From: Thermoguttaceae bacterium
Lineage (GTDB): Bacteria; Planctomycetota; Planctomycetia; Pirellulales; Thermoguttaceae
Assembly (NCBI GenBank): GCA_017939795.1
Contig: JAGBAA010000033.1
Span: 1 to 64,000 of the forward strand
Direction of reading: 5' to 3'
DNA length: 64,000 nucleotides
Positions within the stretch are counted from its first letter, which is position 1, and each line of letters opens with the position of its first letter. Positions 1 to 64,000 of this stretch are shown here, piece by piece. Below the pieces are notes generated by a model. That model made no database searches, was not told the DNA's origin, and was given only the letters and a program-made list of their open reading frames with translations. The position numbers and the translations under genes were made by a program.

Positions 1-144
1 AACTTCTGCCGGAACTTCTGCCGGAACTTCTGCCGGAACTTCTGCCGGAACTTCTGCCGGAACTTCTGCCGGAACTTCTGCCGGAACTTCTGCCGGAACT
101 TCTGCCGGAACTTCTGCCGGAACTTCTGCCGGAACTGCTGCCGG
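1..144. repeat. 12-bp minisatellite, 11 perfect copies plus one variant
   Basis: The unit AACTTCTGCCGG is repeated without change from 1 to 132, followed by one copy with a single substitution (133-144). The array continues past the window edge. The unit length is divisible by three, so copy-number changes keep the minus-strand frame and only lengthen or shorten the PAEV tail. Confidence 0.97.
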
Positions 145-960
145 AGCGGTATTCTCTCCCAGTTCCTCAAGCGTCAAAAGTGCCGACTCCCCTTCATTCA
201 TCTCCAGCTCATTTTCCGGCACCAGTGCGGCCGGTGCTCCTGCATGGGAAGCCGTCACGTCCAAAGGAAGCTCCTCCGACGGAATACTCTCCTCATTCTC
301 CAGAAAAATCAGGCTCTGCGGCGGATCCTGACGCCATTCCTCAGCAAGAAACGTCAGATTCTCAAGCGCGATCTGCATCTCCTCCTGCCATTTTCCGTCC
401 GGATCCTTCGCTACCAGCTCTTCCGCATTCTTTCGGCATTCCTCGTACGACGTGTAGTCCCGGCAGACAAGATTGCTCTCGGCGTAACTGATGTAGATCC
501 CCGCACGGACCTGCGGATCTTCCACTTTGGGGATCAGCTGTTCACTCTCATAAAGCAGCCGAAGCGCCGCAGTCTGGTCTCCCATCACACAATAAAGTTC
601 CGCAACTCGCGGAAGCACTCGAAGCTGTGCCGTCAGGGAACCCGATTTCGCGACCTCTTCTCCAACCGCAGCAAGCTCCTGCTCGATCTGTTCATCGATC
701 TTCTGGATCTTCTCCCGGATCTCATCCAGCGACGCAAACGAATCCGACTCCAGCTCTTCCAGATCCGGAGCCAAAACCGCCTGTTCCTGAAGTGTTTTCC
801 GCTCAGCCATCAGTTCGTGAAGTCCGGCGATCCGCTCGGTCCAGACTGCGACCTCCTGCTTCAGCTGATACTGTGAACAGGAACGATACATCATGACCAT
901 CGTGCCGACCGACAACAGGAAAAAAATACCGATAAAAATATGAAGGAACGTTTTATTCAT
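1..960 (-). CDS. Membrane-anchored protein with PAEV repeat tail (3' end beyond window)
   Basis: Open frame on the minus strand from an ATG at 958-960 to the left edge, 320 codons with no stop, so the C-terminus lies outside the window. Residues about 5-25 are a hydrophobic segment after MNKTF, so this is a signal anchor or a single membrane helix. Residues about 30-95 are rich in Glu, Gln and Leu and probably coiled coil. The middle (about 105-200) has helical, TPR-like spacing but no motif I can name. From about residue 273 the protein becomes a perfect four-residue repeat, Pro-Ala-Glu-Val, encoded by a 12-bp minisatellite. An extended Pro/Ala/Glu tail would suit an envelope spacer or TonB-like linker, but no function is recognised. 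No convincing ribosome site precedes the ATG. Confidence 0.7.
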   Translation of the reverse strand, partial: MNKTFLHIFIGIFFLLSVGTMVMMYRSCSQYQLKQEVAVWTERIAGLHELMAERKTLQEQAVLAPDLEELESDSFASLDEIREKIQKIDEQIEQELAAVGEEVAKSGSLTAQLRVLPRVAELYCVMGDQTAALRLLYESEQLIPKVEDPQVRAGIYISYAESNLVCRDYTSYEECRKNAEELVAKDPDGKWQEEMQIALENLTFLAEEWRQDPPQSLIFLENEESIPSEELPLDVTASHAGAPAALVPENELEMNEGESALLTLEELGENTAPAAVPAEVPAEVPAEVPAEVPAEVPAEVPAEVPAEVPAEVPAEVPAEV

Positions 961-1411
961 GCGTTTTTTGACAATATTCTATATATAGTATTCAATTGGC
1001 GGATCGGACAGATCGTTCCGGCTCCATCGCCTTTGGATCCGCATGAAAATGGCATCATAAAACCGCCTGTTTCTCATCATAGCATCTTTTCTCTTTCCAG
1101 ACCAGACGAAAATCCTGTTTTTTTGCGACAATTCATGAAAAAACAGAAAATTTACGGAATCAGCGATCAGTTTTTCCTAAATACTTCGTTCTCTCATCTT
1201 TTCCACACTTGCCGCATCTTAACAAAATATTAAAATACACAAAATAAAACCATTCAAGGGGTTTTGATCTTTCAAGTAATTTTAAGTTTTGTCAGAATAT
1301 TTCCGCTTATGGCTGTACTATCAGTGGAATTTTGCCGATTATATGGGTAAGCAGACTTCCGGAGATAATATTGTGGAGGTATGCAATTAATATTCGAATG
1401 AGGAGGACCTC
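961..1411. other. AT-rich intergenic region between divergent genes
   Basis: The 451 bp separate the minus-strand PAEV gene from the plus-strand barrel gene and must hold both promoters. TTGACA occurs at 968-973 and TTGTCA at 1289-1294, but neither has a well spaced -10, so no promoter is called. The clear element is the ribosome site AGGAGG at 1401-1406, five bases before the GTG start at 1412. No RNA gene or ORF of note was found. Confidence 0.6.
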
Positions 1412-2995
1412 GTGAGTAACAAATGTAAATTAGGACTAATTAGCCGGAGTTTCATTGTGCTGAGCTTCGTCGCTGTCCTTAGCGGCGGCCTGGCAAAAGC
1501 GCAAAATCCGTATGACTCCGCCATGGCTAATTCGCAGACGGATGGGAATGGAATCGCGCCGTCTGCCGCAGCATCCCCGCAGGGAAACGGGATGCCTGCA
1601 CCGTTTGCTGTACCTTATGGAGGCACGGCAGCTCCCCAGACAGCATTGCCGGCAGACGGAGTAAATGCTCCGGTCTCTGCATACGGCAGCGGTGCCGTGG
1701 GACAGAATGCGGGAGAAGTTTATGCAACGCCGGTTTCCTATGAGGAACAGCCGACGTATGGTGCCGGATTCAGTACGCTTCCGGATTATCCGCGCAATGA
1801 AGGTTTCAATGCGCCGGCCGTTTCTACTCCGGATCCGGAACCTTCCTATCCGAAGAGCCGTGCAGATATGGCTCCGGAACGCATTCACCGCAACCCGCCG
1901 CTTACTCCGTACGATCAGCAGGAGACCTACTCCTACATCACGGAAACGACTACATCCAGCAGCTCCAGCTGCCAGCGATGCAATGAAGGCTACGGCAATC
2001 CGTACCTCTGGCAGATCGGTGCGGCTGCTAAAGTGAAACATCGTGCCAAGTTCGACAAGAGCGATCCGGCGTTTTTCACCGGAAACGGCTACTCGGTGAT
2101 CGATTCGAACACGAGTTTCCCGGTCAGTGCCGGTGCAGAGATCTTCCTGACCCGTTACCTCGGCCGTAATGCGTTCAATTTCGACATCTGGACCGAACTG
2201 AAATTTGACGGTCTGTACGAGTGGGAAAACACGAAAACCTACTATCCGCAGGATAATTTCTACTCGAATTTCGGCGTCGGCGGTCTGACCACCTACACGT
2301 GGGAAGAATCGAAGACGGCGGAAGACGGCACGACCAGCACGACGAAATATACTTCGACCCCCTCAATGCTGCACATGGACTATTCTGCGACCATGAACAG
2401 TGGTGAGATCATGTTCCAGTTCCGCAAACGCGGACGTCCGGATCCGCTCGTCGGTCATCCGAACGGAACGTGGACCCGTGAATGCCAGGGTGGGATCCGC
2501 TACACCCACATGGTCGGCGTGAACTACACGTCCTATAATGAAGAACTGACCTGGACCGGGACTGGCGAAGTCTATGATTCCAACAAGAATTTCATCGGCA
2601 CGCAGTCCGGACGCGCCGCCATCGAGGCGGACAACAACCTGCTCGGTCTCGCTTTCGGCGGAGAAATGGTCGATAAGCACTGTGTCTGGAGCTGGGGTAT
2701 GCGCTGGAGATTCACTCCGTACCTGAACTTCATGGAAACGCAGATGAATTCCACCGACGGTTCCGCGAACTACATGGCGAAGTGCTCCGAAACGGACATT
2801 TCCTATGAAGCCAAGTGGGGGATCTTCACCACCCTGAAGACCGGAAAACATATGGTCTGGCGTCTTGGATACGACCTGTCCTGCCTCGGCAACATCGCTC
2901 TGGCGAACCAGAACATGGATATCGGTGAGACGATCCACAACAACAACTACAACATCCTCCAGGAATTCACCCTCGGCTGTACGCTCGTCTGGTAG
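1412..2995 (+). CDS. Putative outer-membrane beta-barrel protein (planctomycete BBP7-like)
   Basis: GTG start chosen because AGGAGG sits five bases upstream; 527 aa. Residues 1-31 form a signal peptide ending near AKAQ. Residues about 32-190 are a Pro/Ala/Ser/Tyr-rich low-complexity linker with a serine run (TTTSSSSS) and a CQRC pair. From about 198 (YLWQIGAAAKV) to the end, aromatic and polar residues alternate as in transmembrane beta strands, and the chain ends in FTLGCTLVW, a terminal strand closing on an aromatic residue as BAM substrates do. The family call rests on this organisation only; it could be any planctomycete barrel family. It is monocistronic, closed by a strong hairpin at 3022-3060. 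A major surface protein or porin role is inference. Confidence 0.7.
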   Translation: MSNKCKLGLISRSFIVLSFVAVLSGGLAKAQNPYDSAMANSQTDGNGIAPSAAASPQGNGMPAPFAVPYGGTAAPQTALPADGVNAPVSAYGSGAVGQNAGEVYATPVSYEEQPTYGAGFSTLPDYPRNEGFNAPAVSTPDPEPSYPKSRADMAPERIHRNPPLTPYDQQETYSYITETTTSSSSSCQRCNEGYGNPYLWQIGAAAKVKHRAKFDKSDPAFFTGNGYSVIDSNTSFPVSAGAEIFLTRYLGRNAFNFDIWTELKFDGLYEWENTKTYYPQDNFYSNFGVGGLTTYTWEESKTAEDGTTSTTKYTSTPSMLHMDYSATMNSGEIMFQFRKRGRPDPLVGHPNGTWTRECQGGIRYTHMVGVNYTSYNEELTWTGTGEVYDSNKNFIGTQSGRAAIEADNNLLGLAFGGEMVDKHCVWSWGMRWRFTPYLNFMETQMNSTDGSANYMAKCSETDISYEAKWGIFTTLKTGKHMVWRLGYDLSCLGNIALANQNMDIGETIHNNNYNILQEFTLGCTLVW

Positions 2996-3021
2996 TTCCA
3001 GAGAACTCACGAATCCTCAAA

Positions 3022-3060
3022 AAAATGGACTTTGGGTAACGGATACTCAAAGTCCATTTT
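3022..3060. terminator. Bidirectional intrinsic terminator, 13-bp perfect stem
   Basis: AAAATGGACTTTG (3022-3034) pairs perfectly with CAAAGTCCATTTT (3048-3060) around a 13-nt loop. Runs of A before and T after make it work on both strands, ending both the barrel gene and the converging DUF4912 gene. Confidence 0.9.
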
Positions 3061-3091
3061 GTTTATTTTACGTTCTGAAAAAAATCAAAGC

Positions 3092-4273
3092 TCAGCGGCT
3101 GCCCGAATCGTCCGAGTGCATCTGCGTCGTGCGTTCCACCGTCAGCGTCATCTGCTGCGATTTACTCGAATTCTGCGAATCGATCACCAACATCTGCCGG
3201 CCCTGCTCCGGAACATCGATCCGAAGCATGAACGTTCCGTCCGGCTGGACCGCGACCCATTCCGAGTTGATCGTCACCTGATTGTCCGGCGTCGTACTTC
3301 CGTACACGATCATCTCCGTAGTGACCCGAAGCGGAAATTCTTCCTGCGTGACTTCCGGCGCATCCACTTTCAGCGTCGAGCTGTCCGACGCCAGCGTCCG
3401 TGCCGTTCGTTCCGACCATTTCTTGTACAGATTGTGATTGTTCGGCGACCAGGACGGCGTTTTCGACGGCTGGATCCCGCAGACAGACATCCACGCGACC
3501 TCAGCGGATTTCTCATACCGAAGTGCACTGCGGACCTGCGGTGTCGAAACGACATTACTGCGGATGAGCGTGAAAAACTTCTTCTGGACCGTACAGAAGA
3601 AACCGAGTTCCACGACATACGTCGCCGGCGGATTCGAGACGGGGATGAACCAGTGGTTGACGTGTCCGTGAATGAACATATCGCGCAGATGGTGGAATCG
3701 TCCGCCGCTTCCGTCTCCGTCATTCAATACCGTAATGCGAAGCATCGGCCGGGCAGTGAACCAGTACTGGCCAAGTCCGGCTTTCGCACGTTCCAGCGTC
3801 TTTCGGCGAAGACACCACGTTACGTGGAGCCAGTAGGGATCGATCATGTCCAGAATGAACGAATCCTCGGCAATATCGCTCTGCGCATCCGGAAGATACG
3901 CCAGCTCATTCGGACGGGAACGTGTCGAATAAAGCTGCGGCATCCTCTGATTCTGGGCGGCCGCGACTTTCGCGATCGACGATTCCGTTTTTTTCAGAGA
4001 ACTGCTGGCACGCTCCGTAAACGCACGCATCAGCTGTGCGTCCTGCTCCGAAAGCGGCACGGGAGACGGCGGTTCCTGATCTTTCTGCTGACTCGGAAGT
4101 TCCGGAAGTTCCGATTTCTCCGGAGCCAGAAGCCCCTTCTCTTCCAAGGATTTCAGGATCCGGGAGACCAATTCAGCCTTGCGCAGACTGTGAGTACGCG
4201 TGATCCCGCAATCGCGGGCGATCGGCTCCAGCTGCTGGACCGTCATTTTCCGTAGATCGGAAGCACAATACAC
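3092..4273 (-). CDS. Rho-N/SAP-like and DUF4912 domain protein
   Basis: GTG start at 4273, with AGGAG (minus strand, 4282-4286) eight bases upstream; 393 aa. Residues about 8-45 (LRKMTVQQLEPIARDCGI...KAELVSRIL) form a Rho-N/SAP-type helix-extended-loop-helix, a presumed nucleic-acid binding fold. A charged linker follows. Residues about 120-240 match the DUF4912 pattern, including PYWLHVTWCL and aromatic-rich strands with HVNHWFIPV. The C-terminal part contains Ig-like beta sequence (VYGSTTPDNQVTINSEWVAVQPDGTFMLRIDVP). There is no signal peptide, so a cytosolic role is likely. DUF4912 has no established biochemical function. A matching promoter lies at 4413-4440. Confidence 0.8.
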   Translation of the reverse strand: MYCASDLRKMTVQQLEPIARDCGITRTHSLRKAELVSRILKSLEEKGLLAPEKSELPELPSQQKDQEPPSPVPLSEQDAQLMRAFTERASSSLKKTESSIAKVAAAQNQRMPQLYSTRSRPNELAYLPDAQSDIAEDSFILDMIDPYWLHVTWCLRRKTLERAKAGLGQYWFTARPMLRITVLNDGDGSGGRFHHLRDMFIHGHVNHWFIPVSNPPATYVVELGFFCTVQKKFFTLIRSNVVSTPQVRSALRYEKSAEVAWMSVCGIQPSKTPSWSPNNHNLYKKWSERTARTLASDSSTLKVDAPEVTQEEFPLRVTTEMIVYGSTTPDNQVTINSEWVAVQPDGTFMLRIDVPEQGRQMLVIDSQNSSKSQQMTLTVERTTQMHSDDSGSR

Positions 4274-4412
4274 AATAAAAACTCCTGTTCTGAGTCCGAT
4301 TCAACACCGCGTCCCTGCCTGTCCCCGCCATTGGGAAGCATAAAATGTCTCAAACAGCACCCGGGAAAGCAAAACGGCAGCTATTGCGGCAGTTTGATTT
4401 TTAAACGTAACC

Positions 4413-4440
4413 ATTATAGCAAAAATTCTTTTTTTTTCAA
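4413..4440 (-). promoter_or_regulatory. Sigma-70 type promoter for the DUF4912 gene
   Basis: On the minus strand: TTGAAA (4435-4440), 16-bp spacer, TATAAT (4413-4418) preceded by GC. It predicts a leader of about 130 nt. Confidence 0.55.
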
Positions 4441-4531
4441 TGGCAAAATAAAAATATTCTCTCTTTTTTCTGAAAATCCCATTTTAAATGGACTGAAATT
4501 CTGTTTTTTCCCCGTTTTTTTAAAATCACTC

Positions 4532-4561
4532 TTTACAGAACGTCTATCTTTTCTGTATGAT
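4532..4561 (+). promoter_or_regulatory. Promoter for the secreted protein gene at 4644
   Basis: TTTACA (4532-4537), 18-bp spacer, TATGAT (4556-4561). A transcript starting near 4568 excludes the upstream in-frame ATG at 4557 and supports the start at 4644. Confidence 0.5.
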
Positions 4562-4643
4562 GGAATGCAGAATGATCCGTTCTGCCGAAAACACTTCCGC
4601 AGACTCCCCGCAGGGGACCAGCGGACTATTTGAGGACAAGAAA

Positions 4644-6125
4644 ATGAAAAATACGCAGAAAATATACCGATCCATCATTTCCGCAGCCGCGGCTGCCCTG
4701 TTCCTGTTCACGGCTGCGGGAACCGGAATACTGTTTGCCGAGGAGTCCAGGACCGGCTATCGTCTTATCTCGCAGCGAACATCCGGAGATGTCGATCTGG
4801 TCGAAAAAACCTTTGATGCCGCAGGAAATCTTCTTCTGGAAATGGACCCGCAGACCCAGCAGAACGTTTCCGTTCCGAAGACCGAAGAAAATGGCGGAGA
4901 AACTGCAAAAGAGACCTCAGAAGAAAACAAAACTGAGAAAGACACGCCGCGGACCGTCATCCAGAAGATCCCCATGAAGGTCACGAGCCGGCAGAAATAC
5001 GAAGAAATGTACATTCAGGAAGGAAATCTCCTTCCCGGAGAGCGCGCAAAATCGACGCTTGGCGCATGGCATTTTCTCGAAAACGACACACTCGTCAAGA
5101 TCGAAGAGACAGCCATGAAGCAGGAGATCGATCTCTCGCAGCCTCTTCTCGGCGTCGACATCAAGGACTCGCACATCCATATCTTCCGCCCCGAGGGATT
5201 CCTCACGCGCAATGAGCTGGATACCGTCAATATTCAGGGAAACACGCTGCTGGCCGACTACATTCTCCCGAATCGAACGAACGTTCAGATCGGTGAAAGC
5301 TGGAAACAGTCCCCCGACACGATGGGGATGCTTCTTCAGATGGACCTTGTTTTCAATCTGGACATCCGAACAAAACTGGCAGATGTGCAGAAAAACATCG
5401 CGATCCTCGAAACCTCCGGCTGGCTGGAAGGAAGCTATGAGGGCAATACGTCGAAGCTGGAAGTCAAAGGAAAATCCTACTTCGATCTGAACCGCGGACG
5501 GATCGTCTGGTTTGGACTCGTCATTGAGGAAAAACGGACTGCCGGATACATCACGCCGGGAATGGACGTCACCGCCAAGATCCAGTACAAGATCACGCCC
5601 ATGACAGAATCCAAAAATCTCACCGACGCGACTGTCGGAAAGATCGCATTCGATGAGGCGCAGTACGGACTGCTGCTTTTCGAAGATCCCGGAAAAGCCT
5701 GGCGTGTCGTCCTGACGCCCGAGTGGGAGCCGATGAACCACAATGAATACCAGAGCAATTTCCGACTCATTTCCGATGGCGAGCTGGTCGCGCAGTGCTC
5801 GATCGCTTCCATCCGGGATACGAAAAACACACTGGAACTCAAACCGGAAGAGTACGCCGCCAAGGTGCGTGAAATGCTCAAAGAACAGTTTGAGAGCATT
5901 CTGGACGTCAAGACGATGCAGCGGGACGACAAAACGGAGATCACGCGCGTTGACGTTTCCGCAAAATATGAAGACTTGAATCTCCGAATGTACTATTATC
6001 TCCTGACGCAAAAAGGCACGTCTCCCAAACAGTGCACGGTCGTCTTCACCCTGGAGGAGAACCTGGTGGAAAAATTCGGCGAAGCCAACGAAGAGATCAT
6101 CCAGTCATTCACATGGGGACAGTAA
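4644..6125 (+). CDS. Secreted protein of unknown function, 493 aa
   Basis: Start ATG 4644 chosen over 4557: it has GAGG eight bases upstream and begins a good signal peptide (MKNTQKIYR, hydrophobic Ala/Leu core, cleavage near LFAEE at about residue 32). Residues about 60-95 are Glu/Lys/Thr-rich linker. The middle (about 100-300) is beta-rich, with alternating patterns such as SYEGNTSKLEVKGKSYFDL. The last 140 residues resemble the PsbP/DcrB-like mixed alpha/beta fold, with GKAWRVVLTPEW and a helix around LKPEEYAAKVREML, but this is a weak visual match. Exported to periplasm or surface; no enzyme motif seen. Ends in a strong terminator at 6157. Confidence 0.7.
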   Translation: MKNTQKIYRSIISAAAAALFLFTAAGTGILFAEESRTGYRLISQRTSGDVDLVEKTFDAAGNLLLEMDPQTQQNVSVPKTEENGGETAKETSEENKTEKDTPRTVIQKIPMKVTSRQKYEEMYIQEGNLLPGERAKSTLGAWHFLENDTLVKIEETAMKQEIDLSQPLLGVDIKDSHIHIFRPEGFLTRNELDTVNIQGNTLLADYILPNRTNVQIGESWKQSPDTMGMLLQMDLVFNLDIRTKLADVQKNIAILETSGWLEGSYEGNTSKLEVKGKSYFDLNRGRIVWFGLVIEEKRTAGYITPGMDVTAKIQYKITPMTESKNLTDATVGKIAFDEAQYGLLLFEDPGKAWRVVLTPEWEPMNHNEYQSNFRLISDGELVAQCSIASIRDTKNTLELKPEEYAAKVREMLKEQFESILDVKTMQRDDKTEITRVDVSAKYEDLNLRMYYYLLTQKGTSPKQCTVVFTLEENLVEKFGEANEEIIQSFTWGQ

Positions 6126-6156
6126 ACGCGGACGCGAAAATTTGCTGAAAAAATGA

Positions 6157-6187
6157 GCCTCCCTGTCCAAAACAGAGAGGCTTTTTT
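6157..6187. terminator. Bidirectional intrinsic terminator
   Basis: GCCTCCCTGT (6157-6166) pairs with ACAGAGAGGC (6172-6181), nine of ten bases, followed by six T. On the minus strand the hairpin is followed by a T-rich run, so it can also end hydF. Confidence 0.85.
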
Positions 6188-6208
6188 CGCAAAGGATCCC
6201 GCAAAAAA

Positions 6209-7420
6209 CTACTTCACGATCTCCACCGCACGCTCAAAGATCCCCATGGACCACGCGATGATCATGCCGTAGTTCGTGACCGGCACATTTTGTTCCCGTG
6301 CCTGCATGATCCGTGAGAGAATGGCACGCCGGTTCGTCATGCAGCCGCCGCAGTGGATGATGAGTTTCCAGGGAGACAGATCCTGCGGAAAATCATTTCC
6401 CTGCACATGGTCAAACTGGATCTCTCCGCCGACCGCCTCCTGAAGCCAGCGCGGGATCTTCACCCGGCCAATGTCTTCACCGATGGGATGGTGCGTGCAC
6501 GATTCCGCAATAAGGACCCGATCTCCCGGTTTCAGATCCGCGACTGCCCGCGTTCCCTCAATGAACGTCGTCAGATCTCCCTTAAACCGCGCAAAAAGGA
6601 CCGAGAATCCCGTCAGCGGCACTTCCCGGGGAACGATCTGCGCGACCTGACGGAAGACCTGCGAGTCCGTGACCACCAGAGCCGGCGGTTCCCGAAGTTT
6701 CTCAAGCGTCTCCGCCAACTCCGTTTCCCGCGTCACGACGGCGGTGATCCCGGAGTCCAAAAGCTCACGCAGGACCTGGACCTGCGGAAGGATGAGCCGG
6801 CCTTTCGGTGCCTCTTTGTCGATCGGGACGACCAGAACGACGGTACTTCCGGCAGGCACAAGATCCGAAATGATCTGCGGAGATGAGATCCATTCCTCGG
6901 AAACATTCTCCAGGAGTTTCTGCTTCAGTTCCGCAAACCCGCGCCGTTCTCTCGCCGAGACCGAGACCGTCGGCAGACCGAATTCTTCCGAAAGGCGGGT
7001 ACGCAGCGTCTCGTCCGGTTCATGAAGATCCGTTTTATTGAAAACGACCAGGACAGGGACGTTTCTTCGCTGGAATTCAAGACGGAGTTCCTCCTCATAC
7101 GGAGTCCATTCGTTTTCGCCAAGCACGAGGATCGCCAGTTCCGTCCGGTCAAAAACACGCCGGGTACGCTGAGCACGCTCTTCTCCAAGTGCCCCTGCAT
7201 CATCGTCGATCCCCGCCGTATCGATAAAAAGGACCGGCCCGATCGGCAAAAGTTCCATCGGTTTTTCGACCGGATCGGTCGTCGTTCCCGCTACGTCGGA
7301 CACGATCGAAACGTTTTGAGCCGTCATCATGTTCAAAAGCGAGGACTTTCCGGCATTCCGGCGTCCAAAGATCCCGATATGAAGCCGCATCCCGCGCGGC
7401 GCAGCCTGCATCTGACTCAT
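6209..7420 (-). CDS. hydF: [FeFe]-hydrogenase H-cluster maturation GTPase HydF
   Basis: 403 aa from ATG 7420, preceded by GAGG at a six-base spacing; an upstream in-frame ATG at 7438 lacks this. HydF is the scaffold on which HydE and HydG build the 2Fe subcluster before transfer to HydA. The N-terminal GTPase domain has a P-loop GRRNAGKSS (residues 19-27), DTAG and NKTD motifs. The C-terminal domain carries the iron-sulfur ligands: C308-x-H310 (CTHHP) and H356-C357-x-x-C360 (HCGGC), matching the family pattern CxH...HCxxC. Length is usual for the family. hydE, hydG and the hydrogenase are not in the window, so the gene is isolated here. The upstream lipoprotein gene is separated by a terminator, so hydF is probably transcribed on its own. 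Confidence 0.93.
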   Translation of the reverse strand: MSQMQAAPRGMRLHIGIFGRRNAGKSSLLNMMTAQNVSIVSDVAGTTTDPVEKPMELLPIGPVLFIDTAGIDDDAGALGEERAQRTRRVFDRTELAILVLGENEWTPYEEELRLEFQRRNVPVLVVFNKTDLHEPDETLRTRLSEEFGLPTVSVSARERRGFAELKQKLLENVSEEWISSPQIISDLVPAGSTVVLVVPIDKEAPKGRLILPQVQVLRELLDSGITAVVTRETELAETLEKLREPPALVVTDSQVFRQVAQIVPREVPLTGFSVLFARFKGDLTTFIEGTRAVADLKPGDRVLIAESCTHHPIGEDIGRVKIPRWLQEAVGGEIQFDHVQGNDFPQDLSPWKLIIHCGGCMTNRRAILSRIMQAREQNVPVTNYGMIIAWSMGIFERAVEIVK

Positions 7421-7451
7421 TTTCTTCCTCTTTTCCATCCATTTCTGAAAT

Positions 7452-7482
7452 AAAAAAAGCCGAACACCCGAAAGTGCTCGGC
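7452..7482 (-). terminator. Intrinsic terminator of the small lipoprotein gene
   Basis: On the minus strand GCCGAGCAC pairs with GTGTTCGGC (one G-U pair) around a six-base loop, followed by seven T (7452-7458). It sits 32 bases before the hydF start and insulates hydF from the lipoprotein transcript. Confidence 0.85.
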
Positions 7483-7513
7483 AAACAAATCAGTGATTTG
7501 TCTGAGAGTGATC

Positions 7514-7753
7514 TCACTCAGCAGCCGGGGCAGCTTCTTCAGCGGCCGGAGCGGCTTCTTCAGCAGCCGGAGCAGCTTCTTCAGCGGCCGGGGCAGCTTC
7601 TTCAGCAGCAGCTTCTTCAGCCGGAGCGGCTTCGGTAGCTTCAGCGGTCGGGGCGGCAGCGTCTTCAGCCGGGGCGGCAGCTTCTTCAGCCTTCTGGCAG
7701 CCGACGAACATGACACAGCTCAGCAGGATGGCGAGAAATCCAAGTTTTTTCAT
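7514..7753 (-). CDS. Small Ala/Glu/Pro repeat lipoprotein
   Basis: 79 aa from ATG 7753, with GGAGG eight bases upstream; a longer frame from 7768 lacks a ribosome site. Residues 1-20 form a lipoprotein signal (MKKLGFLAILLSCVMFVGC) whose Cys in FVGC would be lipidated. The remaining 60 residues are almost only Ala, Glu, Pro and Thr, with a 21-bp unit encoding EEAAPAA repeated about four times at the C-terminus. The mature protein would be acidic and extended or helical, tethered to a membrane. Small Ala/Glu lipoproteins of this kind are common in planctomycetes, but their role is unknown. A hairpin (7795-7810) with a perfect 6-bp stem lies in the 5' leader. Confidence 0.75.
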   Translation of the reverse strand: MKKLGFLAILLSCVMFVGCQKAEEAAAPAEDAAAPTAEATEAAPAEEAAAEEAAPAAEEAAPAAEEAAPAAEEAAPAAE

Positions 7754-8477
7754 AGTACTTTCCTCCAAATGGAATAAATTCTAATTTTTGATTTGCGGGA
7801 ACACTCCCGCTTAAGAATCCGAAGATACTGAATCTTTGATTCTTTTATCGACTTTATTTTAACTGAATTTCAGTAAAATTCCAGAGTATCCCCGCGAAAA
7901 AAAACAAAATAATTGAAAATTTACAAAAAACACCCCGAAAAATAGTAAATTCAGGGGGTATCCTGTTCCCAAAACTCTCAAACCATACTATTCCCGAAAC
8001 ATAAAATAGAAAAAAAAAGGAAACCTATTCAATCAAAGTCCCAAAACAAAGATGTTTCTCCTTTTTAAGTACTCGGCGTTTTTCAGATAAAAATTAACGT
8101 CATTTTCCTCAAACAAGGAATTTTTGATCCGAAATATTCTCTGAATATTCCGAAATTTTCCTGTCCGGATACTGGACGAAAAGGCAAGTTTGGTGTATGA
8201 TGTATAGAAATTGAAAAGATAGATCTTCCGCACTGTCTCCCAAGACTGTTCCGGTCCGTGTCCGCAGTCTTCGGCAGAAAACCCAAAACAGAAAAATTCA
8301 GACCGACCGTCCGACCGTCAGAATATTTTTCCTGCGGCGGAAGAAACAGGATCCGTTCCCTCGTTGGCCCGGCAGGTCCGAAAGAACGCCTCGTTGGTAC
8401 GGCGGTTCAAAAACAGAACAGAACAAATTTCAGAAAAACTGTAAATCAGAAAAACTGTAAAACGGATAAAAAAACCA
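7754..8477. other. 724-bp AT-rich gap upstream of EF-G
   Basis: No credible gene: open frames here have poor composition and no ribosome sites. It contains a small hairpin GCGGGA/TCCCGC at 7795-7810 (leader of the lipoprotein gene), palindromic ACTGAAATTCAGT near 7870, and the EF-G promoter and leader after 8173. Near-repeats GACCGACCGTCCGACCGTC and CCTCGTTGG occur in that leader. I see no tRNA or known RNA family. Confidence 0.5.
8173..8201 (+). promoter_or_regulatory. Candidate promoter for EF-G paralogue
   Basis: TGGACG (8173-8178), 17-bp spacer, TATGAT (8196-8201). This would give a leader of about 270 nt before the ATG at 8478. Confidence 0.4.
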
Positions 8478-10577
8478 ATGGCAGCAGGAATAGAAAAAAT
8501 TCGCAATTTGGGGATCATCGCTCACATTGACGCCGGTAAAACGACGGTAACGGAGCGTATGCTTTACTATTCGGGCTTCAATCACAGAGTCGGTTCAGTA
8601 GATGAAGGAACGACCACGACGGACTTCGACGAAGAGGAGCAGGAGCGCGGGATCACGATTTATTCTGCCGCCATCACGTTCGACTGGAACGACTGCATCG
8701 TGAATCTGATCGACACGCCGGGCCACGTGGACTTTACAGCCGAAGTGGAACGCAGTCTCCGAGTTCTCGACGGTGCTGTCGTGATCTTCAGTGCCCGTGA
8801 GGGAGTGGAGGCACAGAGCGAAACGGTCTGGCGTCAGGCAGACAAATACAATGTGCCCCGCATGGCGTTCATCAACAAAATGGACCGCGAAGGGGCGAAT
8901 TTTGAAGATACGGTCTCCGAGATCGAAAAGCGGCTGAATGCCAACCCGCTCGTTCTGACGATCCCCATCGGTGCCGGTCCGGAACATATGCCGGATCCAT
9001 TCCGCGGCACGATCGACCTGATCCGGATGAAGATGTACGTCTGGGATCAGGAGTCCAAGGGAATGAAGTTTGAAGTGCGTGAAATTCCTGAAGAGATGCA
9101 GGATGAAGCGGAACTCTGGCGTTCGCAGATGCTCGATCAGCTTTCGATGTTCAGCGACGAGATCACGGAACTGATGCTTTCCGAAGAACCGATCCCGGAA
9201 GATCTGATCCACCGGGTGATCCGTGACGCGACGATCCATCTTCTCTGTGTACCGGTACTTTGCGGAACGGCACTGCACTATATCGGCGTCCAGCCGCTGA
9301 TGGATGCAATGTGCGCCTACCTTCCGTCTCCGCTGGACATCCCGCCGGTGGAAGGGATCGATCCGAAGGCGAAAGATCCCAAAAATCCGGAAGAGAACAA
9401 AAAGATCACGCGCAAGACCGATCCGAAAGAACCGTTCTGCGGCCTCGTTTTCAAAGTGGTTCCGGGCAAGCACGGCGACCTGTCCTACCTGCGCATCTAT
9501 TCCGGAACGCTCAAACCGGGTTCCCGGGTTCTGAATGTCGGAAAGAACGAAAAGGAAAATGTGCCGCAGATCTACCGGCTCCTGGCCGGCCACAAAGAAC
9601 TCATGAAAGACCCGGTCTACGCGGGCGACATCGTGGGGATCGTGGGTCTGAACCGGACGGTAACGGGCGATACGCTCTGCGAAACAGGCAAGCCGATCCT
9701 GCTGGAATCGATCGAATTCCCCGAAACGGTCATTTCCATGTCGATCGAACCGGAAACGTCAGCGGAACGCAAAAAACTTGACGAGACGCTGGCGATGATG
9801 CGCCGTCAGGATCCGACCTTCCAGGCTGTCGTGAATCCGGAGACCGGTCAGACGCTCATCAGCGGCATGGGCGAACTTCATCTGGAGATCATCAAGCACC
9901 GTCTTCTGCGCGACTTCAAACTCAACGTCCGTGTCCGTCCTCCGCGCGTCAGCTATCGTGAAACGCTCCGCAATACGGCAGAAGTGGTGGGGGAATGCAA
10001 TCGCAAGATCGGCGATACGCAGCTCTTCGCGCAGGTCAAGATCAAAATGGAGCCGTTCACGAAGGGAGACAAATCGGTCCTGGTGATCCCGATGCTTCCG
10101 ATCGAAACGCCCTGCCCGTTTGAGCTTCAGGATGCGGCAGTCCAGACGCTCCGCGAACAGGCAGACGGCGGCGGAATGTTCGGATTCCCGCTCATCCACA
10201 TCAAAACGACGGTCCAGGATGTCGTGATCGATGAGACGTCCAATGAAACGGCCGTCAATATCGCGGCGGCGGATGCGTTCAACAAAGCGATCCTCGCAGC
10301 CGGCATCGATCTGATGGAACCGATCATGAAGGTCGAGGTCACGACACCGGACGAATGCGTCGGCGGCATCATCGGCGACCTTCAGCAAAGACGCGCCCAG
10401 ATCAACCAGACGTACGTCCGCGGACGCAGCACCATCATTGAAGCGGAAGCACCGCTGGCGACTCTCTTCGGCTACGCCAACGACGTAAAGGGGCTGAGTC
10501 AGGGGCACGCCTCCTTCACGATGGAACCGTTCACCTACCGGCCGGCTCCGAAAGAAGTGATGGACAGTTTCATCTAA
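8478..10577 (+). CDS. fusA: Elongation factor G (probable EF-G paralogue)
   Basis: 699 aa, the usual EF-G length. EF-G is the GTPase that drives translocation and, with RRF, ribosome recycling. G1 motif AHIDAGKTT (about residue 15-23), switch II DTPGHVDF, NKMD, then domain II, domain III/V with GMGELHLE, and domain IV. Switch I reads DEGTTTTDFDEEEQERGITI, departing from the common HEGAATMDWMEQEQERG form; this suggests one of the planctomycete or spirochaete EF-G paralogues rather than the str-operon copy. No S12, S7 or EF-Tu genes are adjacent, which agrees. The ATG has no Shine-Dalgarno sequence (A-rich instead) and follows a long leader. Terminator at 10606. Confidence 0.9.
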   Translation: MAAGIEKIRNLGIIAHIDAGKTTVTERMLYYSGFNHRVGSVDEGTTTTDFDEEEQERGITIYSAAITFDWNDCIVNLIDTPGHVDFTAEVERSLRVLDGAVVIFSAREGVEAQSETVWRQADKYNVPRMAFINKMDREGANFEDTVSEIEKRLNANPLVLTIPIGAGPEHMPDPFRGTIDLIRMKMYVWDQESKGMKFEVREIPEEMQDEAELWRSQMLDQLSMFSDEITELMLSEEPIPEDLIHRVIRDATIHLLCVPVLCGTALHYIGVQPLMDAMCAYLPSPLDIPPVEGIDPKAKDPKNPEENKKITRKTDPKEPFCGLVFKVVPGKHGDLSYLRIYSGTLKPGSRVLNVGKNEKENVPQIYRLLAGHKELMKDPVYAGDIVGIVGLNRTVTGDTLCETGKPILLESIEFPETVISMSIEPETSAERKKLDETLAMMRRQDPTFQAVVNPETGQTLISGMGELHLEIIKHRLLRDFKLNVRVRPPRVSYRETLRNTAEVVGECNRKIGDTQLFAQVKIKMEPFTKGDKSVLVIPMLPIETPCPFELQDAAVQTLREQADGGGMFGFPLIHIKTTVQDVVIDETSNETAVNIAAADAFNKAILAAGIDLMEPIMKVEVTTPDECVGGIIGDLQQRRAQINQTYVRGRSTIIEAEAPLATLFGYANDVKGLSQGHASFTMEPFTYRPAPKEVMDSFI

Positions 10578-10605
10578 GATCCGACTGTTTTTTGAAGATC
10601 TCGTT

Positions 10606-10636
10606 CAGGGGATGAGACATTTCGTCCCCTGATCTT
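10606..10636 (+). terminator. Intrinsic terminator after EF-G
   Basis: CAGGGGATG (10606-10614) pairs with CGTCCCCTG (10623-10631), one U-G pair, followed by a short T-containing run. Confidence 0.65.
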
Positions 10637-10661
10637 TCATTTGACGGAGTTCCGTTCCTTT

Positions 10662-13223
10662 ATGCTTCCCGAACCGCTTCTTTCCAAACTCACGGATGCA
10701 CAGCGTCAGGCAGTCCTGCACAGGGATGGTCCGCTGCTGGTCGTGGCGGGGCCGGGAAGCGGAAAGACCCGCGTCGTGACGCACCGGGTCGCGCAGCTTC
10801 TGAGTGAAGGCGTTCTGCCGGAATCGATCCTCGTCCTCACCTTCACCAACAAAGCGGCGGATGAAATGAAGGAGCGGGTCCGTCAGCTCACCGGCTCGGC
10901 AAACGTCTGGATCGGGACCTTCCACCGGTTCTGCGCAAGACTCCTTCGTCAGTATGCAGACCGCGTCGGACTGGATCCCGGATACACGATCTACTCCGGA
11001 AACGAATCGGCCGCGGCAGTCCGCAGCGCCATGGCGCGTCTGAAGGAAATGGATGCGGAAAAAGAGGGACGGTACGCTGAGGTCAAATACTCTGCCGATT
11101 CCATCATGCACGCCGTCAGCGCCCTGAAAAACCGCTTTCTGGATCCGGTCTCCGAATTCGTTCCGGCACCGGGGAATGAACGGGAGGAATTTCTCCATGA
11201 TCTGCTTCCAGTCCTCGCACATGAAATGCAGCTGGCGAATGCCGTGGATTTCGACGATCTGCTTCTTCTGTCTGTCCGGCTCTTCCGTGAGGATCCAATG
11301 CTCCGGCGATCCATCGCGCGGCAGTTTGAGTACGTGCTGATCGATGAATACCAGGACACGAATCTGGCACAGTATGCGATCTCGCACGCACTGACGCTCG
11401 AAAGCACGAATCTTATGGCGGCGGGAGACCCGGATCAGTCGATCTACGGCTGGCGCGGCGCAAATATCGCGAATATTCTGGAATTCGAGAAAGATTTTCC
11501 GACGGCGAAAGTCGTGCATCTGGAAGAAAATTTCCGTTCCACCCAGTTCATCCTGAATGCCGCTGCCCAGCTGATCGAACACAATACGCAGCGAAAACCC
11601 AAAGCACTCTTCAGCCATCTCGGCGACGGACTGCCTGTACGTTTTCAAAGCAGCGCGAATGAAACGGAGGAAGCGGAACGGATCGCACGTGAGATCGCCG
11701 ACGCACTGTCCAGCGGAGTGCGGGATGCATCGGAATTCGCGGTCTTTTACCGAATGAATGCCGCCAGCATCCATTTTGAAAAAGCGTTTCGGCTCCATGG
11801 CGTTCCATTCCGGATCGTGCACGGCACAGAGTTTTTTGACCGAACGGAGATCCGTGACCTGCTCGCCTACTTCCGTCTTCTTGCCAATCCGCACGACAAC
11901 GAAGCGTTCCTCCGTGTCGTGAACGTCCCGGCCCGCGGGATCGGAAAGACGTCCCTTGACCATCTTCAGCGTTTCGCATGGGCCAACGGCTACTCACTCT
12001 GGGAAGCCGCGTCTCGGGCTTCGGAATGCACGGCACTGAAAAACCGGGCGATCGCCGCACTGGGAGGATTTACGGAATCGATCCTGGCCCTGAATGAGGT
12101 CCACGTTCAGACAGTCCAGAACTTCCGGAAGGCCGAGGGATCCAATGCCCCCCGTCTGCTGACTCTTCTGGCTCTTCAGCTGCTCGAAAAAACAGCGTAT
12201 CGCGAGCAGTTTGATCCGACGGATGAACAGGATGCCCAGCGGCTGCGGAATATCGAAGAATTCGTTTCTCTGGCCTCCCGATTTGACGAAACGTCCGAAT
12301 TCCCATCCCTCGCCGCGTTTTTGGAGCAGAATTCTCTGGCAGGAGAAACCGACGACTGGGCCTCTCCAGACGTCTTCGAAACTGCGGACGACGAAGGAAA
12401 TGCGGCAGCTGCCCGAAATGGCGGCGTGGCGCTCATGACGCTTCATGCAGCAAAGGGGCTGGAGTTCCCATGCGTTTACCTCACCGGATGCGAACACGGG
12501 ATCCTGCCGCACGAACGCGCTTTTGAAGATCCCATTCAGCTGGAAGAAGAACGCCGGCTCATGTTCGTCGGCATGACGCGCGCCAAGGAAGAACTGATCC
12601 TTTCCATGGCAGAATCGCGGGAATTGATGGGGAAACGGCGCACTTCGGCTCCCAGTCCGTTCCTTATGGAGCTTCCGCGGCATGAAATGCTGATGGAGAA
12701 TTTCCAGATGACGCTTTCCTTCGGCGAATTTCGGCAGGCAGACCGTCTGGACGAATCATTTGGTGAAGGACCGCAGGAAGAGATCTTTCGCCAGGAAACA
12801 GGTGAGCCGTCAGAGGCAGCTCCTGCGTTTTCGACATCCGGGAACCCGAAACAGTCCCCCGCCGGCAATGAGAACCAAACCGCAAAACAAGAATTTCCAG
12901 TGCGCCCGATCCCGCCGTTTTGCGATGAATCAGAAGCCTTCGGCACCGAGGAAACATTTGCGGAACCGGAAGATTTTGATCCCGGAATGTTTCGTCCTGC
13001 CGCACATTCAGAAAAGACCGGACGGACACAGGAACAGAAACCGCTTTCCAAACGCGAAGTTCTGCGGGAACGCCTCAAGATGGAAAAAAATCAGCCGAAA
13101 GGTGCCGATTCCACGATCTCTCAAACTCCGGCACTCAGAAAACTTCCCGTCATTCCAGGATTGATGACGGGAGCGGATCTGCTTCGCCAAAAAGACGCAC
13201 CGCAGGACAAAGACCCGTTTTGA
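10662..13223 (+). CDS. pcrA: UvrD/PcrA-type superfamily 1 DNA helicase
   Basis: 853 aa from ATG 10662, chosen because MLPEPLLSKLTDAQRQAV aligns with UvrD/PcrA N-termini; a TTG at 10641 is in frame but has no ribosome site. ATP-dependent 3'-5' helicase for repair and for clearing replication obstacles. Visible motifs in order: Walker A GPGSGKT, motif Ia TFTNKAADEMKERV, motif II DEYQDTN, motif III GDPDQSIYGWRGA, motif IV region LEENFRST, motif V TLHAAKGLEFPCVYL, motif VI EERRLMFVGMTRAKEEL. After about residue 670 comes a 180-residue tail of Glu/Pro/Ser/Gln-rich low complexity ending in a basic segment (KREVLRERLKMEKN), longer than the typical linker to the RNA-polymerase-binding Tudor-like domain, which I do not recognise here. 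pcrA versus uvrD cannot be decided by eye. Confidence 0.9.
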   Translation: MLPEPLLSKLTDAQRQAVLHRDGPLLVVAGPGSGKTRVVTHRVAQLLSEGVLPESILVLTFTNKAADEMKERVRQLTGSANVWIGTFHRFCARLLRQYADRVGLDPGYTIYSGNESAAAVRSAMARLKEMDAEKEGRYAEVKYSADSIMHAVSALKNRFLDPVSEFVPAPGNEREEFLHDLLPVLAHEMQLANAVDFDDLLLLSVRLFREDPMLRRSIARQFEYVLIDEYQDTNLAQYAISHALTLESTNLMAAGDPDQSIYGWRGANIANILEFEKDFPTAKVVHLEENFRSTQFILNAAAQLIEHNTQRKPKALFSHLGDGLPVRFQSSANETEEAERIAREIADALSSGVRDASEFAVFYRMNAASIHFEKAFRLHGVPFRIVHGTEFFDRTEIRDLLAYFRLLANPHDNEAFLRVVNVPARGIGKTSLDHLQRFAWANGYSLWEAASRASECTALKNRAIAALGGFTESILALNEVHVQTVQNFRKAEGSNAPRLLTLLALQLLEKTAYREQFDPTDEQDAQRLRNIEEFVSLASRFDETSEFPSLAAFLEQNSLAGETDDWASPDVFETADDEGNAAAARNGGVALMTLHAAKGLEFPCVYLTGCEHGILPHERAFEDPIQLEEERRLMFVGMTRAKEELILSMAESRELMGKRRTSAPSPFLMELPRHEMLMENFQMTLSFGEFRQADRLDESFGEGPQEEIFRQETGEPSEAAPAFSTSGNPKQSPAGNENQTAKQEFPVRPIPPFCDESEAFGTEETFAEPEDFDPGMFRPAAHSEKTGRTQEQKPLSKREVLRERLKMEKNQPKGADSTISQTPALRKLPVIPGLMTGADLLRQKDAPQDKDPF

Positions 13224-13267
13224 GCGTCGATCTCCGTTCCGCAGGGACCTGACGCAGAGATCAACGC
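13224..13267. other. Hairpin between converging pcrA and fmdE genes
   Basis: GCGTCGATCTC (13224-13234) pairs with GAGATCAACGC (13257-13267), ten of eleven bases. There is no strong T-run on either side, so terminator function is only possible. Confidence 0.4.
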
Positions 13268-13289
13268 ACGTTGGGGAACTGACTCACAC

Positions 13290-13868
13290 TCATTTTTGAG
13301 CCGCCGCTTTTGAAGCGCAGACCCGGCACAAACGCAGACCATTCACTTCTTCGAGACGCGTTTCCATCGTCCCTTCGCCGCACTGAGCACAAGGGATCGT
13401 CTTGTGCAGGCGCGCACATTGGGGCATCGGCTCATTGGGAATACTCACGAGAAAAACGTCTTCCAGTTCCGCATCCATCAGCCGGTCGATCATCTCCTGA
13501 CGCAGTTTCTTTCCTTCTTCACTGTCGCGGGCCGCTCCTTCCATACGGGTCCGCAGGTCGGCACACAGGTCCGGATCCAGAATGATGCGGGCACACTTTC
13601 CATCGGAACGGCGAAAGAACGTAAATGCGGCTTTTCCATAGTCGCGGAAAATGAAATTTCCCTTTCCGAAAGTACATCCGGTAAGGAACTGAACGGCATC
13701 GACCGCGCACATATCGTTTTCCACGACCGCGACGATCTCTTCATCTTTTGCTGAACCGATCTCCTTCAGACAGTATTCGGCAGCGCGCAGGCCAATAGTC
13801 AGGCCGGGGCAATGATGTCCGTGAAATGAAACCGCAGCCTGGATCTGCTCCGGAGTAAGTTTCGTCAT
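13290..13868 (-). CDS. FmdE family protein with C-terminal zinc ribbon
   Basis: 192 aa; AGGAGG lies six bases before the ATG at 13868. The FmdE domain (residues about 8-150) has the signature SFHGHHCPGLTIGLRAAEYCL, with the His and Cys that bind metal in this family, plus ENDMCAVDAVQFLTGCTFGKGN. The C-terminus has a CxxC...CxxC ribbon (CAQCGEG...CRVCA). FmdE proteins are named for a formylmethanofuran dehydrogenase subunit, but free-standing ones in bacteria are of uncertain function and often sit beside metal or corrinoid ABC transporters. Here it lies 79 bp downstream of a FecCD-type ABC operon on the same strand, so it probably shares that transcript. A metallochaperone or metal-cofactor role is inference. 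Confidence 0.85.
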   Translation of the reverse strand: MTKLTPEQIQAAVSFHGHHCPGLTIGLRAAEYCLKEIGSAKDEEIVAVVENDMCAVDAVQFLTGCTFGKGNFIFRDYGKAAFTFFRRSDGKCARIILDPDLCADLRTRMEGAARDSEEGKKLRQEMIDRLMDAELEDVFLVSIPNEPMPQCARLHKTIPCAQCGEGTMETRLEEVNGLRLCRVCASKAAAQK

Positions 13869-13947
13869 GGGAAATCCTCCTTTGATCTGAATTTCAAATT
13901 GATCTCAACTTTCAAAAATTTTGTTTTTTTATTTTTGGTTTTCCCGC

Positions 13948-14811
13948 TCATTCCTGAACGAACGCCGTGCGCATTCCCTGGATCTCATGGATCCGGATCG
14001 GAAGTCCGTAGACCTCTGAAAGTCTGGTTTCCGCCATATCCTCCGGGGCAGCTTCCGCAGCGGCCTCTCCATTTTTCAGAAGGAGAAGCCGATCCGCATG
14101 ACGCAGCGCATCGTTAATGTCGTGGATCGTCAGGAGGATCGAGACGCCGTCCTCCCGGGCGATCCTGCGCAAAAGCCTCAGGATCTCCGTCCGATTTTTC
14201 CAGTCCAGCGCACTCGTCGGTTCATCCAGCAGAATGAGCCGAGGTTCCTGAGCCAAAACACGAGCCAGCGCAGCTTTCTGCAATTCCCCTCCACTGAGCG
14301 TATCCAGCGGACGGAGAGCTTTTTCCGTCAAATCAAGACGCGCAAGCACGTCCCGCACTTTCTGCTCATCAGTCCGTCCGGAATTCCACGTCCGATGCGG
14401 AAGCCGGCCAAGAAGTACGGAATCAAAGACCGTCAAACCGCTTGAGACAGTACGCTGCGGCGCATACGCAACCAATTTTGCCCGACGTTCCGGACACATT
14501 TTCAAAAGATCGTGCTTCCCCAAACAGACCTGACCGGACGTCGGCATCAGGATCTGGTTCAGGCAGCGCAGAAGCGTCGTTTTTCCGGATCCGTTTGGCC
14601 CCAGGATCGCAAAAACGCAGCCCGGCGGGACCTCAAAAGAAACTCCACGGAGGATCTCGCGTTTTCCGTAACGAAATACGACAGAATCCACACGCAGAGG
14701 CTCGCCGTGACCCAGTATTCCGCCAAAGATCCCCGTTTCGCCTAAAGATCCCGTTTTGTCCGCAGGCGAAGCAGAAACGATGGAGGCAAAAGCGCGAAAA
14801 AGTGTCTTCAT
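13948..14811 (-). CDS. FecE/BtuD-type ABC transporter ATP-binding protein
   Basis: 287 aa. Start ATG overlaps the permease stop (ATGA, 14808-14811), with AGGAGG upstream inside the permease gene. Nucleotide-binding subunit of a metal-chelate or corrinoid importer. Motifs: Walker A GPNGSGKTT (about residue 72), Q-loop region AYAPQRT, signature LSGGELQKAALARVL, Walker B LILLDEPTSALD, switch His in LLTIHDIND. About 38 residues before the first beta strand (VDSVVFRYGKREIL) are extra and lack a known domain. Substrate cannot be read from the ATPase; context with FmdE and NikR suggests nickel, another transition metal or a corrinoid. Confidence 0.92.
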   Translation of the reverse strand: MKTLFRAFASIVSASPADKTGSLGETGIFGGILGHGEPLRVDSVVFRYGKREILRGVSFEVPPGCVFAILGPNGSGKTTLLRCLNQILMPTSGQVCLGKHDLLKMCPERRAKLVAYAPQRTVSSGLTVFDSVLLGRLPHRTWNSGRTDEQKVRDVLARLDLTEKALRPLDTLSGGELQKAALARVLAQEPRLILLDEPTSALDWKNRTEILRLLRRIAREDGVSILLTIHDINDALRHADRLLLLKNGEAAAEAAPEDMAETRLSEVYGLPIRIHEIQGMRTAFVQE

Positions 14812-15788
14812 TCCGAGCTCCCTCCTTTCCGATCAGCCAGCTGAACGAGCATCAGGAGGAAAAGCGGCGCGCCGATGAACGCCGTCAGGATCGCGACGGG
14901 CATCAAACGCGGCGCGAGGACCAGACGCGCGGCAGTGTCGGAGACAAGAAGCAGGATCGCACCGCTGAAAAACGACATCGGAAGCACAAAACGGTAGTCT
15001 TCACCCACGATCAGACGGCACAGATGCGGCACAACGAGCCCGACGAAACCGATGATCCCGAGCGCAGCGGTCAGGATCGCCGTAAGAAAAGACCCCAGGA
15101 CCATCACCGCAAGCCGGATCCGTCGTGTTCGGACCCCAAGTCCGCGGGCGGTTTCTTCTCCAAGGGAAAGCGCGTTGAATCTCCAGCTCTGAAGCATGAA
15201 CCAGACCCCCGCAAGCGGCACGAGAACAGCCAAAGTGCCGATCGTCGGCCACGTTCCGCGCTGAGTGTCTCCGAAGGACCAGTAAACGATCGACGCCAGC
15301 TGCTGTTCGTCCGCGATGTACTGCATGAGCATGATCCCGGCAGAATAAAACGTACTGAGCGCCACGCCGATGAGGATGATGGTCTCTGGACGAACATTTC
15401 GTTTCGCGGCCAAAAGCAGGATCAGAAGGACCGCAAGCAGTGCACTGAGGAATGCTCCGCCGGTCACCTGAAACGCCGAGACTGCCGTTCCTCCCAAAAT
15501 GACCGCCAGTGCCGCACCGAATGCCGCCGCACTCGAAACGCCAAGCGTAAACGGCGAACTCAGCGGATTGCGAAGGACCGCCTGCATCGAGGCCCCCGTC
15601 ACGGAAAGTCCCGCTCCTGCAAGAATGGCCGTAAGGGCCTGCGGGATCCGCGAATGAAACAGAATGGCTTTCCCCGCAGTGTCCAGATCCCAAAGCGAAA
15701 TACGGGCGGTTCCAAGCAAAACACAGACCGCAAAAACAAACGGAAGCACCAGGGCCGCGGCCAGGACCCAAAAGAAACGCCAGTTCAT
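14808..15788 (-). CDS. FecCD/BtuC-type ABC transporter permease
   Basis: 326 aa, about ten hydrophobic segments, the family's usual size. The ATG overlaps the stop of the substrate-binding gene (ATGA at 15785-15788) with GGAGG four to five bases upstream. FecCD signatures: GAGLSVTGASMQAVLRNPL, LGVSSAAAFGAALA, GEETARGLGVRTRRIR, and GFVGLVVPHLCRL, which contacts the ATPase. It forms the dimeric channel for siderophore, haem, cobalamin or metal-chelate import across the inner membrane. It is translationally coupled on both sides, so it is made with the binding protein and ATPase in one complex. Confidence 0.93.
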   Translation of the reverse strand: MNWRFFWVLAAALVLPFVFAVCVLLGTARISLWDLDTAGKAILFHSRIPQALTAILAGAGLSVTGASMQAVLRNPLSSPFTLGVSSAAAFGAALAVILGGTAVSAFQVTGGAFLSALLAVLLILLLAAKRNVRPETIILIGVALSTFYSAGIMLMQYIADEQQLASIVYWSFGDTQRGTWPTIGTLAVLVPLAGVWFMLQSWRFNALSLGEETARGLGVRTRRIRLAVMVLGSFLTAILTAALGIIGFVGLVVPHLCRLIVGEDYRFVLPMSFFSGAILLLVSDTAARLVLAPRLMPVAILTAFIGAPLFLLMLVQLADRKGGSSE

Positions 15789-17203
15789 GGATCCTCCTCC
15801 ATCGGAATCGTTTCTGCTGAAGCCGTTTCCGCCGAAGCCGTTTCTGCCTGGCGCGTTTCTTCTGGAACATTTTCCATCAAGACAGGACGAAAGACCTGAC
15901 TCCGAAGCGGTCCGGCGACTTCATCCAAGACCGGAGAACCCGTCAAAAACTCGAAGATCTCACGGACTTTCGCGTCGAGATCCACGTCTGCGAACGCATC
16001 CGGATAGAGCGTCTTGCCGATGAACCACGCATTGGCGAGCCGGGCCTCAAGATTCGCCTGATAGGAAGAATTCGGGTAAAGCGCGAACACACGGCCGTTC
16101 TTCACCGCATCCAGCTGACGATAGATCGGGTCGGTCCGAAGTTCCTGGAGTCCGTTTTTCCCCGGAACATCCATCGTCCCCAGATCCAGAAAAACCACCT
16201 GAGGATCCCAAAGCAGGATCTGTTCGCGAGTCACGGCCAACTGTTCGGCAGGAATGAAGTCCTGAACGCCGTCCCGGACAACATTTTGCGCTCCGACCCA
16301 CTCAAACGGCGGATAGTTGGACGACGTTGAATGGATCCCGTGTGCTCCGCGATACGAAAGACCTCCCAGATAGACCCTCGGTCTTTGATCCAGCGGAAGC
16401 TCCGGAGCACGTCTCTGGAGTTCACGCACATTCTCTTCAATGAACGCAATGACGGCCTCAGCACGCTCCGAAACGCCAAGGACTCTGCCGATCTGCCGGA
16501 GGGAAGCGTAAAGCGTCTCGCGATTTTCTCCAAGATCTCCGTAGAGAAACTCTTCTACCGGGATCCCCGTCCGCGATCCCAGAACTTTCGGATCCATTCC
16601 CGCCCCGGTATTTTTCGAGCGCAGAATGAGTTCCGGCTTTTTCTCAAGCGTCAGGATCGCTTCAACATTCTGCCGGCCGTGGCTTTCGCCCGTAACGGGC
16701 AGACGGCGCAAATTCGGGCACGCGATCCGGTAGGGGACCGTCTGGGACTCGTCCTTCTCGATCTGCTCGACTCCAACCGCCCGGTCCGCACAGCCAAGAT
16801 AGACGGCAAGACGCAGACTCCCCGCTCCGTCGCAGAGTATGGCAGACGGAACGGCATCGCAGGACAGCGTTTCGGCAGGATCCAGAACTTCACGGGTTCC
16901 CTTTTCTGAACCATCGGAAGAGATCCCCGAACCGGACATTCCGCATCCGCAGAGAAAAACGGGAAAAATCAAAAGAAGCAGAGCGGCCGTTTTGCGTACC
17001 GATGCCGAAATACGATGCGGCAGAATTCCGCGTACCGAAGATCCGGACAGCAGGAACCGGCCCCAAAGACGGAGCGTCTTCTTCTCTGTTTCCAGCTCCG
17101 CAAAGCGTGACGGAGCACTCGATCCTGCTCTCGATCCTGCTCTCGATCCTGCTCTCGATCCTGCTCTCGATCCTGCTCTCGATCCTACTCTCTTTTCTCT
17201 CAT
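15785..17203 (-). CDS. Periplasmic metal-chelate/corrinoid binding lipoprotein with GSRA-repeat N-terminus
   Basis: 472 aa. The ATG at 17203 overlaps the stop of the pseudopilin gene (ATGA). The only signal segment is internal: a hydrophobic stretch (about 71-84) followed by lipobox L84-C85-G86-C87. The first 70 residues are therefore an unusual cytosolic extension starting with five GSRA units from a 12-bp minisatellite. I found no ATG, GTG or TTG start with a ribosome site between the repeat and the lipobox. The mature part is a class III (BtuF/FepB-like) binding protein: VYLGCADRAVGVEQIEKDE, EAILTLEKKPELIL, GIPVEEFLY, then LLWDPQVVFLDLG and the C-terminal lobe. It delivers substrate to the FecCD permease. 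Substrate is unknown. Confidence 0.87.
   Translation of the reverse strand: MREKRVGSRAGSRAGSRAGSRAGSRAGSSAPSRFAELETEKKTLRLWGRFLLSGSSVRGILPHRISASVRKTAALLLLIFPVFLCGCGMSGSGISSDGSEKGTREVLDPAETLSCDAVPSAILCDGAGSLRLAVYLGCADRAVGVEQIEKDESQTVPYRIACPNLRRLPVTGESHGRQNVEAILTLEKKPELILRSKNTGAGMDPKVLGSRTGIPVEEFLYGDLGENRETLYASLRQIGRVLGVSERAEAVIAFIEENVRELQRRAPELPLDQRPRVYLGGLSYRGAHGIHSTSSNYPPFEWVGAQNVVRDGVQDFIPAEQLAVTREQILLWDPQVVFLDLGTMDVPGKNGLQELRTDPIYRQLDAVKNGRVFALYPNSSYQANLEARLANAWFIGKTLYPDAFADVDLDAKVREIFEFLTGSPVLDEVAGPLRSQVFRPVLMENVPEETRQAETASAETASAETIPMEEDP
17121..17192. repeat. 12-bp minisatellite, five perfect copies and one variant
   Basis: GATCCTGCTCTC is repeated from 17121 to 17180, with a variant copy at 17181-17192. 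On the minus strand it encodes GSRA in the binding-protein leader. The unit is a multiple of three, so expansion keeps the frame. Confidence 0.95.
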
Positions 17204-18330
17204 TCTACGCCGCTCTCCTCTTCTTTTCCGTTTCGGCTTCCCATCGCCTGAAAGAGGCTCCGCTCGATCCCGTTCGAGAAAAATCGGCAGGAACCGTCCG
17301 CCGTCATGCAGTTTGCGCCGCCGAAATGGGCACTTCGGGCAAAATAGAATCCCATCTGTTGGGAACTCGATCCCGTACTGTCCGGAAATGCCGGATTCGG
17401 AGGAAGTGCCGCGACGGCTCCCGTGAAAAGCGAACGGCCGAAGAGCCAGGACGCTCCGCGATTTCCCTGAAATTTGGAGGCTTCCGATCCCCAGGAACGC
17501 AGCTGGGACTCCGACGGATCCGAAACTCCCGCAAACCCAGGTTCTGCCGAGTTCCCTTTCAAACTGCCGCTGACTCCGACCTGACGCCCGATGATGGGGT
17601 CTTTTTCCGTATCCTGATGATTCCCGAGAAGCGATTCCGCAAGCATCAGCGTGTTGCTCGTTCCATCCGGGATCATGCCGAACGTGACTTTCGACTCACA
17701 GTAAAAGATCCCGTCCGTCGGAAACCGCATATCGTAGCTGGTCCCTTTTCCGGAACCGACGACGACCATGAAATTCGTTCCGTTCAGGCTCGCCCCCTCA
17801 CCGGCTCCGTCAAGCTGGTACTCGGTAAAGACCGGATCTTCACCGTCGCTCGGGCAAAGATAGGACGCGATCCGCACCGAAGCCGCACGCGACTGGGCCG
17901 GATTGAGCTTCATGTTTCCTTTACTTCCGCTCATCGGAGGCACGGTATAGTCGATCAGCTGATTCACGCCGTCCTGCTCCATAAACGGCAGGATCCGCGC
18001 CTGCACAGAGAATCCGCACATTTCCGTCACGGAAGACCCCATTCCTGGGAAAGCCCCCGTCTGGCTCTCATAGTTCAGGATGGCCAGCCCGGTCTGACGC
18101 AGATGATTCGCGCAGTTCATCCGCCGCGCGGCTTCCCTGGCCTGCTGGACCGCCGGAAGAAGCAGACCGACCAGCATACCGATGATGGCGATGACGACCA
18201 GAAGCTCCACGAGCGTAAAACCGCCGGAACAGGCTGACGCTGACTGCCGTGCAGATGCAGAGCCGCCAAAATGCACGAATGCAAATTTCCTTTTTCCAAA
18301 CAGACGAAAAACTGGCAGGCGGCTGGACAT
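17200..18330 (-). CDS. DUF1559 pseudopilin with prepilin N-terminus and H-X9-DG motif
   Basis: 376 aa from ATG 18330 (GAGG about ten bases upstream); an in-frame ATG at 18366 is less likely. After a long basic leader of about 36 residues comes the type IV prepilin signal G-FTLVELLVVIAIIG, cleaved before Phe by prepilin peptidase. AVQQAREAARRMNCANHLRQ follows, typical of planctomycete DUF1559 proteins. Near the C-terminus HFGGANCMTADG fits the H-X9-DG motif of that family. These proteins occur in large paralogous sets in planctomycetes and are thought to be pseudopilins on the envelope. This one is first gene of the ABC operon and overlaps the binding-protein start, so it probably acts with the importer; that coupling is unusual. 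Confidence 0.9.
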   Translation of the reverse strand: MSSRLPVFRLFGKRKFAFVHFGGSASARQSASACSGGFTLVELLVVIAIIGMLVGLLLPAVQQAREAARRMNCANHLRQTGLAILNYESQTGAFPGMGSSVTEMCGFSVQARILPFMEQDGVNQLIDYTVPPMSGSKGNMKLNPAQSRAASVRIASYLCPSDGEDPVFTEYQLDGAGEGASLNGTNFMVVVGSGKGTSYDMRFPTDGIFYCESKVTFGMIPDGTSNTLMLAESLLGNHQDTEKDPIIGRQVGVSGSLKGNSAEPGFAGVSDPSESQLRSWGSEASKFQGNRGASWLFGRSLFTGAVAALPPNPAFPDSTGSSSQQMGFYFARSAHFGGANCMTADGSCRFFSNGIERSLFQAMGSRNGKEEESGVE

Positions 18331-18350
18331 GAGAGGGATCCTCAGGGTAA

Positions 18351-18377
18351 ATAATACGAATTCCAAAATCGTAATAC
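18351..18377 (-). promoter_or_regulatory. Candidate operator at the start of the pseudopilin/ABC operon
   Basis: On the minus strand GTATTAC (18371-18377) and GTATTAT (18351-18357) are repeated 20 bp apart, and inside them TCGTA/TACGA form an inverted pair around a nine- to ten-base centre. The site overlaps the predicted transcription start, where a repressor would act. It shares GTAT-A half-sites with known NikR operators but does not match the E. coli consensus GTATGA-N16-TCATAC. NikR binding is inference. Confidence 0.35.
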
Positions 18378-18378
18378 T

Positions 18379-18406
18379 ATTTTAGCAAAAATATCCACAT
18401 TGTCAA
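18379..18406 (-). promoter_or_regulatory. Promoter of the pseudopilin/ABC/FmdE operon
   Basis: On the minus strand TTGACA (18401-18406), 16-bp spacer, TAAAAT (18379-18384) preceded by GC. Predicted start near 18372. Confidence 0.65.
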
Positions 18407-18484
18407 GACTTTCCCCGCCGAAAAAAGAAATTTCGGCCAAAAATTCTTCAAATCAGACGAAATTGTCCACAGAACTTCTTTTTT

Positions 18485-18901
18485 TCAAAAATGATGCCCC
18501 GCCGTCGTCATGGTGAGCGAACAGTGCGTCATTCCCTTGATGGTCTCCAGACCGTGAAAGAGTTTTTTCAGCTCTTCGACCGGGCCTTTCACGATGATGT
18601 TTTCCATGCAGTTGTGGTGGTCGAGATGCGCGTGCTGCGAGCACAGGACCAGGGAGCCAAAATCGTGCTGTTTGCCGATGATCTCATCCAGCATCCGCGA
18701 TTTGTGGTGGTCGTAGACCAGCGTAATGACGCCGGCGACGACTTCCCCGTCTTTCCATTCCTGCTCGATCAGCGAGGCTTTGATCAGCTGCTTCACGGCC
18801 TCCGAGCGAGTCGGAAATCCCTGACGTTTGATCTGTGCATCAAACTGTTCAAGTACGTTCTCTTCCAGCGTGATCGAAATTCGCGAAAGCTGACTTCCCA
18901 T
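18485..18901 (-). CDS. nikR: Nickel-responsive transcriptional regulator NikR
   Basis: 138 aa from ATG 18901, with GGAGG seven bases upstream; the longer frame to 19012 reads through the promoter. The N-terminal ribbon-helix-helix (RISITLEENVLEQFDAQI...RSEAVKQLI) binds DNA; the C-terminal ACT-like domain tetramerises and binds nickel. All four high-affinity ligands of E. coli NikR have counterparts: H79, H90, H92 and C98 in the pattern QH-x10-HAHLDHHNC. It should repress nickel uptake genes when Ni is replete. It lies just upstream of, and co-directional with, the pseudopilin/ABC/FmdE operon, which is the obvious candidate target. A 7-bp hairpin GCCGAAA/TTTCGGC at 18417-18437 may end its transcript. 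Confidence 0.95.
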   Translation of the reverse strand: MGSQLSRISITLEENVLEQFDAQIKRQGFPTRSEAVKQLIKASLIEQEWKDGEVVAGVITLVYDHHKSRMLDEIIGKQHDFGSLVLCSQHAHLDHHNCMENIIVKGPVEELKKLFHGLETIKGMTHCSLTMTTAGHHF

Positions 18902-18971
18902 AAAATTTCCTCCGGCAATTCGGAATTTTTCTCTTTTTTTTCCCAAAGGACCTTTTCCCAAAACTTCTTTC

Positions 18972-19000
18972 ATTTTAATTGGAAAAGAACATTTTGTCAA
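18972..19000 (-). promoter_or_regulatory. Promoter of nikR
   Basis: On the minus strand TTGACA (18995-19000), 17-bp spacer, TAAAAT (18972-18977). It lies 70 bp before the nikR ATG. A perfect 12-bp palindrome CGGCACGTGCCG sits further upstream at 19047-19058. Confidence 0.65.
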
Positions 19001-19149
19001 GAGTCCGCTCAAAAATCTGGAAAAGAAGATAAAAAACGTTTCCTCCCGGCACGTGCCGACTTTGGCGAACGAAATCGCGAAGCGCAGCAGACTCCATTCC
19101 CCAATGAACCAAAATCTTTAAATTTTCAAAAAAACAGACGTCCTCGCTA

Positions 19150-19177
19150 TTGACAAAATATCTTGGCCGGGTAAAAT
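19150..19177 (+). promoter_or_regulatory. Promoter of the RND efflux operon
   Basis: TTGACA (19150-19155), 16-bp spacer, TAAAAT (19172-19177). Predicted start near 19184, about 90 bases before the adaptor gene. Confidence 0.65.
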
Positions 19178-19274
19178 CAACCTTCGCCATCGTACAGAAC
19201 ATCCCCAAGCCCCAGGGACTTCACGAGGCTGGTTTCCATTTCCAATGACTCCAAATCAGAAGGAAGATCCACCT

Positions 19275-20918
19275 ATGCATGAAGAAAACGCATTCCTTCG
19301 CGAAGCCGCCCGTTCATGGCTGGTTTTTGCAGTCCACCTGCTGATTTCCATCGGGATCCTTGCCCTGGGGGTCTTCGTGACGCTAAGCATCAGTGCCGGC
19401 CGCAGTCCGCAGGAAGCCGCCCCGGTCCAGGAGATCATCCCGACAGTAGAGACGGAAACGGCCTTCCGCGAGACAGGCGGGATCACGTTTCAGGTCGACG
19501 GTGTGGTGATCCCATTCCGTAAGGTCGCCGTTGCATCAGAAGTCTCTGGAAACATCACGTTCCTTTCTCCTAACTGCCGCGTCGGACGCTACATTCAGAA
19601 AGGCGATATCCTCATGGAGATCGACCAGCAGGATTACCGGCACGCTCTGCAGGAAGCGCAGCAGTCGCTCATCAAGGCGGCACGCGAGATCGAAGAATGG
19701 AAGGTCGCCGTCCAGAACAATCTGAAGCGCCTGGAGATCGCGCAGGAGCAGTTCAACACACAGAAACTCGAAGTGGAACGCTGCCTGGCACTGCATGAAA
19801 AAGGCGCGGTCTCGCAGACGGAACTCGATACGGCAAGACTGAACCTCCTGACGCGGGAAGAGGCGGTCGTGACGCAAAGGAATGAAAATGAGTCGCTCCT
19901 TGCACAGGAAGAGCGACTCAATGCCGTTCAGGAACTGGCGCGGGTCGCCGTAGAGAAAGCCGAACTGAATCTCTCGCGATGCACGCTCCGTGCGCCGCTC
20001 ACCGGGCTGGTCGTGAGCCTTGATGTTGAGCAGGACAAATTCATACAGCGCGGCGAAGATCTCGTTTCCATCCATGATACTTCCCGCCTGGAAGTCCAGT
20101 GCAGCCTCTACATGAAGCAGGTCGAATGGCTCTGGAGCGAAAATCTGGTGAACCACGATACGGCAGATGAAAACACAGCCTCCGAAACATCTTCCGAACA
20201 GTCTCAGCTCCACACGAAACAGGAGACCGCCAAGCCGGAGACCGTTTCCGATCCATCCGCGTTTCGCCAATTCTACCAGTTTGCAGACACTCCGGTCCGG
20301 CTCAAGTACGAGCTGAACGACACGGTCTACGAATGGGCAGGAACGCTGACGTACCTTGACGGTCCGGGGCTGGATTCCCGAACACGCATGATGCCGTGCC
20401 GTGTCGTCGTCGAGGATCCGCTGAACGTCCAGGCTTTCAGCATCGAAGGACGCCCGCTGAAACGTGCGGTCTCGCCGACCCTGATGCCCGGAATGTTCGT
20501 CTCGGTGGAGATCCACGCCAATCCGGCCCGGCCTCTTCTGAATCTTTCCGAAATGGCGGTCCTGCCCGGAGGAACCGTCTGGAAAGCCGGCAAAAACGAA
20601 GCGGGTGAAGATGTGCTCGTGCGTGCCTCCAAAATCATGACGGCCCACTTCGACACAAAGTCCGGAAGGATCCTCGTCTACGCCAAACGGGGCGTTCTGG
20701 AACCCGGCGATGAAGTCATCGTTTCCCCGCTGGCGTCTCCGGTCGAAGGAACGCGCATTCACGTGCAGAAGAAAACGCAGGAATCGACATCCAGCGAAAA
20801 CTCCGACGCCATTTCCGCTTCCGTTCCCTCCGCATCACAGAACGGCACGGTCCCCGCGTCGGAAAACAGCACGGTATCTGGATCGGATGACGATGCGAAA
20901 AAGGAGGAGATCCCATGA
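19275..20918 (+). CDS. RND efflux periplasmic adaptor (HlyD/MFP family)
   Basis: 547 aa from ATG 19275 (AAGGA about ten bases upstream); an ATG at 19245 is in frame but unsupported. One N-terminal membrane helix (about 10-35) anchors it. First lipoyl half at FQVDGVVIPFRKVAVASEVSGNI...VGRYIQKGDILMEID, then a long coiled-coil hairpin (about 115-230), then the second lipoyl half LSRCTLRAPLTGLVVSLDVE, beta-barrel and membrane-proximal domains. A Ser/Thr/Glu-rich insert (about 295-325) and a similar C-terminal tail are extra. It bridges the pump to an outer-membrane channel; no TolC gene is seen here. The stop overlaps the pump start (ATGA, 20915-20918), so the two are coupled. Confidence 0.9.
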   Translation: MHEENAFLREAARSWLVFAVHLLISIGILALGVFVTLSISAGRSPQEAAPVQEIIPTVETETAFRETGGITFQVDGVVIPFRKVAVASEVSGNITFLSPNCRVGRYIQKGDILMEIDQQDYRHALQEAQQSLIKAAREIEEWKVAVQNNLKRLEIAQEQFNTQKLEVERCLALHEKGAVSQTELDTARLNLLTREEAVVTQRNENESLLAQEERLNAVQELARVAVEKAELNLSRCTLRAPLTGLVVSLDVEQDKFIQRGEDLVSIHDTSRLEVQCSLYMKQVEWLWSENLVNHDTADENTASETSSEQSQLHTKQETAKPETVSDPSAFRQFYQFADTPVRLKYELNDTVYEWAGTLTYLDGPGLDSRTRMMPCRVVVEDPLNVQAFSIEGRPLKRAVSPTLMPGMFVSVEIHANPARPLLNLSEMAVLPGGTVWKAGKNEAGEDVLVRASKIMTAHFDTKSGRILVYAKRGVLEPGDEVIVSPLASPVEGTRIHVQKKTQESTSSENSDAISASVPSASQNGTVPASENSTVSGSDDDAKKEEIP

Positions 20919-23900
20919 AATCAGTCTTTCAGTGGGCAGTCTCCAACGTTCCGGCGATGAATCTCATCATGATCGCCGTCCTTTTGATGGGATTCTGGGG
21001 ACTCAAAAGCCTGAATCGGGAAACGTTTCCCAATTTCGACATCGACATGATCTCGGTCTCCGTCATGTATCCGGGCGCGACACCGGAAGAGGTGGAAGAG
21101 GCGATCTGCCAGAAGATCGAAGAAGAAGTCCGCGACATCGTCGGCATCAAAAAGGTGACGTCGACGGCGTCTGAAAACGTCGGATCCGTCATGATCGAAC
21201 TGGAATCCAACGTCGACGACCAGAACCGCGTTCTGAATGAAGTGGACAGTGCGGTCGGAAGGATCTCCACGTTTCCGGAACTCTGCGAGAGGCCGGATGT
21301 ACGCCTGCTTCAAATCGAGGAAACGATCATCCGCGTCGGGATCCTCGGTCCTCCGGACTGGAGTGTTGACGCACAGCTGAAACTGCGCGGCGTTGCCGAA
21401 GAGGTCCGAAACGAACTCCTCCAGCTGCCGAATATTTCGCGCGTCGATATCGTAGGGAGCAAAGACTACCAGATCGACGTGGAATTGAACGAAAACACGC
21501 TCCGCAGCTACGGTCTGACGCTTCAGGAAGTCGCCGGGATCATCGCCCGCGAAAATCATCAGCAGGCCGGAGGCACTATCCGCGGCAAATCGCAGGAGAT
21601 CCTCCTTCGCAGCGACACGAAACAGGACTGGGGGGAAGGGATCGCACGGCTTCCGCTTCTCGGAACGGAAGAGGGGGCGATCCTCACGGTCGGCGACCTC
21701 GGCAATGTGCGCGATGAATTCGTAGATACGGCCAGCAGCATTTCGATACGCACCGTCATTGACGAAAACACAGAAATCGACGAAACCTCCGAAATCAGCG
21801 AAACCGAAGAAATCAGCGAAAACGCCGAAAAGGATCCGTCTCCGGAAGAAAAAAAACGGATCCGCTACCGTCCGGACCGGCCGTTTCTTGCCCTCAACAT
21901 TCAGCGCAATCCGGAAGAAGACCTTTTCGCCATGGTGGATGCCGTCCACGCCTACGTCGCGAAAGCCCAGGTTCCGCAAGGCTATGAGCTTCTGACGTGG
22001 GGAGACCGTTCCACCGAAGTCCGCGAACGTCTCGCCATGCTGGGCGAAAACGGCATTCAGGGGCTTCTCATCGTAATTCTCTGCCTCACGCTCTTCCTCG
22101 ACATGCGCCTCTCGATCTGGGTCTCGCTCGGGATCCCGTTTGCGCTCCTGGGGACCTGCTTTGTGCTGATGCTCATGGGACAGACGCTGAACATGATCTC
22201 CTCCTTCGCGCTGATCATGGGGCTTGGGATCGTCGTGGATGATGCCATCGTCATCGGAGAAAACGTCTACACGCACCGCCAGATGGGCAAATCCGCGCGT
22301 CAGGCGGCCATTGACGGGATCCATGAAGTTTTTCCGAGCGTCTGGGCCTCCGTCCTCACGACCATCATCGCGTTTGCGCCGCTTCTGTTCGTGATGGGCA
22401 CGATGGGAAAGATCATGTTCGTCCTGCCTGCCGTCATGATCTCCATGCTCCTCATCTCGCTTTTTGAATCCTCCACGATCCTTCCCGCGCACCTTTCGCA
22501 CCGAGACAATCTGCTCTTCCGGATCTGCCGGAATGTTTTCTTCATCTTCTACTGGATCGTTCCGCTTCTCCAGTGGCTCGCACACTATGCGTCTGCGGGA
22601 ATGGACCGATTCATCCAGTACATTTACCTCCCGCTGCTGCGCCGGATCATGACGCACCGCATGATCTTTCTGTCGGTCTGTTTCTCCGTCATGCTCATCT
22701 CAGCCGGAATGTTCCTCGGCGGAGTCGTCCAATTCGTTTTCTTTCCGAAACTGGACGGGACCTCGATCGTCTGCAATGTGCAGTTCCCCAACGGAACGCC
22801 GGAAGCACTGACGGCACACTGGGCGGACGTCATTGAAGAATCGTACTGGCGTACCGCGCAGAAGATCCTGGAAGAGACGGGCGAGCAGGTCTCCGTACAT
22901 TCCATCCGCACCATCGGCTCAAATATGGCGGGACGCGGACACGGGGGCGGAATGTCCGGCGGCGATTCCAGCCATATGGCGAGCGTGGAGATCCAGCTCG
23001 TTGACGCGGAGAAGCGAAGCATCCAGAGTTTCGAGATCATCGACCGGTGGCGCAAAGAGACCGGAACGATACCCGGCGCACTGGTCCTCACGTTTGATTC
23101 TGCCTTTGCGGGACCGGGAGGAAGCGCGATCGAGTTCAAGGTCACGGCTCCGGCTGAACACGCAGAGGAACTGGAAAAGGCGGTGGAACGGTGCAAGAGC
23201 AAACTTGCGTCCTACGAGGGGATCTACGACATTCACGACGACGATCTCCCCGGGAAATGGGAATTTCGCCCGAAAGTCAAGGATTTCGCCGTGACGCAGG
23301 GCGTACGTCAGGCGGACATTGCCGACGTTCTACGAAATGCGTACTATGGAGCCGAAGTCATGCGGCTTCAGCGCGGAAGGCATGAAGTCAAACTCATGGT
23401 CCGCTACCCGGAATCTGCCCGGCGGTCGCTCGCCAGTTTCGATGAACTCCGCGTCCGGATCAACGGCGTGGAACGTCCCATCGGAGAATTGGCGGATATT
23501 GAGATCAAGCGCGGGTACTCCTCCATCAGCCGGATCGACCAGCAGCGAAGCATTCAGATCACCGCGGACGCAGACTACACGAAAGTGCAGCCGAACCGGA
23601 TCATCGGAGTCCTTCAGGGAACCATTCCGGAATTCGATGCGGAAGGAAAGCCCGTTCCTGCATTTTTGCCGGAATTGAAAAAAGAATTCCCGCACATCAA
23701 TATCCGGTGGGAAGGTCAGCGGGAACAGGAAGAAGAATCCTTCAATTCGATGAAGATCGGTTTCGCTGTCGCGATGCTTCTGATGTTCATCCTCCTCACC
23801 ATGCAGTTCGGCTCCTACACGCAGCCGTTCATCATCATGTCCGTCATTCCGTTTGCGGTCGTCATCGTGATCTTGGGGCACGCCGCTTTCCAGATGCAGA

Positions 23901-24274
23901 TGACTTTCTTCTCCGCATTCGGACTCATTGCACTGGCGGGGATCGTCGTGAATGACTCCATCGTCTTCGTCGATTTCATCAATACGCAGGTCCGCGGCCA
24001 AAAAAGGAGCATCCGTGAGGCCTGCATCGAAGCGGGAAGGCGGCGTTTTCGCCCGGTCATCCTGACGACCGTCACGACCGTGGGCGGCCTGATGCCGATC
24101 TGTTTCGAGACCTCCTTCCAGGCGCACATGATCATCCCCATGGCCTTCACGATGTCCGTTGGCACTGCGGGAGCGACCGTCCTGACGCTTTTCCTCGTAC
24201 CGGTCCTTTACTCGCTCTACGACGACTTCGCAAAATTCGCGACCCGAACACTTCGGCTGGAACACGAGGATTGA
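20915..24274 (+). CDS. RND family efflux pump permease
   Basis: 1119 aa, family length about 1020-1100. Inner-membrane, proton-driven pump working with the adaptor just upstream. TM1 (MNLIMIAVLLMGFWGL), porter domain with FPNFDIDMISVSVMYPGATPEEVEE, TM2-6 including GLGIVVDDAIVIGEN with the paired Asp of the proton relay, second porter region, then TM7-12. In TM10 the motif reads LAGIVVNDSIVFVDFIN, with Asn where AcrB has its relay Lys, a known variant in some HAE subfamilies. An acidic insert (about 288-310, repeated Glu/Ile/Ser/Thr) lies in the first porter loop. Substrate cannot be inferred; Cus/Czc metal motifs were not seen. Confidence 0.9.
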   Translation: MKSVFQWAVSNVPAMNLIMIAVLLMGFWGLKSLNRETFPNFDIDMISVSVMYPGATPEEVEEAICQKIEEEVRDIVGIKKVTSTASENVGSVMIELESNVDDQNRVLNEVDSAVGRISTFPELCERPDVRLLQIEETIIRVGILGPPDWSVDAQLKLRGVAEEVRNELLQLPNISRVDIVGSKDYQIDVELNENTLRSYGLTLQEVAGIIARENHQQAGGTIRGKSQEILLRSDTKQDWGEGIARLPLLGTEEGAILTVGDLGNVRDEFVDTASSISIRTVIDENTEIDETSEISETEEISENAEKDPSPEEKKRIRYRPDRPFLALNIQRNPEEDLFAMVDAVHAYVAKAQVPQGYELLTWGDRSTEVRERLAMLGENGIQGLLIVILCLTLFLDMRLSIWVSLGIPFALLGTCFVLMLMGQTLNMISSFALIMGLGIVVDDAIVIGENVYTHRQMGKSARQAAIDGIHEVFPSVWASVLTTIIAFAPLLFVMGTMGKIMFVLPAVMISMLLISLFESSTILPAHLSHRDNLLFRICRNVFFIFYWIVPLLQWLAHYASAGMDRFIQYIYLPLLRRIMTHRMIFLSVCFSVMLISAGMFLGGVVQFVFFPKLDGTSIVCNVQFPNGTPEALTAHWADVIEESYWRTAQKILEETGEQVSVHSIRTIGSNMAGRGHGGGMSGGDSSHMASVEIQLVDAEKRSIQSFEIIDRWRKETGTIPGALVLTFDSAFAGPGGSAIEFKVTAPAEHAEELEKAVERCKSKLASYEGIYDIHDDDLPGKWEFRPKVKDFAVTQGVRQADIADVLRNAYYGAEVMRLQRGRHEVKLMVRYPESARRSLASFDELRVRINGVERPIGELADIEIKRGYSSISRIDQQRSIQITADADYTKVQPNRIIGVLQGTIPEFDAEGKPVPAFLPELKKEFPHINIRWEGQREQEEESFNSMKIGFAVAMLLMFILLTMQFGSYTQPFIIMSVIPFAVVIVILGHAAFQMQMTFFSAFGLIALAGIVVNDSIVFVDFINTQVRGQKRSIREACIEAGRRRFRPVILTTVTTVGGLMPICFETSFQAHMIIPMAFTMSVGTAGATVLTLFLVPVLYSLYDDFAKFATRTLRLEHED

Positions 24275-24305
24275 GCCGCAAAAGACTGAAGAGCAGAGAT
24301 CTTCA

Positions 24306-24413
24306 ACGCGAAATTCACGAAAAAACACGAATTGCACGAAACGATTTTGAAATTTTCCCCAAAATCCATTTCGTGTACTTTCGTGTCTTTCGTGTCTTTC
24401 GTGAAATTTGCGT
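24306..24413. repeat. Imperfect inverted repeat built of CACGAAA motifs
   Basis: The left arm (24306-24349) contains TTCACGAAAAAACACGAA and CACGAAACG; the right arm (24361-24413) contains their complement, TTTCGTGTCTTTCGTGTCTT and TTTCGTGAAATTTGCG. Together they can fold into a long hairpin between the converging RND and glgC genes and may end both transcripts. Degenerate relatives occur at 26119-26142 and 28349-28450. Confidence 0.7.
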
Positions 24414-24455
24414 CAAGGCACATTCACTGTGTTTTCCTCCGTCAGCAGCCCTCCC

Positions 24456-25685
24456 TCAGCTGCACTGGCGGGTCACGATCGTGATCCCGTTCTCGGTGAC
24501 GTAAAATCCGCGTGCCCGATCCAGTTCCGGGTCAAATCCGATCTCCATCCCCGGATCGATCCGGACTCCGGAATCCAGGATCGCACGGGAAATTCGGGCT
24601 TTCCTTCCGATCTCCACGTCGGAAAAGAGGATCGATTCTTCCACCTGCGCGTAGCTGTTGACCCGGCATCGGAATCCCAGCACGCTCCGATTCACGAACG
24701 CCCCCGAAATGATGGATCCATTACAGATCAGACTGTCGGTCGCCATTCCGATCCGCTCATCATGGGCAAAAACGAATTTCGGCGGCGGACAGTTCGGCTG
24801 GTAGGTCCAGATGGGCCAGCGGCGGTCGTAGAGATTCAGCTGCGGATCCGCGTCGATCAGATCCATGTTTGCGTCAAAAAAAGCATCCAGCGTCCCGACG
24901 TCGCGCCAGTAGCTCTCCGACTTTCGGTTTTCATCATTGAACGGGTGCGCGTAGACCGTGTACTGATCGATGACGGACGGAATGATGTCGCCGCCGAAAT
25001 CGTGCCGGCTGTTTTCGTCCAGCGCATCCTGGCAGAGTTTTTCAAAAAGGAACTCCGTATTGAAGACGTAGATCCCCATGGACGCAAGGCAATAGTCAGG
25101 CTGATTGGGGATCTCCCTGGGAATGACGGGTTTCTCGGCAAATCCGATGACGCGGTTCGCCTCATCGACTTCCAGCACACCGAAACGCCGGGCTGCGGTA
25201 CTCGTAGGAACGCGCAGAGTGCTGATCGTCAGGTCGGCGTGATTCTCGATGTGGGTCTGGATCAGCCGTCGGTAGTCCATTTTGTAGATGTGGTCGCCGG
25301 CAAGAATCACGACGTATTTTGGACGCTCGCGCTCGATCGTATAGATATTCTGATAGACGGCGTCTCCCGTTCCCTGGTACCAGTTTTCATCGATGCGCTG
25401 CTGCGGAGGCACAATGTCGATGAACTGGCCAAGTTCGCGCTGAAAGTACCTCTGCCAACCGAGATTCACGTGCCGATCGAGACTCATCGTCTTGTACTGG
25501 GTGAGCATGAGGACTTTCCGGATCCCGCTGTTGAGGACGTTGGAAAGCGTGAAATCGATGATCCGATAAGCGCCGCCAAACGGAACCGCCGGTTTCGCCC
25601 GGTCGCGGGTAAGGGGTTCAAGACGCGAACCTTTTCCACCGGCCAGAATGATGGCCATGGTGTTTTCCGTGAGTGCTGAAGTCAT
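24456..25685 (-). CDS. glgC: Glucose-1-phosphate adenylyltransferase
   Basis: 409 aa from ATG 25685 (AAGGA about eleven bases upstream); an ATG at 25736 gives an atypical N-terminus. Makes ADP-glucose from ATP and glucose 1-phosphate, the committed step of glycogen synthesis. Nucleotidyltransferase motif ILAGGKGSRLEPLTRDRAKPAVPFGG (starting near residue 11), the substrate region WYQGTGDAVYQN, DHIYKMDY, FAEKP, and a C-terminal left-handed beta-helix (about 300-409). Arginines of the allosteric N-terminal region are present. Monocistronic, with its own promoter at 25759; no other glg gene is adjacent. Confidence 0.95.
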   Translation of the reverse strand: MTSALTENTMAIILAGGKGSRLEPLTRDRAKPAVPFGGAYRIIDFTLSNVLNSGIRKVLMLTQYKTMSLDRHVNLGWQRYFQRELGQFIDIVPPQQRIDENWYQGTGDAVYQNIYTIERERPKYVVILAGDHIYKMDYRRLIQTHIENHADLTISTLRVPTSTAARRFGVLEVDEANRVIGFAEKPVIPREIPNQPDYCLASMGIYVFNTEFLFEKLCQDALDENSRHDFGGDIIPSVIDQYTVYAHPFNDENRKSESYWRDVGTLDAFFDANMDLIDADPQLNLYDRRWPIWTYQPNCPPPKFVFAHDERIGMATDSLICNGSIISGAFVNRSVLGFRCRVNSYAQVEESILFSDVEIGRKARISRAILDSGVRIDPGMEIGFDPELDRARGFYVTENGITIVTRQCS

Positions 25686-25758
25686 TGGGTCTGATGTCCT
25701 TTTATGGCAATGGGTCAAAATGAACAAAATAAACAAAATGGAGATGATTCAGTCTAGC

Positions 25759-25787
25759 ATCATAGTCAAATCAGACCAATGAGTAAA
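25759..25787 (-). promoter_or_regulatory. Promoter of glgC
   Basis: On the minus strand TTTACT (25782-25787), 17-bp spacer, TATGAT (25759-25764). Confidence 0.5.
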
Positions 25788-25880
25788 TTACGCAGCATGG
25801 TTTTTCGCGGAAGAAAAAGATAAAAAACGGAAGCATTTTTAAAATTTGGGAAAAATTTTAAAAAAATCCTCCCCCCCCCA

Positions 25881-25908
25881 TTGACGAAATCTCGAAATGT
25901 GGTATATT
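25881..25908 (+). promoter_or_regulatory. Promoter of tRNA-Glu
   Basis: TTGACG (25881-25886), 16-bp spacer, TATATT (25903-25908); predicted start near 25915, about 50 bases before the tRNA. Confidence 0.6.
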
Positions 25909-25963
25909 GATGCGCACTTGAGAGATGAAAGGGAAAATAAAACTTCCGATCGTTTCCACAAGT

Positions 25964-26035
25964 GGCCTCATCGTCTAGCGGTTAGGACACGGCCCTTTCA
26001 AGGCCGCGGCGCGGGTTCGATTCCCGCTGAGGTCA
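25964..26035 (+). tRNA. tRNA-Glu (anticodon TTC)
   Basis: A 72-nt cloverleaf: acceptor GGCCTCA pairs with TGAGGTC (one G-U), D-arm TCGTCTAGCGGTTAGGA, anticodon stem GGCC/GGCC with loop CTTTCAA and anticodon TTC at 25997-25999, T-arm GCGGGTTCGATTCCCGC. CCA is not encoded. Flanked by its own promoter and terminator, so it is a single-gene unit. Glu-tRNA is also the substrate of HemA, encoded 7.4 kb away. Confidence 0.97.
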
Positions 26036-26041
26036 TTCCAA

Positions 26042-26069
26042 GACCTGCGATTTTCGCGGGTCTTTTTTT
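26042..26069 (+). terminator. Intrinsic terminator of tRNA-Glu
   Basis: GACCTGCGA (26042-26050) pairs with TCGCGGGTC (26054-26062), one G-U pair, followed by seven T. Confidence 0.9.
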
Positions 26070-26368
26070 ATTTCTTGCGAAACAATGCCTCTGCGCGACA
26101 AAAAGAAACACCGATCTTAACACGAAAGCACAAAATACGCAGATTTGCACTTTGAGTGAAATTATGTTCAAAAAATTTCACTTCCTTTCATTTCCGAGTA
26201 TGCCGATCCCTTCCGCAGTTTTTGTGATGAACCGACTCGTACTTGCCGGAACACCCGGAAATAAATCAGAAATGCCGTAAACTCTTTAAGGTTTTTGGAA
26301 ATTTAGACCGATTCCGAAAGAAAACAAAACGTAACCTTTTCAAAATTTACCGATCATGGAGGCAGGTC
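26070..26368. other. Spacer between tRNA-Glu and pepF
   Basis: 299 bp, AT-rich. It contains a decayed CACGAAA-type element (26119-26142) and no convincing gene. A frame open from 26243 into pepF lacks a ribosome site and has unlikely composition, so it is treated as leader. Confidence 0.5.
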
Positions 26369-28174
26369 ATGGAAAATATTCAGAAAGTCCCATCCCGCAG
26401 CGAAATCGCGCCGGAAGATAAATGGAACGTGGAATCGATCTATGCGTCGATCGAGGCCTGGGAGGCCGATTTTGCGCAGTGGGAAGCGAAGATCGCACAG
26501 TATGCGGCATTCCGCGGGACACTTGGAAACGGAGCGGAGGCAGTACGCGAATGCCTGGATTTCTGCTTTGCGATGGATCGCCAGTCGGAAAAACTCGCCG
26601 TTTACGCATTTCTTCGCGTCTCTGAGGACGCGGGAAACAGTGAATCGATGGCGCTTCGCGGCAAATTCATGAACGCGGCAAGCCGGGCTGGGCAGGAAGA
26701 GAGTTTCCTTTCTCCCGAATTGCTTGCACTCTCGAACGAAACGCTCCAGTCGTATCTGGAATCACCGATCTTGGCGGACTATCAGCTTTGGCTGAAACGG
26801 CTCATCGAGGAAAAAGCGCACACGCTCACGGAAGCGGAAGAGCGCATTCTTGCCATGCAGTCCGAAATGGCGCAGACGCCGTCCGCGACCTTTGACCAGC
26901 TGGTCGACGTAGACATGACGTTCGGGACCATCACGAACCACCAGGGAGAGACGATGGAGCTGAGCCACGCCTCCTTCGGCGCCCTGCTCCGCGGAAAGAA
27001 ACGCGAAGTCCGAAAGCAGACGTTTGAGCAGTTCTACGCCGGATTTGACGCACACAAAAACACGCTGGCGTCTCTCTATGCCGGAAACATCCACCAGGAT
27101 ATTTTCTACGCGAAGGTCCGCAATTTCCAGTCCGCGCGGGAAGCGGCGCTTTTCGATGAACGCATTCCGGTTTCCGTCTACGACAATCTGGTGGAGACCG
27201 TGCACAAGTACCTGCCGAAGCTCTACGAATACTTCGAGATCCGCCGTCAGGTCATGGGACTGGATTCCATCCACATGTACGATACGTACGTCCCGATGTT
27301 TCAGGACACCGAGGTCAACATTCCGTGGGATGACGCCGTGGAAATGGTGCTGGAATCCGTGAAGCCGCTGGGTGAAGCGTACGTTTCCGCCCTGAGCCGA
27401 GGTCTGAAGATCGACCGGTGGTGCGACCGGTACGAGAACCGCGGGAAAGACAGCGGAGCGTTCAGCGGCGGCGGGTACGATACATTCCCGTTCATTCTCA
27501 TGAACTACCGGAAAGACTCGCTCGACAGCGTCTTTACGCTCATTCACGAAGCCGGCCATTCGATGCACTCGTACCTCACGCGGAAAAACCAGCCGTACAT
27601 TCACGGGGACTACAAGATCTTCGTCGCGGAAGTCGCCAGTACGTTTAATGAACAGCTTCTTCTCCGCCACCTGCTCCAGACGCAGCCGGAACGCCGTCAG
27701 AGACTGAATCTGATCAACAAAGCGATCGACGAGATCCGCGGCACGATCTTCCGCCAGACCATGTTCGCGGAATTCGAGCGCGACACCCACGCCGCCGCGG
27801 AAGCCGGGGAGCCGATGACGCTGGAATTCTTCCTTTCGACTTACCGGAAACTCCTGGAGCTTTACTTCGGTCCCGATTTCGCACTGGACGGCCTTCTGTC
27901 TTTGGAAGGGCTTCGCATCCCGCACTTTTACCGTGCATTCTACGTCTACAAATACGCGATCGGCCTCTCAGCATCCATCGCCCTTTCGCGGAGAGTACTG
28001 GAAGGCGGAGAAAAGGAACTCGCGGATTACCTCGGTTTCCTCTCCGGCGGAAGCTCCAAAGAACCGCTGGATCTGCTCCTTGGCGCAGGCGTCGACATGC
28101 GGAAACCGGAACCGATCGCGGCTGCGCTGGATCATTTCAGTGAGCTGGTCGATGAACTGAAAAAAGAGATCTGA
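26369..28174 (+). CDS. pepF: Oligoendopeptidase F (M3B family)
   Basis: 601 aa from ATG 26369, with GGAGG seven bases upstream. Cytosolic zinc metallopeptidase cleaving short peptides. The active site is H393-E394-A395-G396-H397 in LIHEAGHSMHSYL, followed about 28 residues later by the third-ligand Glu region FVAEVASTFNE, as in thimet-like enzymes. The N-terminal half is the usual helical M3 domain; the C-terminus has ALDGLLSLEGLRIPHFYRAFYVYKYA. Length matches the family. Monocistronic, with a strong terminator. Confidence 0.95.
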   Translation: MENIQKVPSRSEIAPEDKWNVESIYASIEAWEADFAQWEAKIAQYAAFRGTLGNGAEAVRECLDFCFAMDRQSEKLAVYAFLRVSEDAGNSESMALRGKFMNAASRAGQEESFLSPELLALSNETLQSYLESPILADYQLWLKRLIEEKAHTLTEAEERILAMQSEMAQTPSATFDQLVDVDMTFGTITNHQGETMELSHASFGALLRGKKREVRKQTFEQFYAGFDAHKNTLASLYAGNIHQDIFYAKVRNFQSAREAALFDERIPVSVYDNLVETVHKYLPKLYEYFEIRRQVMGLDSIHMYDTYVPMFQDTEVNIPWDDAVEMVLESVKPLGEAYVSALSRGLKIDRWCDRYENRGKDSGAFSGGGYDTFPFILMNYRKDSLDSVFTLIHEAGHSMHSYLTRKNQPYIHGDYKIFVAEVASTFNEQLLLRHLLQTQPERRQRLNLINKAIDEIRGTIFRQTMFAEFERDTHAAAEAGEPMTLEFFLSTYRKLLELYFGPDFALDGLLSLEGLRIPHFYRAFYVYKYAIGLSASIALSRRVLEGGEKELADYLGFLSGGSSKEPLDLLLGAGVDMRKPEPIAAALDHFSELVDELKKEI

Positions 28175-28215
28175 TCCAACCGGAACTCCAGGTCGGTCAA
28201 CGCCAAATCGGTCAA

Positions 28216-28268
28216 CTCCCGAAACGCTCTTCAGGATCCATTTTTCGAAGAGTTTTCGGGAGTTTTTC
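28216..28268 (+). terminator. Intrinsic terminator of pepF
   Basis: CTCCCGAAACGCTCTTC (28216-28232) pairs with GAAGAGTTTTCGGGAG (28247-28262) with one bulge, then five T. Just upstream, ATCGGTCAAC-type near-repeats occur. Confidence 0.85.
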
Positions 28269-28348
28269 TTTGGCTCATCCGATCCGCCCCAAAATCTGAT
28301 CCGGTTCCGGCAGCAGAAAGGTCAGGGAACGTACCCAGACGCGGATCC

Positions 28349-28450
28349 CACAAAAAATACAAAAAAACACAAAACGGAATTTTTAAATTTTCAAATCGCT
28401 TCGAGACATTCGCATCTTTGCGTGAATTTCGTGTTTAAAAATTTCCATTC
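28349..28450. repeat. Degenerate copy of the CACGAAA inverted repeat
   Basis: Contains AAAACGGAATTTTTAAATTT on the left and GCGTGAATTTCGTGTTTAAA on the right; the arms pair imperfectly, and the right arm resembles the complement of the 24306 element. It lies just beyond the MFS stop, between converging genes. Confidence 0.45.
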
Positions 28451-28463
28451 CTTCGGCTCCAGT

Positions 28464-29849
28464 TTATTCGGTCTGTTCCGAAAGTTGACGTTTCCGTGCG
28501 ATCCCGGATGCAGTAAAAATCGGAAGCGAGAGCAGCAGACGCACGCACAGGAAAACCGTAAAGACCAGAATATAGTGGTCCAAAAGTCCGGGAAATCGAT
28601 CAAAGATGCTCTTTCCGAAAAATGCACCGCAAATACCGCCGACACCGCTGAGAAATCCGTAGACGGCAGGCCGGGACACTTTGTCCGGTCCGGCATGATC
28701 CATCAGAAATTTTGGCAGGGCGACATTCAACCCCACATAAAAGATCCAGACCGCAGAGGCACCATACAAAAACAGGATATTCGGCATCAGGGCCGCGGCA
28801 ATATAGAAAAGATACGCGAACGCCGTCAGGATCTGAGACAGCCCCATGACCCGCAGTGTTCCCAGACGATCTGTCCATTTCCCAGCAAACGACGCAGCCA
28901 GGATCTGTCCTCCGCGAGTCATGAACGTCAGTCCGGCAACGACCCAAAGCATGAACAGACCGTCTCTATTCGTGATCGTGTACTGAAATTTACTCCGGAT
29001 CGGCTGTTCTGCCTGCGTAAAAAACGCGAAAAGAATTCCATACAATAAGACCCATCGGAAGACCGGATCTTTCAGCGGGCTCCACAACTTCCCAACAAAA
29101 CGGCAAAACAGACGTTCCTTCCCGGAAGAGACCGCCGGAAGCTCTTCGGCATTCCGCTCTCCAGTTTCTTTCAGATCCGGTCCTGCATCGGTTTCCGCAC
29201 TCCGATTTGGGAGCTTCCGCAAGAACCAGACACTGCCTCCCGAAAAGATCCCGGCACAGAAAAGAAATCCGGGGTAAATATGCCAGAGATACTCCGCTGG
29301 AAATTCTCTGCCGAAATAGATCTCCCGGAACGAATTGATCAAAATGCCGCACAGAAAAAAGACGCAGACTTCCCCCGTAAGACGCCATCGTTCTCTCAGC
29401 GCGAAAAAACGGCCCAAACTTTTTCTGTGAAACAGGGACTTCACCCACACGAGAAGAGTCACGTACGCCAGATTTTCGCAAATATTGCTCGTGTACCATA
29501 AAATCAGGAACGGACACACAAAATATGCGGCATTTTCCCGGGAAAACCAACAGATCAGAGCAGCCGCACACAAACACACAGCCTGAAGCAGGTAAAGACC
29601 AACGCAGAGCGAACGGCAATTCGGGCACATTTTCTGAAGGATCGGGGAAAAGATCCGAAACAGATTCCCAACGATCGGCGCAATGAATGCGTGCATGGAG
29701 GCCGTTCCCCATGGAAGACCGCCCCAATGCGTGAGCAGGAGAAGGACTGCTATCCCGCTCGCAAATGCATTGCCGAGGCTCCATACTGCACTGGAAAGAT
29801 AAAAGGCATGCCTGAAATTTTTCTTTTCCAATGCCGTAGATCCGCTCAA
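28464..29849 (-). CDS. Major facilitator superfamily transporter
   Basis: 461 aa. TTG start at 29849 chosen because GGGAGG lies five bases upstream and no ATG suits. About twelve membrane helices with a central hydrophilic loop (about 225-255: KLPNRSAETDAGPDLKETGERN). MFS-type positions include GRFFALRERWRLTGEV after TM4 and FAGKWTDRLGTLRVMG in the loop between TM8 and TM9. It resembles planctomycete MFS proteins of unknown substrate. Its start overlaps the stop of a possible 15-residue leader peptide (TTGA). No partner genes nearby; converges on pepF. Confidence 0.82.
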   Translation of the reverse strand: MSGSTALEKKNFRHAFYLSSAVWSLGNAFASGIAVLLLLTHWGGLPWGTASMHAFIAPIVGNLFRIFSPILQKMCPNCRSLCVGLYLLQAVCLCAAALICWFSRENAAYFVCPFLILWYTSNICENLAYVTLLVWVKSLFHRKSLGRFFALRERWRLTGEVCVFFLCGILINSFREIYFGREFPAEYLWHIYPGFLFCAGIFSGGSVWFLRKLPNRSAETDAGPDLKETGERNAEELPAVSSGKERLFCRFVGKLWSPLKDPVFRWVLLYGILFAFFTQAEQPIRSKFQYTITNRDGLFMLWVVAGLTFMTRGGQILAASFAGKWTDRLGTLRVMGLSQILTAFAYLFYIAAALMPNILFLYGASAVWIFYVGLNVALPKFLMDHAGPDKVSRPAVYGFLSGVGGICGAFFGKSIFDRFPGLLDHYILVFTVFLCVRLLLSLPIFTASGIARKRQLSEQTE

Positions 29850-29893
29850 AATATCCTCCCGATCTGAAAATCATCCCCTAATTTTATCTTCAT
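29846..29893 (-). CDS. Possible 15-residue leader peptide of the MFS gene
   Basis: Frame MKIKLGDDFQIGRIF lies between the predicted promoter (29927-29955) and the MFS start. It has GAGGG three bases upstream, which is close, and its TGA overlaps the TTG of the transporter gene. This arrangement would couple translation of the permease to the leader. It may equally be chance, because the second ribosome site alone can explain the MFS start. Confidence 0.25.
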   Translation of the reverse strand: MKIKLGDDFQIGRIF

Positions 29894-29926
29894 GCACCCT
29901 CTAATATTGGGACTGGTCTTCCGCGC

Positions 29927-29955
29927 AAAATACAGCGTTCCGGTCTTTCTGTCAA
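29927..29955 (-). promoter_or_regulatory. Promoter of the MFS gene
   Basis: On the minus strand TTGACA (29950-29955), 17-bp spacer, TATTTT (29927-29932); predicted start near 29920. Confidence 0.55.
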
Positions 29956-30136
29956 TAGCGATTTTCTTTATTCGGGAAATCTTTTCCTTTTCCATGCTTT
30001 TCTTCCCCAAAAAAACCTGAAAATTCCTCCCAATTCTTTTTTTCCCAACTTTTTCAGTTTCAGAAGACCGCCGATCAGGATACGCAGGACGCATTCACTA
30101 TTCTTCTTTCTTTCATCTTCTCCAGCTCTTCCATCT

Positions 30137-30460
30137 CCGGGACAGGGGGAAGCGGATGGGAGGCGGCGCGTCTCGCGTCGCATTTCAAGCTCCCTTTCCG
30201 GGACAGGGGGAAGCGGAGGGGAGGCGGCGCGTCTCGCCTCGCATTTCAAGCCCCTTTCCGGGACAGGGAGAAGCGGATGGGAGGCGGCGCGTCTCGCGTC
30301 GCATTTCAAGCCCCTTTCCGGGACAGGGGGAAGCAGATGGGAGGCGGCGCGTCTCGCGTCGCATTTCAAGCCCCTTTCCCGGACAGGGGGAAACGGATGG
30401 GAGGCGGCGCGTCTCGCGTCGCATTTCAAGCCCCTTTCCGGGACAGGGGGAAGCGGATGA
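30137..30460. repeat. 60-bp GC-rich tandem repeat, five full units and a partial sixth
   Basis: Units begin at 30137, 30198, 30258, 30318, 30378 and 30438 (period 61, then 60). Each has a core CCGGGACAGGGGGAAGCGG, then GGGAGGCGGCGCGTCTCGCG and CATTTCAAG. Units differ at only one to four positions. The block is far richer in G+C than its AT-rich surroundings. With a 60-bp period several frames on both strands stay open, producing long apparent ORFs that I regard as spurious. There are no variable spacers, so it is not CRISPR. It lies between the MFS gene (divergent, minus) and argS. Confidence 0.95.
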
Positions 30461-30527
30461 TCGGGACATTCCGAACGAAAAGCACTCAAAAAAAGAATGC
30501 ATTCGGCAAGTTTCGACATTGGGGGGG

Positions 30528-30555
30528 TTGAAAGGAAAAAATTTTCGTCTATAAT
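30528..30555 (+). promoter_or_regulatory. Promoter of argS
   Basis: TTGAAA (30528-30533), 16-bp spacer, TATAAT (30550-30555); predicted start near 30562, about 54 bases before the ATG. Confidence 0.65.
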
Positions 30556-30615
30556 AGAAGCATCGTATTTGCGTTTCCTTCATCCAGTCCCCGAGACAAA
30601 AGAAAGAAGAAAAAA

Positions 30616-32343
30616 ATGATCCCAGCTCTTCTTGAAAAGATTTTCAAACCGGTTTTGGCAAAGTATTCGGAAACTCCGGACAAATTCCTCGGCATGATCA
30701 GCCGATGCGCCGATCCGAAATTTGGCGACTACCAGGCCAATTTTGCGATGGCCATGGGAAAATCTCTCGGCAAAAAACCGCGCGATGTCGCGGAAATGAT
30801 CCGGACGGACGTCCTCGCAGATCCGACGGCTGCGGCTCTTTTCGAGTCGGTCGAGATCGCAGGCCCCGGTTTTCTGAACCTGAAGATCAGCTCGGAATGG
30901 ATGATCCGGACCCTGGAAAACGCCGCGAAAGATGAACGTCTCGGGATCCCGGCCGTCAGCGAGCCGAAGACCGTCATCGTTGACTTCTCGTCTCCAAACG
31001 TAGCGAAACCGATGCATGTTGGGCACATTCGTTCGACCATCATCGGCGACTCGATGAGCCGAGTTTTGAAATTCCTCGGACACAACGTCATCCGCGACAA
31101 TCACCTGGGCGACTGGGGAACGCAGTTCGGAATGATCTTCTACGGATGGAAACACTATCTTGATGAAGAAAAATTCCAGAACGATCCGATCATGGAACTT
31201 CTGCGCCTCTACCGCATCGCACGCGAAGAAATGGACGCTGACGAAAAAGTGGCGGATGAGTGCCGTAAAGAAACCGAACGTCTGCACGCCGGCGATCCGG
31301 AAAATCGCGCACTCTGGGCGAAGATCATGCCGTACTGTCTCCAGGAGATCGACCGGGCGTACGAGCGTCTGGATATTCAGTTTGACGAAACGAACGGCGA
31401 GAGCTTCTACAATGACCGGCTTCCGGGCGTCGTGGAGCTTCTGCGCGAAAAGGGACTCGCCACGGACAGCGAAGGAGCCGTTTGCGTCTTCTTCCCGGGA
31501 CGCGAAACGCCGATGATCGTTCAGAAAAAAGACGGCGCGTATCTCTACGCCACGACCGACATCGCGACGTTCCTCTACCGCATGGAAACCTTTAAGCCGG
31601 ACGCGATCTACTATGTGGTGGACCATCGCCAGAGCGAGCATTTCGTGAACTTCTTTGAAGTGACCCGTATGCTGGGCTACGAAGGCGTGGATCTGCGCCA
31701 CGTGAAGTTCGGCACGATCCTCGGCGAGGACGGCAAACCGTTCAAAACGCGCAGCGGCGATACGGTGGGACTTGACGGCCTGCTTGACGAAGCCGTCGAA
31801 CGCGCCCGGAGTGCGATGCGTCAGAATGAAGCCGGAAATATCCCGGAAGAAGATTTCGAAGACACGGCACAGAAAATCGGCATTGGCGCCCTGAAGTATG
31901 CCGACCTTTCGCAAAACCGCGAAAGCGACTACGTTTTCTCGTACGATAAAATGCTTGCGCTCAATGGGAACACCGCGACGTACATGCAGTATGCCTACGC
32001 CCGAGTCCGGAGTATTTTCTCCCGCGGCGGTTTCGATGCGTCCGCGATCTGCAAAACATCCAGCATTCAGTTCACGCATCCGACGGAACGCGCTCTGGCG
32101 ATGGAGCTGATCCGTTTCGGCGAAGCACTGGACGGTGTCGCGCGGGACAATCGTCCGAACTTCCTGACCGCCTACCTTTACGAGCTGGCAAGCAAGTACA
32201 GTTCCTTCTTTGAAAACTGCCCGGTCCTCCGTGCAGAAAATGAAGAGATCCGCGACAGCCGACTGGTCCTCTGCGACCTGACGGCCCGTACGATCCAGAA
32301 GGGACTTGAGCTTCTCGGCATCCAGACTGTCGAGAAAATGTAG
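30616..32343 (+). CDS. argS: Arginyl-tRNA synthetase
   Basis: 575 aa, normal for bacterial ArgRS. Charges tRNA-Arg with arginine. N-terminal Add1 domain (about 1-110, with FGDYQANFAMAMGKSLGKKPRDVA), then the class I catalytic core: VDFSSPNVAKPMHVGHIRST contains the HIGH-equivalent HVGH, and GDWGTQFGMI is typical of ArgRS. The KMSKS region is the relaxed GKPFKTRSGDTVGL. The C-terminal helical domain has the DALR-type anticodon-binding residues and ends normally. The ATG is preceded by AAGAAG rather than a strong ribosome site. Single gene with its own promoter; a perfect hairpin follows. Confidence 0.95.
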   Translation: MIPALLEKIFKPVLAKYSETPDKFLGMISRCADPKFGDYQANFAMAMGKSLGKKPRDVAEMIRTDVLADPTAAALFESVEIAGPGFLNLKISSEWMIRTLENAAKDERLGIPAVSEPKTVIVDFSSPNVAKPMHVGHIRSTIIGDSMSRVLKFLGHNVIRDNHLGDWGTQFGMIFYGWKHYLDEEKFQNDPIMELLRLYRIAREEMDADEKVADECRKETERLHAGDPENRALWAKIMPYCLQEIDRAYERLDIQFDETNGESFYNDRLPGVVELLREKGLATDSEGAVCVFFPGRETPMIVQKKDGAYLYATTDIATFLYRMETFKPDAIYYVVDHRQSEHFVNFFEVTRMLGYEGVDLRHVKFGTILGEDGKPFKTRSGDTVGLDGLLDEAVERARSAMRQNEAGNIPEEDFEDTAQKIGIGALKYADLSQNRESDYVFSYDKMLALNGNTATYMQYAYARVRSIFSRGGFDASAICKTSSIQFTHPTERALAMELIRFGEALDGVARDNRPNFLTAYLYELASKYSSFFENCPVLRAENEEIRDSRLVLCDLTARTIQKGLELLGIQTVEKM

Positions 32344-32361
32344 TCTTCCGGCAAATGGTCC

Positions 32362-32390
32362 AAGTGCGGCATTCCAAACGTGCCGCACTT
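32362..32390 (+). terminator. Hairpin after argS
   Basis: AAGTGCGGCA (32362-32371) pairs perfectly with TGCCGCACTT (32381-32390). The following TTCTAAAATTC is a weak T-run, so termination may be partial. Confidence 0.6.
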
Positions 32391-32450
32391 TCTAAAATTC
32401 AGGAAACCGGATTTCTGAAAAAGCACCATCCTTAACGAGAGGCAGATTTT

Positions 32451-33443
32451 ATGGAATTTCCAGCGATTTGCTATGTTTTGGCACTGATCCTCGAAATCGT
32501 CCGTCTTTGCAGAAAGCCGGAGGCGTGGGTACGGACCGGACAGGTACTCCTCGGACTTGGGCTTCTGGCACAAAGTGTTTTTCTTGCGAGCCAGATCTTC
32601 GATTCCGGCAGGATCCCGCTTTCCTCTCCGCAGGATGCGCTTTTCGTTCTGGTATGGATCCTGATCGGCATCGCGATGGGGTCCTCATCGGTGCGCCGTA
32701 AAAAAATTTCCGGCCTCTACCTTCTTTTGACGGCAGTCATTTTGCTGGGGATCGGGATCTTCGCGGCAGACGCTACTCCTTTTGCCGCAGAACCCGCCTC
32801 CAAAGTATGGGCCGGCATCCACGGGATCAGTATGCTCTGCGCAGCCGTTTCGATCTTTTTCGGTTTCTTTTCGGGGATCATGTACCTCCGGCAAACCTGG
32901 AATCTGAAGCATCCGCGCATTACGTCCGTACAGAAAAACCGCTTTCCGCTTCCATCGCTGGAATGGCTCCACACGCTGAATCAGCATTCTCTGAAATTCG
33001 CGACAGGAATGCTCGCCCTCGGAGTCCTTTCCGGAATCGTCATGGACACACTGAAAAAAGACCCGGCCTATTTCCTCGCCGACTGGATGATCCTCGGCAC
33101 GATGGGACTTCTTTTCTGGTTCATCTTCTCCCTCCTCATGGGATTTTTCTGGAAACGGGCCAATGCCGGACCGCAGATCGCATTCCGGACTATCCTGAAT
33201 TTCATCGCGCTGTGCACGCTTTTCGGCTTGGTCATTTTTTCCCAGCACCGCAGTATCCCGGCTGAAATTCCGACGCCTCCGGAAGACACTCGCCCGAAAG
33301 AAATTCTCCCGGAAGAGATCCCCGCGATCCTCTCCAGCCCGCAGAAAGAAAATGCTCCGGAACTTCCAGTACTTCAGGAAAAAGGGGACCAGAACGTACC
33401 GGAACCTGAAGATCCCGAAGAAGAAATGGAGGTGCGCTCATGA
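32451..33443 (+). CDS. CcsA/HemX-like multi-pass membrane protein
   Basis: 330 aa, with GAGG about nine bases before the ATG. Eight or so membrane helices in the arrangement of the cytochrome c assembly (CcsA/CcmC/HemX) family. Residues such as SSPQDALFVLVWIL, WAGIHGISMLCAAVS with its histidine, LNQHSLKFATGMLALGVLSGI and the late RTILNFIALC helix fit that family. The canonical WGxxWxWD haem-handling motif of true CcsA is absent, so a HemX-like role in controlling haem synthesis is more likely. It overlaps hemA by ATGA, the HemX-HemA pairing known from Firmicutes. The last 60 residues are a soluble Pro/Glu-rich tail. Confidence 0.75.
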   Translation: MEFPAICYVLALILEIVRLCRKPEAWVRTGQVLLGLGLLAQSVFLASQIFDSGRIPLSSPQDALFVLVWILIGIAMGSSSVRRKKISGLYLLLTAVILLGIGIFAADATPFAAEPASKVWAGIHGISMLCAAVSIFFGFFSGIMYLRQTWNLKHPRITSVQKNRFPLPSLEWLHTLNQHSLKFATGMLALGVLSGIVMDTLKKDPAYFLADWMILGTMGLLFWFIFSLLMGFFWKRANAGPQIAFRTILNFIALCTLFGLVIFSQHRSIPAEIPTPPEDTRPKEILPEEIPAILSSPQKENAPELPVLQEKGDQNVPEPEDPEEEMEVRS

Positions 33444-34804
33444 TCTGGCTTGCCCTTGGATGCCGATACCGGGAAGCAGAAGTCTCCATGCGGGAAAAAC
33501 TCGCATTTTCTGAGGCTCAGATCCGTGAGGCACTTGAACTTTTGCGCACACGCTATCCGGAACTGGAAACCGTCATTCTCTCGACGTGCAATCGCGTCGA
33601 GATCTATGCCGCGCTGGAACTGGGACCCGACGAAGGAACGACTGACGATCCTCCGGGATCTTCTCCAAATTCCAGTACATTTCCTCCAGACGCGCAAACC
33701 CCGGGATTTCCAAAAGATCCGGAAGCTGGTTTGGAGACCCTTCTGAAGTTCTGGTCCGAGCTGAAAGGCCAGGATCTGGAGGTCGTCAAGGCGGAATGTT
33801 TTCAGCTGACGGGAGCGAAGGCGATCCATCATCTCTTCATGGTCGCTTCATCGCTCGACAGCATGATCGTTGGCGAAGGACAGATCGGCGGGCAGGTCCA
33901 ATCTGCGTACAATCTGGCGGTGGAATGCGGGTCGGTCGGGCCGCTCCTTCACTCCGCGTTCCAGCGTGCGGGAAATATCGCGCGAAAAGTCACAGCCGAG
34001 ACTGCCATCCACCAGTACCGAACGAGCGTACCGAGTGTCGCGGTCTCCTGCTTCGCCAGACAGATCTTTGAGCATTTCGAAAGCAAGCATACGCTGGTCA
34101 TCGGTGCCGGAAAAATGGCAGAAGAAACGCTCCTCTACCTTCGCGATGAAGGGGTGAAGACCATCACGATCGTGAATCGAAACATCGAGAAAGCGCAACG
34201 GATGGCGGCGCAATTCCAGGGAAATGTGCGTCCCTGGGAAGAGCTTGACGCAGCACTGACGGAAGCAGATCTCGTCGTCAGCATCACGGGTGCGATGGAG
34301 CCGATCGTGACGCTGGAACGATTCCGGGCACTGGAAAACCAGAGAAATTTCCGACCTCTTTTCGTGCTGGACCTGGCCGTTCCGCGTGATTTTGACCCAC
34401 GGCTCGCGCAGCTGGAAAATGTTTACCTTTACTCGGTCGACGACCTGCAGAGCGTCTGTGATGCGAATCAGGCGGCACGGGAACGGGATCTTCCGGCGGC
34501 TCAAAAAATCGTCAATGAGCAGCTTCACGCATTCCTGCTCGACATTCGGCATCGAAAATCCGGACGGGTCATTTCGGAACTGCGTCAGTACTGGGACCAG
34601 CCGAAGGAAAAGGAACTGGAGCGTCTTTTCCGAAAACTTCCCGATCTGACCGACGCGGAAAAACGGGAGATCGAGTACTCTTTCGACCGTCTCGTGAACA
34701 AACTGCTCCATCCAACGCTCACCTCACTGCACGAAGCAGGCGAAAACCCGGAAAATCAGCGCGGACTGCTCAAAGCGGTGCGGAAGCTTTTCCGGCTCGA
34801 CTAG
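33440..34804 (+). CDS. hemA: Glutamyl-tRNA reductase
   Basis: 454 aa. ATG overlaps the preceding stop (ATGA), with GGAGGT six bases upstream. Reduces Glu-tRNA to glutamate-1-semialdehyde, first step of C5 tetrapyrrole synthesis. Catalytic C50 in LSTCNRVEIY; GEGQIGGQVQSAY; NADPH-binding VIGAGKMAEETL; C-terminal dimerisation helix. After EIYAALEL there is a Pro/Ser/Thr-rich insert of about 35 residues (EGTTDDPPGSSPNSS...) not found in the usual 420-residue enzyme; it lies on a surface loop by family structure. hemL and hemB are not nearby. Regulation with the CcsA/HemX-like partner is inferred from coupling. Confidence 0.95.
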   Translation: MIWLALGCRYREAEVSMREKLAFSEAQIREALELLRTRYPELETVILSTCNRVEIYAALELGPDEGTTDDPPGSSPNSSTFPPDAQTPGFPKDPEAGLETLLKFWSELKGQDLEVVKAECFQLTGAKAIHHLFMVASSLDSMIVGEGQIGGQVQSAYNLAVECGSVGPLLHSAFQRAGNIARKVTAETAIHQYRTSVPSVAVSCFARQIFEHFESKHTLVIGAGKMAEETLLYLRDEGVKTITIVNRNIEKAQRMAAQFQGNVRPWEELDAALTEADLVVSITGAMEPIVTLERFRALENQRNFRPLFVLDLAVPRDFDPRLAQLENVYLYSVDDLQSVCDANQAARERDLPAAQKIVNEQLHAFLLDIRHRKSGRVISELRQYWDQPKEKELERLFRKLPDLTDAEKREIEYSFDRLVNKLLHPTLTSLHEAGENPENQRGLLKAVRKLFRLD

Positions 34805-34956
34805 TGCATCCCGGGAGAAAAACATCCGGAAGAAAACTCGGTTTTCCGCCATTTCCTGCATCCTGCTGTCCCAAAATCGAAAAAGGATCCAGAAGATCCC
34901 GCTGACGTTCCCCAAGACATCAGCATTTTCCCAAAACCTCAGAAAGAAACCTCCAA

Positions 34957-35775
34957 ATGAACGATTTTTTGCTCCTGAAAGACAGGAAATTCCTGATTTT
35001 CGGCGTCGCGAACAAAAAGAGCGTCGCGTACCACATCACCCGCAATCTTCTGGATTGCGGCGCACAGTGTGTCCTGGTCGTCCTGAATGATACGATCCGG
35101 CAGAAAGTCTCAAAAATTTTCCCCGAAATCGCCGACGCAGGCGAGATCTACTGCTGCGATGTGGAAAAACAGGCGGAGATCGAACGTCTGCGGGATGAGA
35201 TCGCGTCACGGCATTCTGCAGGATCGTTTGACGGAATGGTCCACTCGCTTGCATTCGCGGACTACTCCGATGGTCTGAAACCGTTCCATGAAACGCGGGC
35301 CGAGCAATTTCTTCAGGCCGTCAACATTTCGTGTTTCTCGCTGACGGCACTGGCCAACGCATTTCAGGATCTGCTCTCCCGGACCGCTTCGGTCATCACG
35401 ATCTCGATCTCGACCACCCGGATGGCGAGCGAAAGCTACGGATACATGGGACCGATCAAAGCCGCGCTGGATTCCTCGCTGGCATTTCTGGCCAAGTCGT
35501 TCAGTACATTCTCGCAGATCCGCTTCAATGCCGTCGCTCCCGGTCTGCTGAAAACGTCGGCCTCGGCCGGAATTCCGGGATACGTCGACTCGTATCTGTT
35601 TGCCGAGCAGGTGATCCCGCGCGGACGCGCTGTCGAAACGGAAGAAGCCGCCAACGTCGCCGTTTTTCTCCTGAGTCCCCGTTCCAGCGGGATCAATGCC
35701 CAAAAAATCGTCGTGGATGCCGGCATGGAGATCAACTATTTCGACAAAGCGATCGTGAAAAAGTTCAGCGAATGA
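34957..35775 (+). CDS. fabI: Enoyl-[acyl-carrier-protein] reductase, FabI-like
   Basis: 272 aa. Short-chain dehydrogenase that completes the fatty-acid elongation cycle. The N-terminus [17 protein letters not shown] is the FabI NADH-binding signature. The catalytic pair is Y161-x6-K168 in [11 protein letters not shown]. The position equivalent to Tyr146 of E. coli FabI appears to be Ile, so the active-site surroundings differ from the classic enzyme, and a FabL-type relative is possible. [12 protein letters not shown] and the C-terminal [12 protein letters not shown] fit the family. No fab neighbours; ribosome site weak (AGAAAGAAA). Perfect terminator downstream. Confidence 0.85.
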
Positions 35776-35808
35776 GCCTTTTGCTCCATCCGTTTGTCCC
35801 AAACGGAA

Positions 35809-35848
35809 AACTCCCGCAGTGACGCAATGCCCGCTGCGGGAGTTTTTT
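35809..35848. terminator. Intrinsic terminator, 11-bp perfect stem
   Basis: AACTCCCGCAG (35809-35819) pairs with CTGCGGGAGTT (35834-35844), then further T. An A-run before the left arm lets it act also for the converging rfbD gene. Confidence 0.92.
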
Positions 35849-35888
35849 ATGGCTCTGGCCGTTTTTTCAAGAGCAGCCTCAAAAAATC

Positions 35889-36740
35889 TCACGATTCGAG
35901 ATATTTTCGGAGCGCTTCCTTCCAGGGAAGCATCTCCGGTCCGCCAAGTGCATGGTATTTCGCCGTATCGAGCACACTGTAGAGCGGACGCGGAGCCGGC
36001 GCGTTCCATTCTGCCGTAGAAATGGGGCCTGCTTCGACTTCGAGACCGCAGAGACGGAAGATCTCCTGCGCAAAATCAAACCAGGTCGTCTCTCCCTGGT
36101 CGACCGTATGGTAAAGGCCCCACTTTTCATTCTCAAGAAGCCAAAGTGCGGCCTGCGCGAGATTCGGGACCCACGTCGGCGTGCAGTGCTGGTCATTTAC
36201 GATACGGAGATTGCGGCGCGACGCACCGAGCCGACGCATCGTTTCCACAAAATTCCCCAGTGTATTGGCTCCCAGTTTTCCGTAAAGTCCGCAGGTTCGC
36301 AGGATCAGGTGATTTTCAAGCGTCTTCTGAATGCTGCGTTCCCCTTCCAGTTTCGTCTCGGCATAGACTCCCAGAGGAGCCGGTTCGTCTTCTTCCGTGA
36401 GCGGTTCCCGTTTCTGAGTTCCGCAAAAAACGTAGTCTGTGCTGATGTGCACAAGCGGGATCCCGCGTTTTTCGCATTCCTGCGCAAGATAAAGCGGCCC
36501 GACCGCATTTACTTTTCGACAGACCGCCGGCTGCTGTTCTGCCGCATCGACCGCCGTGAAGGCCGCGGCATTCAAAACTGCGTCCGGTTTCACGCCGCTG
36601 AAGATCTCCTCGACCGCAAACCGGTTCGTGATGTCTCCCTCCGGAAGATCTACCGGGACCGCACATTCACCGAGCTGGCGGCAAAATTCCGTCCCAAGCT
36701 GTCCTTTAGCTCCAAAGATCAGGCATTTTTTAAATTTCAT
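35889..36740 (-). CDS. rfbD: dTDP-4-dehydrorhamnose reductase
   Basis: 283 aa from ATG 36740, with AAGGAG eight bases upstream; an ATG at 36767 lacks this. NADPH-dependent last step of dTDP-L-rhamnose synthesis for surface polysaccharide. Rossmann motif FGAKGQLGTE, VLNAAAFTAVDAAE, STDYVFCG, and the SDR catalytic YAETK (Y-x3-K) in GVYAETKLEGE, then LRTCGLYG and TPTWVPNLAQAAL. Other rml genes are not in the window. It follows the MnmE-like gene by 54 bp on the same strand and may be co-transcribed. Confidence 0.93.
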   Translation of the reverse strand: MKFKKCLIFGAKGQLGTEFCRQLGECAVPVDLPEGDITNRFAVEEIFSGVKPDAVLNAAAFTAVDAAEQQPAVCRKVNAVGPLYLAQECEKRGIPLVHISTDYVFCGTQKREPLTEEDEPAPLGVYAETKLEGERSIQKTLENHLILRTCGLYGKLGANTLGNFVETMRRLGASRRNLRIVNDQHCTPTWVPNLAQAALWLLENEKWGLYHTVDQGETTWFDFAQEIFRLCGLEVEAGPISTAEWNAPAPRPLYSVLDTAKYHALGGPEMLPWKEALRKYLES

Positions 36741-36794
36741 CGGGAAACTCCTTCCAGTTTTCCACATTGAGGATTTCGTTTTCTTCTCAGAGGC

Positions 36795-37850
36795 TCACAC
36801 GTTCGGGCCCTGTGCCCAATGGGGACCTTCATCATTTCCGCAGAGCCGGATCCCTGTTCCCGGAAGCGGTTCCTCCGGAACGAGAGTACGGACGATCCGT
36901 TCCAGAAGCTGCTCCATCCCCGTTTCCTGGAGTGCCGAGACCGCGATCTCCGTCTCCATCAGCGTCTCCATCCCGTTCCACTCAGATTCCGAGACCAGAT
37001 CCGCTTTATTCCAAACCGTCAGGAGCCGTTTTTCTTTCAAAATGTTTGGAATGTTCAGGTACTCCGAAATTTCAGACGCATCCCGACGTTCCTGTGCCTC
37101 ACGGATCCAGAGGATCAGATCGGCCGACTCGATCTCCATGCGGGCACGCCGGATCCCTTCACGCTCGATCTCATCCGCCGATTCGTGCAGCCCTGCCGTA
37201 TCGACCAGTTCCACGTTCCAGCCGTCTAAAACCGTTTTTTCCCGCAGAATATCGCGCGTCGTCCCGGCCTTTTCATAGACGATCGCACGCGGAAATCCAA
37301 GAATTCGATTGAAAAGCGAGCTTTTCCCGACATTCGGTCTCCCTACCATCACGACCTTCCATGGTTTCGTCAAACGACACGCCAGTTCGTCCCACTTTTG
37401 CGTATCCTCGCCCGCTTTTACGGCTCTCTCAAACGCTCCGTCAAACTGGTCGTGAAGGATCCTGGCGATTTTTTCCGTTTCCGCCCCCAAAAGAGCCTGA
37501 AATGCCAACCGCTGATTTTCGGTCTTCTCCGAAAAATTTCTCCGGATCCACATTTCCCGCGAGATCTCCTGCGCCCCCTGCTCTACAAGCAGTTCTCCCA
37601 GCCGGGCGACTGCGGCCTGAGAGCCATGGCAGTGGATCTCCATTTCGTTCTCCGAGACGGGGCAGACCAGAACATCTTCCTCAAAAATCGTACCATAGAC
37701 GATCTCTCCGGGCGGATACTCACCAAGCGGACGGCCGGAACGGGGAGTAAAAAAAGAAGATACGATCTTCGCGGGATCTTCTGCAAAAAGGGAGACCACT
37801 GCGATCGCCCCCTTTCCGGGAGGAGTCTGCGTCAGAAATTCAGCCGTCAT
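36795..37850 (-). CDS. MnmE/TrmE-like GTPase, short form without the CxGK tail
   Basis: 351 aa, about 100 fewer than MnmE; AGAGG precedes the ATG. The N-terminus (GKGAIAVVSLFAEDP...MEIHCHGSQAAVARL) matches the MnmE tetrahydrofolate-binding domain, including the CHG element. The G domain (about 165-310) has GRPNVGKSSLFN, TTRD, DTAGLHESADEIEREGI and NKAD. MnmE ends in a helical domain closing with C-[IV]-G-K, whose Cys is required for tRNA U34 modification; here the chain ends at AQGPNV and that motif is absent. The start region and stop are intact, so this looks like a divergent paralogue or a reduced family member rather than a broken gene. tRNA modification activity is doubtful. Confidence 0.82.
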   Translation of the reverse strand: MTAEFLTQTPPGKGAIAVVSLFAEDPAKIVSSFFTPRSGRPLGEYPPGEIVYGTIFEEDVLVCPVSENEMEIHCHGSQAAVARLGELLVEQGAQEISREMWIRRNFSEKTENQRLAFQALLGAETEKIARILHDQFDGAFERAVKAGEDTQKWDELACRLTKPWKVVMVGRPNVGKSSLFNRILGFPRAIVYEKAGTTRDILREKTVLDGWNVELVDTAGLHESADEIEREGIRRARMEIESADLILWIREAQERRDASEISEYLNIPNILKEKRLLTVWNKADLVSESEWNGMETLMETEIAVSALQETGMEQLLERIVRTLVPEEPLPGTGIRLCGNDEGPHWAQGPNV

Positions 37851-37892
37851 GCGTCCCTCTCAAAATCTGAAAAAGAAAGCGGATCCTTCACA

Positions 37893-37951
37893 CAAAAAGG
37901 ACCGGGTAAAAGTCCTCTCAACATTTCGTCGAAAGCCATTCACCCAGTCCT
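37893..37951 (-). terminator. Terminator downstream of groEL
   Basis: On the minus strand AGGACTGGGT (37942-37951) pairs with ACCCGGTCCT (37898-37907), one G-U pair, with a 34-nt loop, then five T. A second hairpin of GGCGG/CCGCC and TCCTCT/AGAGGA lies at 37968-37996, directly after the groEL stop. Confidence 0.6.
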
Positions 37952-37996
37952 TTCATCTACCGTATGGCGGGGTCCTCTGAAGAGGAAATCCGCCGA

Positions 37997-39619
37997 TTAG
38001 TACATTCCGCCCATGTCGCCGCCAGCCGGAGCCGCCGGAGCGTCCGCCTTCGGTTTCTCGGCGATCAGAGCTTCGGAGGTCAGCAGCAGGGACGCGACGC
38101 TTGCCGCATTCTGAAGAGCCGTGCGCGTGACTTTGGTCGGGTCGATGACGCCGGATTTCACCAGGTCTTCGAATTTATCCGTCGCCGCATTGTAGCCAAA
38201 GTTGCCTTTGCCTTCCGCGACCTTTTCGCAGATGATCCCGCCGTCTTTACCGGCGTTGGCTGCGATCTGGGAAAGCGGAGCACGGCAGGCGCGCAGAATG
38301 ATGTCGTAGCCGATCTTTTCATCCTGGGTCAGGCCGTCAGCCTTCACCAGCGAGCTGGCACGCAGAAGCGCAACACCGCCGCCCGGGAGGATCCCTTCTT
38401 CCACGGCCGCACGGGTCGCGTGAAGAGCGTCTTCGACGCGGGCTTTCTTCTCTTTCATTTCGCTTTCGGTGGCCGCACCGACGAGGACTTTCGCGACGCC
38501 GCCGGAGAGTTTCGCAAGACGTTCTTCCAGCTTTTCGCGGTCGTAGTCGCTCGTTGCGTTGCCGATCTCACGGCGAAGCTGCGCGATGCGGGCTTTGATC
38601 TCTTCGATGTCGCCGGCACCTTCGATGATCGTCGTATTGTCTTTGTCGATGACCAGCTTCTTCGCACGGCCAAGGTCTTCCAGCGTCACGTTTTCAAGTT
38701 TCTTGCCGATGTTCTCGAAAATCGCCGTCGCGCCGGTGAGGATCGCGATGTCTTCCAGCATCGCCTTGCGGCGGTCACCGTATCCCGGAGCCTTGACGGC
38801 CGCGATCTGGAGGGAACCGCGCAGACGGTTGATGACCAGCGTCGTGAGAGCTTCACCGTCGATGTCTTCCGCCAGAAGGAGCAGCGGTTTGCCAGTCTGA
38901 ACGACGGCTTCCAGAACCGGAAGGAGGTCCTTGATGTTGCTGATCTTCTTTTCAAAGACCAGAATGTAGGCGTCTTCCATCACGCACTGCATCGTATTCG
39001 GATCGGTGACGAAATACGGAGACAGGTAGCCGCGGTCAAACTGCATACCTTCGACGTACTCGACTTCCATCGCGAGGGATTTGCTTTCGTCCACCGTGAT
39101 GACGCCGTCTTTACCGACTTTGCTCATCGCCTGGGCCAGGAATTCACCGATCTCGTGATCGTTATTCGCGGCGATCGTTCCGACCTGAGCCATTTCTTTT
39201 TCGGTCTGGATCGGGATCGAAAGCTTGTGGAGTTCGTCCGTCACGTCCGCGACGGCTTTGTCGATACCGCGTTTCATCTGAAGCGGATTCACGCCGGAAA
39301 CGACAGCGCGGAGACCTTCATTGAAGATCGCTTCCGCCATGAGCGTCGCGGTAGTGGTTCCGTCGCCGGCGATGTCGTTCGTCTTGCTGGCCACTTCGCG
39401 GACCATTTTGGCGCCCATGTTTTCATAGACATCTTCCAGATCGACTTCTTTCGCGACCGTCACGCCGTCTTTCGTCACGAGCGGACTGCCGAAGCTCTTC
39501 TGGATGATGACATTACGGCCGCGCGGACCAAGGGTCACTTTCACAGCCTGAGCCAGTTTGGACACACCGCGGCGCATGGCATCACGGGCTTCCTGATCAA
39601 ACGCAATCATCTTTGCCAT
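37997..39619 (-). CDS. groL: Chaperonin GroEL
   Basis: 540 aa; AAGGAG eight bases before the ATG. Forms the double-ring folding chamber with GroES. Canonical stretches: [11 protein letters not shown], the ATP-site [55 protein letters not shown], and the short GG[DM]-type C-terminus (GGDMGGMY). Length matches the family. Lies 73 bp downstream of groES in the usual groESL order. Its ATPase Asp residues ([25 protein letters not shown]) are present. Confidence 0.98.
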
Positions 39620-39692
39620 ATTTCAATCTCCTTGATTTGTCTTCGAGTTCAGTTTCTATATTTTACTTCTGCATTCTACCTGATTTGCCGAA

Positions 39693-40025
39693 TCAGCCAA
39701 TGATGGCCAGGATGTCTTCTTCACGCAGAAGCAGGTATTCTTTGCCGTCAAGTTTGAATTCTTCACCCGCGTAGGACAGGAAAAGCACATGATCGCCAGC
39801 CTTGACCTGAAGTTCCGAACGGGAACCGTCTTTCAGCAGTTTACCGTTTCCCGTGCAGGCAACGATCCCGCGCGACGGCTTGTTTTTCGCCGTTTCGGGA
39901 AGATAGATACCGCCGGCGGAAATACTCTGCGCTTCGTCACGCTCCACAACGATACGATCTCCAAGAGGCTGGATATTCAGTTCCGATTTCTTCTCACAGG
40001 CACACGCACACTTTTTCTTGGCCAT
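39693..40025 (-). CDS. groS: Co-chaperonin GroES with Cys-rich N-terminal extension
   Basis: 110 aa from ATG 40025, with GGAGG eight bases upstream; a frame to 40058 lacks support. Caps the GroEL ring. The GroES fold begins at LNIQPLGDRIVVERDE and includes the mobile loop AQSISAGGIYLPETAKNKPSRG and LLLREEDILAIIG at the end. Before it is an extra 15-residue stretch, MAKKKCACACEKKSE, with three alternating cysteines flanked by lysines, not present in ordinary GroES (about 97 aa). In the heptamer this would place 21 cysteines near the ring edge. No CIRCE element (TTAGCACTC inverted repeat) is visible upstream, so HrcA control is unlikely. Confidence 0.95.
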   Translation of the reverse strand: MAKKKCACACEKKSELNIQPLGDRIVVERDEAQSISAGGIYLPETAKNKPSRGIVACTGNGKLLKDGSRSELQVKAGDHVLFLSYAGEEFKLDGKEYLLLREEDILAIIG

Positions 40026-40302
40026 GGATTGGACCTCCAAAATTCTATGAAATGTCAAATTTTGTCATTTTGCTGACGTTTTTCGCGATACTTACATTAA
40101 TACAAAATTCGTGTCATTGACATTTTGGCAGAAAAAAAGTCCATTTTTCTCACCAGATGCCTCCGGTTTCACCCTAATACAATTACGCAATTTACGCACG
40201 CTCTATATTTTAAATGCCCTTGCGAATTAGCCCCGTCGTCCCATTCATCCCCCCATCTCAAAAAATTTTCTGTCCAGACGGAATGACGGCTCCGCAAGAC
40301 AT

Positions 40303-40343
40303 AAAAAAACACGAAAAGACGGTTTCCCGACCTCTTCGTGTTT
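40303..40343 (-). terminator. Intrinsic terminator downstream of lpxA
   Basis: On the minus strand AAACACGAAGAGGTCGG folds on CCGTCTTTTCGTGTTT around a GAAA tetraloop, followed by a T-run (40303-40309). The remaining stretch 40026-40302 upstream of groES shows no gene. Confidence 0.8.
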
Positions 40344-40433
40344 CCTCTTTACTCCTGATTTTCAGTCCGCCCCTTCTTCCACGGCACATTTCTGCCAGGC
40401 CCGGAATACAGACCGATCCGGCAAATACGGCAC

Positions 40434-41345
40434 TCAGCCGATCGCGCGCATTGGCTGGCTCTCGCCGTCAGTCCCCTGATTTTCCTGCGCAGTCTGCGGA
40501 ACAGCTTCAGACATGGAGACCGTCTTTTCTTCCTCTTCCACGCGCACCAGCTTCAGCGGCTTGCTCGGCGTACGGCGTTCCGGAATGAATCCGCGCCGAC
40601 TGGCAGCAACAAAATCGGCAAATTTCGATGCCATACCTTCCGGAAAACGTTCGCGAAGCACGTCCGCACATTCTCTCAGCGTCCGCTTTTCTTCATAAAG
40701 TACATGGTAGGCTTCATAGATCCGATTGATCTCCTGACTCGGGATCCCCGCGCGGCGCAAACCGATCCGGTTCACGCCAACGACCAGCGACGAACCGCCG
40801 TCCACATTCACGAAGGGAGGAACATCCTGCACCACAAGCGCATTCCCGCCCACCATGGCAAACGTGCCGACCTGACAGTACTGATGAATGGCGACACCGC
40901 CCGAAATATACGCGCGGTCATCGACCCGCACATGACCGGCAAGCATCGCATTGTTCGTAATGATGACATGACTTCCGACGACGCAGTCATGCGCGACATG
41001 TGCATTGACCATGAGGAAATTGTCGTCGCCGATGATCGTGTTCTTTTCCGGATACATGGCACAGTGGACCGTGCAGTTTTCGCGGAAAGTATTTCCGTTC
41101 CCGATAAGCACCCCGCCGTACTCGCCGTCCAGACAAATATGCTGGGGTTTTCCTCCAAGCACGACGCCTTCATGGATCGTATTGTTTTCACCAAGCGTCA
41201 CGCCCTTTTTCACAGAAACATGGGCCATCAAAACACAGCCTGCACCAATGGTGACGTCCGATTCAATGATACAGAACGGTCCGATCTCTACATCGTCCGC
41301 AATTTTGGCTTCGTCACTGACAATTGCTGTTGGGTGTATTTTCAC
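40434..41345 (-). CDS. lpxA: UDP-N-acetylglucosamine acyltransferase
   Basis: 303 aa; GTG start with AAGGA seven bases upstream. First step of lipid A synthesis: transfers a 3-hydroxyacyl chain from ACP to UDP-GlcNAc. Left-handed beta-helix of hexapeptide repeats from residue 1 (MKIHPTAIVSDEAKIADDVEIGPF) to about 190, including the active-site region MVNAHVAHDCVVGSHVII and the LpxA marker GVNRIGLRRAGI, then the C-terminal helical domain. Forty residues at the C-terminus (after GFIPERR) are an extra Glu/Gln/Thr-rich tail. lpxC, lpxD and fabZ are not adjacent. Its presence indicates an LPS-type outer membrane. Confidence 0.95.
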   Translation of the reverse strand: MKIHPTAIVSDEAKIADDVEIGPFCIIESDVTIGAGCVLMAHVSVKKGVTLGENNTIHEGVVLGGKPQHICLDGEYGGVLIGNGNTFRENCTVHCAMYPEKNTIIGDDNFLMVNAHVAHDCVVGSHVIITNNAMLAGHVRVDDRAYISGGVAIHQYCQVGTFAMVGGNALVVQDVPPFVNVDGGSSLVVGVNRIGLRRAGIPSQEINRIYEAYHVLYEEKRTLRECADVLRERFPEGMASKFADFVAASRRGFIPERRTPSKPLKLVRVEEEEKTVSMSEAVPQTAQENQGTDGESQPMRAIG

Positions 41346-41543
41346 TGGGATTTCCTTTGTGGCACAAATGCCTCTGATTTGCAGTTTCCGTTCAGAAGTT
41401 CTCCTCCTGATCCCTTACCTGAACAGAACACATGGATGCCGTTTTCCAAATTTTATCCGTTTCGACAAAATTTTATCATTTTCGGCATCAGCAGAGCCGA
41501 AGATAAGATCCCCAAAACGGCTTTACCTCGGATACTTTTCCAT

Positions 41544-41572
41544 AATGTACTCTTTTTTTGAAACTTTGGCAA
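41544..41572 (-). promoter_or_regulatory. Candidate promoter of lpxA
   Basis: On the minus strand TTGCCA (41567-41572), 17-bp spacer, TACATT (41544-41549). The -10 is weak; leader about 190 nt. Confidence 0.3.
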
Positions 41573-41917
41573 TGGATATTCAGCAATATTCCGGAAATGT
41601 TTCAAAAAAAGTTTAAAATTTAGGAAAAAACTGCCAGTCAGGGAAAATGGAGAAGAACGGCTTTTCCCAAAGTTCCTCCTGTACGTGCAGTTTTGATCCC
41701 AAAAACGGAACGATTTTCGATCAGTCGGATCACCGAGGTTTTTCAGAAAAATTTCTGATGTTTATTTTCTTCATTTTGAAAAATTTTTCAAGCCCCCCGT
41801 CTGAAAATTCCTGAAAAACATGAAAGAAAAAGTCAAAAGATTTCACTTTTTGTGGATTCCATCAAATAAAATCATGGAAAATTTCCGAAAAAACATCGAT
41901 TTCCCAGGTTCATCCCG
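41573..41917. other. AT-rich spacer without gene
   Basis: Part of the 678-bp gap between divergent lpxA and the TPR gene. Homopolymer A and T runs and a small hairpin TCAGAAA/TTTCTGA near 41750 were noted. Nothing else recognised. Confidence 0.5.
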
Positions 41918-41946
41918 TTTGCAATTTGGCGTTTTTTTGATATAAT
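41918..41946 (+). promoter_or_regulatory. Promoter of the TPR / zinc-ribbon / aroB genes
   Basis: TTTGCA (41918-41923), 17-bp spacer, perfect TATAAT (41941-41946); leader about 70 nt. Confidence 0.55.
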
Positions 41947-42023
41947 TGCACATTGATGGATCACAGATCCTCATCCAATTATGGAAAATCCGATCCACTC
42001 GCCATCACAGAAAGGGACAAAAA

Positions 42024-42407
42024 ATGGCAGATCTGACCAAAGAGGCACGGTACGACGAAGCGATCGCACTCAAAGAAAAGGGGGATGTCATCCAGGCAGT
42101 ACAGCTTCTGGAAGACCTTTGCCGGGATCATCCGGACTACGCACTTCCGCACGCGGCACTGAGTATGCTTTACTGCCGTCTCGACAAATTTCAGGAATGC
42201 CTGGATCATGCGGAACTCGTCTGCGAGCTGGAACCGGAAGATCCGTTCAGTTTTGTCGCGATGAGCGCACTTGCGATCAAATCCGGCAATCATGCCGCAG
42301 CAGAAGAAGCGCTCCAGAAAGCCCAGCTCGCCCAGCTGCGCTATCTGCATTCCCAGGCAAAACCTGCCGGCGGAACGGACACTCCGAATGAAAAAACCGA
42401 AAATTGA
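42024..42407 (+). CDS. Small tetratricopeptide-repeat protein
   Basis: 127 aa from ATG 42024 (AAGGGA six bases upstream); an in-frame upstream start at 41946 overlaps the -10 box and is excluded. No signal peptide, so cytosolic. About three TPR-like helix pairs: YDEAIALKEKGDVIQAVQLLEDLCRDHPDY, ALPHAALSMLYCRLDKFQECLDHAELVCELEPED, and PFSFVAMSALAIKSGNHAAAEEALQKA. TPRs are protein-binding scaffolds; the partner is unknown. The next gene begins 38 bp downstream, so the two probably form an operon. Confidence 0.8.
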   Translation: MADLTKEARYDEAIALKEKGDVIQAVQLLEDLCRDHPDYALPHAALSMLYCRLDKFQECLDHAELVCELEPEDPFSFVAMSALAIKSGNHAAAEEALQKAQLAQLRYLHSQAKPAGGTDTPNEKTEN

Positions 42408-42445
42408 TCCACAGACCTGAATCCGGAAGATCGGGAGAGAAAAAG

Positions 42446-43321
42446 ATGAGCGAAACCATTACGGTTCGATGCCATGGATGCCGTGTCGGCATGAAGATCA
42501 AGGCGGAATATGCCGGGAAACTCCGAAAATGCCCAAAATGCGGGACGATCTTCGTCGTTCCGTCTCAGGATGGAGAAACGACGCCGCCTGCGCCTGAAGT
42601 TCTTGCAGAATTGCGCCGTCAGGCAGCGTTGGCAAAGAAAAAGGAACAGGAAGCGGAAGCATCGGCAGGATCTCCTGGAAGTTCGGCATCTTCCGCAGGT
42701 CCGGCTTCTTCTGCATCCGTTTCCGAAACTTTACCCCGGCCGGCGGCTCCGAAGATCACGTTCGGTTTCGGCGGAGCATCTTCCGAGAATGCGATCGGTG
42801 CGTTTGGTTCTGGAGCAGGCACCAGCTCTTCTGAAGAGACCTCCGAAGACATTCAGGCCGAGGGGGGGATCCAGCCCGTGGAACGTCCGAAACGGCTGGA
42901 ACCGGCGTACCGTTACGTCATTCTGGACTCGGAACGGATGGTCGCGTACTGGCAGAACGAGACCGGCTGGCAGGTCAACGACGGCGTGAAGCTCGTTTCC
43001 GCAAGACGGAATGCGCAGGTGATCCCCAAACAGGGCGATTTCCGTTTCCTGGAGCTTCAGCTCGGCACGGTGGACGAAGAATTCCGCATCACGAAGATCC
43101 GGATCTTCCAGCTCGCGCGGCAGTATTCCGTCACGAAGATCGCACAGGAAGAAAATGACGTGCTCTCCACCATCACCCGGCACGCCGGTCTGACGCGGAG
43201 TCAGAAAAACGCTCTGCTCCAGGGACTGAAAAAGCACTTCATGCGCTCCGTCTGGGCCGATTCGCCGGCGGTGTACGACTATTTGATGAACGAAGACTTC
43301 CACAGCCACGAGATCTCCTGA
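42446..43321 (+). CDS. Zinc-ribbon protein of unknown function
   Basis: 291 aa from ATG 42446 (GGAG nine bases upstream). Residues about 8-32 are a Cys4 ribbon: CHGCRVGMKIKAEYAGKLRKCPKCG, a form common in planctomycete proteins. Residues about 50-155 are Ala/Ser/Gly/Pro-rich linker. The C-terminal domain (about 155-291) is a compact alpha/beta segment beginning YRYVILDSERMVAYWQNETGWQVNDGVKL and ending in helices (LTRSQKNALLQGLKKHFMRSVW). I do not recognise it. Flanked by the TPR gene and aroB on the same strand. Confidence 0.7.
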   Translation: MSETITVRCHGCRVGMKIKAEYAGKLRKCPKCGTIFVVPSQDGETTPPAPEVLAELRRQAALAKKKEQEAEASAGSPGSSASSAGPASSASVSETLPRPAAPKITFGFGGASSENAIGAFGSGAGTSSSEETSEDIQAEGGIQPVERPKRLEPAYRYVILDSERMVAYWQNETGWQVNDGVKLVSARRNAQVIPKQGDFRFLELQLGTVDEEFRITKIRIFQLARQYSVTKIAQEENDVLSTITRHAGLTRSQKNALLQGLKKHFMRSVWADSPAVYDYLMNEDFHSHEIS

Positions 43322-43376
43322 AAGCTCAGAAGCCGCGTTCCTTCCATTCCCCCTGATCCCCACGAAAGGTTTCCCC

Positions 43377-44453
43377 ATGCAGACCGTTTCCGTTTCCCTT
43401 GCCGCGAATCCGTATGAGATCGTCATCTCGAGCGGCATTTTCCCGCAATTCGGCGAGTACTTCAAAAAATGGGTCCCTGGTGCCCGACAGGCGGTCGTCG
43501 TGACCGATACGAACGTGGAACCGCTTTACGGAATGAAGATCGCGGAGATCCTTGCGGATGCAGGCATCGCGAACGACCTGTGCGTCGTGGAAGCGGGTGA
43601 AGAGAGTAAATGCCCCGAAGTCGCGCAGATGCTCTGGGAGCGTCTCATCGAATGCGGAGCGGACCGAAAGACGGTCGTCGTGGCGGTCGGAGGCGGTGTC
43701 GTGGGCGATCTGGCCGGTTTCGTTGCGGCGACGCTGAATCGCGGGATTCCGTTCATTCAGGTCCCGACGACTCTTCTGGCGCAGGTGGACAGTTCCGTCG
43801 GCGGGAAGACCGGGATCAACATTCCGCAGGGAAAGAATCTGGTCGGTGCGTTCTGGCAGCCGAAGGGCGTGCTGATGGACATGACGTCCCTCCAGACGCT
43901 CGATGACCGGCAGTATCGCGCGGGGCTGGCGGAAGTCGTAAAGTACGGCGTCATCCTGGATGCGGATTTCTTCGCGTTTCTGGAGCAAAACATTTCGGCC
44001 GTCAATGCACGGCAGGAAGACGTTCTCGCCCGGATCATCGCCCGATCCTGCGAGCTGAAAGCCCAGATCGTGATCGAAGATGAACGGGAAACGTCCGGCC
44101 GGCGCGCGATCCTGAATTACGGCCACACGTTCGGACACGCGGTGGAGAAACTCTGCGGTTTCGGAACGTACCTGCACGGCGAGGCGGTCGGGATCGGGAT
44201 GAGTTTTGCCGCGAAACTCGCGATGAAGCTGGAACCGGAAAAGAAAGAGCTTCAGGAACTCTCCGAGCGGCAGGACGCGCTGCTCGAGGCGCTCCATATT
44301 CCGACGCAGGTCCCGGATCTTCCGCGTGATGCCGTCCTCTCGGCGATGCTGCACGACAAAAAGACGGAAAACGGCACCATCCGCTTCGTTTTGCCGAATC
44401 GGCTCGGCGAATGCGTCATGAAGACCGTCGAGGGAGTCGAATCGTTCATTTAA
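43377..44453 (+). CDS. aroB: 3-dehydroquinate synthase
   Basis: 358 aa; AAGG eight bases before the ATG. Second step of the shikimate pathway, converting DAHP to 3-dehydroquinate with NAD and a divalent metal. Motifs: GGGVVGDLAGFVAATLNRGI, QVPTTLLAQVDSSVGGKTGIN, and metal ligands in GLAEVVKYG (Glu) and NYGHTFGHAVE (His pair). Full length. The stop TAA lies inside a 17-bp tandem duplication. Probably last gene of the transcript from 41918, although the 55-bp gap before it could hold another promoter. Confidence 0.96.
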   Translation: MQTVSVSLAANPYEIVISSGIFPQFGEYFKKWVPGARQAVVVTDTNVEPLYGMKIAEILADAGIANDLCVVEAGEESKCPEVAQMLWERLIECGADRKTVVVAVGGGVVGDLAGFVAATLNRGIPFIQVPTTLLAQVDSSVGGKTGINIPQGKNLVGAFWQPKGVLMDMTSLQTLDDRQYRAGLAEVVKYGVILDADFFAFLEQNISAVNARQEDVLARIIARSCELKAQIVIEDERETSGRRAILNYGHTFGHAVEKLCGFGTYLHGEAVGIGMSFAAKLAMKLEPEKKELQELSERQDALLEALHIPTQVPDLPRDAVLSAMLHDKKTENGTIRFVLPNRLGECVMKTVEGVESFI

Positions 44454-44483
44454 TCGAATCGTTCATTTAATCGAATCGTTCAT
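44439..44483. repeat. 17-bp tandem duplication spanning the aroB stop
   Basis: GAATCGTTCATTTAATC occurs at 44439-44455 and 44456-44472, with a partial third copy GAATCGTTCAT at 44473-44483. The first copy encodes the last residues ESFI and the stop. Confidence 0.9.
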
Positions 44484-44542
44484 CGGAGCAGATCCATCCC
44501 GGAAACCGTTCATTCCATCCACGTATTCCTTTAAAAACAAAA

Positions 44543-44580
44543 CGGACAGGAACTTCGGCAAAACACACCGTTCCTGTCCG
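44543..44580. terminator. Hairpin terminator between converging aroB and HD genes
   Basis: CGGACAGGAAC (44543-44553) pairs perfectly with GTTCCTGTCCG (44570-44580). On the minus strand it is followed by TTTTGTTTTT; on the plus strand only by a weak T-run. Confidence 0.85.
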
Positions 44581-44600
44581 CGTATTCTTTTAGGAAGGCT

Positions 44601-45185
44601 CTACTCCGGCAGTGCGCAGATATTCTCGATCCGGCGTACGAGCGAATCCATTTCGAGAACGAGCGGTTTCGGCATTCCGGGAGTCAGGGCTTCAAACATG
44701 GCGCGGAAATACCATCCGATCTCCCTTCCGCCGTGAAAATATTGGAAAATTTCGTTCCCCATCTGACCATATTGCCGCAAAATACCGTTCATGTTGTCGA
44801 TCTTATCGCAGATCATGATCAGACGCGCATCCGCATCCGAATGGGCAGCGTGTGCAATGTGCGCCTCTTTTCGCGGACGCCAGTCGAGCTTCACTTCCGG
44901 ATCTTCCGTCAGGGAATCGCTGCACGCACGCACGAGCAAAGCGGTACGCTCACCAAAACGCTCAGAAATTTTCTGAAGCATCGCCTCACCGCCGCAGTCT
45001 TCTGCCGCATCATGCAGAAGAGCCGCAAGTGCCGTCTCTTCATTCTGCGCCCATTCCATGACCGCACCGCCGACACGCAGCAGATGGCTGACGTATGGAT
45101 CCTGATTCATTTTTCGCCGCTGCTGAGCATGGATCTCACAGATCCACGCGAGAGCTTCCACATAGCGTTTCGTCAGGTTCAGCAT
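44601..45185 (-). CDS. HD-domain phosphohydrolase (SpoT/MESH1-like)
   Basis: 194 aa; AGGAGG eight bases before the ATG. HD superfamily signature residues: His in YVSHLLRVGG, the paired His-Asp in LAALLHDAAEDCGG, and the later Asp in LIMICDKIDNM, in the order seen in SpoT and MESH1 (p)ppGpp hydrolases. No synthetase, TGS or ACT domain, so it is a stand-alone small hydrolase. Substrate (ppGpp or another nucleotide) is inferred from family resemblance only. It follows the TIM-barrel gene by 36 bp and is probably co-transcribed. Confidence 0.8.
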   Translation of the reverse strand: MLNLTKRYVEALAWICEIHAQQRRKMNQDPYVSHLLRVGGAVMEWAQNEETALAALLHDAAEDCGGEAMLQKISERFGERTALLVRACSDSLTEDPEVKLDWRPRKEAHIAHAAHSDADARLIMICDKIDNMNGILRQYGQMGNEIFQYFHGGREIGWYFRAMFEALTPGMPKPLVLEMDSLVRRIENICALPE

Positions 45186-45221
45186 TCCTGTTTCCTCCTG
45201 AAATTGGGATCAAAATTCGGC

Positions 45222-45980
45222 TTAAAGCAAACTTTCCAGCAAAAGACGCATTTTCCTCATTTCCTGCGCGACATCCAGGTCTTTTTCCGGCACGATGTCA
45301 ACACTCAGAGCACCGCGGTAGCCTTTCTGCTGGAGTTTCGCGATGATCTGACCGAATTCCATCTCCCCCTGACCGACACAGACCTGGAATTTCTTCTCTT
45401 TTGTATCGCGCAGCCGGACATGACTGACCAGATCCAGAATACTCTCGAAATTCGGCCGGTTTCCTTCCGGATATTTGTAGATAAAATGGCTTGGGTCAAG
45501 CGTCAGTTTCAGTCCCGGGACAAACGAACAGAGCGACTTCGCCGTCTCAATATCTTCCGTCAAACGCTCCCTTTCGGTCAAAAGTCCCAGCAGGATCCCG
45601 CGTTTGTTGGCCTCATCCATACACTTGCGGAGACGTTCCACTTCACGGTTAAACGGGAATCCCCACGGTGCGGACCGAACCGTCACGGTGACGACCTGCA
45701 TGACGCGGGCAAGTTTCAGACAGGCGATGAACTGGCGCACGTACTCCTCCGTATCCTCCGTATCGATCTCCACACTGAAACAGGTCGGATTCAGGCGGAA
45801 CAGATTCTTCAGCTGGCGATGGACTTCCGGCAGATGATGCTGAATGACGGAAGGTTTCAGATAGTCATTGGACTCATGAAACATCAGTTCCACGTGCGAA
45901 TATTCCAGATCCGCAATTTTTTCCAGCGCCTGTTCCAGGGGCATATTTCGGAAACAGTTGGTAGTTGCAGCAACAAACAC
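45222..45980 (-). CDS. Sugar phosphate isomerase/epimerase-like TIM barrel
   Basis: 252 aa. GTG start at 45980 chosen because AAAGGAG lies six bases upstream and the barrel begins at VFVAATTNCF; a frame to 46073 has no ribosome site and would start at the transcription start. AP-endonuclease-2/xylose-isomerase-like barrel: MPLEQALEKIADLEYSHVELMF, FSVEIDTEDTEEYVRQFI, LLGLLTERERLTEDIETA, KLTLDPSHF (metal-binding Asp and His), VRLRDTKEKKFQVCVGQGEMEF and GALSVDI. Metal-dependent sugar isomerase or epimerase of unknown substrate. First gene of a two-gene unit with the HD protein. Confidence 0.82.
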   Translation of the reverse strand: MFVAATTNCFRNMPLEQALEKIADLEYSHVELMFHESNDYLKPSVIQHHLPEVHRQLKNLFRLNPTCFSVEIDTEDTEEYVRQFIACLKLARVMQVVTVTVRSAPWGFPFNREVERLRKCMDEANKRGILLGLLTERERLTEDIETAKSLCSFVPGLKLTLDPSHFIYKYPEGNRPNFESILDLVSHVRLRDTKEKKFQVCVGQGEMEFGQIIAKLQQKGYRGALSVDIVPEKDLDVAQEMRKMRLLLESLL

Positions 45981-46080
45981 CTGGTTCTCCTTTAAACACT
46001 TGACGAAAATGATCTCCTTTTCGGACGGCTCCGTTCCATGGAGACCGGTGCTTCCGAAACAGGAAACGCTCACAGCGCAT

Positions 46081-46108
46081 AGTTTACGAAATTTTCAGGA
46101 TTCTGCAA
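46081..46108 (-). promoter_or_regulatory. Promoter of the TIM-barrel/HD operon
   Basis: On the minus strand TTGCAG (46103-46108), 16-bp spacer, TAAACT (46081-46086); predicted start near 46074. Confidence 0.5.
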
Positions 46109-46321
46109 GAGCAATTTTCGATTTCCGGCAACTTTTTTGCCAAAATCCCCCAAACAGTGAAAGATTTCCGGAAAATTTCTTTTCCCATATTTTTCTATCT
46201 ACGTCCAGAAGGAAAAATAAAATATTTCACGAAACAGGAAAATTTTCAAAAAAATGAAGCCATTCTCTTTCAAAAATTTAACGGAGCAGCGGAAAAAATG
46301 AAAAAAAATGTCTCTTCCCTA

Positions 46322-46350
46322 TTGGTCAATTTGTCCTGATGTGTTATACT
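46322..46350 (+). promoter_or_regulatory. Promoter of sppA
   Basis: TTGGTC (46322-46327), 17-bp spacer, TATACT (46345-46350). The rest of the 46109-46440 gap is AT-rich without gene. Confidence 0.5.
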
Positions 46351-46440
46351 TAGCGTATCGTATATCTTTTTTTGCGGTCAAGTTCAGCCTGATAAGCAAA
46401 GAAAAACAAAATTCCAACATAAAAAAGGAAAACAAAACCA

Positions 46441-47640
46441 ATGTCCGAAAATCTGAACTCTGAATCATTCATGGAGTCCGGCGCGTCGGCCATGAACCAG
46501 AACCCATATACCGTCTCTGCTTCATCGACTCCTGCAAGATCATTCGTTCCCCCGACGTCTTCAACACCGGCCTCCATGCCGTCCGCGCAGCTTCCTCCGA
46601 CACAACCGGCTCCGATCCTGGTTCCGACTCGCGGAGGCTGGGCTGCTCCATTTTTTTCCGGCTGTACGCTGGGATGTTCCGGATGTCTTGTGCCGTTCAT
46701 GCTGTTTCTCATTTTCTGTGCGGTCCTCGGCATGTCGCTGGATACGTCCCTCACTCGAACGGTACTCTCTGGACCGTCCGATGCATTCCGATCTTCCAAT
46801 ACACCCGGAGCCGCCGATCCTTCCATCCCCAAAATCGCGGTCATTGAGATCAGTGAGACCATCATGGAGGACGACGGATTCATTGCGGATCAGATCAACG
46901 ATGTTTTTAAAGATCCCTCGATCAAAGGCATCGTCCTGCGAATGAACACACCGGGCGGTTCCGTCAGTACTAGTGACCTTTTTTACCATCGTCTGACGAA
47001 ACTTCGCAAAGAACGCAACATTCCCATCGTCGTCAGCATGGGCGGCGTCTGCGCGAGCGGCGGGTACTATATCGCCATGGCATGCGGCACGGAAAATGAA
47101 AACGTTCTCTTTGCTGAACCGACGACCTGGACCGGCTCCATCGGCGTCATCATCAACAGCTATGATTTTTCCGGACTTGCCGATAAAGTCGGGATCAAGG
47201 AAGATCCTGTCAAAAGCCATGAACTCAAAGGCATGGGCAGCATGACTCGGCCGATGACCGAGAAGGAACGTGCGATCTTCCAGCGTCTGGTCGACACGGC
47301 CTTCAGTCGTTTTAAAGAGGTCGTTTACTCCGGAAGAAAAAAGTTCGCGGATGATCCGGACTCTCTCACGCCTTTGGCGACAGGAGAGGTCTTCACGACA
47401 CAGGAAGCCATTCAAAACGGACTGGTCGACCGTGAAGGATACCTGGAAGATGCCGTTGACCGGGCGATCGAGCTGGCGGGACTTTCAAAAGAAACGACAC
47501 AGGTCTTCATCTACGAACCAGAGCAGACGCTTTCGGATCTCATGTCTGCGGCACAGGAAAAACTGATCCAATCGCCAGCAGATAACGTCCGTGAAATGAT
47601 GGTCCCGCGCGCTTGCTATCTCTGGCAAGTCAAAAACTGA
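46441..47640 (+). CDS. sppA: Signal peptide peptidase SppA (S49 family)
   Basis: 399 aa. The N-terminal 65 residues are Ser/Pro/Thr-rich and soluble, followed by one membrane helix (about 80-100, containing GCTLGCSGCLVPFMLFLIF). Serine protease domain: PSIKGIVLRMNTPGGSVSTSD, nucleophile Ser in GGVCASGGYYIAMACG, PTTWTGSIGVII, and general-base Lys in SHELKGMGSMTRPMT. Shorter than E. coli SppA (618 aa) and nearer the single-domain SppA of Bacillus, so it likely forms an octamer. Degrades signal peptides in the membrane. The ATG has only AAGGA at about twelve bases. Confidence 0.92.
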   Translation: MSENLNSESFMESGASAMNQNPYTVSASSTPARSFVPPTSSTPASMPSAQLPPTQPAPILVPTRGGWAAPFFSGCTLGCSGCLVPFMLFLIFCAVLGMSLDTSLTRTVLSGPSDAFRSSNTPGAADPSIPKIAVIEISETIMEDDGFIADQINDVFKDPSIKGIVLRMNTPGGSVSTSDLFYHRLTKLRKERNIPIVVSMGGVCASGGYYIAMACGTENENVLFAEPTTWTGSIGVIINSYDFSGLADKVGIKEDPVKSHELKGMGSMTRPMTEKERAIFQRLVDTAFSRFKEVVYSGRKKFADDPDSLTPLATGEVFTTQEAIQNGLVDREGYLEDAVDRAIELAGLSKETTQVFIYEPEQTLSDLMSAAQEKLIQSPADNVREMMVPRACYLWQVKN

Positions 47641-47814
47641 GATCAGCTCCACACGGAGACTGGTACTCAAACGGAGACTGGTCCCCATATAAAACAGGAA
47701 AGAGGCGGCATGAAACGCAGGACGTTATCTCCGCCGCCGCTCTTTCCGACTGGATCTGTATTTGCCGATCCGCATCACCAATACATTCAGATACGATAAA
47801 ACGGAGAGAATTCC

Positions 47815-48729
47815 ATGTATTTAGACCGTTTTTTGCCCTCAAAACTTTCCCTGACACTCCTTGCAGCGGGATTGTGCTCTGCCCCGGCATTCGCTCAAAC
47901 AGCGGGCGGAAATTCCTATTCTCCGGCACAGCCGTTTGCCAGAGCACAGGCAATGCAGACTCCGGGAACTCCAGCGTCGGCGGCTCCGGCGGCGGCACCG
48001 ATCGTTCAGCAAGCTGACGGCACTCTGGAACGTCCGCTCCCCGTTCCGTTCGTACTTTCGGCCGAAGAGCAGGCACAGACGGACGCGATCCTGAATCGCT
48101 GGGAGAAATTCAGCACCGCGATCGAAACATTTGAAACGGAATTCCGCCGTCTCAAATACACGCGTGCTCTGGACAGTTCTCAGCCGGTCACGATCGAAGA
48201 AAATGGCGAGATCCGCTACGAAGCACCGGACCACGGAATGTTTTCCGTCCTGACGAAAGATGGAGCACCTTCCGAAAAATGGATCTGCGACGGTGAATTC
48301 GTCTACGAGTACAAATACGCCCAGAAACAGATCGACAAATACACGCTTCCGCCGGAAATGCGCGGGAAAGCCATCACACAGGGACCGCTTCCGTTCCTGT
48401 TCGGCGCCTCCGCAGAAGAATTAAAAAGCCGATACTATATTCGCCACGTCCAGCCGGCGGCCAATCTGGCGCGCCCCGGTCAGTTCTGGCTGGAAGCCTA
48501 CCCGAAAAAATCGGAAGATGCGAGTGAATTTCAGCGTGCCGAGATCATCCTTTCTTTTGCAGCGGAAGTGCGTCCCATGGCCATCAAGCTCCATAAGAGC
48601 AACGAAGACCAGCACATCTACATTTTCGACCTGAAAGGGATGAAAGTCAACAAAACGAAACTGCTTCCCTCTACCTGGGAACCGACTGTCCCGGATAAAA
48701 TGAGGATGAAGGTCGTTCCGGTAGAATGA
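47815..48729 (+). CDS. Secreted planctomycete protein, TIGR03009/LolA-like
   Basis: 304 aa; GGAGA precedes the ATG. Signal peptide 1-27 ending in PAFAQ, then an Ala/Pro/Gln-rich linker to about residue 75. Residues about 85-300 follow the planctomycete-specific TIGR03009 pattern, a LolA-like half-barrel: DAILNRWEKFSTAIETFETEFRRLKY, DHGMFSV, EKWICDGEFVYEYKYAQKQIDKYTLPPEMRGKAITQGPLPFLFGAS, and DLKGMKVNKTKLLPSTWEP. It lies 174 bp after sppA with no terminator seen between, so read-through is possible. Lipoprotein-carrier activity is unproven for this family. Confidence 0.8.
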   Translation: MYLDRFLPSKLSLTLLAAGLCSAPAFAQTAGGNSYSPAQPFARAQAMQTPGTPASAAPAAAPIVQQADGTLERPLPVPFVLSAEEQAQTDAILNRWEKFSTAIETFETEFRRLKYTRALDSSQPVTIEENGEIRYEAPDHGMFSVLTKDGAPSEKWICDGEFVYEYKYAQKQIDKYTLPPEMRGKAITQGPLPFLFGASAEELKSRYYIRHVQPAANLARPGQFWLEAYPKKSEDASEFQRAEIILSFAAEVRPMAIKLHKSNEDQHIYIFDLKGMKVNKTKLLPSTWEPTVPDKMRMKVVPVE

Positions 48730-48782
48730 TCCGGCAGAAAAGTCCGGGAGATCCTGATTTTCTGCAAACTGAAAAATCTCTG

Positions 48783-48819
48783 CTCAGGAAACAGAACGTT
48801 CCGTTTCCTGAGTTTTTTT
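48783..48819 (+). terminator. Intrinsic terminator, 10-bp perfect stem
   Basis: CTCAGGAAAC (48783-48792) pairs with GTTTCCTGAG (48803-48812), then seven T. Confidence 0.92.
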
Positions 48820-48867
48820 GTGTCCGAAAACACCATCTGCATCGCCGCCTGGAGACACTCCGGTCTC

Positions 48868-49782
48868 TCAGATCTCCGGCAGCTGAAACTGAAGCGTTTC
48901 CCGACAGATCTCCCGCAGTTCCACATCCGCATCAAAATGCGTCCGGATCCAGGAAACGACGTCTTCCACGACCGACTCCGGAGCACTCGCACCCGCCGAG
49001 ACCAATACCGTCTGTTCCGGCGAGAACCATTCTTTCTGCAGATCGTCCGGTCCATCGACCAAATAGGCCGGAACATTCTTCCTCTCGGCAAGTTCACGCA
49101 GCCGCTGACTGTTTGAGCTGTTCCGGCTGCCGACGATCAGGACCAGATCCGCTTCCCCTGCCGTTTCACTCACCGCTTTTTGGCGATTCTGTGTCGCGAA
49201 GCAGATACAGTTCGTCTTTGGAGGGAGAATGTCTGGGAAACGCCGAGTCAGGACGTCAATGATCTTCTGCGCTTTATCGCCCGCCAGCGTCGTCTGCGTC
49301 AGGTAAGCGGCAGGCTTTCCATCCAAAAGGGAAACACGTTCCGCTTCCTCTGCCGATCCAAGAACGATCGTCGCCTCCGGTGCCTCTTCCACGATCCCGA
49401 CGATCTCGTCATGTCCGGCATGGCCAATGAGGAGGATCTGAAATCCGGCTTCCGCAAGCTGAACTGCCTGTCTGTGGATACGCGTCACCAGCGGACATGT
49501 CGCGTCCACGACACGGATCCCTTTTTCTTCGCAGCGTTTCCGGATCTTCGGCGAAACACCATGTGCCGAAAACATCAGATTCGCCCCATTCGGCACATCT
49601 TCGACCGAATCGACAAAAAGGACACCTAGCCTCCGAAATTCCTCCACGACCCACGTGTTGTGCACGATCTCATGAAAAACATAAAATGGCGTACCCCAGC
49701 GTTCCACGGCTTCATGAAGAGCTGAGATCGCCCGATTCACTCCGGCGCAAAAACCGCGCGGAGACACCAAAAGGATCTTCAT
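48868..49782 (-). CDS. ispH: 4-hydroxy-3-methylbut-2-enyl diphosphate reductase
   Basis: 304 aa; GAGG eight bases before the ATG. Last step of the MEP isoprenoid pathway, yielding IPP and DMAPP with a 4Fe-4S cluster. Cluster ligands C12 (GFCAGV), C96 (DATCPLV) and C194 (ICFATQNRQ); substrate His H41, H74 and H124 in HEIVHN, SAHGVS and HAGHDE. Family length. It lies 60 bp downstream of the secreted unknown on the same strand and may share its promoter. Confidence 0.97.
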   Translation of the reverse strand: MKILLVSPRGFCAGVNRAISALHEAVERWGTPFYVFHEIVHNTWVVEEFRRLGVLFVDSVEDVPNGANLMFSAHGVSPKIRKRCEEKGIRVVDATCPLVTRIHRQAVQLAEAGFQILLIGHAGHDEIVGIVEEAPEATIVLGSAEEAERVSLLDGKPAAYLTQTTLAGDKAQKIIDVLTRRFPDILPPKTNCICFATQNRQKAVSETAGEADLVLIVGSRNSSNSQRLRELAERKNVPAYLVDGPDDLQKEWFSPEQTVLVSAGASAPESVVEDVVSWIRTHFDADVELREICRETLQFQLPEI

Positions 49783-49842
49783 CCGGAATTCCTCTCCTGA
49801 AAAAACATTTTCTTCACCTGACCAGCCGAAAAATTTCCGACG

Positions 49843-51366
49843 CTATGGGAGCGGAAGCTGCTTCAGCTCAAACGGCATCCCGACCTCATAGATGCCGCCG
49901 GGACGCGGATACACGATCTCCCAGCCGGAAAGATCTTCAAGGATCTCCGGATCTGCCGGAAAGTAAAGATCCAACGCGATCTCATTGGGAGTCTGACGCC
50001 GAAGTTCCGAACGCTGCGCCGGAATGCTCCTGCCGTCTGGATGCCGAAGTTCCGCTTCATTCTCGTAGATCCACGTTCGATGCGATTCCAGCGCGTCATG
50101 CGGTTCCTCATATCGGTAGCGGATCGAGACCGTCAGGAATTCCTGCACGGTACGGCTTTTTTCCGCCGTATTTTCCGTACTTCCTTCTGCATTTTCTTCC
50201 GCACGCCCTTCCGCATTTCCGTCTTCTGCCGTCCGGGACGCTGCCGGTTTTTCATCCGTCCGCGTCTCCGTTTCACGAAAGACCTTTTCTGAGCGCAGAT
50301 CCGTCATGGTCACGAGCACCGATGCGGTACGCTGCGTCTCCGGAGGAAACGGCCTGTCCAGCTTCAGAGCGAGGTCTCCAAACGTAAAATCCTTCTTCGT
50401 CCCGCACGCAACGGCCGAAAAATTCCCGCGCAGCGTCACGAAACGGGCTTCCGCCGGGATCTTCCTGCCGGGAAGCGGCAGATCGCACACGGCACGAAAT
50501 TCACTCTGCCCGATGAGGATCTCTTGTTCCACGGACGGCAATTTCAGAGGTTTCGCCGTTCCGCTTTCCTCGGCAGAGTCCCCCTCTGCTCCGACCGGCC
50601 GGCCCTGCGCGTCAAAAAACTCCGCTTCCGTGAGCGTCAGGTACGCAAAAACCGGCTGGATCCGAGGCTCCCAGGCAAGTTCCAGCTGAAGGATCGTCCC
50701 CGGAGCGTCAGACGCCAAAAGAAGCGTCGACGTCGTTTTGAGCGGCTCAAGACGAAACGGTCCAAGATACGCGATCCGTTCATTTTCCGCAGCGTTTCTC
50801 GGCATTTCCCGATACGATCTCACCAGCCGAAGCCCTTTCCGGCCGGTCATGGTCTGCGGCTCAAGCTGGAATTCATCACAGAAGGAATCCAGAAATTCCC
50901 AGAACGGCACGGCTGCCCGTTCGCCGATTTTGCCGGTTTCCTGCACTCCGTTTTCCTCATCCCGCGGAGGATACACACTCCCGTCCGGCAGCGTGAACTC
51001 CACCTGATTCTGCGTCTGCTGAACGATTTTTTCCGCGATCTCATCCGTCGGAGTCCCGGCCTCCAGCGTCACGCGCCCAGCCTCCAGAGAATCCTCTGCC
51101 GTTTGACGCTCCAACTGGATCCGGACCCGGTTCAGCCGCATTTGGGCTTCGGGAGAACGGACAGACTCCGGCAAAAACGGCAGGACAGCCGGTCCAAACT
51201 CCAAAAGTTCCTTTTCCGCATCCGCCCGTTTTGCGGCAGACGGACTGCTCAGCGCCTTCACCAGCACACCGACGTTCGCTTCATTCGGCATCTCCGCCTG
51301 AACACACCACGGAGATGCTCCGATCCCGGCCGTCAAAAAAGCCGCGAGGATCAGACGATTTTTCAT
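49843..51366 (-). CDS. Secreted protein of unknown function, 507 aa
   Basis: ATG 51366 has GAGGAGG seven bases upstream; a longer frame to 51429 is not needed. Signal peptide 1-24 (MKNRLILAAFLTAGIG...CVQAE). Residues about 28-80 resemble a HEAT-type helix pair (LVKALSSPSAAKRADAEKELLEFGPAVLPFL). The rest is beta-rich with a Glu/Thr/Ala insert (about 375-405). WEFLDSFCDEFQLEPQTMTGRKGLRLV resembles a short helix-strand segment seen in other planctomycete secreted proteins, but I cannot name a domain. Likely periplasmic. Own promoter at 51441. Confidence 0.7.
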   Translation of the reverse strand: MKNRLILAAFLTAGIGASPWCVQAEMPNEANVGVLVKALSSPSAAKRADAEKELLEFGPAVLPFLPESVRSPEAQMRLNRVRIQLERQTAEDSLEAGRVTLEAGTPTDEIAEKIVQQTQNQVEFTLPDGSVYPPRDEENGVQETGKIGERAAVPFWEFLDSFCDEFQLEPQTMTGRKGLRLVRSYREMPRNAAENERIAYLGPFRLEPLKTTSTLLLASDAPGTILQLELAWEPRIQPVFAYLTLTEAEFFDAQGRPVGAEGDSAEESGTAKPLKLPSVEQEILIGQSEFRAVCDLPLPGRKIPAEARFVTLRGNFSAVACGTKKDFTFGDLALKLDRPFPPETQRTASVLVTMTDLRSEKVFRETETRTDEKPAASRTAEDGNAEGRAEENAEGSTENTAEKSRTVQEFLTVSIRYRYEEPHDALESHRTWIYENEAELRHPDGRSIPAQRSELRRQTPNEIALDLYFPADPEILEDLSGWEIVYPRPGGIYEVGMPFELKQLPLP

Positions 51367-51440
51367 GGCGGAACCTCCTCTCTGGAATTCTCTGAAACTT
51401 TCTTTTCTTTCACGATCCGCAGGACGCACGGATCTCTCTC

Positions 51441-51468
51441 ATTTTACCAAATCACGAACAAAATGCAA
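51441..51468 (-). promoter_or_regulatory. Promoter of the 49843-51366 gene
   Basis: On the minus strand TTGCAT (51463-51468), 16-bp spacer, TAAAAT (51441-51446). Confidence 0.55.
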
Positions 51469-51575
51469 GGGGAATCCTTCGGCATCCCGGCAAGACCGCA
51501 AGCCCGCATACCGCGCAAAATCAGCAAAATCGTCCTCTTTTTCCCATTCACCTCAAAAAAACTGGCGGGAAAGCA

Positions 51576-51604
51576 TTGACTTTTTTTGAAGCAGACGCTA
51601 AAAT
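51576..51604 (+). promoter_or_regulatory. Promoter of xylA, followed by an ATGACGTCAT palindrome
   Basis: TTGACT (51576-51581), 17-bp spacer, TAAAAT (51599-51604). The 10-bp palindrome ATGACGTCAT (51603-51612) spans the predicted start, where an operator would lie; a related TGACGTCAT occurs near 56199, ahead of the hom promoter. Confidence 0.6.
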
Positions 51605-51685
51605 GACGTCATCCTGAAATGTTTTTCATTTCAGATCCCTCAAATTTCCTATTCGATCGATTTATTTTACCCAAAGGAGTTCCGC

Positions 51686-53002
51686 ATGGCTGAATACCTC
51701 CCCAACATTTCCAAAGTCAATTTTGAAGGTCCCGAAAGCAAGAATCCGCTCGCGTTCCGCTACTATGATCCGAACGAGCTGGTCGAAGGCAAGAGCATGA
51801 AAGACCACCTCAATTTCTCTGCCGCGTACTGGCACACCATGCGCATGAACGGCGTGGATCCCTTCGGTTCCGCGACCATGTCCCGTCCGTGGGAAGGTGC
51901 CGTCGATGACGTCGCCAACGCGCAGAAACGCGTCCGCGTCTTCTTCGAGATCTGCGAAAAGCTCCAGATGCCGTACTTCTGCTTCCATGACCGCGACGTG
52001 GCTCCCGAAGGCGCGACGCTTGCCGAGACGAACAAGAATCTCGACGAAGTCGTGAAGGTCTTCAAGGAAGAGATCGAACGCACCGGCATCCAGATGCTTT
52101 GGGGAACGGCGAACCTCTTCAGCAATCCGCGTTTCATGCACGGTGCAGCGACCTCCTGCAATGCGGACAGTTTCGCTTACGCGGCGGCGCAGGTCAAGAA
52201 AGCGATCGAAGTTTCCAAGGAACTCGGCGCGAAGGGCTACACGTTCTGGGGCGGCCGTGAAGGCTACATGTGCCTCTGGAACACGAACATGAAGCGCGAG
52301 ATCGACCATCTTGCCGCGTTCATGCACATGGCTGTCGATTACGCGAAAGAGATCGGCTTCGAAGGTCAGTTCTACTTTGAACCGAAACCGAAAGAACCGA
52401 CCAAGCACCAGTACGATTTCGACTCGGCCGCGTGCATCAACTTCCTCCGCGCCTACGGTCTGGCGGACAAGGTGAAGATGAACATCGAAACGAACCACGC
52501 GACGCTCGCAGGCCACACGGTCGAACACGAGCTGGAATACGCCGCGATGCAGGGCTGCCTCGGCTCCATCGACGCGAACGCCGGCGATATGCTCCTCGGC
52601 TGGGACACCGACCAGTTCCCGACCGACATTTACATGACGACGAAGATCATGCTCATCCTTCTGAAATACGGCGGATTCACCACGGGCGGTCTCAACTTCG
52701 ACGCGAAAGTCCGCCGCGACAGCTGGACGCCGGAAGACATTTTCTACGCGCACATCGGAGGTATGGACACCTTTGCCCGCGGTCTCCAGATCGCCGCGCA
52801 GATCCGCAAGGACGGCATCCTCGACGAAATGGTCGCGAAACGCTACGCCAGCTGGGATTCCGGGATCGGAGCCGAGATCGAAGCCGGGAAGCACGACTTC
52901 AAATCCCTTGAAAAGTACATGCTGGAAAAGGGCGAAGTCTCCGGCATCGCGTCCGGAAATCAGGAACTTTACGAAAACGTCGTGAACCGCTACATCTTCT
53001 AG
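51686..53002 (+). CDS. xylA: Xylose isomerase
   Basis: 438 aa; AAGGAG six bases before the ATG. Interconverts D-xylose and D-xylulose (and D-glucose/D-fructose) with two divalent metals. The length and the motifs [12 protein letters not shown] (catalytic His and Asp), [28 protein letters not shown] and [20 protein letters not shown] mark a class II (long) enzyme. No xylulokinase or xylose transporter is adjacent, so the pathway is scattered or the enzyme is used more broadly. Monocistronic, with its own promoter and terminator. Confidence 0.97.
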
Positions 53003-53033
53003 TCCGGACCTTACGGCATTTCTGAACCTGCGT

Positions 53034-53069
53034 AAAGCCGCTGGAGTCTCGATACTTCAGCGGCTTTTT
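53034..53069 (+). terminator. Intrinsic terminator of xylA
   Basis: AAAGCCGCTG (53034-53043) pairs with CAGCGGCTTT (53058-53067), with a T-run. Confidence 0.88.
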
Positions 53070-53116
53070 CCCGCCTCGCCCCGTCCTGCCAAACACACAA
53101 CACAAGGAGAACCAGC

Positions 53117-55198
53117 ATGAGACCCGCCGTTTCCATCCCCGCGTTTTTTCTTCTCGGCGCGATGAGCCTCCCGTGGAGTACCGCGTTTTGCGCGGATCCG
53201 CAGACGCTGACGGAAGAGCAAACTTCCGTTTCGGCACAGCAAACTCCCGTTTCCGCCTCTCTTTCATCCGAGGAAATTCACGAGCTTCAGGAAACCGCGT
53301 TTCAGGCTGCCGAACGCGGAGACGGAGACGAAGTCCTCCGCTGTGTCCGTCTCGGCGCGGATCCATGGTCATGGATGTCCTGCGCCGCACGAAAATGCCG
53401 TCCCGAAACGATGGAAGCTATCCTGAAACATACGCGGGAACATACTCCTGCCGACGAAGCGTGGATAACGGAAGCCCATATCGCATACTCAAACAGAAAC
53501 TGGCTGAACAACGCGGTCTCTGCGGGAAATCTCGCCATGGCAGAATACTTGCTCGACCATTTCGGGACAGAAATTTCCCAGTACACGCAATACACCCTCC
53601 TTTTCGAGGCGGCCGAAAGCTCGATCGAAATGTTCGATTTCCTTCAAAAACGCTTTCAGCTTCCCTACCGCTTCGACACGAAGTTTGAAAACGGCAAGGA
53701 ACTCATTCTTTTGGCGGCAGGAGGAGGAAATCTCCCTCTGGTCAGGCGTTTTCTCCAACAAAACGAAATTACAGACGAGAAACTCCGAGAAAAGATCATT
53801 TTCGAGGCCCACAAAAGTGAAAATCGGGCACTGGTCCATTTTCTCTTTAAGCAGGGATTCCCGCTGATACCCGGATCTCAACAGGAAAAACACCAGCCGC
53901 CAAAACCGGACACTCAAAGCGTCGCCGAAGCCTGCGAGACTGGGGATCTCACCCTGGTGAACGCCGCACTGGCAAGAAGCCGCGGAATCGCTCAGCCGGC
54001 CCTGAACAACGCGGTCCGAAGCGGGAATCTGGCGGTCGTGAAACGCATTCTGGACGCAGGCGCATACATCGACGAGCTGGAAATGGGGATGGAAGATGAA
54101 CTCGAAGATTCCGCCCTCGACACAGCTTTCAAAAATAAGCATTTCCATATCGCGGATCTCCTTCTGGAACGCGGTATCGACCCGCATCTCGTCCCGCTCG
54201 AAACGGTTTGCGCAGCAGGAAATGCGAAATATCTGAAAAAAATGTACCGGCTGTGGAATGAAACAGAGCCGCGAAAATACTATCCCGTAAAAGCAGCACC
54301 GCAGGACGTTCTTTCAGCCGGGCTGTTTTGGAAAAATCCGGAGATCATCCGTTACGCGGTCGAAGAACTGCACGCGATCACGAAAGAAAAGCCGTTTGAC
54401 GTTGAGGCATTCCGTTACGCCAATCGTCCTATCCTCGAATACCTTCTCCGTCATTCTCCCGGTCTGGAACTCACGGGTGAAGAGGGGGAACACCTTCTCA
54501 ACATGGCTGGATGGCATCTCGATCTGGTCACTCTGGAATTTTTCGACGCGCACGGATTCAAATTCGCTTCCTCGAAAGCGGCCGTCAATGCACTTTGCCA
54601 TGCCGTCGAAAAAGAAAACGACCTCGCGATCCAATTCCTTCTTGAAAAAGGCGTTCCCGCCGGAGTCCCGGACCAGTTTAGACGCACTGCGATCGAATGT
54701 GTCCGCCTGAACTCCCCAACCACACCGCGGATCCTCGACCTCCTCATCTCCCAATACGGCCAGGATCCGCTGGGACGAAACCTGCTTCTGATCAGGGCTT
54801 GCGCACGCAATGAAGTTTCCCTCATTTCCAGCCTGCTCGCGGAGGGGAAAGTGGACGTCAACGCGCGGAATTTCAGGGGAGAAACACCTTTACTGGCTCT
54901 GGCCGGCAGCTATATGCCCAAACTGGAGACGCTCCAGCTTCTGCTCGACCGCGGCGCGGACATTCACGCACGGGACGATGAGGGAAATACCGTCCTTCAC
55001 CGTCCCTTCTTCTGGCTCGATGTCGATCTTCAAGTCATGGAATTTCTGGTAAAGCAGGGCGTTGACCGGTCTGTAAAAAACCACGATGGAAAAACGGCAC
55101 TGGATCTTTACCGTAAAAGCCGCTACCGCCATCCCAGCCAGCTGGAAACACTTCTGGATCCCCAGACTCCTATTGTTCATGAATGGATCGATAAATAA
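53117..55198 (+). CDS. Secreted ankyrin-repeat protein
   Basis: 693 aa; AAGGAG eight bases before the ATG. Signal peptide 1-26 (...STAFCAD), then a Ser/Thr/Gln-rich spacer, then ankyrin repeats to the end. Clear repeats include ALHEA-type helices at QETAFQAAERGDGDEVLRCVRLGADP, LNNAVRSGNLAVVKRILDAGAYIDE, ALDTAFKNKHFHIADLLLERGIDP, and near the C-terminus VDVNARNFRGETPLLALA and ADIHARDDEGNTVLHRPFF, KNHDGKTALDLYRKS. Ankyrins bind proteins; secretion points to the periplasm or cell surface. The FGE-fold gene starts 29 bp downstream, so the two are one operon. Confidence 0.88.
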   Translation: MRPAVSIPAFFLLGAMSLPWSTAFCADPQTLTEEQTSVSAQQTPVSASLSSEEIHELQETAFQAAERGDGDEVLRCVRLGADPWSWMSCAARKCRPETMEAILKHTREHTPADEAWITEAHIAYSNRNWLNNAVSAGNLAMAEYLLDHFGTEISQYTQYTLLFEAAESSIEMFDFLQKRFQLPYRFDTKFENGKELILLAAGGGNLPLVRRFLQQNEITDEKLREKIIFEAHKSENRALVHFLFKQGFPLIPGSQQEKHQPPKPDTQSVAEACETGDLTLVNAALARSRGIAQPALNNAVRSGNLAVVKRILDAGAYIDELEMGMEDELEDSALDTAFKNKHFHIADLLLERGIDPHLVPLETVCAAGNAKYLKKMYRLWNETEPRKYYPVKAAPQDVLSAGLFWKNPEIIRYAVEELHAITKEKPFDVEAFRYANRPILEYLLRHSPGLELTGEEGEHLLNMAGWHLDLVTLEFFDAHGFKFASSKAAVNALCHAVEKENDLAIQFLLEKGVPAGVPDQFRRTAIECVRLNSPTTPRILDLLISQYGQDPLGRNLLLIRACARNEVSLISSLLAEGKVDVNARNFRGETPLLALAGSYMPKLETLQLLLDRGADIHARDDEGNTVLHRPFFWLDVDLQVMEFLVKQGVDRSVKNHDGKTALDLYRKSRYRHPSQLETLLDPQTPIVHEWIDK

Positions 55199-55227
55199 AC
55201 AGATCCCTATTTTAAATGGAGAGAAAA

Positions 55228-56184
55228 ATGCGTTCCCTTGCCCCCAATCCGGTCATTTTCTTCCTCTTTTTCGTCCTTTTCCTTTCCGCGTTCCCGCTCA
55301 TGGCAGAGGAACGGAAAGCAGGCGAGAAGCTCGTTCTGAACGACGCTGGGATCGAGTACGTTTTCCGGTGGTGTCCGCCGGGCGAATTCACGATGGGAAG
55401 TTCCTTTGAAGAATGGTACGAGTCCCGCTACCCGTACGATTTCAACGAACCGCGGCACACCGTCCGTCTGACGCGGGGTTTCTGGCTTCTCGAAACGCCC
55501 GTCACGGTCCGGATGTACCGCAAATTCGCGGAGGAGACCGGGCACGACAGCGGGAAAGGACTGAACGGCCTCGGCGGTTTCGGCTGGAGAGATGGAAAGA
55601 TCGTTCAGTCGGAAGACATCGATTGGACGGATCCGGGTTTCCCGCAGACCGACGACCATCCTGCCGTCTGCATCACGTGGGAAGATGCCGTTTCGTTCTG
55701 CCGCTGGCTCTCCGAGCGTCTGAAACGGACCGTGACGCTCCCAACGGAAGCCCAGTGGGAATACGCCGCCCGCGCAGGGACGCAGACCGTCTTTTTCTTT
55801 GGAGACGACCGGGAAGAAATGGTCCATTACGGAAATGTAGTGGACGAAACGTTTCGCGAAAAGGCGGGATTTCCGAAATCTCCGGGGATCCCCGAATTCC
55901 GCGACGGCTTTTTCTTCACCTCGCCCGTCCGTTCGTTCAGGCCGAATCCGTGGGGACTCTACGATCTGTACGGAAACGTCTTCGAATCGTGCCTCGACTG
56001 GTACGGCGAATACCCGACAGAAAGCGTGACGGACCCCGTCGGCCCTCCCGTCGGACAGTACCGGACAAATCGCGGCGGAAGCTGGGATTTCCTCATCCGC
56101 AGTGCACGAAGCGGTGCCCGAAGCTGGGATGCCCCCAACGTGCTTGACGCGGCTTTGGGATTTCGACTCTGCATCCCGGAATGA
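55228..56184 (+). CDS. Secreted SUMF1/FGE-fold protein lacking the catalytic cysteines
   Basis: 318 aa from ATG 55228 (GGAG seven bases upstream); an ATG at 55216 is also in frame. Signal peptide ends near PLMAEE. FGE-sulfatase domain (PF03781-like): FRWCPPGEFTMGSS, HTVRLTRGFWLLETPVTVRMYRKF, AVCITWEDAVSFCRWLSERL, TLPTEAQWEYAARAG, NPWGLYDLYGNVFESCLDWYG, NRGGSWDFLIRSARSGARS and LGFRLC. In true formylglycine-generating enzymes the stretch after GGS[YW] has two cysteines that bind copper; here it is DFLIRSARS with none, so sulfatase activation is not expected. Coupled with the secreted ankyrin protein. Confidence 0.88.
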   Translation: MRSLAPNPVIFFLFFVLFLSAFPLMAEERKAGEKLVLNDAGIEYVFRWCPPGEFTMGSSFEEWYESRYPYDFNEPRHTVRLTRGFWLLETPVTVRMYRKFAEETGHDSGKGLNGLGGFGWRDGKIVQSEDIDWTDPGFPQTDDHPAVCITWEDAVSFCRWLSERLKRTVTLPTEAQWEYAARAGTQTVFFFGDDREEMVHYGNVVDETFREKAGFPKSPGIPEFRDGFFFTSPVRSFRPNPWGLYDLYGNVFESCLDWYGEYPTESVTDPVGPPVGQYRTNRGGSWDFLIRSARSGARSWDAPNVLDAALGFRLCIPE

Positions 56185-56291
56185 TTTTACCTGTTCTGAC
56201 GTCATTTTAGATCGTGAAAGATTTTCTGCGGACAAAAACAAAAAATTTTCTTCAAAATGGAGAAAAGTCCGCAGAAAATTTCCGCGCCTCC

Positions 56292-56319
56292 TTGAAATTT
56301 CATCGAAGTCTGCTAAAAT
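56292..56319 (+). promoter_or_regulatory. Promoter of hom
   Basis: TTGAAA (56292-56297), 16-bp spacer, TAAAAT (56314-56319) preceded by GC; predicted start near 56326. Confidence 0.55.
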
Positions 56320-56363
56320 AATGGAAAATTCAGAAATACCTTTAACCCATTTTAAATGAACCC

Positions 56364-57677
56364 ATGAAAACAATCAAAGTTGGCCTGGTCGGATTTGGTA
56401 CCATCGGTACCGGCGTGGCAAAGCTCCTCCTTCTTGAAAAAGAACGTATCTGCAAGCGTACCGGCTGCGATGTACAGCTCGTGAAGATCGTGGACCTCGA
56501 CACGACGCGCGACCGCGGCATTCAGCTTCCGGAAGGCATGCTTTCCGCCGACTATCATGATATTCTGAACGATCCGGAGATCTCGCTCGTCGTCCAGCTC
56601 ATCGGCGGCACGGGCGTGGAACGGACCATTATGCTCGAAATGATCGAGGCCGGCAAAAATATCGTCACGGCCAACAAAGCGCTTTTGGCTACCTACGGAG
56701 AAGAGATCTTCTGCGCAGCCCGGAAAAAAGGCGTTTCCGTCGCGTTTGAAGCGGCGGTCGGAGGCGGCATCCCGATCATCGCAGCCATCAGCGAATCGCT
56801 CGCGGCCAACGAGATCGAGTCGATCCATGCGATCCTGAACGGCACGTGCAATTTCATCCTCTCCAATATGGAAGAACACGGAAGCGACTACGCGCCGACC
56901 CTCAAGGAAGCCCAGCGTCTCGGTTTTGCCGAAGCCAACCCGGCCATGGACGTGGAAGGGTCCGACACCGCGCAGAAACTCTCGATCCTCTCGCACATCG
57001 CGTTCGGTGTCCATCTCGACTGGAAAGACATTCCCAAAGTCGGAATCGAGACCGTCTCGGGCACGGATTTCCGATACGCCAAACTGCTCGGATACAGCAT
57101 CAAGCTGCTCGCCATTGCGAATCGTCTCCGCAGCGAAAACGGCGCGCCGGACAAACTGGAACTGAGCGTCTGCCCCACGATGGTGAAAAAAGGCTCGCCG
57201 ATCGCGGCCGTCAGCGGTGCGTACAATGCGGTCAGCGTCATTGGGGATGCCGTCGAGCACTCCTTCTATTACGGTAAAGGCGCGGGTGAGCTTCCCACGG
57301 CAAGTGCCGTCGTCGCGGACGTCATCGATACGATCGTCGGACGTACGAAGATCACTTTCGATACGCTCGATCTCTGGAATCCGGAAAAACCGGCCGAAAA
57401 TATCGAGATCGCCAAAGCTGCGGACGTCACGGGACGCTACTATCTCCGCGTGATGGTGGAAGACCGCCTCGGTGTGATCGCAGATCTGGCCGACATCCTG
57501 AGCAAGGCGGGGATCTCGATCTGCTCCTGCGTGCAGGAAAATTCGAACGACAACATCATTCCGATCATCATCATGACGCATGAAACGACGGAAGGTGCGA
57601 TCCTCGGTGCGATCGGATCCATCAATCAGCTGGACTGCGTCGTGAACGAGACCGTGCGTATGCGCATTTACGGCTGA
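56364..57677 (+). CDS. hom: Homoserine dehydrogenase
   Basis: 437 aa. Reduces aspartate semialdehyde to homoserine on the way to threonine and methionine. NAD(P)-binding GLVGFGTIGTGVAKLL, TANKALLA, FEAAVGGGIPII, the catalytic-domain region ILNGTCNFILSNM and GFAEANPAMDVEGSDTAQKL, then a C-terminal ACT domain (about 350-437) with YYLRVMVEDRLGVIADLADILSKAGISI for feedback control by threonine. No Shine-Dalgarno sequence precedes the ATG; the leader is about 38 nt. Monocistronic. Confidence 0.96.
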   Translation: MKTIKVGLVGFGTIGTGVAKLLLLEKERICKRTGCDVQLVKIVDLDTTRDRGIQLPEGMLSADYHDILNDPEISLVVQLIGGTGVERTIMLEMIEAGKNIVTANKALLATYGEEIFCAARKKGVSVAFEAAVGGGIPIIAAISESLAANEIESIHAILNGTCNFILSNMEEHGSDYAPTLKEAQRLGFAEANPAMDVEGSDTAQKLSILSHIAFGVHLDWKDIPKVGIETVSGTDFRYAKLLGYSIKLLAIANRLRSENGAPDKLELSVCPTMVKKGSPIAAVSGAYNAVSVIGDAVEHSFYYGKGAGELPTASAVVADVIDTIVGRTKITFDTLDLWNPEKPAENIEIAKAADVTGRYYLRVMVEDRLGVIADLADILSKAGISICSCVQENSNDNIIPIIIMTHETTEGAILGAIGSINQLDCVVNETVRMRIYG

Positions 57678-57719
57678 TCTCGCAAATTCCGCAAAATTTT
57701 CAAAATGAGAAAAAGAACG

Positions 57720-57753
57720 AAGCGGTACTTAAAGTGCCGCTTTCTCTTTTTTT
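57720..57753 (+). terminator. Intrinsic terminator of hom
   Basis: AAGCGGTAC (57720-57728) pairs with GTGCCGCTT (57734-57742), one U-G pair, then TCTCTTTTTTT. Confidence 0.88.
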
Positions 57754-57858
57754 AAGAGAATGACCTCATCAAAACAGTCCGGCAAACCTCCCAAATTGGG
57801 CAAATTCCCCTTTCCTTCTGGATTTTTTGTGAGAAAAATTCTTTATATTTTCCCAATT

Positions 57859-57886
57859 TTGACAAATTTTGCTAAAATGCTAAAAT
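57859..57886 (+). promoter_or_regulatory. Distal promoter P1 of the HTH-receiver gene
   Basis: TTGACA (57859-57864), 16-bp spacer, TAAAAT (57881-57886). Confidence 0.55.
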
Positions 57887-57891
57887 TGGTA

Positions 57892-57919
57892 TTGACACTA
57901 CAGGTAAAATAGGTATAAT
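57892..57919 (+). promoter_or_regulatory. Proximal promoter P2 of the HTH-receiver gene, full consensus
   Basis: TTGACA (57892-57897), 16-bp spacer, TATAAT (57914-57919): both hexamers match consensus. It lies 33 bp downstream of P1; predicted start near 57926, leader about 88 nt. Confidence 0.75.
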
Positions 57920-58013
57920 CGGAACTATCAGAAAAAAAGGAAATGCCGGCATGACTGGGATTCTCTGAAAAATATGAGTGATAGTAACACTACGGTATTA
58001 GGAAGGAATTAAA

Positions 58014-58598
58014 ATGGCCGTGATGAAAACTGTGTACACGACAGGCGAAGCCGCGAAAATTTGCAAGGTGAGTCAGCAGACCATCATTCGCTGCTTTGAT
58101 ACGGGACAGCTGAAAGGATTCCGCGTCCCGGGGAGCCGTTTTCGCCGTATTCCGCGCGAACAGCTCTTTATTTTCATGCGAGAGAACAACATTCCGACGG
58201 ATGCGCTTGAAAGCCAGCTCCGCAAGATCCTGCTGGTCGACGACGACGCAGAGATCGTCACGCTGATCCAGGATATGCTCCAGCGCGACGGGAGATTTGA
58301 AGTTCGCTCGGCAAATAACGGCTTTGATGCGGGTATGATGGTCAAGGAATACCATCCCGACCTCATCGTTCTGGACGTCATGCTTCCCGACATCAACGGC
58401 AAGGAAGTCTGCCAGCGCGTCCGCAGCGACAAAACGATGGATGATGTGCGCATCATCTGCATTTCCGGCATGGTGGAAGAAAACCGCATTCGCGATCTGA
58501 AAGAAAGCGGAGCGAATGAATTCCTTCAGAAACCGTTCGACGTCGATACCCTGCTGAAGCTCATCTGCCAGCATCTCGACATGGAAGTCAACCGCTGA
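58014..58598 (+). CDS. Response regulator with N-terminal excisionase/MerR-type HTH
   Basis: 194 aa; AGGA seven bases before ATG. Residues about 7-55 form a winged-helix HTH of excisionase type (YTTGEAAKICKVSQQTIIRCFDTGQLKGFRVPGSRFRRIPREQL). Residues 71-190 are a receiver domain: acidic D76-D78, phospho-acceptor D121 (IVLDVMLPD), conserved Ser/Thr in CISGM and Lys in FLQKPFD. The HTH comes first and the receiver last, the reverse of OmpR-type regulators. The next gene encodes a histidine kinase, but a terminator-like hairpin lies between. Tandem promoters suggest high or dually controlled expression. Confidence 0.9.
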   Translation: MAVMKTVYTTGEAAKICKVSQQTIIRCFDTGQLKGFRVPGSRFRRIPREQLFIFMRENNIPTDALESQLRKILLVDDDAEIVTLIQDMLQRDGRFEVRSANNGFDAGMMVKEYHPDLIVLDVMLPDINGKEVCQRVRSDKTMDDVRIICISGMVEENRIRDLKESGANEFLQKPFDVDTLLKLICQHLDMEVNR

Positions 58599-58617
58599 TC
58601 GACTCAGCGTTTTTTGC

Positions 58618-58651
58618 GGAGTTGGAGTTCCGGGCTTCGACTCCTTTTTTT
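58618..58651 (+). terminator. Terminator or attenuator between regulator and kinase
   Basis: GGAGTTG (58618-58624) pairs with CGACTCC (58638-58644), one U-G pair, then seven T. It ends most transcripts of the regulator and would lower kinase expression. Confidence 0.75.
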
Positions 58652-58709
58652 ATTCCGGAACCGCCGGGAGCCTGTTTTCATTCCGCTGTTTATTCATTGG
58701 ACGCACACG

Positions 58710-59468
58710 ATGCCTGACCCTTCCGAATATCGTTCCCTCTCACCGGAACTCCTTGCCGAGTTTTCCGCGGGTGCGGGACATGACCTGAACAATCCGCTGG
58801 CGGCCGTCAGCGGACGGGTCCAGCTTTTGCTTCGGGAGGAAACGGATCCGGCGAAATGTGCCGACCTCGCAGTGATCCTGACGCAGGTCAAGCGGGCACA
58901 GGACATGATCGCGGACCTCCGGCTGATCGCCAGACCGCCGATGCCGGAAAAAAAACAGTTTCAGATCCCTGATTTTCTGGAAAAGCTCCGAGTCAGCTTC
59001 GCGGAAAGATTTCAGCAGCAGGGGGTCTCTTTTCAGATCCGAAAACCGGCTTCCGACACGGAACTCAAAACGATAAACGGCGGACCGGAGGAGTCAGGCG
59101 AACCGGAGGAAACAGAGACACACCAGGACATTCTCTTTGCCGACGAAACGCAAATGATGGTCCTTTTCCGGGCACTCGTGAAGAATTCACTCCGGGCGAT
59201 GGGCGGTCCGGGAGAACTCACCATTTCGTACCGCCGGCGTCCGATGAAAGCATTGACCGAGTTTTTCATCACAGACTCCGGGACCGGAATTCCCTGCGAG
59301 ATCCGTCCATTCATCTTCGATCCCTACTTTTCTTCCTACCAATCCGGCCGAGGGCTGGGGTTTGGCTTGACGAAAGCGCGAATTCTTGCTAAAATGCATG
59401 GTGGAGACGTCGTTTTTGATGAAACGGCCCCCCAAACCACTTTCCGCGTCACGATTTCCGACCATTGA
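58710..59468 (+). CDS. Soluble sensor histidine kinase
   Basis: 252 aa from ATG 58710; a frame from 58614 overlaps the terminator and is excluded. H-box AGAGHDLNNPLAAVSGRVQLL with phospho-acceptor H24, dimerisation helices to about 75, then an HATPase domain: N-box LVKNSLRAMGG, G1 DSGTGIP, F-box IFDPYF, G2 GRGLGFGLTKA. There is no sensor, PAS or membrane segment, so it must receive its signal from a partner protein. An inserted acidic loop (about 120-140) is present. Partner is probably the HTH-receiver protein just upstream, by position only. Confidence 0.88.
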   Translation: MPDPSEYRSLSPELLAEFSAGAGHDLNNPLAAVSGRVQLLLREETDPAKCADLAVILTQVKRAQDMIADLRLIARPPMPEKKQFQIPDFLEKLRVSFAERFQQQGVSFQIRKPASDTELKTINGGPEESGEPEETETHQDILFADETQMMVLFRALVKNSLRAMGGPGELTISYRRRPMKALTEFFITDSGTGIPCEIRPFIFDPYFSSYQSGRGLGFGLTKARILAKMHGGDVVFDETAPQTTFRVTISDH

Positions 59469-59525
59469 TCCATCGGAAACGGATGATGCATCCATTTCTC
59501 CGCCCTTTCCTTAAGGACCCGCCTC

Positions 59526-61352
59526 ATGAAAAGAATTTTCTTCACGGTTTTTGCCGTCCTGATGTGTCTCGGCGTCTGTGCGTCCGCAGAAAACTTCTAC
59601 GTCGATGCCCAAAACGGAAACGACGCCAACTCGGGCACCACGCCGGAAAACGCATGGAAAACGCTCCGCAATGTCAACACGCACCCCTTCCAGCCCGGCG
59701 ACACGATCGCGCTGCGCTCCGGTCAGGTCTGGCGGGGGCAGATCCTCTGCCGGCACAGTGGAAGACCCGGTGCCCCCATCACCTACACAAGCTACGGAAA
59801 AGGTCCCAAACCGGAACTCCGCGGCAGTCTGGACATGACGAGGCCGGAACTCTGGGAACGGTACGCTCCGGGGATCTGGGTGACTCCGGAAGACAAAGTC
59901 CGCACGCTCGGAAGCTACCCGGAATTTCAGGAAGGGAACTGGCACCACTATTCCGAGGGAAAAGCCAGGACTCGATGGAACGTCTCGAAAGATGAAGAGG
60001 GACGCACGCTCTGCACGATCCAGACTCTCCAGCCGACCGACCGGGCCTGCGATATTCAGCTGACCTGCTCGGCATTCACGCTTCCCCAAAACCACGCATT
60101 CCGTCTCCGCTGCCGAGTCCGCCTTACCAAAAACGGAGACGAAACGGTCAACCTCATGAATGAAGAACTCGCGAAAAAGCTGGCGGGCACCGCGAATCTC
60201 ATGATGGCGGGGAAACCATGGTCCCGCTACGGCACCCTCAGCAAAAGCAGCGTGAAGGCAGGAGATGGGTGGACCGAGATCGAACTCGTCTTTCAGGGAA
60301 CGGTTTCGGAAACCAAAACGGACGGACGCATTTCCTTCTTCTGCGGTCCCCTGCTCCCGGAGGGAAGTACCCTTTCGTTCATTCCGCTTGAAGCCGAGTC
60401 CGTCAAAATCGGATCCGTGGGGCTTTTCCATGATGTCGGCAACATCATCATGAAGAAAAAAGGCTCGGAAGAGGAGATCTGCGGCTGGAAACGCTGGGAG
60501 CTGGAGTCGCTGAAGGAAGAGGGAGACTATTTTCATGACCTGACGGAGAACCGGCTCTACTTCCGCTCCGAGAAAAATCCGGCGGAACTCTACTCCATGA
60601 TGGAAGCTGCGTGCCGATGCAATCTCATCGACCTGACCGCCTCCGAGCACATCATCGTGGACGGACTTTCTCTGGCGTACACCGGCGGCCACGGTCTGCG
60701 CGGCGGTCCGAATTGCCGACATTGTATCGTTCGCAGAAATGATTTCCTCTGGATCGGCGGCAGCTGGCTCTACACGCGCGGTCCGATCCCGACACGCTAT
60801 GGAAACGGTGTCGAATTCTGGTCGGGAAATGAAGATCTTCTCGTCGAAGAAAACTACTTTTTCCAGGTCTACGACACCGCCATGACCAATCAGGGACCGG
60901 ATGCCGGCGAACTGAAAAAGATGGTCTGGCGCAAGAATCGGTGCGTCAACTGCGAACAGTGCTACGAGATCTGGTTCACCAGTCCCGAAATGACCGTGAA
61001 GTCGCTGACCGTCGCGGAAAACGATTTCCGGGATTCCGGATTCGGCTGGAGCCACGCACAAAGACCCAATAAGCGGGCGGCACACTTCCTCGCGTACGGA
61101 TTCAACGCCAAAGCGGAGAAGATCGAGTACGTCGGAAACCAGCTCGGCCGCACGAAACAGCATATGCTCTGGTTCCACCATCCGCGAGCCTCCGAATTCC
61201 ATCTCGACCGGAATCGCTACGTCCAGCCGACGGAAAACGTGGAAAACATTCCGCTTTTCTACTGGGGCGGTCAGCCGGCGGACGGCGTGACGTTCCAGAG
61301 ATTCCGTGAATTGACCGGAAACGACCAAAACTCGACACTGACTCAGGAATAG
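59526..61352 (+). CDS. Secreted right-handed beta-helix protein
   Basis: 608 aa; AAGGA nine bases before the ATG. Signal peptide 1-21 (ending CASAE). The N-terminus NFYVDAQNGNDANSGTTPENAWKTL is the start typical of planctomycete right-handed parallel beta-helix proteins related to polysaccharide lyases. A lectin- or CBM-like insert occupies about 140-310 (residues such as RTRWNVSKDEEGRTLCTIQTL). Beta-helix rungs resume at IIVDGLSLAYTGGHGLRG, HCIVRRNDFLWIGGSW, DLLVEENYFFQVYDTAMTNQG. Probable role in binding or cleaving an acidic polysaccharide; catalytic residues are not identifiable by eye. Confidence 0.82.
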   Translation: MKRIFFTVFAVLMCLGVCASAENFYVDAQNGNDANSGTTPENAWKTLRNVNTHPFQPGDTIALRSGQVWRGQILCRHSGRPGAPITYTSYGKGPKPELRGSLDMTRPELWERYAPGIWVTPEDKVRTLGSYPEFQEGNWHHYSEGKARTRWNVSKDEEGRTLCTIQTLQPTDRACDIQLTCSAFTLPQNHAFRLRCRVRLTKNGDETVNLMNEELAKKLAGTANLMMAGKPWSRYGTLSKSSVKAGDGWTEIELVFQGTVSETKTDGRISFFCGPLLPEGSTLSFIPLEAESVKIGSVGLFHDVGNIIMKKKGSEEEICGWKRWELESLKEEGDYFHDLTENRLYFRSEKNPAELYSMMEAACRCNLIDLTASEHIIVDGLSLAYTGGHGLRGGPNCRHCIVRRNDFLWIGGSWLYTRGPIPTRYGNGVEFWSGNEDLLVEENYFFQVYDTAMTNQGPDAGELKKMVWRKNRCVNCEQCYEIWFTSPEMTVKSLTVAENDFRDSGFGWSHAQRPNKRAAHFLAYGFNAKAEKIEYVGNQLGRTKQHMLWFHHPRASEFHLDRNRYVQPTENVENIPLFYWGGQPADGVTFQRFRELTGNDQNSTLTQE

Positions 61353-61376
61353 ACCGGTTTCCCGGCGTTCCTCTCT

Positions 61377-61461
61377 GTTCCGCGCATGACCTGAAATTCC
61401 TCGATACGCCGCCGCACAAAAGGCGGGTCTCGACTCCGTTCCGCGCATGACCTGAAATTCC
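61377..61461. repeat. 24-bp direct repeat downstream of the beta-helix gene
   Basis: GTTCCGCGCATGACCTGAAA plus TTCC occurs at 61377-61400 and again at 61438-61461 (61-bp period). The second copy forms the left arm of the terminator at 61443; the first copy lacks a right arm. Confidence 0.9.
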
Positions 61462-61478
61462 GGACCATGCGCTTTTTT
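61443..61478 (+). terminator. Intrinsic terminator of the beta-helix gene
   Basis: GCGCATG (61443-61449) pairs with CATGCGC (about 61466-61472), followed by six T. Confidence 0.75.
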
Positions 61479-61495
61479 ATGTTTTTCCGTACTTT

Positions 61496-64000
61496 TCAGC
61501 GTCTTTCATCTTCCGGCACGGTCTGCTGCGGATGTATCCGGTGTGCGGCCGCATAGAGAACGGGCAGGACGACGAGCGTCAGGAGCGTCGCGGCAAGCAG
61601 CCCCCCCACGATGACGGCGGAAAGCGCGCCGTAAAATGCGTCTCCGAGCAGCGGAGCCACTCCAAGTATCGTCGTCCCGGAAGCCAGAACGACCGGGCGA
61701 AATCGCGTCACGGCAGTCTCGATGACGGCATCCCACGCGCTGAGTTTTCCGGAAGCCAGCATCGCGTCCGTGTCCGTCACGAGCACGATCCCGTTTTTGA
61801 TGAGCATCCCGGAAAGTCCGAGAAACCCCGGAATGCAGAGGAACTCGAAGGAATGTCCGGTCACCAGCAGTCCGAGCGTCACTCCGATGACCGACAGCGG
61901 GACCGTCAGGAAGATCAGGATCGGCTGAAGCAGGTGATCGAACATCGCGACGCAGATGAGGAACATTCCAAGGAAACAGACCGGAAAAATACGCGCCAGC
62001 GGTTTCTTTCCCTTCTCCGAGGCCTCAAACTCACCGCGCCAGGCCATTTCATAACCGGGAGGAAGACGGAAATCCGCTTCTTTCAGTGCCGACGACAGTT
62101 TCTCACGCAGAACCGACGCCGGAACTCCAGACGCATTGCACTGTACCGTGATGGCGGGCTTTCGGTCCACCCGACGGAGGATCGGATCTTCGTATTTCAG
62201 GTTCGTGAGATGGAATGCGAGCTGATCGAGCCGCAAAAAGGAATTCAATGCCGGACAGTAGACCTGGATCATGCCGAGATTTTCGACGTCCGCTCTTTCC
62301 GAGGCAGGAAGACGCCACAGGATCGGAATATTGTCCTCGCCAACGCGCAGCCACCCGACCGTCATGCCGCGCAGACTCGTATGGACGGCCCGGGAAATAT
62401 CCGTACGGCTCAAACCGGTCCGCTTGACCGTATCTTCGCGGATCTCCGGGCGCAGGACCATCACTTTCTGCCGCCAGTCATCGCGCAGCTCGATCGTCTC
62501 GGGAAACTGCGCAAAGATCTCCTTCACCCGCTCCGAAAGACGGTGAAGTTCCAGAGCCTCCCGCCCCCGAATTTCCAGCTCGACCGCATACGAAACAGAA
62601 GGACCTTCCCGGAAAAATCGGATCTGCGGCATTCCATCCGGAAGTCTGGACGTCATGAATTCCCGGACTTTTTCCGCGATCTCTGAAACATTCCGCCAAT
62701 CGTCCACCGTCACGAGAAGCTGAGAGAAACAAGGCGCAGGATCCCGATGCTCGTACGTCAGAATGTACCGCAGCGACCCGGAACCGATGAAGGAACTGAC
62801 GCTCTCTACTTCAGGAAGCGTCTTCAAAAACGCCTCGATCTGCCGGGTATCTTCCGACGTCACCTCGATCGCCGTCCCTTCCGTCCGCCAGTAATCGATG
62901 AAGAACTGATTCCGGGTCGAAGTCCCGAAAAAAGTATCCGGCACGCGGCTGAAACCAACGACAGAAACCGCCAGAAGCACAGCCGTCCCTCCGAGCGTCA
63001 GCCATCGGAAACGCATTGCCGTCCCGACGAGACGGCGGTAGACCCGGTAGAAAGGGGACTGGTACGGATCCGTTTGGATCTCTTTCGGTACTTTCAGAAA
63101 CCAGACGCACAAAAGCGGCAGGACCGTGACCGCCGTCACCCAGCTCAGAAGCAGTGAAATGGCGAGCACCTGAAACAGTGACGCGCAGAACTCCCCAATA
63201 TTATCCGGAGCAAATCCGATCGCGGCAAACGCAAGGATCGCGATGAACGTCGCGCCAAGAAGCGGAAGCTGATTTTTCCCCACAGCCTGGACCGCCGCCG
63301 TTTCGCGCGGGATCCCCTTTTGAACGGCAATGAGCGTCTCTTCCAGAACCACGATCGCATTATCCACGAGCATCCCCAGCGCAATGATCAGCGCGCCGAG
63401 CGAAATGACCTGAAGCGTGATCCCGCAAAAGTACATGACGATGAACGTCGCCAAAACCGTCAGCAGCAGGACCGCCCCGATCAGGACTCCGCTCCGCCAC
63501 CCCATGAAGACCATCAAAAGAACGATGACGATGGCGAGTGATTCGTAAAGATTCACGAGAAACGCATCGACCGATTCCGTCACGTTTTGCGCCTGATCGA
63601 AAATGACGTCCAGCTCCAGTCCCCCCGGCCACTGCGTCTGACGGAGTTCCGCGAGCATCGCGTTCAGGTCCTCTCCCATAAAAACGACGTTTCCCCCTGC
63701 TTTTGTCGAGATCCCCATCGCCAGTGCAGGTCTCCCATTGAACCGAAAGAGCGTCACGGGCGGTTCCAGAACTTCAAATTCAAGCGGATCCTTTTCCACC
63801 AGATCACCAAGCGTCACGACACTTTCTCCGGAGGAATCCGAGACCGCGATATTCAAAATACTCTTGAGCGATTCCAGATCCCCGGTCGGCGAGATCCGCA
63901 CACGGTCATTTCCGATACGTACTTCACCTGCGTCAACGACCTGATTCTGTTTTTCCAACTCGTGCATGATCCGGTACGGCACGTAGCCGCGAGTCGCGAG
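61496..64000 (-). CDS. RND efflux pump permease (5' end beyond window)
   Basis: The minus-strand frame is open to the right edge; the first visible residues LATRGYVPYRIMHELEKQN lie inside the first porter domain, so roughly the first 170-200 residues are missing. Visible: TM2-6 with LVNLYESLAIVIVLLMVFMGWRSGVLIGAVLL and GMLVDNAIVVLEE (one Asp of the relay, the second replaced by Asn), the second porter region from about the middle, and TM8-12 with LSGMLIKNGIVLVTDTD, which keeps the relay Lys. Ends normally at 61496 with a short Gln/Glu/Arg tail. It differs clearly from the pump at 20915. Substrate unknown; its adaptor, if adjacent, is outside the window. Confidence 0.9.
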   Translation of the reverse strand, partial: LATRGYVPYRIMHELEKQNQVVDAGEVRIGNDRVRISPTGDLESLKSILNIAVSDSSGESVVTLGDLVEKDPLEFEVLEPPVTLFRFNGRPALAMGISTKAGGNVVFMGEDLNAMLAELRQTQWPGGLELDVIFDQAQNVTESVDAFLVNLYESLAIVIVLLMVFMGWRSGVLIGAVLLLTVLATFIVMYFCGITLQVISLGALIIALGMLVDNAIVVLEETLIAVQKGIPRETAAVQAVGKNQLPLLGATFIAILAFAAIGFAPDNIGEFCASLFQVLAISLLLSWVTAVTVLPLLCVWFLKVPKEIQTDPYQSPFYRVYRRLVGTAMRFRWLTLGGTAVLLAVSVVGFSRVPDTFFGTSTRNQFFIDYWRTEGTAIEVTSEDTRQIEAFLKTLPEVESVSSFIGSGSLRYILTYEHRDPAPCFSQLLVTVDDWRNVSEIAEKVREFMTSRLPDGMPQIRFFREGPSVSYAVELEIRGREALELHRLSERVKEIFAQFPETIELRDDWRQKVMVLRPEIREDTVKRTGLSRTDISRAVHTSLRGMTVGWLRVGEDNIPILWRLPASERADVENLGMIQVYCPALNSFLRLDQLAFHLTNLKYEDPILRRVDRKPAITVQCNASGVPASVLREKLSSALKEADFRLPPGYEMAWRGEFEASEKGKKPLARIFPVCFLGMFLICVAMFDHLLQPILIFLTVPLSVIGVTLGLLVTGHSFEFLCIPGFLGLSGMLIKNGIVLVTDTDAMLASGKLSAWDAVIETAVTRFRPVVLASGTTILGVAPLLGDAFYGALSAVIVGGLLAATLLTLVVLPVLYAAAHRIHPQQTVPEDERR

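Follow-up and report, generated by a model that had tools for sequence, protein, structure and literature searches.

GroES is highly conserved as a protein. The copy encoded in the window (the whole 64,000-nucleotide stretch of Thermoguttaceae DNA analysed here) begins with a short tail of lysines and alternating cysteines. The original prediction proposed that these cysteines could bind metal or form disulfides. The features concerned are as follows.

39693..40025, minus strand: groES-1, 110 aa, translation beginning MAKKKCACACEKKSELNIQPLGDR; Cpn10 domain at residues 17–109
39978..40025, minus strand: N-terminal tail, residues 1–16 (MAKKKCACACEKKSEL); residues 1–13 predicted disordered
40008..40010, minus strand: Cys6 codon TGT, groES-1 tail
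40002..40004, minus strand: Cys8 codon TGT, groES-1 tail
39996..39998, minus strand: Cys10 codon TGT, groES-1 tail
40034..40038, minus strand: GGAGG ribosome-binding site of groES-1, 8 nt ahead of ATG 40025
37997..39619, minus strand: groEL-1, 540 aa, directly downstream of groES-1; cysteines only at 212, 445 and 464

The groES-1 gene and its product

The product is a GroES by every sequence and fold test made. It scores 106.9 bits against Pfam Cpn10 (PF00166; cut-off 21.1) and 111.1 against NCBIfam NF001531, the co-chaperone GroES subfamily (cut-off 96), and its modelled fold matches Thermus thermophilus Cpn10 best (4v4o_P, E 1.5e-10). The AlphaFold2 model, a single chain built from 23 sequences, has a mean pLDDT of 77.6 and a pTM of 0.66, with values below 50 for residues 1–13, consistent with a disordered tail. 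The description of a normal GroES preceded by a Lys/Cys extension is thus borne out by the 110-aa translation and its domain boundaries.

The start site also holds. GGAGG lies eight bases from the ATG, as had been argued against a mis-called leader, and over the 45 codons that precede the GDR motif (locus L002) the only other in-frame starts are two upstream TTG codons, neither of which has a ribosome-site match; a mis-called start was consequently rejected. The converse possibility, that translation begins later than 40025, was also checked, and no later in-frame start codon was found within the tail. In a congener (L006), a stop codon sits three codons above the ATG. The predicted ring of 21 cysteines, three per subunit, is right for the tails, but the core holds one further cysteine, at residue 57, so that each subunit has four and a heptamer would have 28.

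Several neighbouring features were recorded. Following groEL, a 351-aa GTPase (36795–37850, minus strand) looks like a shortened MnmE-like protein, its MnmE/TrmE N-terminal match scoring 26.0 bits against a cut-off of 29.8. Upstream of groES lies a perfect 9-nt inverted repeat (40050–40058 / 40117–40125; AAATGTCAA / TTGACATTT), which is a possible operator or a product of chance; the classic CIRCE heat-shock operator has no full match in the window. Further away, at 42446–43321 on the plus strand, a 291-aa protein with no Pfam match has CxxC twice in its N-terminal part (CHGC and CPKC) and appears zinc-ribbon-like. Elsewhere in the same genome are two further GroES genes, both tail-less (L003:1498–1785, in G000:C56, and L001, in G000:C43); the 3.3-kb locus of the former contains no ORF for groEL.

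Distribution of the cysteine tail

Among the 119 genomes of the family Thermoguttaceae that were searched, GroES-1 could be read in 104; the remainder comprise one with an unread match (G084) and 14 without a match as good as E 1e-30. At least two tail cysteines are present in 62 of the 104, exactly one in two and none in 40, so the tail can be rejected as an oddity of one genome. The conservation among planctomycete relatives that the original prediction had called for is therefore present, and the possibility it raised that relatives lack the extension is answered by their carrying the cysteine tail.

In eight genera every GroES-1 has at least one tail cysteine (61/61). These are the window genus (8/8, the window's own genome among them), g9 (19/19), g20 (18/18), g25 (7/7) and g63 (4/4), together with the small genera g10 (2/2), g29 (2/2) and g19 (1/1). 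Two genera are mixed (g5, 2/3; g7, 1/2), 25 lack tail cysteines, and the two single-cysteine proteins belong to members of cysteine genera. The window genus itself reads CACAC, CACAC, CECAC, CACAC, CCVCGC, CECGCGC, CCEGSCC and ECSC; cysteine number and close spacing are kept, but the exact CACAC pattern highlighted at the outset is not.

Outside the family, none of the 23 best GroES matches from the order's other families has a cysteine in its first 16 residues, whereas 21 of the 23 carry a lysine-containing extension, as judged by eye; one of the two without it (L235) seems to be a tail-less paralogue. The lysine extension is thus both old and common, and the cysteines are what is new: it is they, rather than the extension, that distinguish this protein. 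A search of a named collection found tail cysteines in ten of 80 loci, all ten planctomycete, and none in the other 70, although this search was seeded with query peptides that included the cysteine tail and is not a fair sample. A tail-pattern scan hit 18 genomes out of 396, every one of them within the family; since 62 family tails with two or more cysteines are known, the zero outside is weak. The nearest named records are Thermoguttaceae or Planctomycetia drafts, two of them tied to goat colon and goat reticulum (L034, L036), in keeping with the planctomycete origin assumed in the original prediction, and some cysteine-tailed planctomycete relatives are known from animal guts. In the open-access literature searched, no title or abstract was found that deals with cysteine-rich N-termini of planctomycete GroES.

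Constraint on the tail sequence

Count statistics, uncorrected for relatedness, were drawn from the eight all-positive genera, which supply 52 distinct tails. The mean cysteine count of these tails is 2.96 with a variance-to-mean ratio of 0.17, close to that of lysine (0.15) and well below those of serine (1.03), alanine (1.00) and glutamate (0.63), and 50 of the 52 have at least two cysteines. The positions of these cysteines vary among relatives while their number stays near three.

For spacing, all genera were pooled, giving 52 distinct tails that carry two or more cysteines, and these were compared with shuffles of the residues after position 5, again uncorrected for relatedness. CxC occurs in 42 of these tails (22.3 expected) and either CC or CxC in all 52 (37.5 expected). 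CxxC is depleted (2 against 20.3), and CC taken by itself shows no excess (18 against 24.0). None of the 62 tails with at least two cysteines contains histidine.

At the nucleotide level, several genera encode the kept cysteines with TGC as well as TGT (g20 uses TGC only), and the residues beside them change and shift through indels. These codon swaps and indels indicate selection on the protein, and count against a constraint confined to the nucleic acid. Selection has probably maintained two to four closely placed cysteines here; the case seems a clean one, in which the number and spacing of residues in a disordered tail are selected and their sequence is not. The manner of its retention suggests that the tail binds metal or senses oxidation.

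Evolutionary history

A tree of GroEL built from 48 rows, 42 of the family and six from outside, in which g9, g10 and the cysteine-less members G069 (g5) and G076 (g7) are absent, gives two changes in the cysteine-tail trait, both forced by well-supported branches. One cysteine group unites g19, g1, g63, g29, g25 and g20, with support of 81/86 (not strong), and the other g5 and g7 (99/80). The short GroES core tree joins g9 and g10 with g20, g25, g29 and g63 (support 98), leaves g1 apart, and places g19 elsewhere with weak support, in conflict with the GroEL tree. It gives seven trait changes, four of them forced, a count inflated by two one-cysteine rows scored as lacking the trait. The cysteine tail therefore arose at least twice, and the absence of G069 and G076 from the GroEL tree makes further gains or losses in g5 and g7 likely.

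Structure and proposed mechanism

The predicted disorder of the tail makes a flexible ligand plausible. Since thiol number and spacing are steady while the sequence drifts, such a flexible thiolate ligand would fit better than a fixed docking surface. In a reduced cytosol, the seven tails of a ring would offer 14–28 thiolates capable of holding a soft metal ion, and zinc or copper(I) would be a more likely occupant than nickel, an arrangement somewhat akin to metallothionein-like sites or the zinc–thiolate sites of chaperones. On oxidation, the tail thiols would release the metal and pair as disulfides, either inside one tail or from tail to tail, which would alter the behaviour of the lid. 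Metal–thiolate binding would then be the primary role, with redox release its likely consequence. A literature search for the place of the GroES N-terminus in the cage returned nothing.

Lysines nearby should favour the thiolate form of cysteine, and CxxC is the commonest zinc spacing. The soft-metal interpretation draws on the CxC and CC pairs without histidine and nearly without CxxC, which resemble soft-metal sites of the metallothionein type, on the neighbouring lysines and on the precedent of zinc–thiolate chaperones of the Ruc type; more broadly, metal–thiolate binding is favoured by the distribution of the tail, the steady cysteine count, the CxC excess, the codon swaps and the lack of a cysteine excess in GroEL. 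Set against this, CxxC is depleted, CC by itself shows no excess, two members of cysteine genera have a single cysteine, the nickel enzymes sought gave no linked metal gene, and with positions so variable there is no conserved fixed site. The favoured reading, put forward tentatively and a little short of an even chance, is a flexible tail whose thiolates would bind soft metal in the reduced state, with oxidation as a switch-off or cross-link route.

A bolder version, distinctly speculative, would make the lid a device that responds to metal and oxygen: its seven CxC tails, arranged in a ring, carrying soft metal when reduced and linked by disulfides when oxidised, would couple chamber closure to redox state or metal supply, with at least two origins and with thiol number rather than sequence selected. 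Should the tail act in the way proposed, the activity of the chaperonin would depend directly on the cell's redox state or metal supply.

Alternative explanations and genomic correlates

A redox lock or thiol exchange could instead be primary, with lysine-activated CxC and CC thiols cross-linking subunits, or reducing or isomerising client disulfides, on meeting oxygen, and metal being incidental. The CxC excess would suit this, as would the genomic distribution of haem-copper oxidase: PF00115 matched none of the 62 cysteine-tail genomes and 24 of the 42 others, with this absence, like every gene absence in the family genomes, limited by draft completeness. The window's planctomycete is, by inference, probably anaerobic. 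However, ancestry is a confounder of this contrast, and four well-supported independent pairs give no signal, so that oxidase loss was rejected as a cause of the tail. Nor is such loss sufficient, as the oxidase is also missing from 18 of the 42 genomes with fewer than two tail cysteines (two of the 18 having one). A search for the redox chaperone Hsp33 (PF01430) gave no match across the 119 family genomes, though eight of 14 control genomes matched. This absence would be in keeping with a redox role for the tail, but it is shared by genomes with and without the cysteine tail and so does not discriminate; replacement of Hsp33 by the tail was rejected. The depletion of CxxC, the classic dithiol spacing, is a further difficulty, and a primarily redox role is considered doubtful. 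A link between the tail and [FeFe] hydrogenase was also rejected; matches occur in 105 of the 119 family genomes and, by our own count from the match list, at similar frequency in the cysteine-tail rows (56/62) and in the others (37/42).

The tail might alternatively be a protein contact, its cysteines and lysines docking on a partner or preventing GroES-1 from mixing with other GroES copies. This has in its favour that the two other copies in the window's genome are tail-less, and that the lysine part is older and widespread. Positions and spacers are nevertheless too variable for a fixed docking motif, and many genomes have a lysine tail without cysteine, which leaves the contact explanation improbable.

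Neutral or relaxed accumulation, in which anaerobes merely tolerate cysteine in a disordered tail, would account for the free drift of the tail sequence, for its presence in lineages without oxidase and for the slightly higher cysteine content of the GroES core in cysteine-tail proteins (0.32 per protein, against 0.075 in others). It sits poorly with the steady count, the CxC preference and the TGC/TGT swaps. General cysteine inflation is also not seen in GroEL or in other N-termini of the window's genome. GroEL, matched from residue 1 in all 44 long family loci, contains 0.72% cysteine in 32 cysteine-tail loci and 0.88% in 12 others. Across 222 ORFs of the window's genome (389 kb, the window plus 20 other stretches, with groES falling below the ORF length cut), cysteine makes up 1.5% of residues overall and 1.7% at residues 2–16, where five ORFs have two cysteines and none has three or more. 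Functionless accumulation is hence judged quite improbable.

A nickel-chaperone role of the kind known for Helicobacter HspA, a GroES whose metal-binding end is rich in cysteine (PMC5116745), is very improbable here, as the 62 tails lack histidine, [NiFe]-hydrogenase matches occur in only three of the 62 cysteine-tail genomes (G011, G070 and G013; all partial and read as NuoD of complex I), and urease is found in none of the eight genomes of the window genus, whose drafts are incomplete. The [NiFe]-hydrogenase family and urease were the nickel enzymes sought; the former is also without a match in these eight incomplete drafts, and the eight family genomes whose match falls below E 1e-40 all lie outside the cysteine-tail set. 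Without histidine in the tails or a full-length nickel-hydrogenase match in the genomes bearing them, the nickel role of HspA is probably not transferable.

Comparison with known systems

In its full domain match, its correspondence to the fold of solved Cpn10 structures and the groEL directly downstream, GroES-1 resembles other GroES/Cpn10 proteins; it differs in the 16-residue Lys/Cys tail that precedes the domain. The classic E. coli GroES starts at the domain, with 1aon_O from residue 1 onward matching residues 16–109 of the query.

In metallothioneins, a flexible chain characteristically carries cysteines spaced as CC or CxC. The GroES tails share these close cysteines, which occur in all 52 distinct tails with at least two, but carry only 2–4 per chain and are attached to a folded, heptamer-forming protein; a 16-residue tail on a Cpn10 domain is not the whole small Cys-rich protein that a metallothionein is.

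The Hsp33 domain has a zinc-binding cysteine motif. No such domain was found in GroES-1, in which Cpn10 is the sole domain found. The chaperone Ruc (Rv0991c) is described as holding zinc through cysteines and releasing it on oxidation (PMC7448276). The resemblance lies in chaperone-linked cysteines and, for Ruc, in the pairing of zinc-holding cysteines with a disordered part (PMC7448276). Hsp33 and Ruc are nevertheless other proteins, and the tail family has CxC and CC, and rarely CxxC.

A further parallel is Helicobacter pylori HspA, likewise a GroES with an added Cys-rich end, for which the source describes a Cys/His-rich metal-binding domain B that is C-terminal, contains eight histidines and four cysteines, and binds nickel (PMC5116745). 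The GroES-1 addition is N-terminal and without histidine, and domain B is absent from GroES-1, which ends with its Cpn10 domain (residues 17–109 of 110). GroES-1 lacks the HspA features tested but may function along similar lines with another metal. Its cysteine tail lies at the end of GroES opposite to that of HspA, is retained in at least eight genera, and has a further origin outside them.
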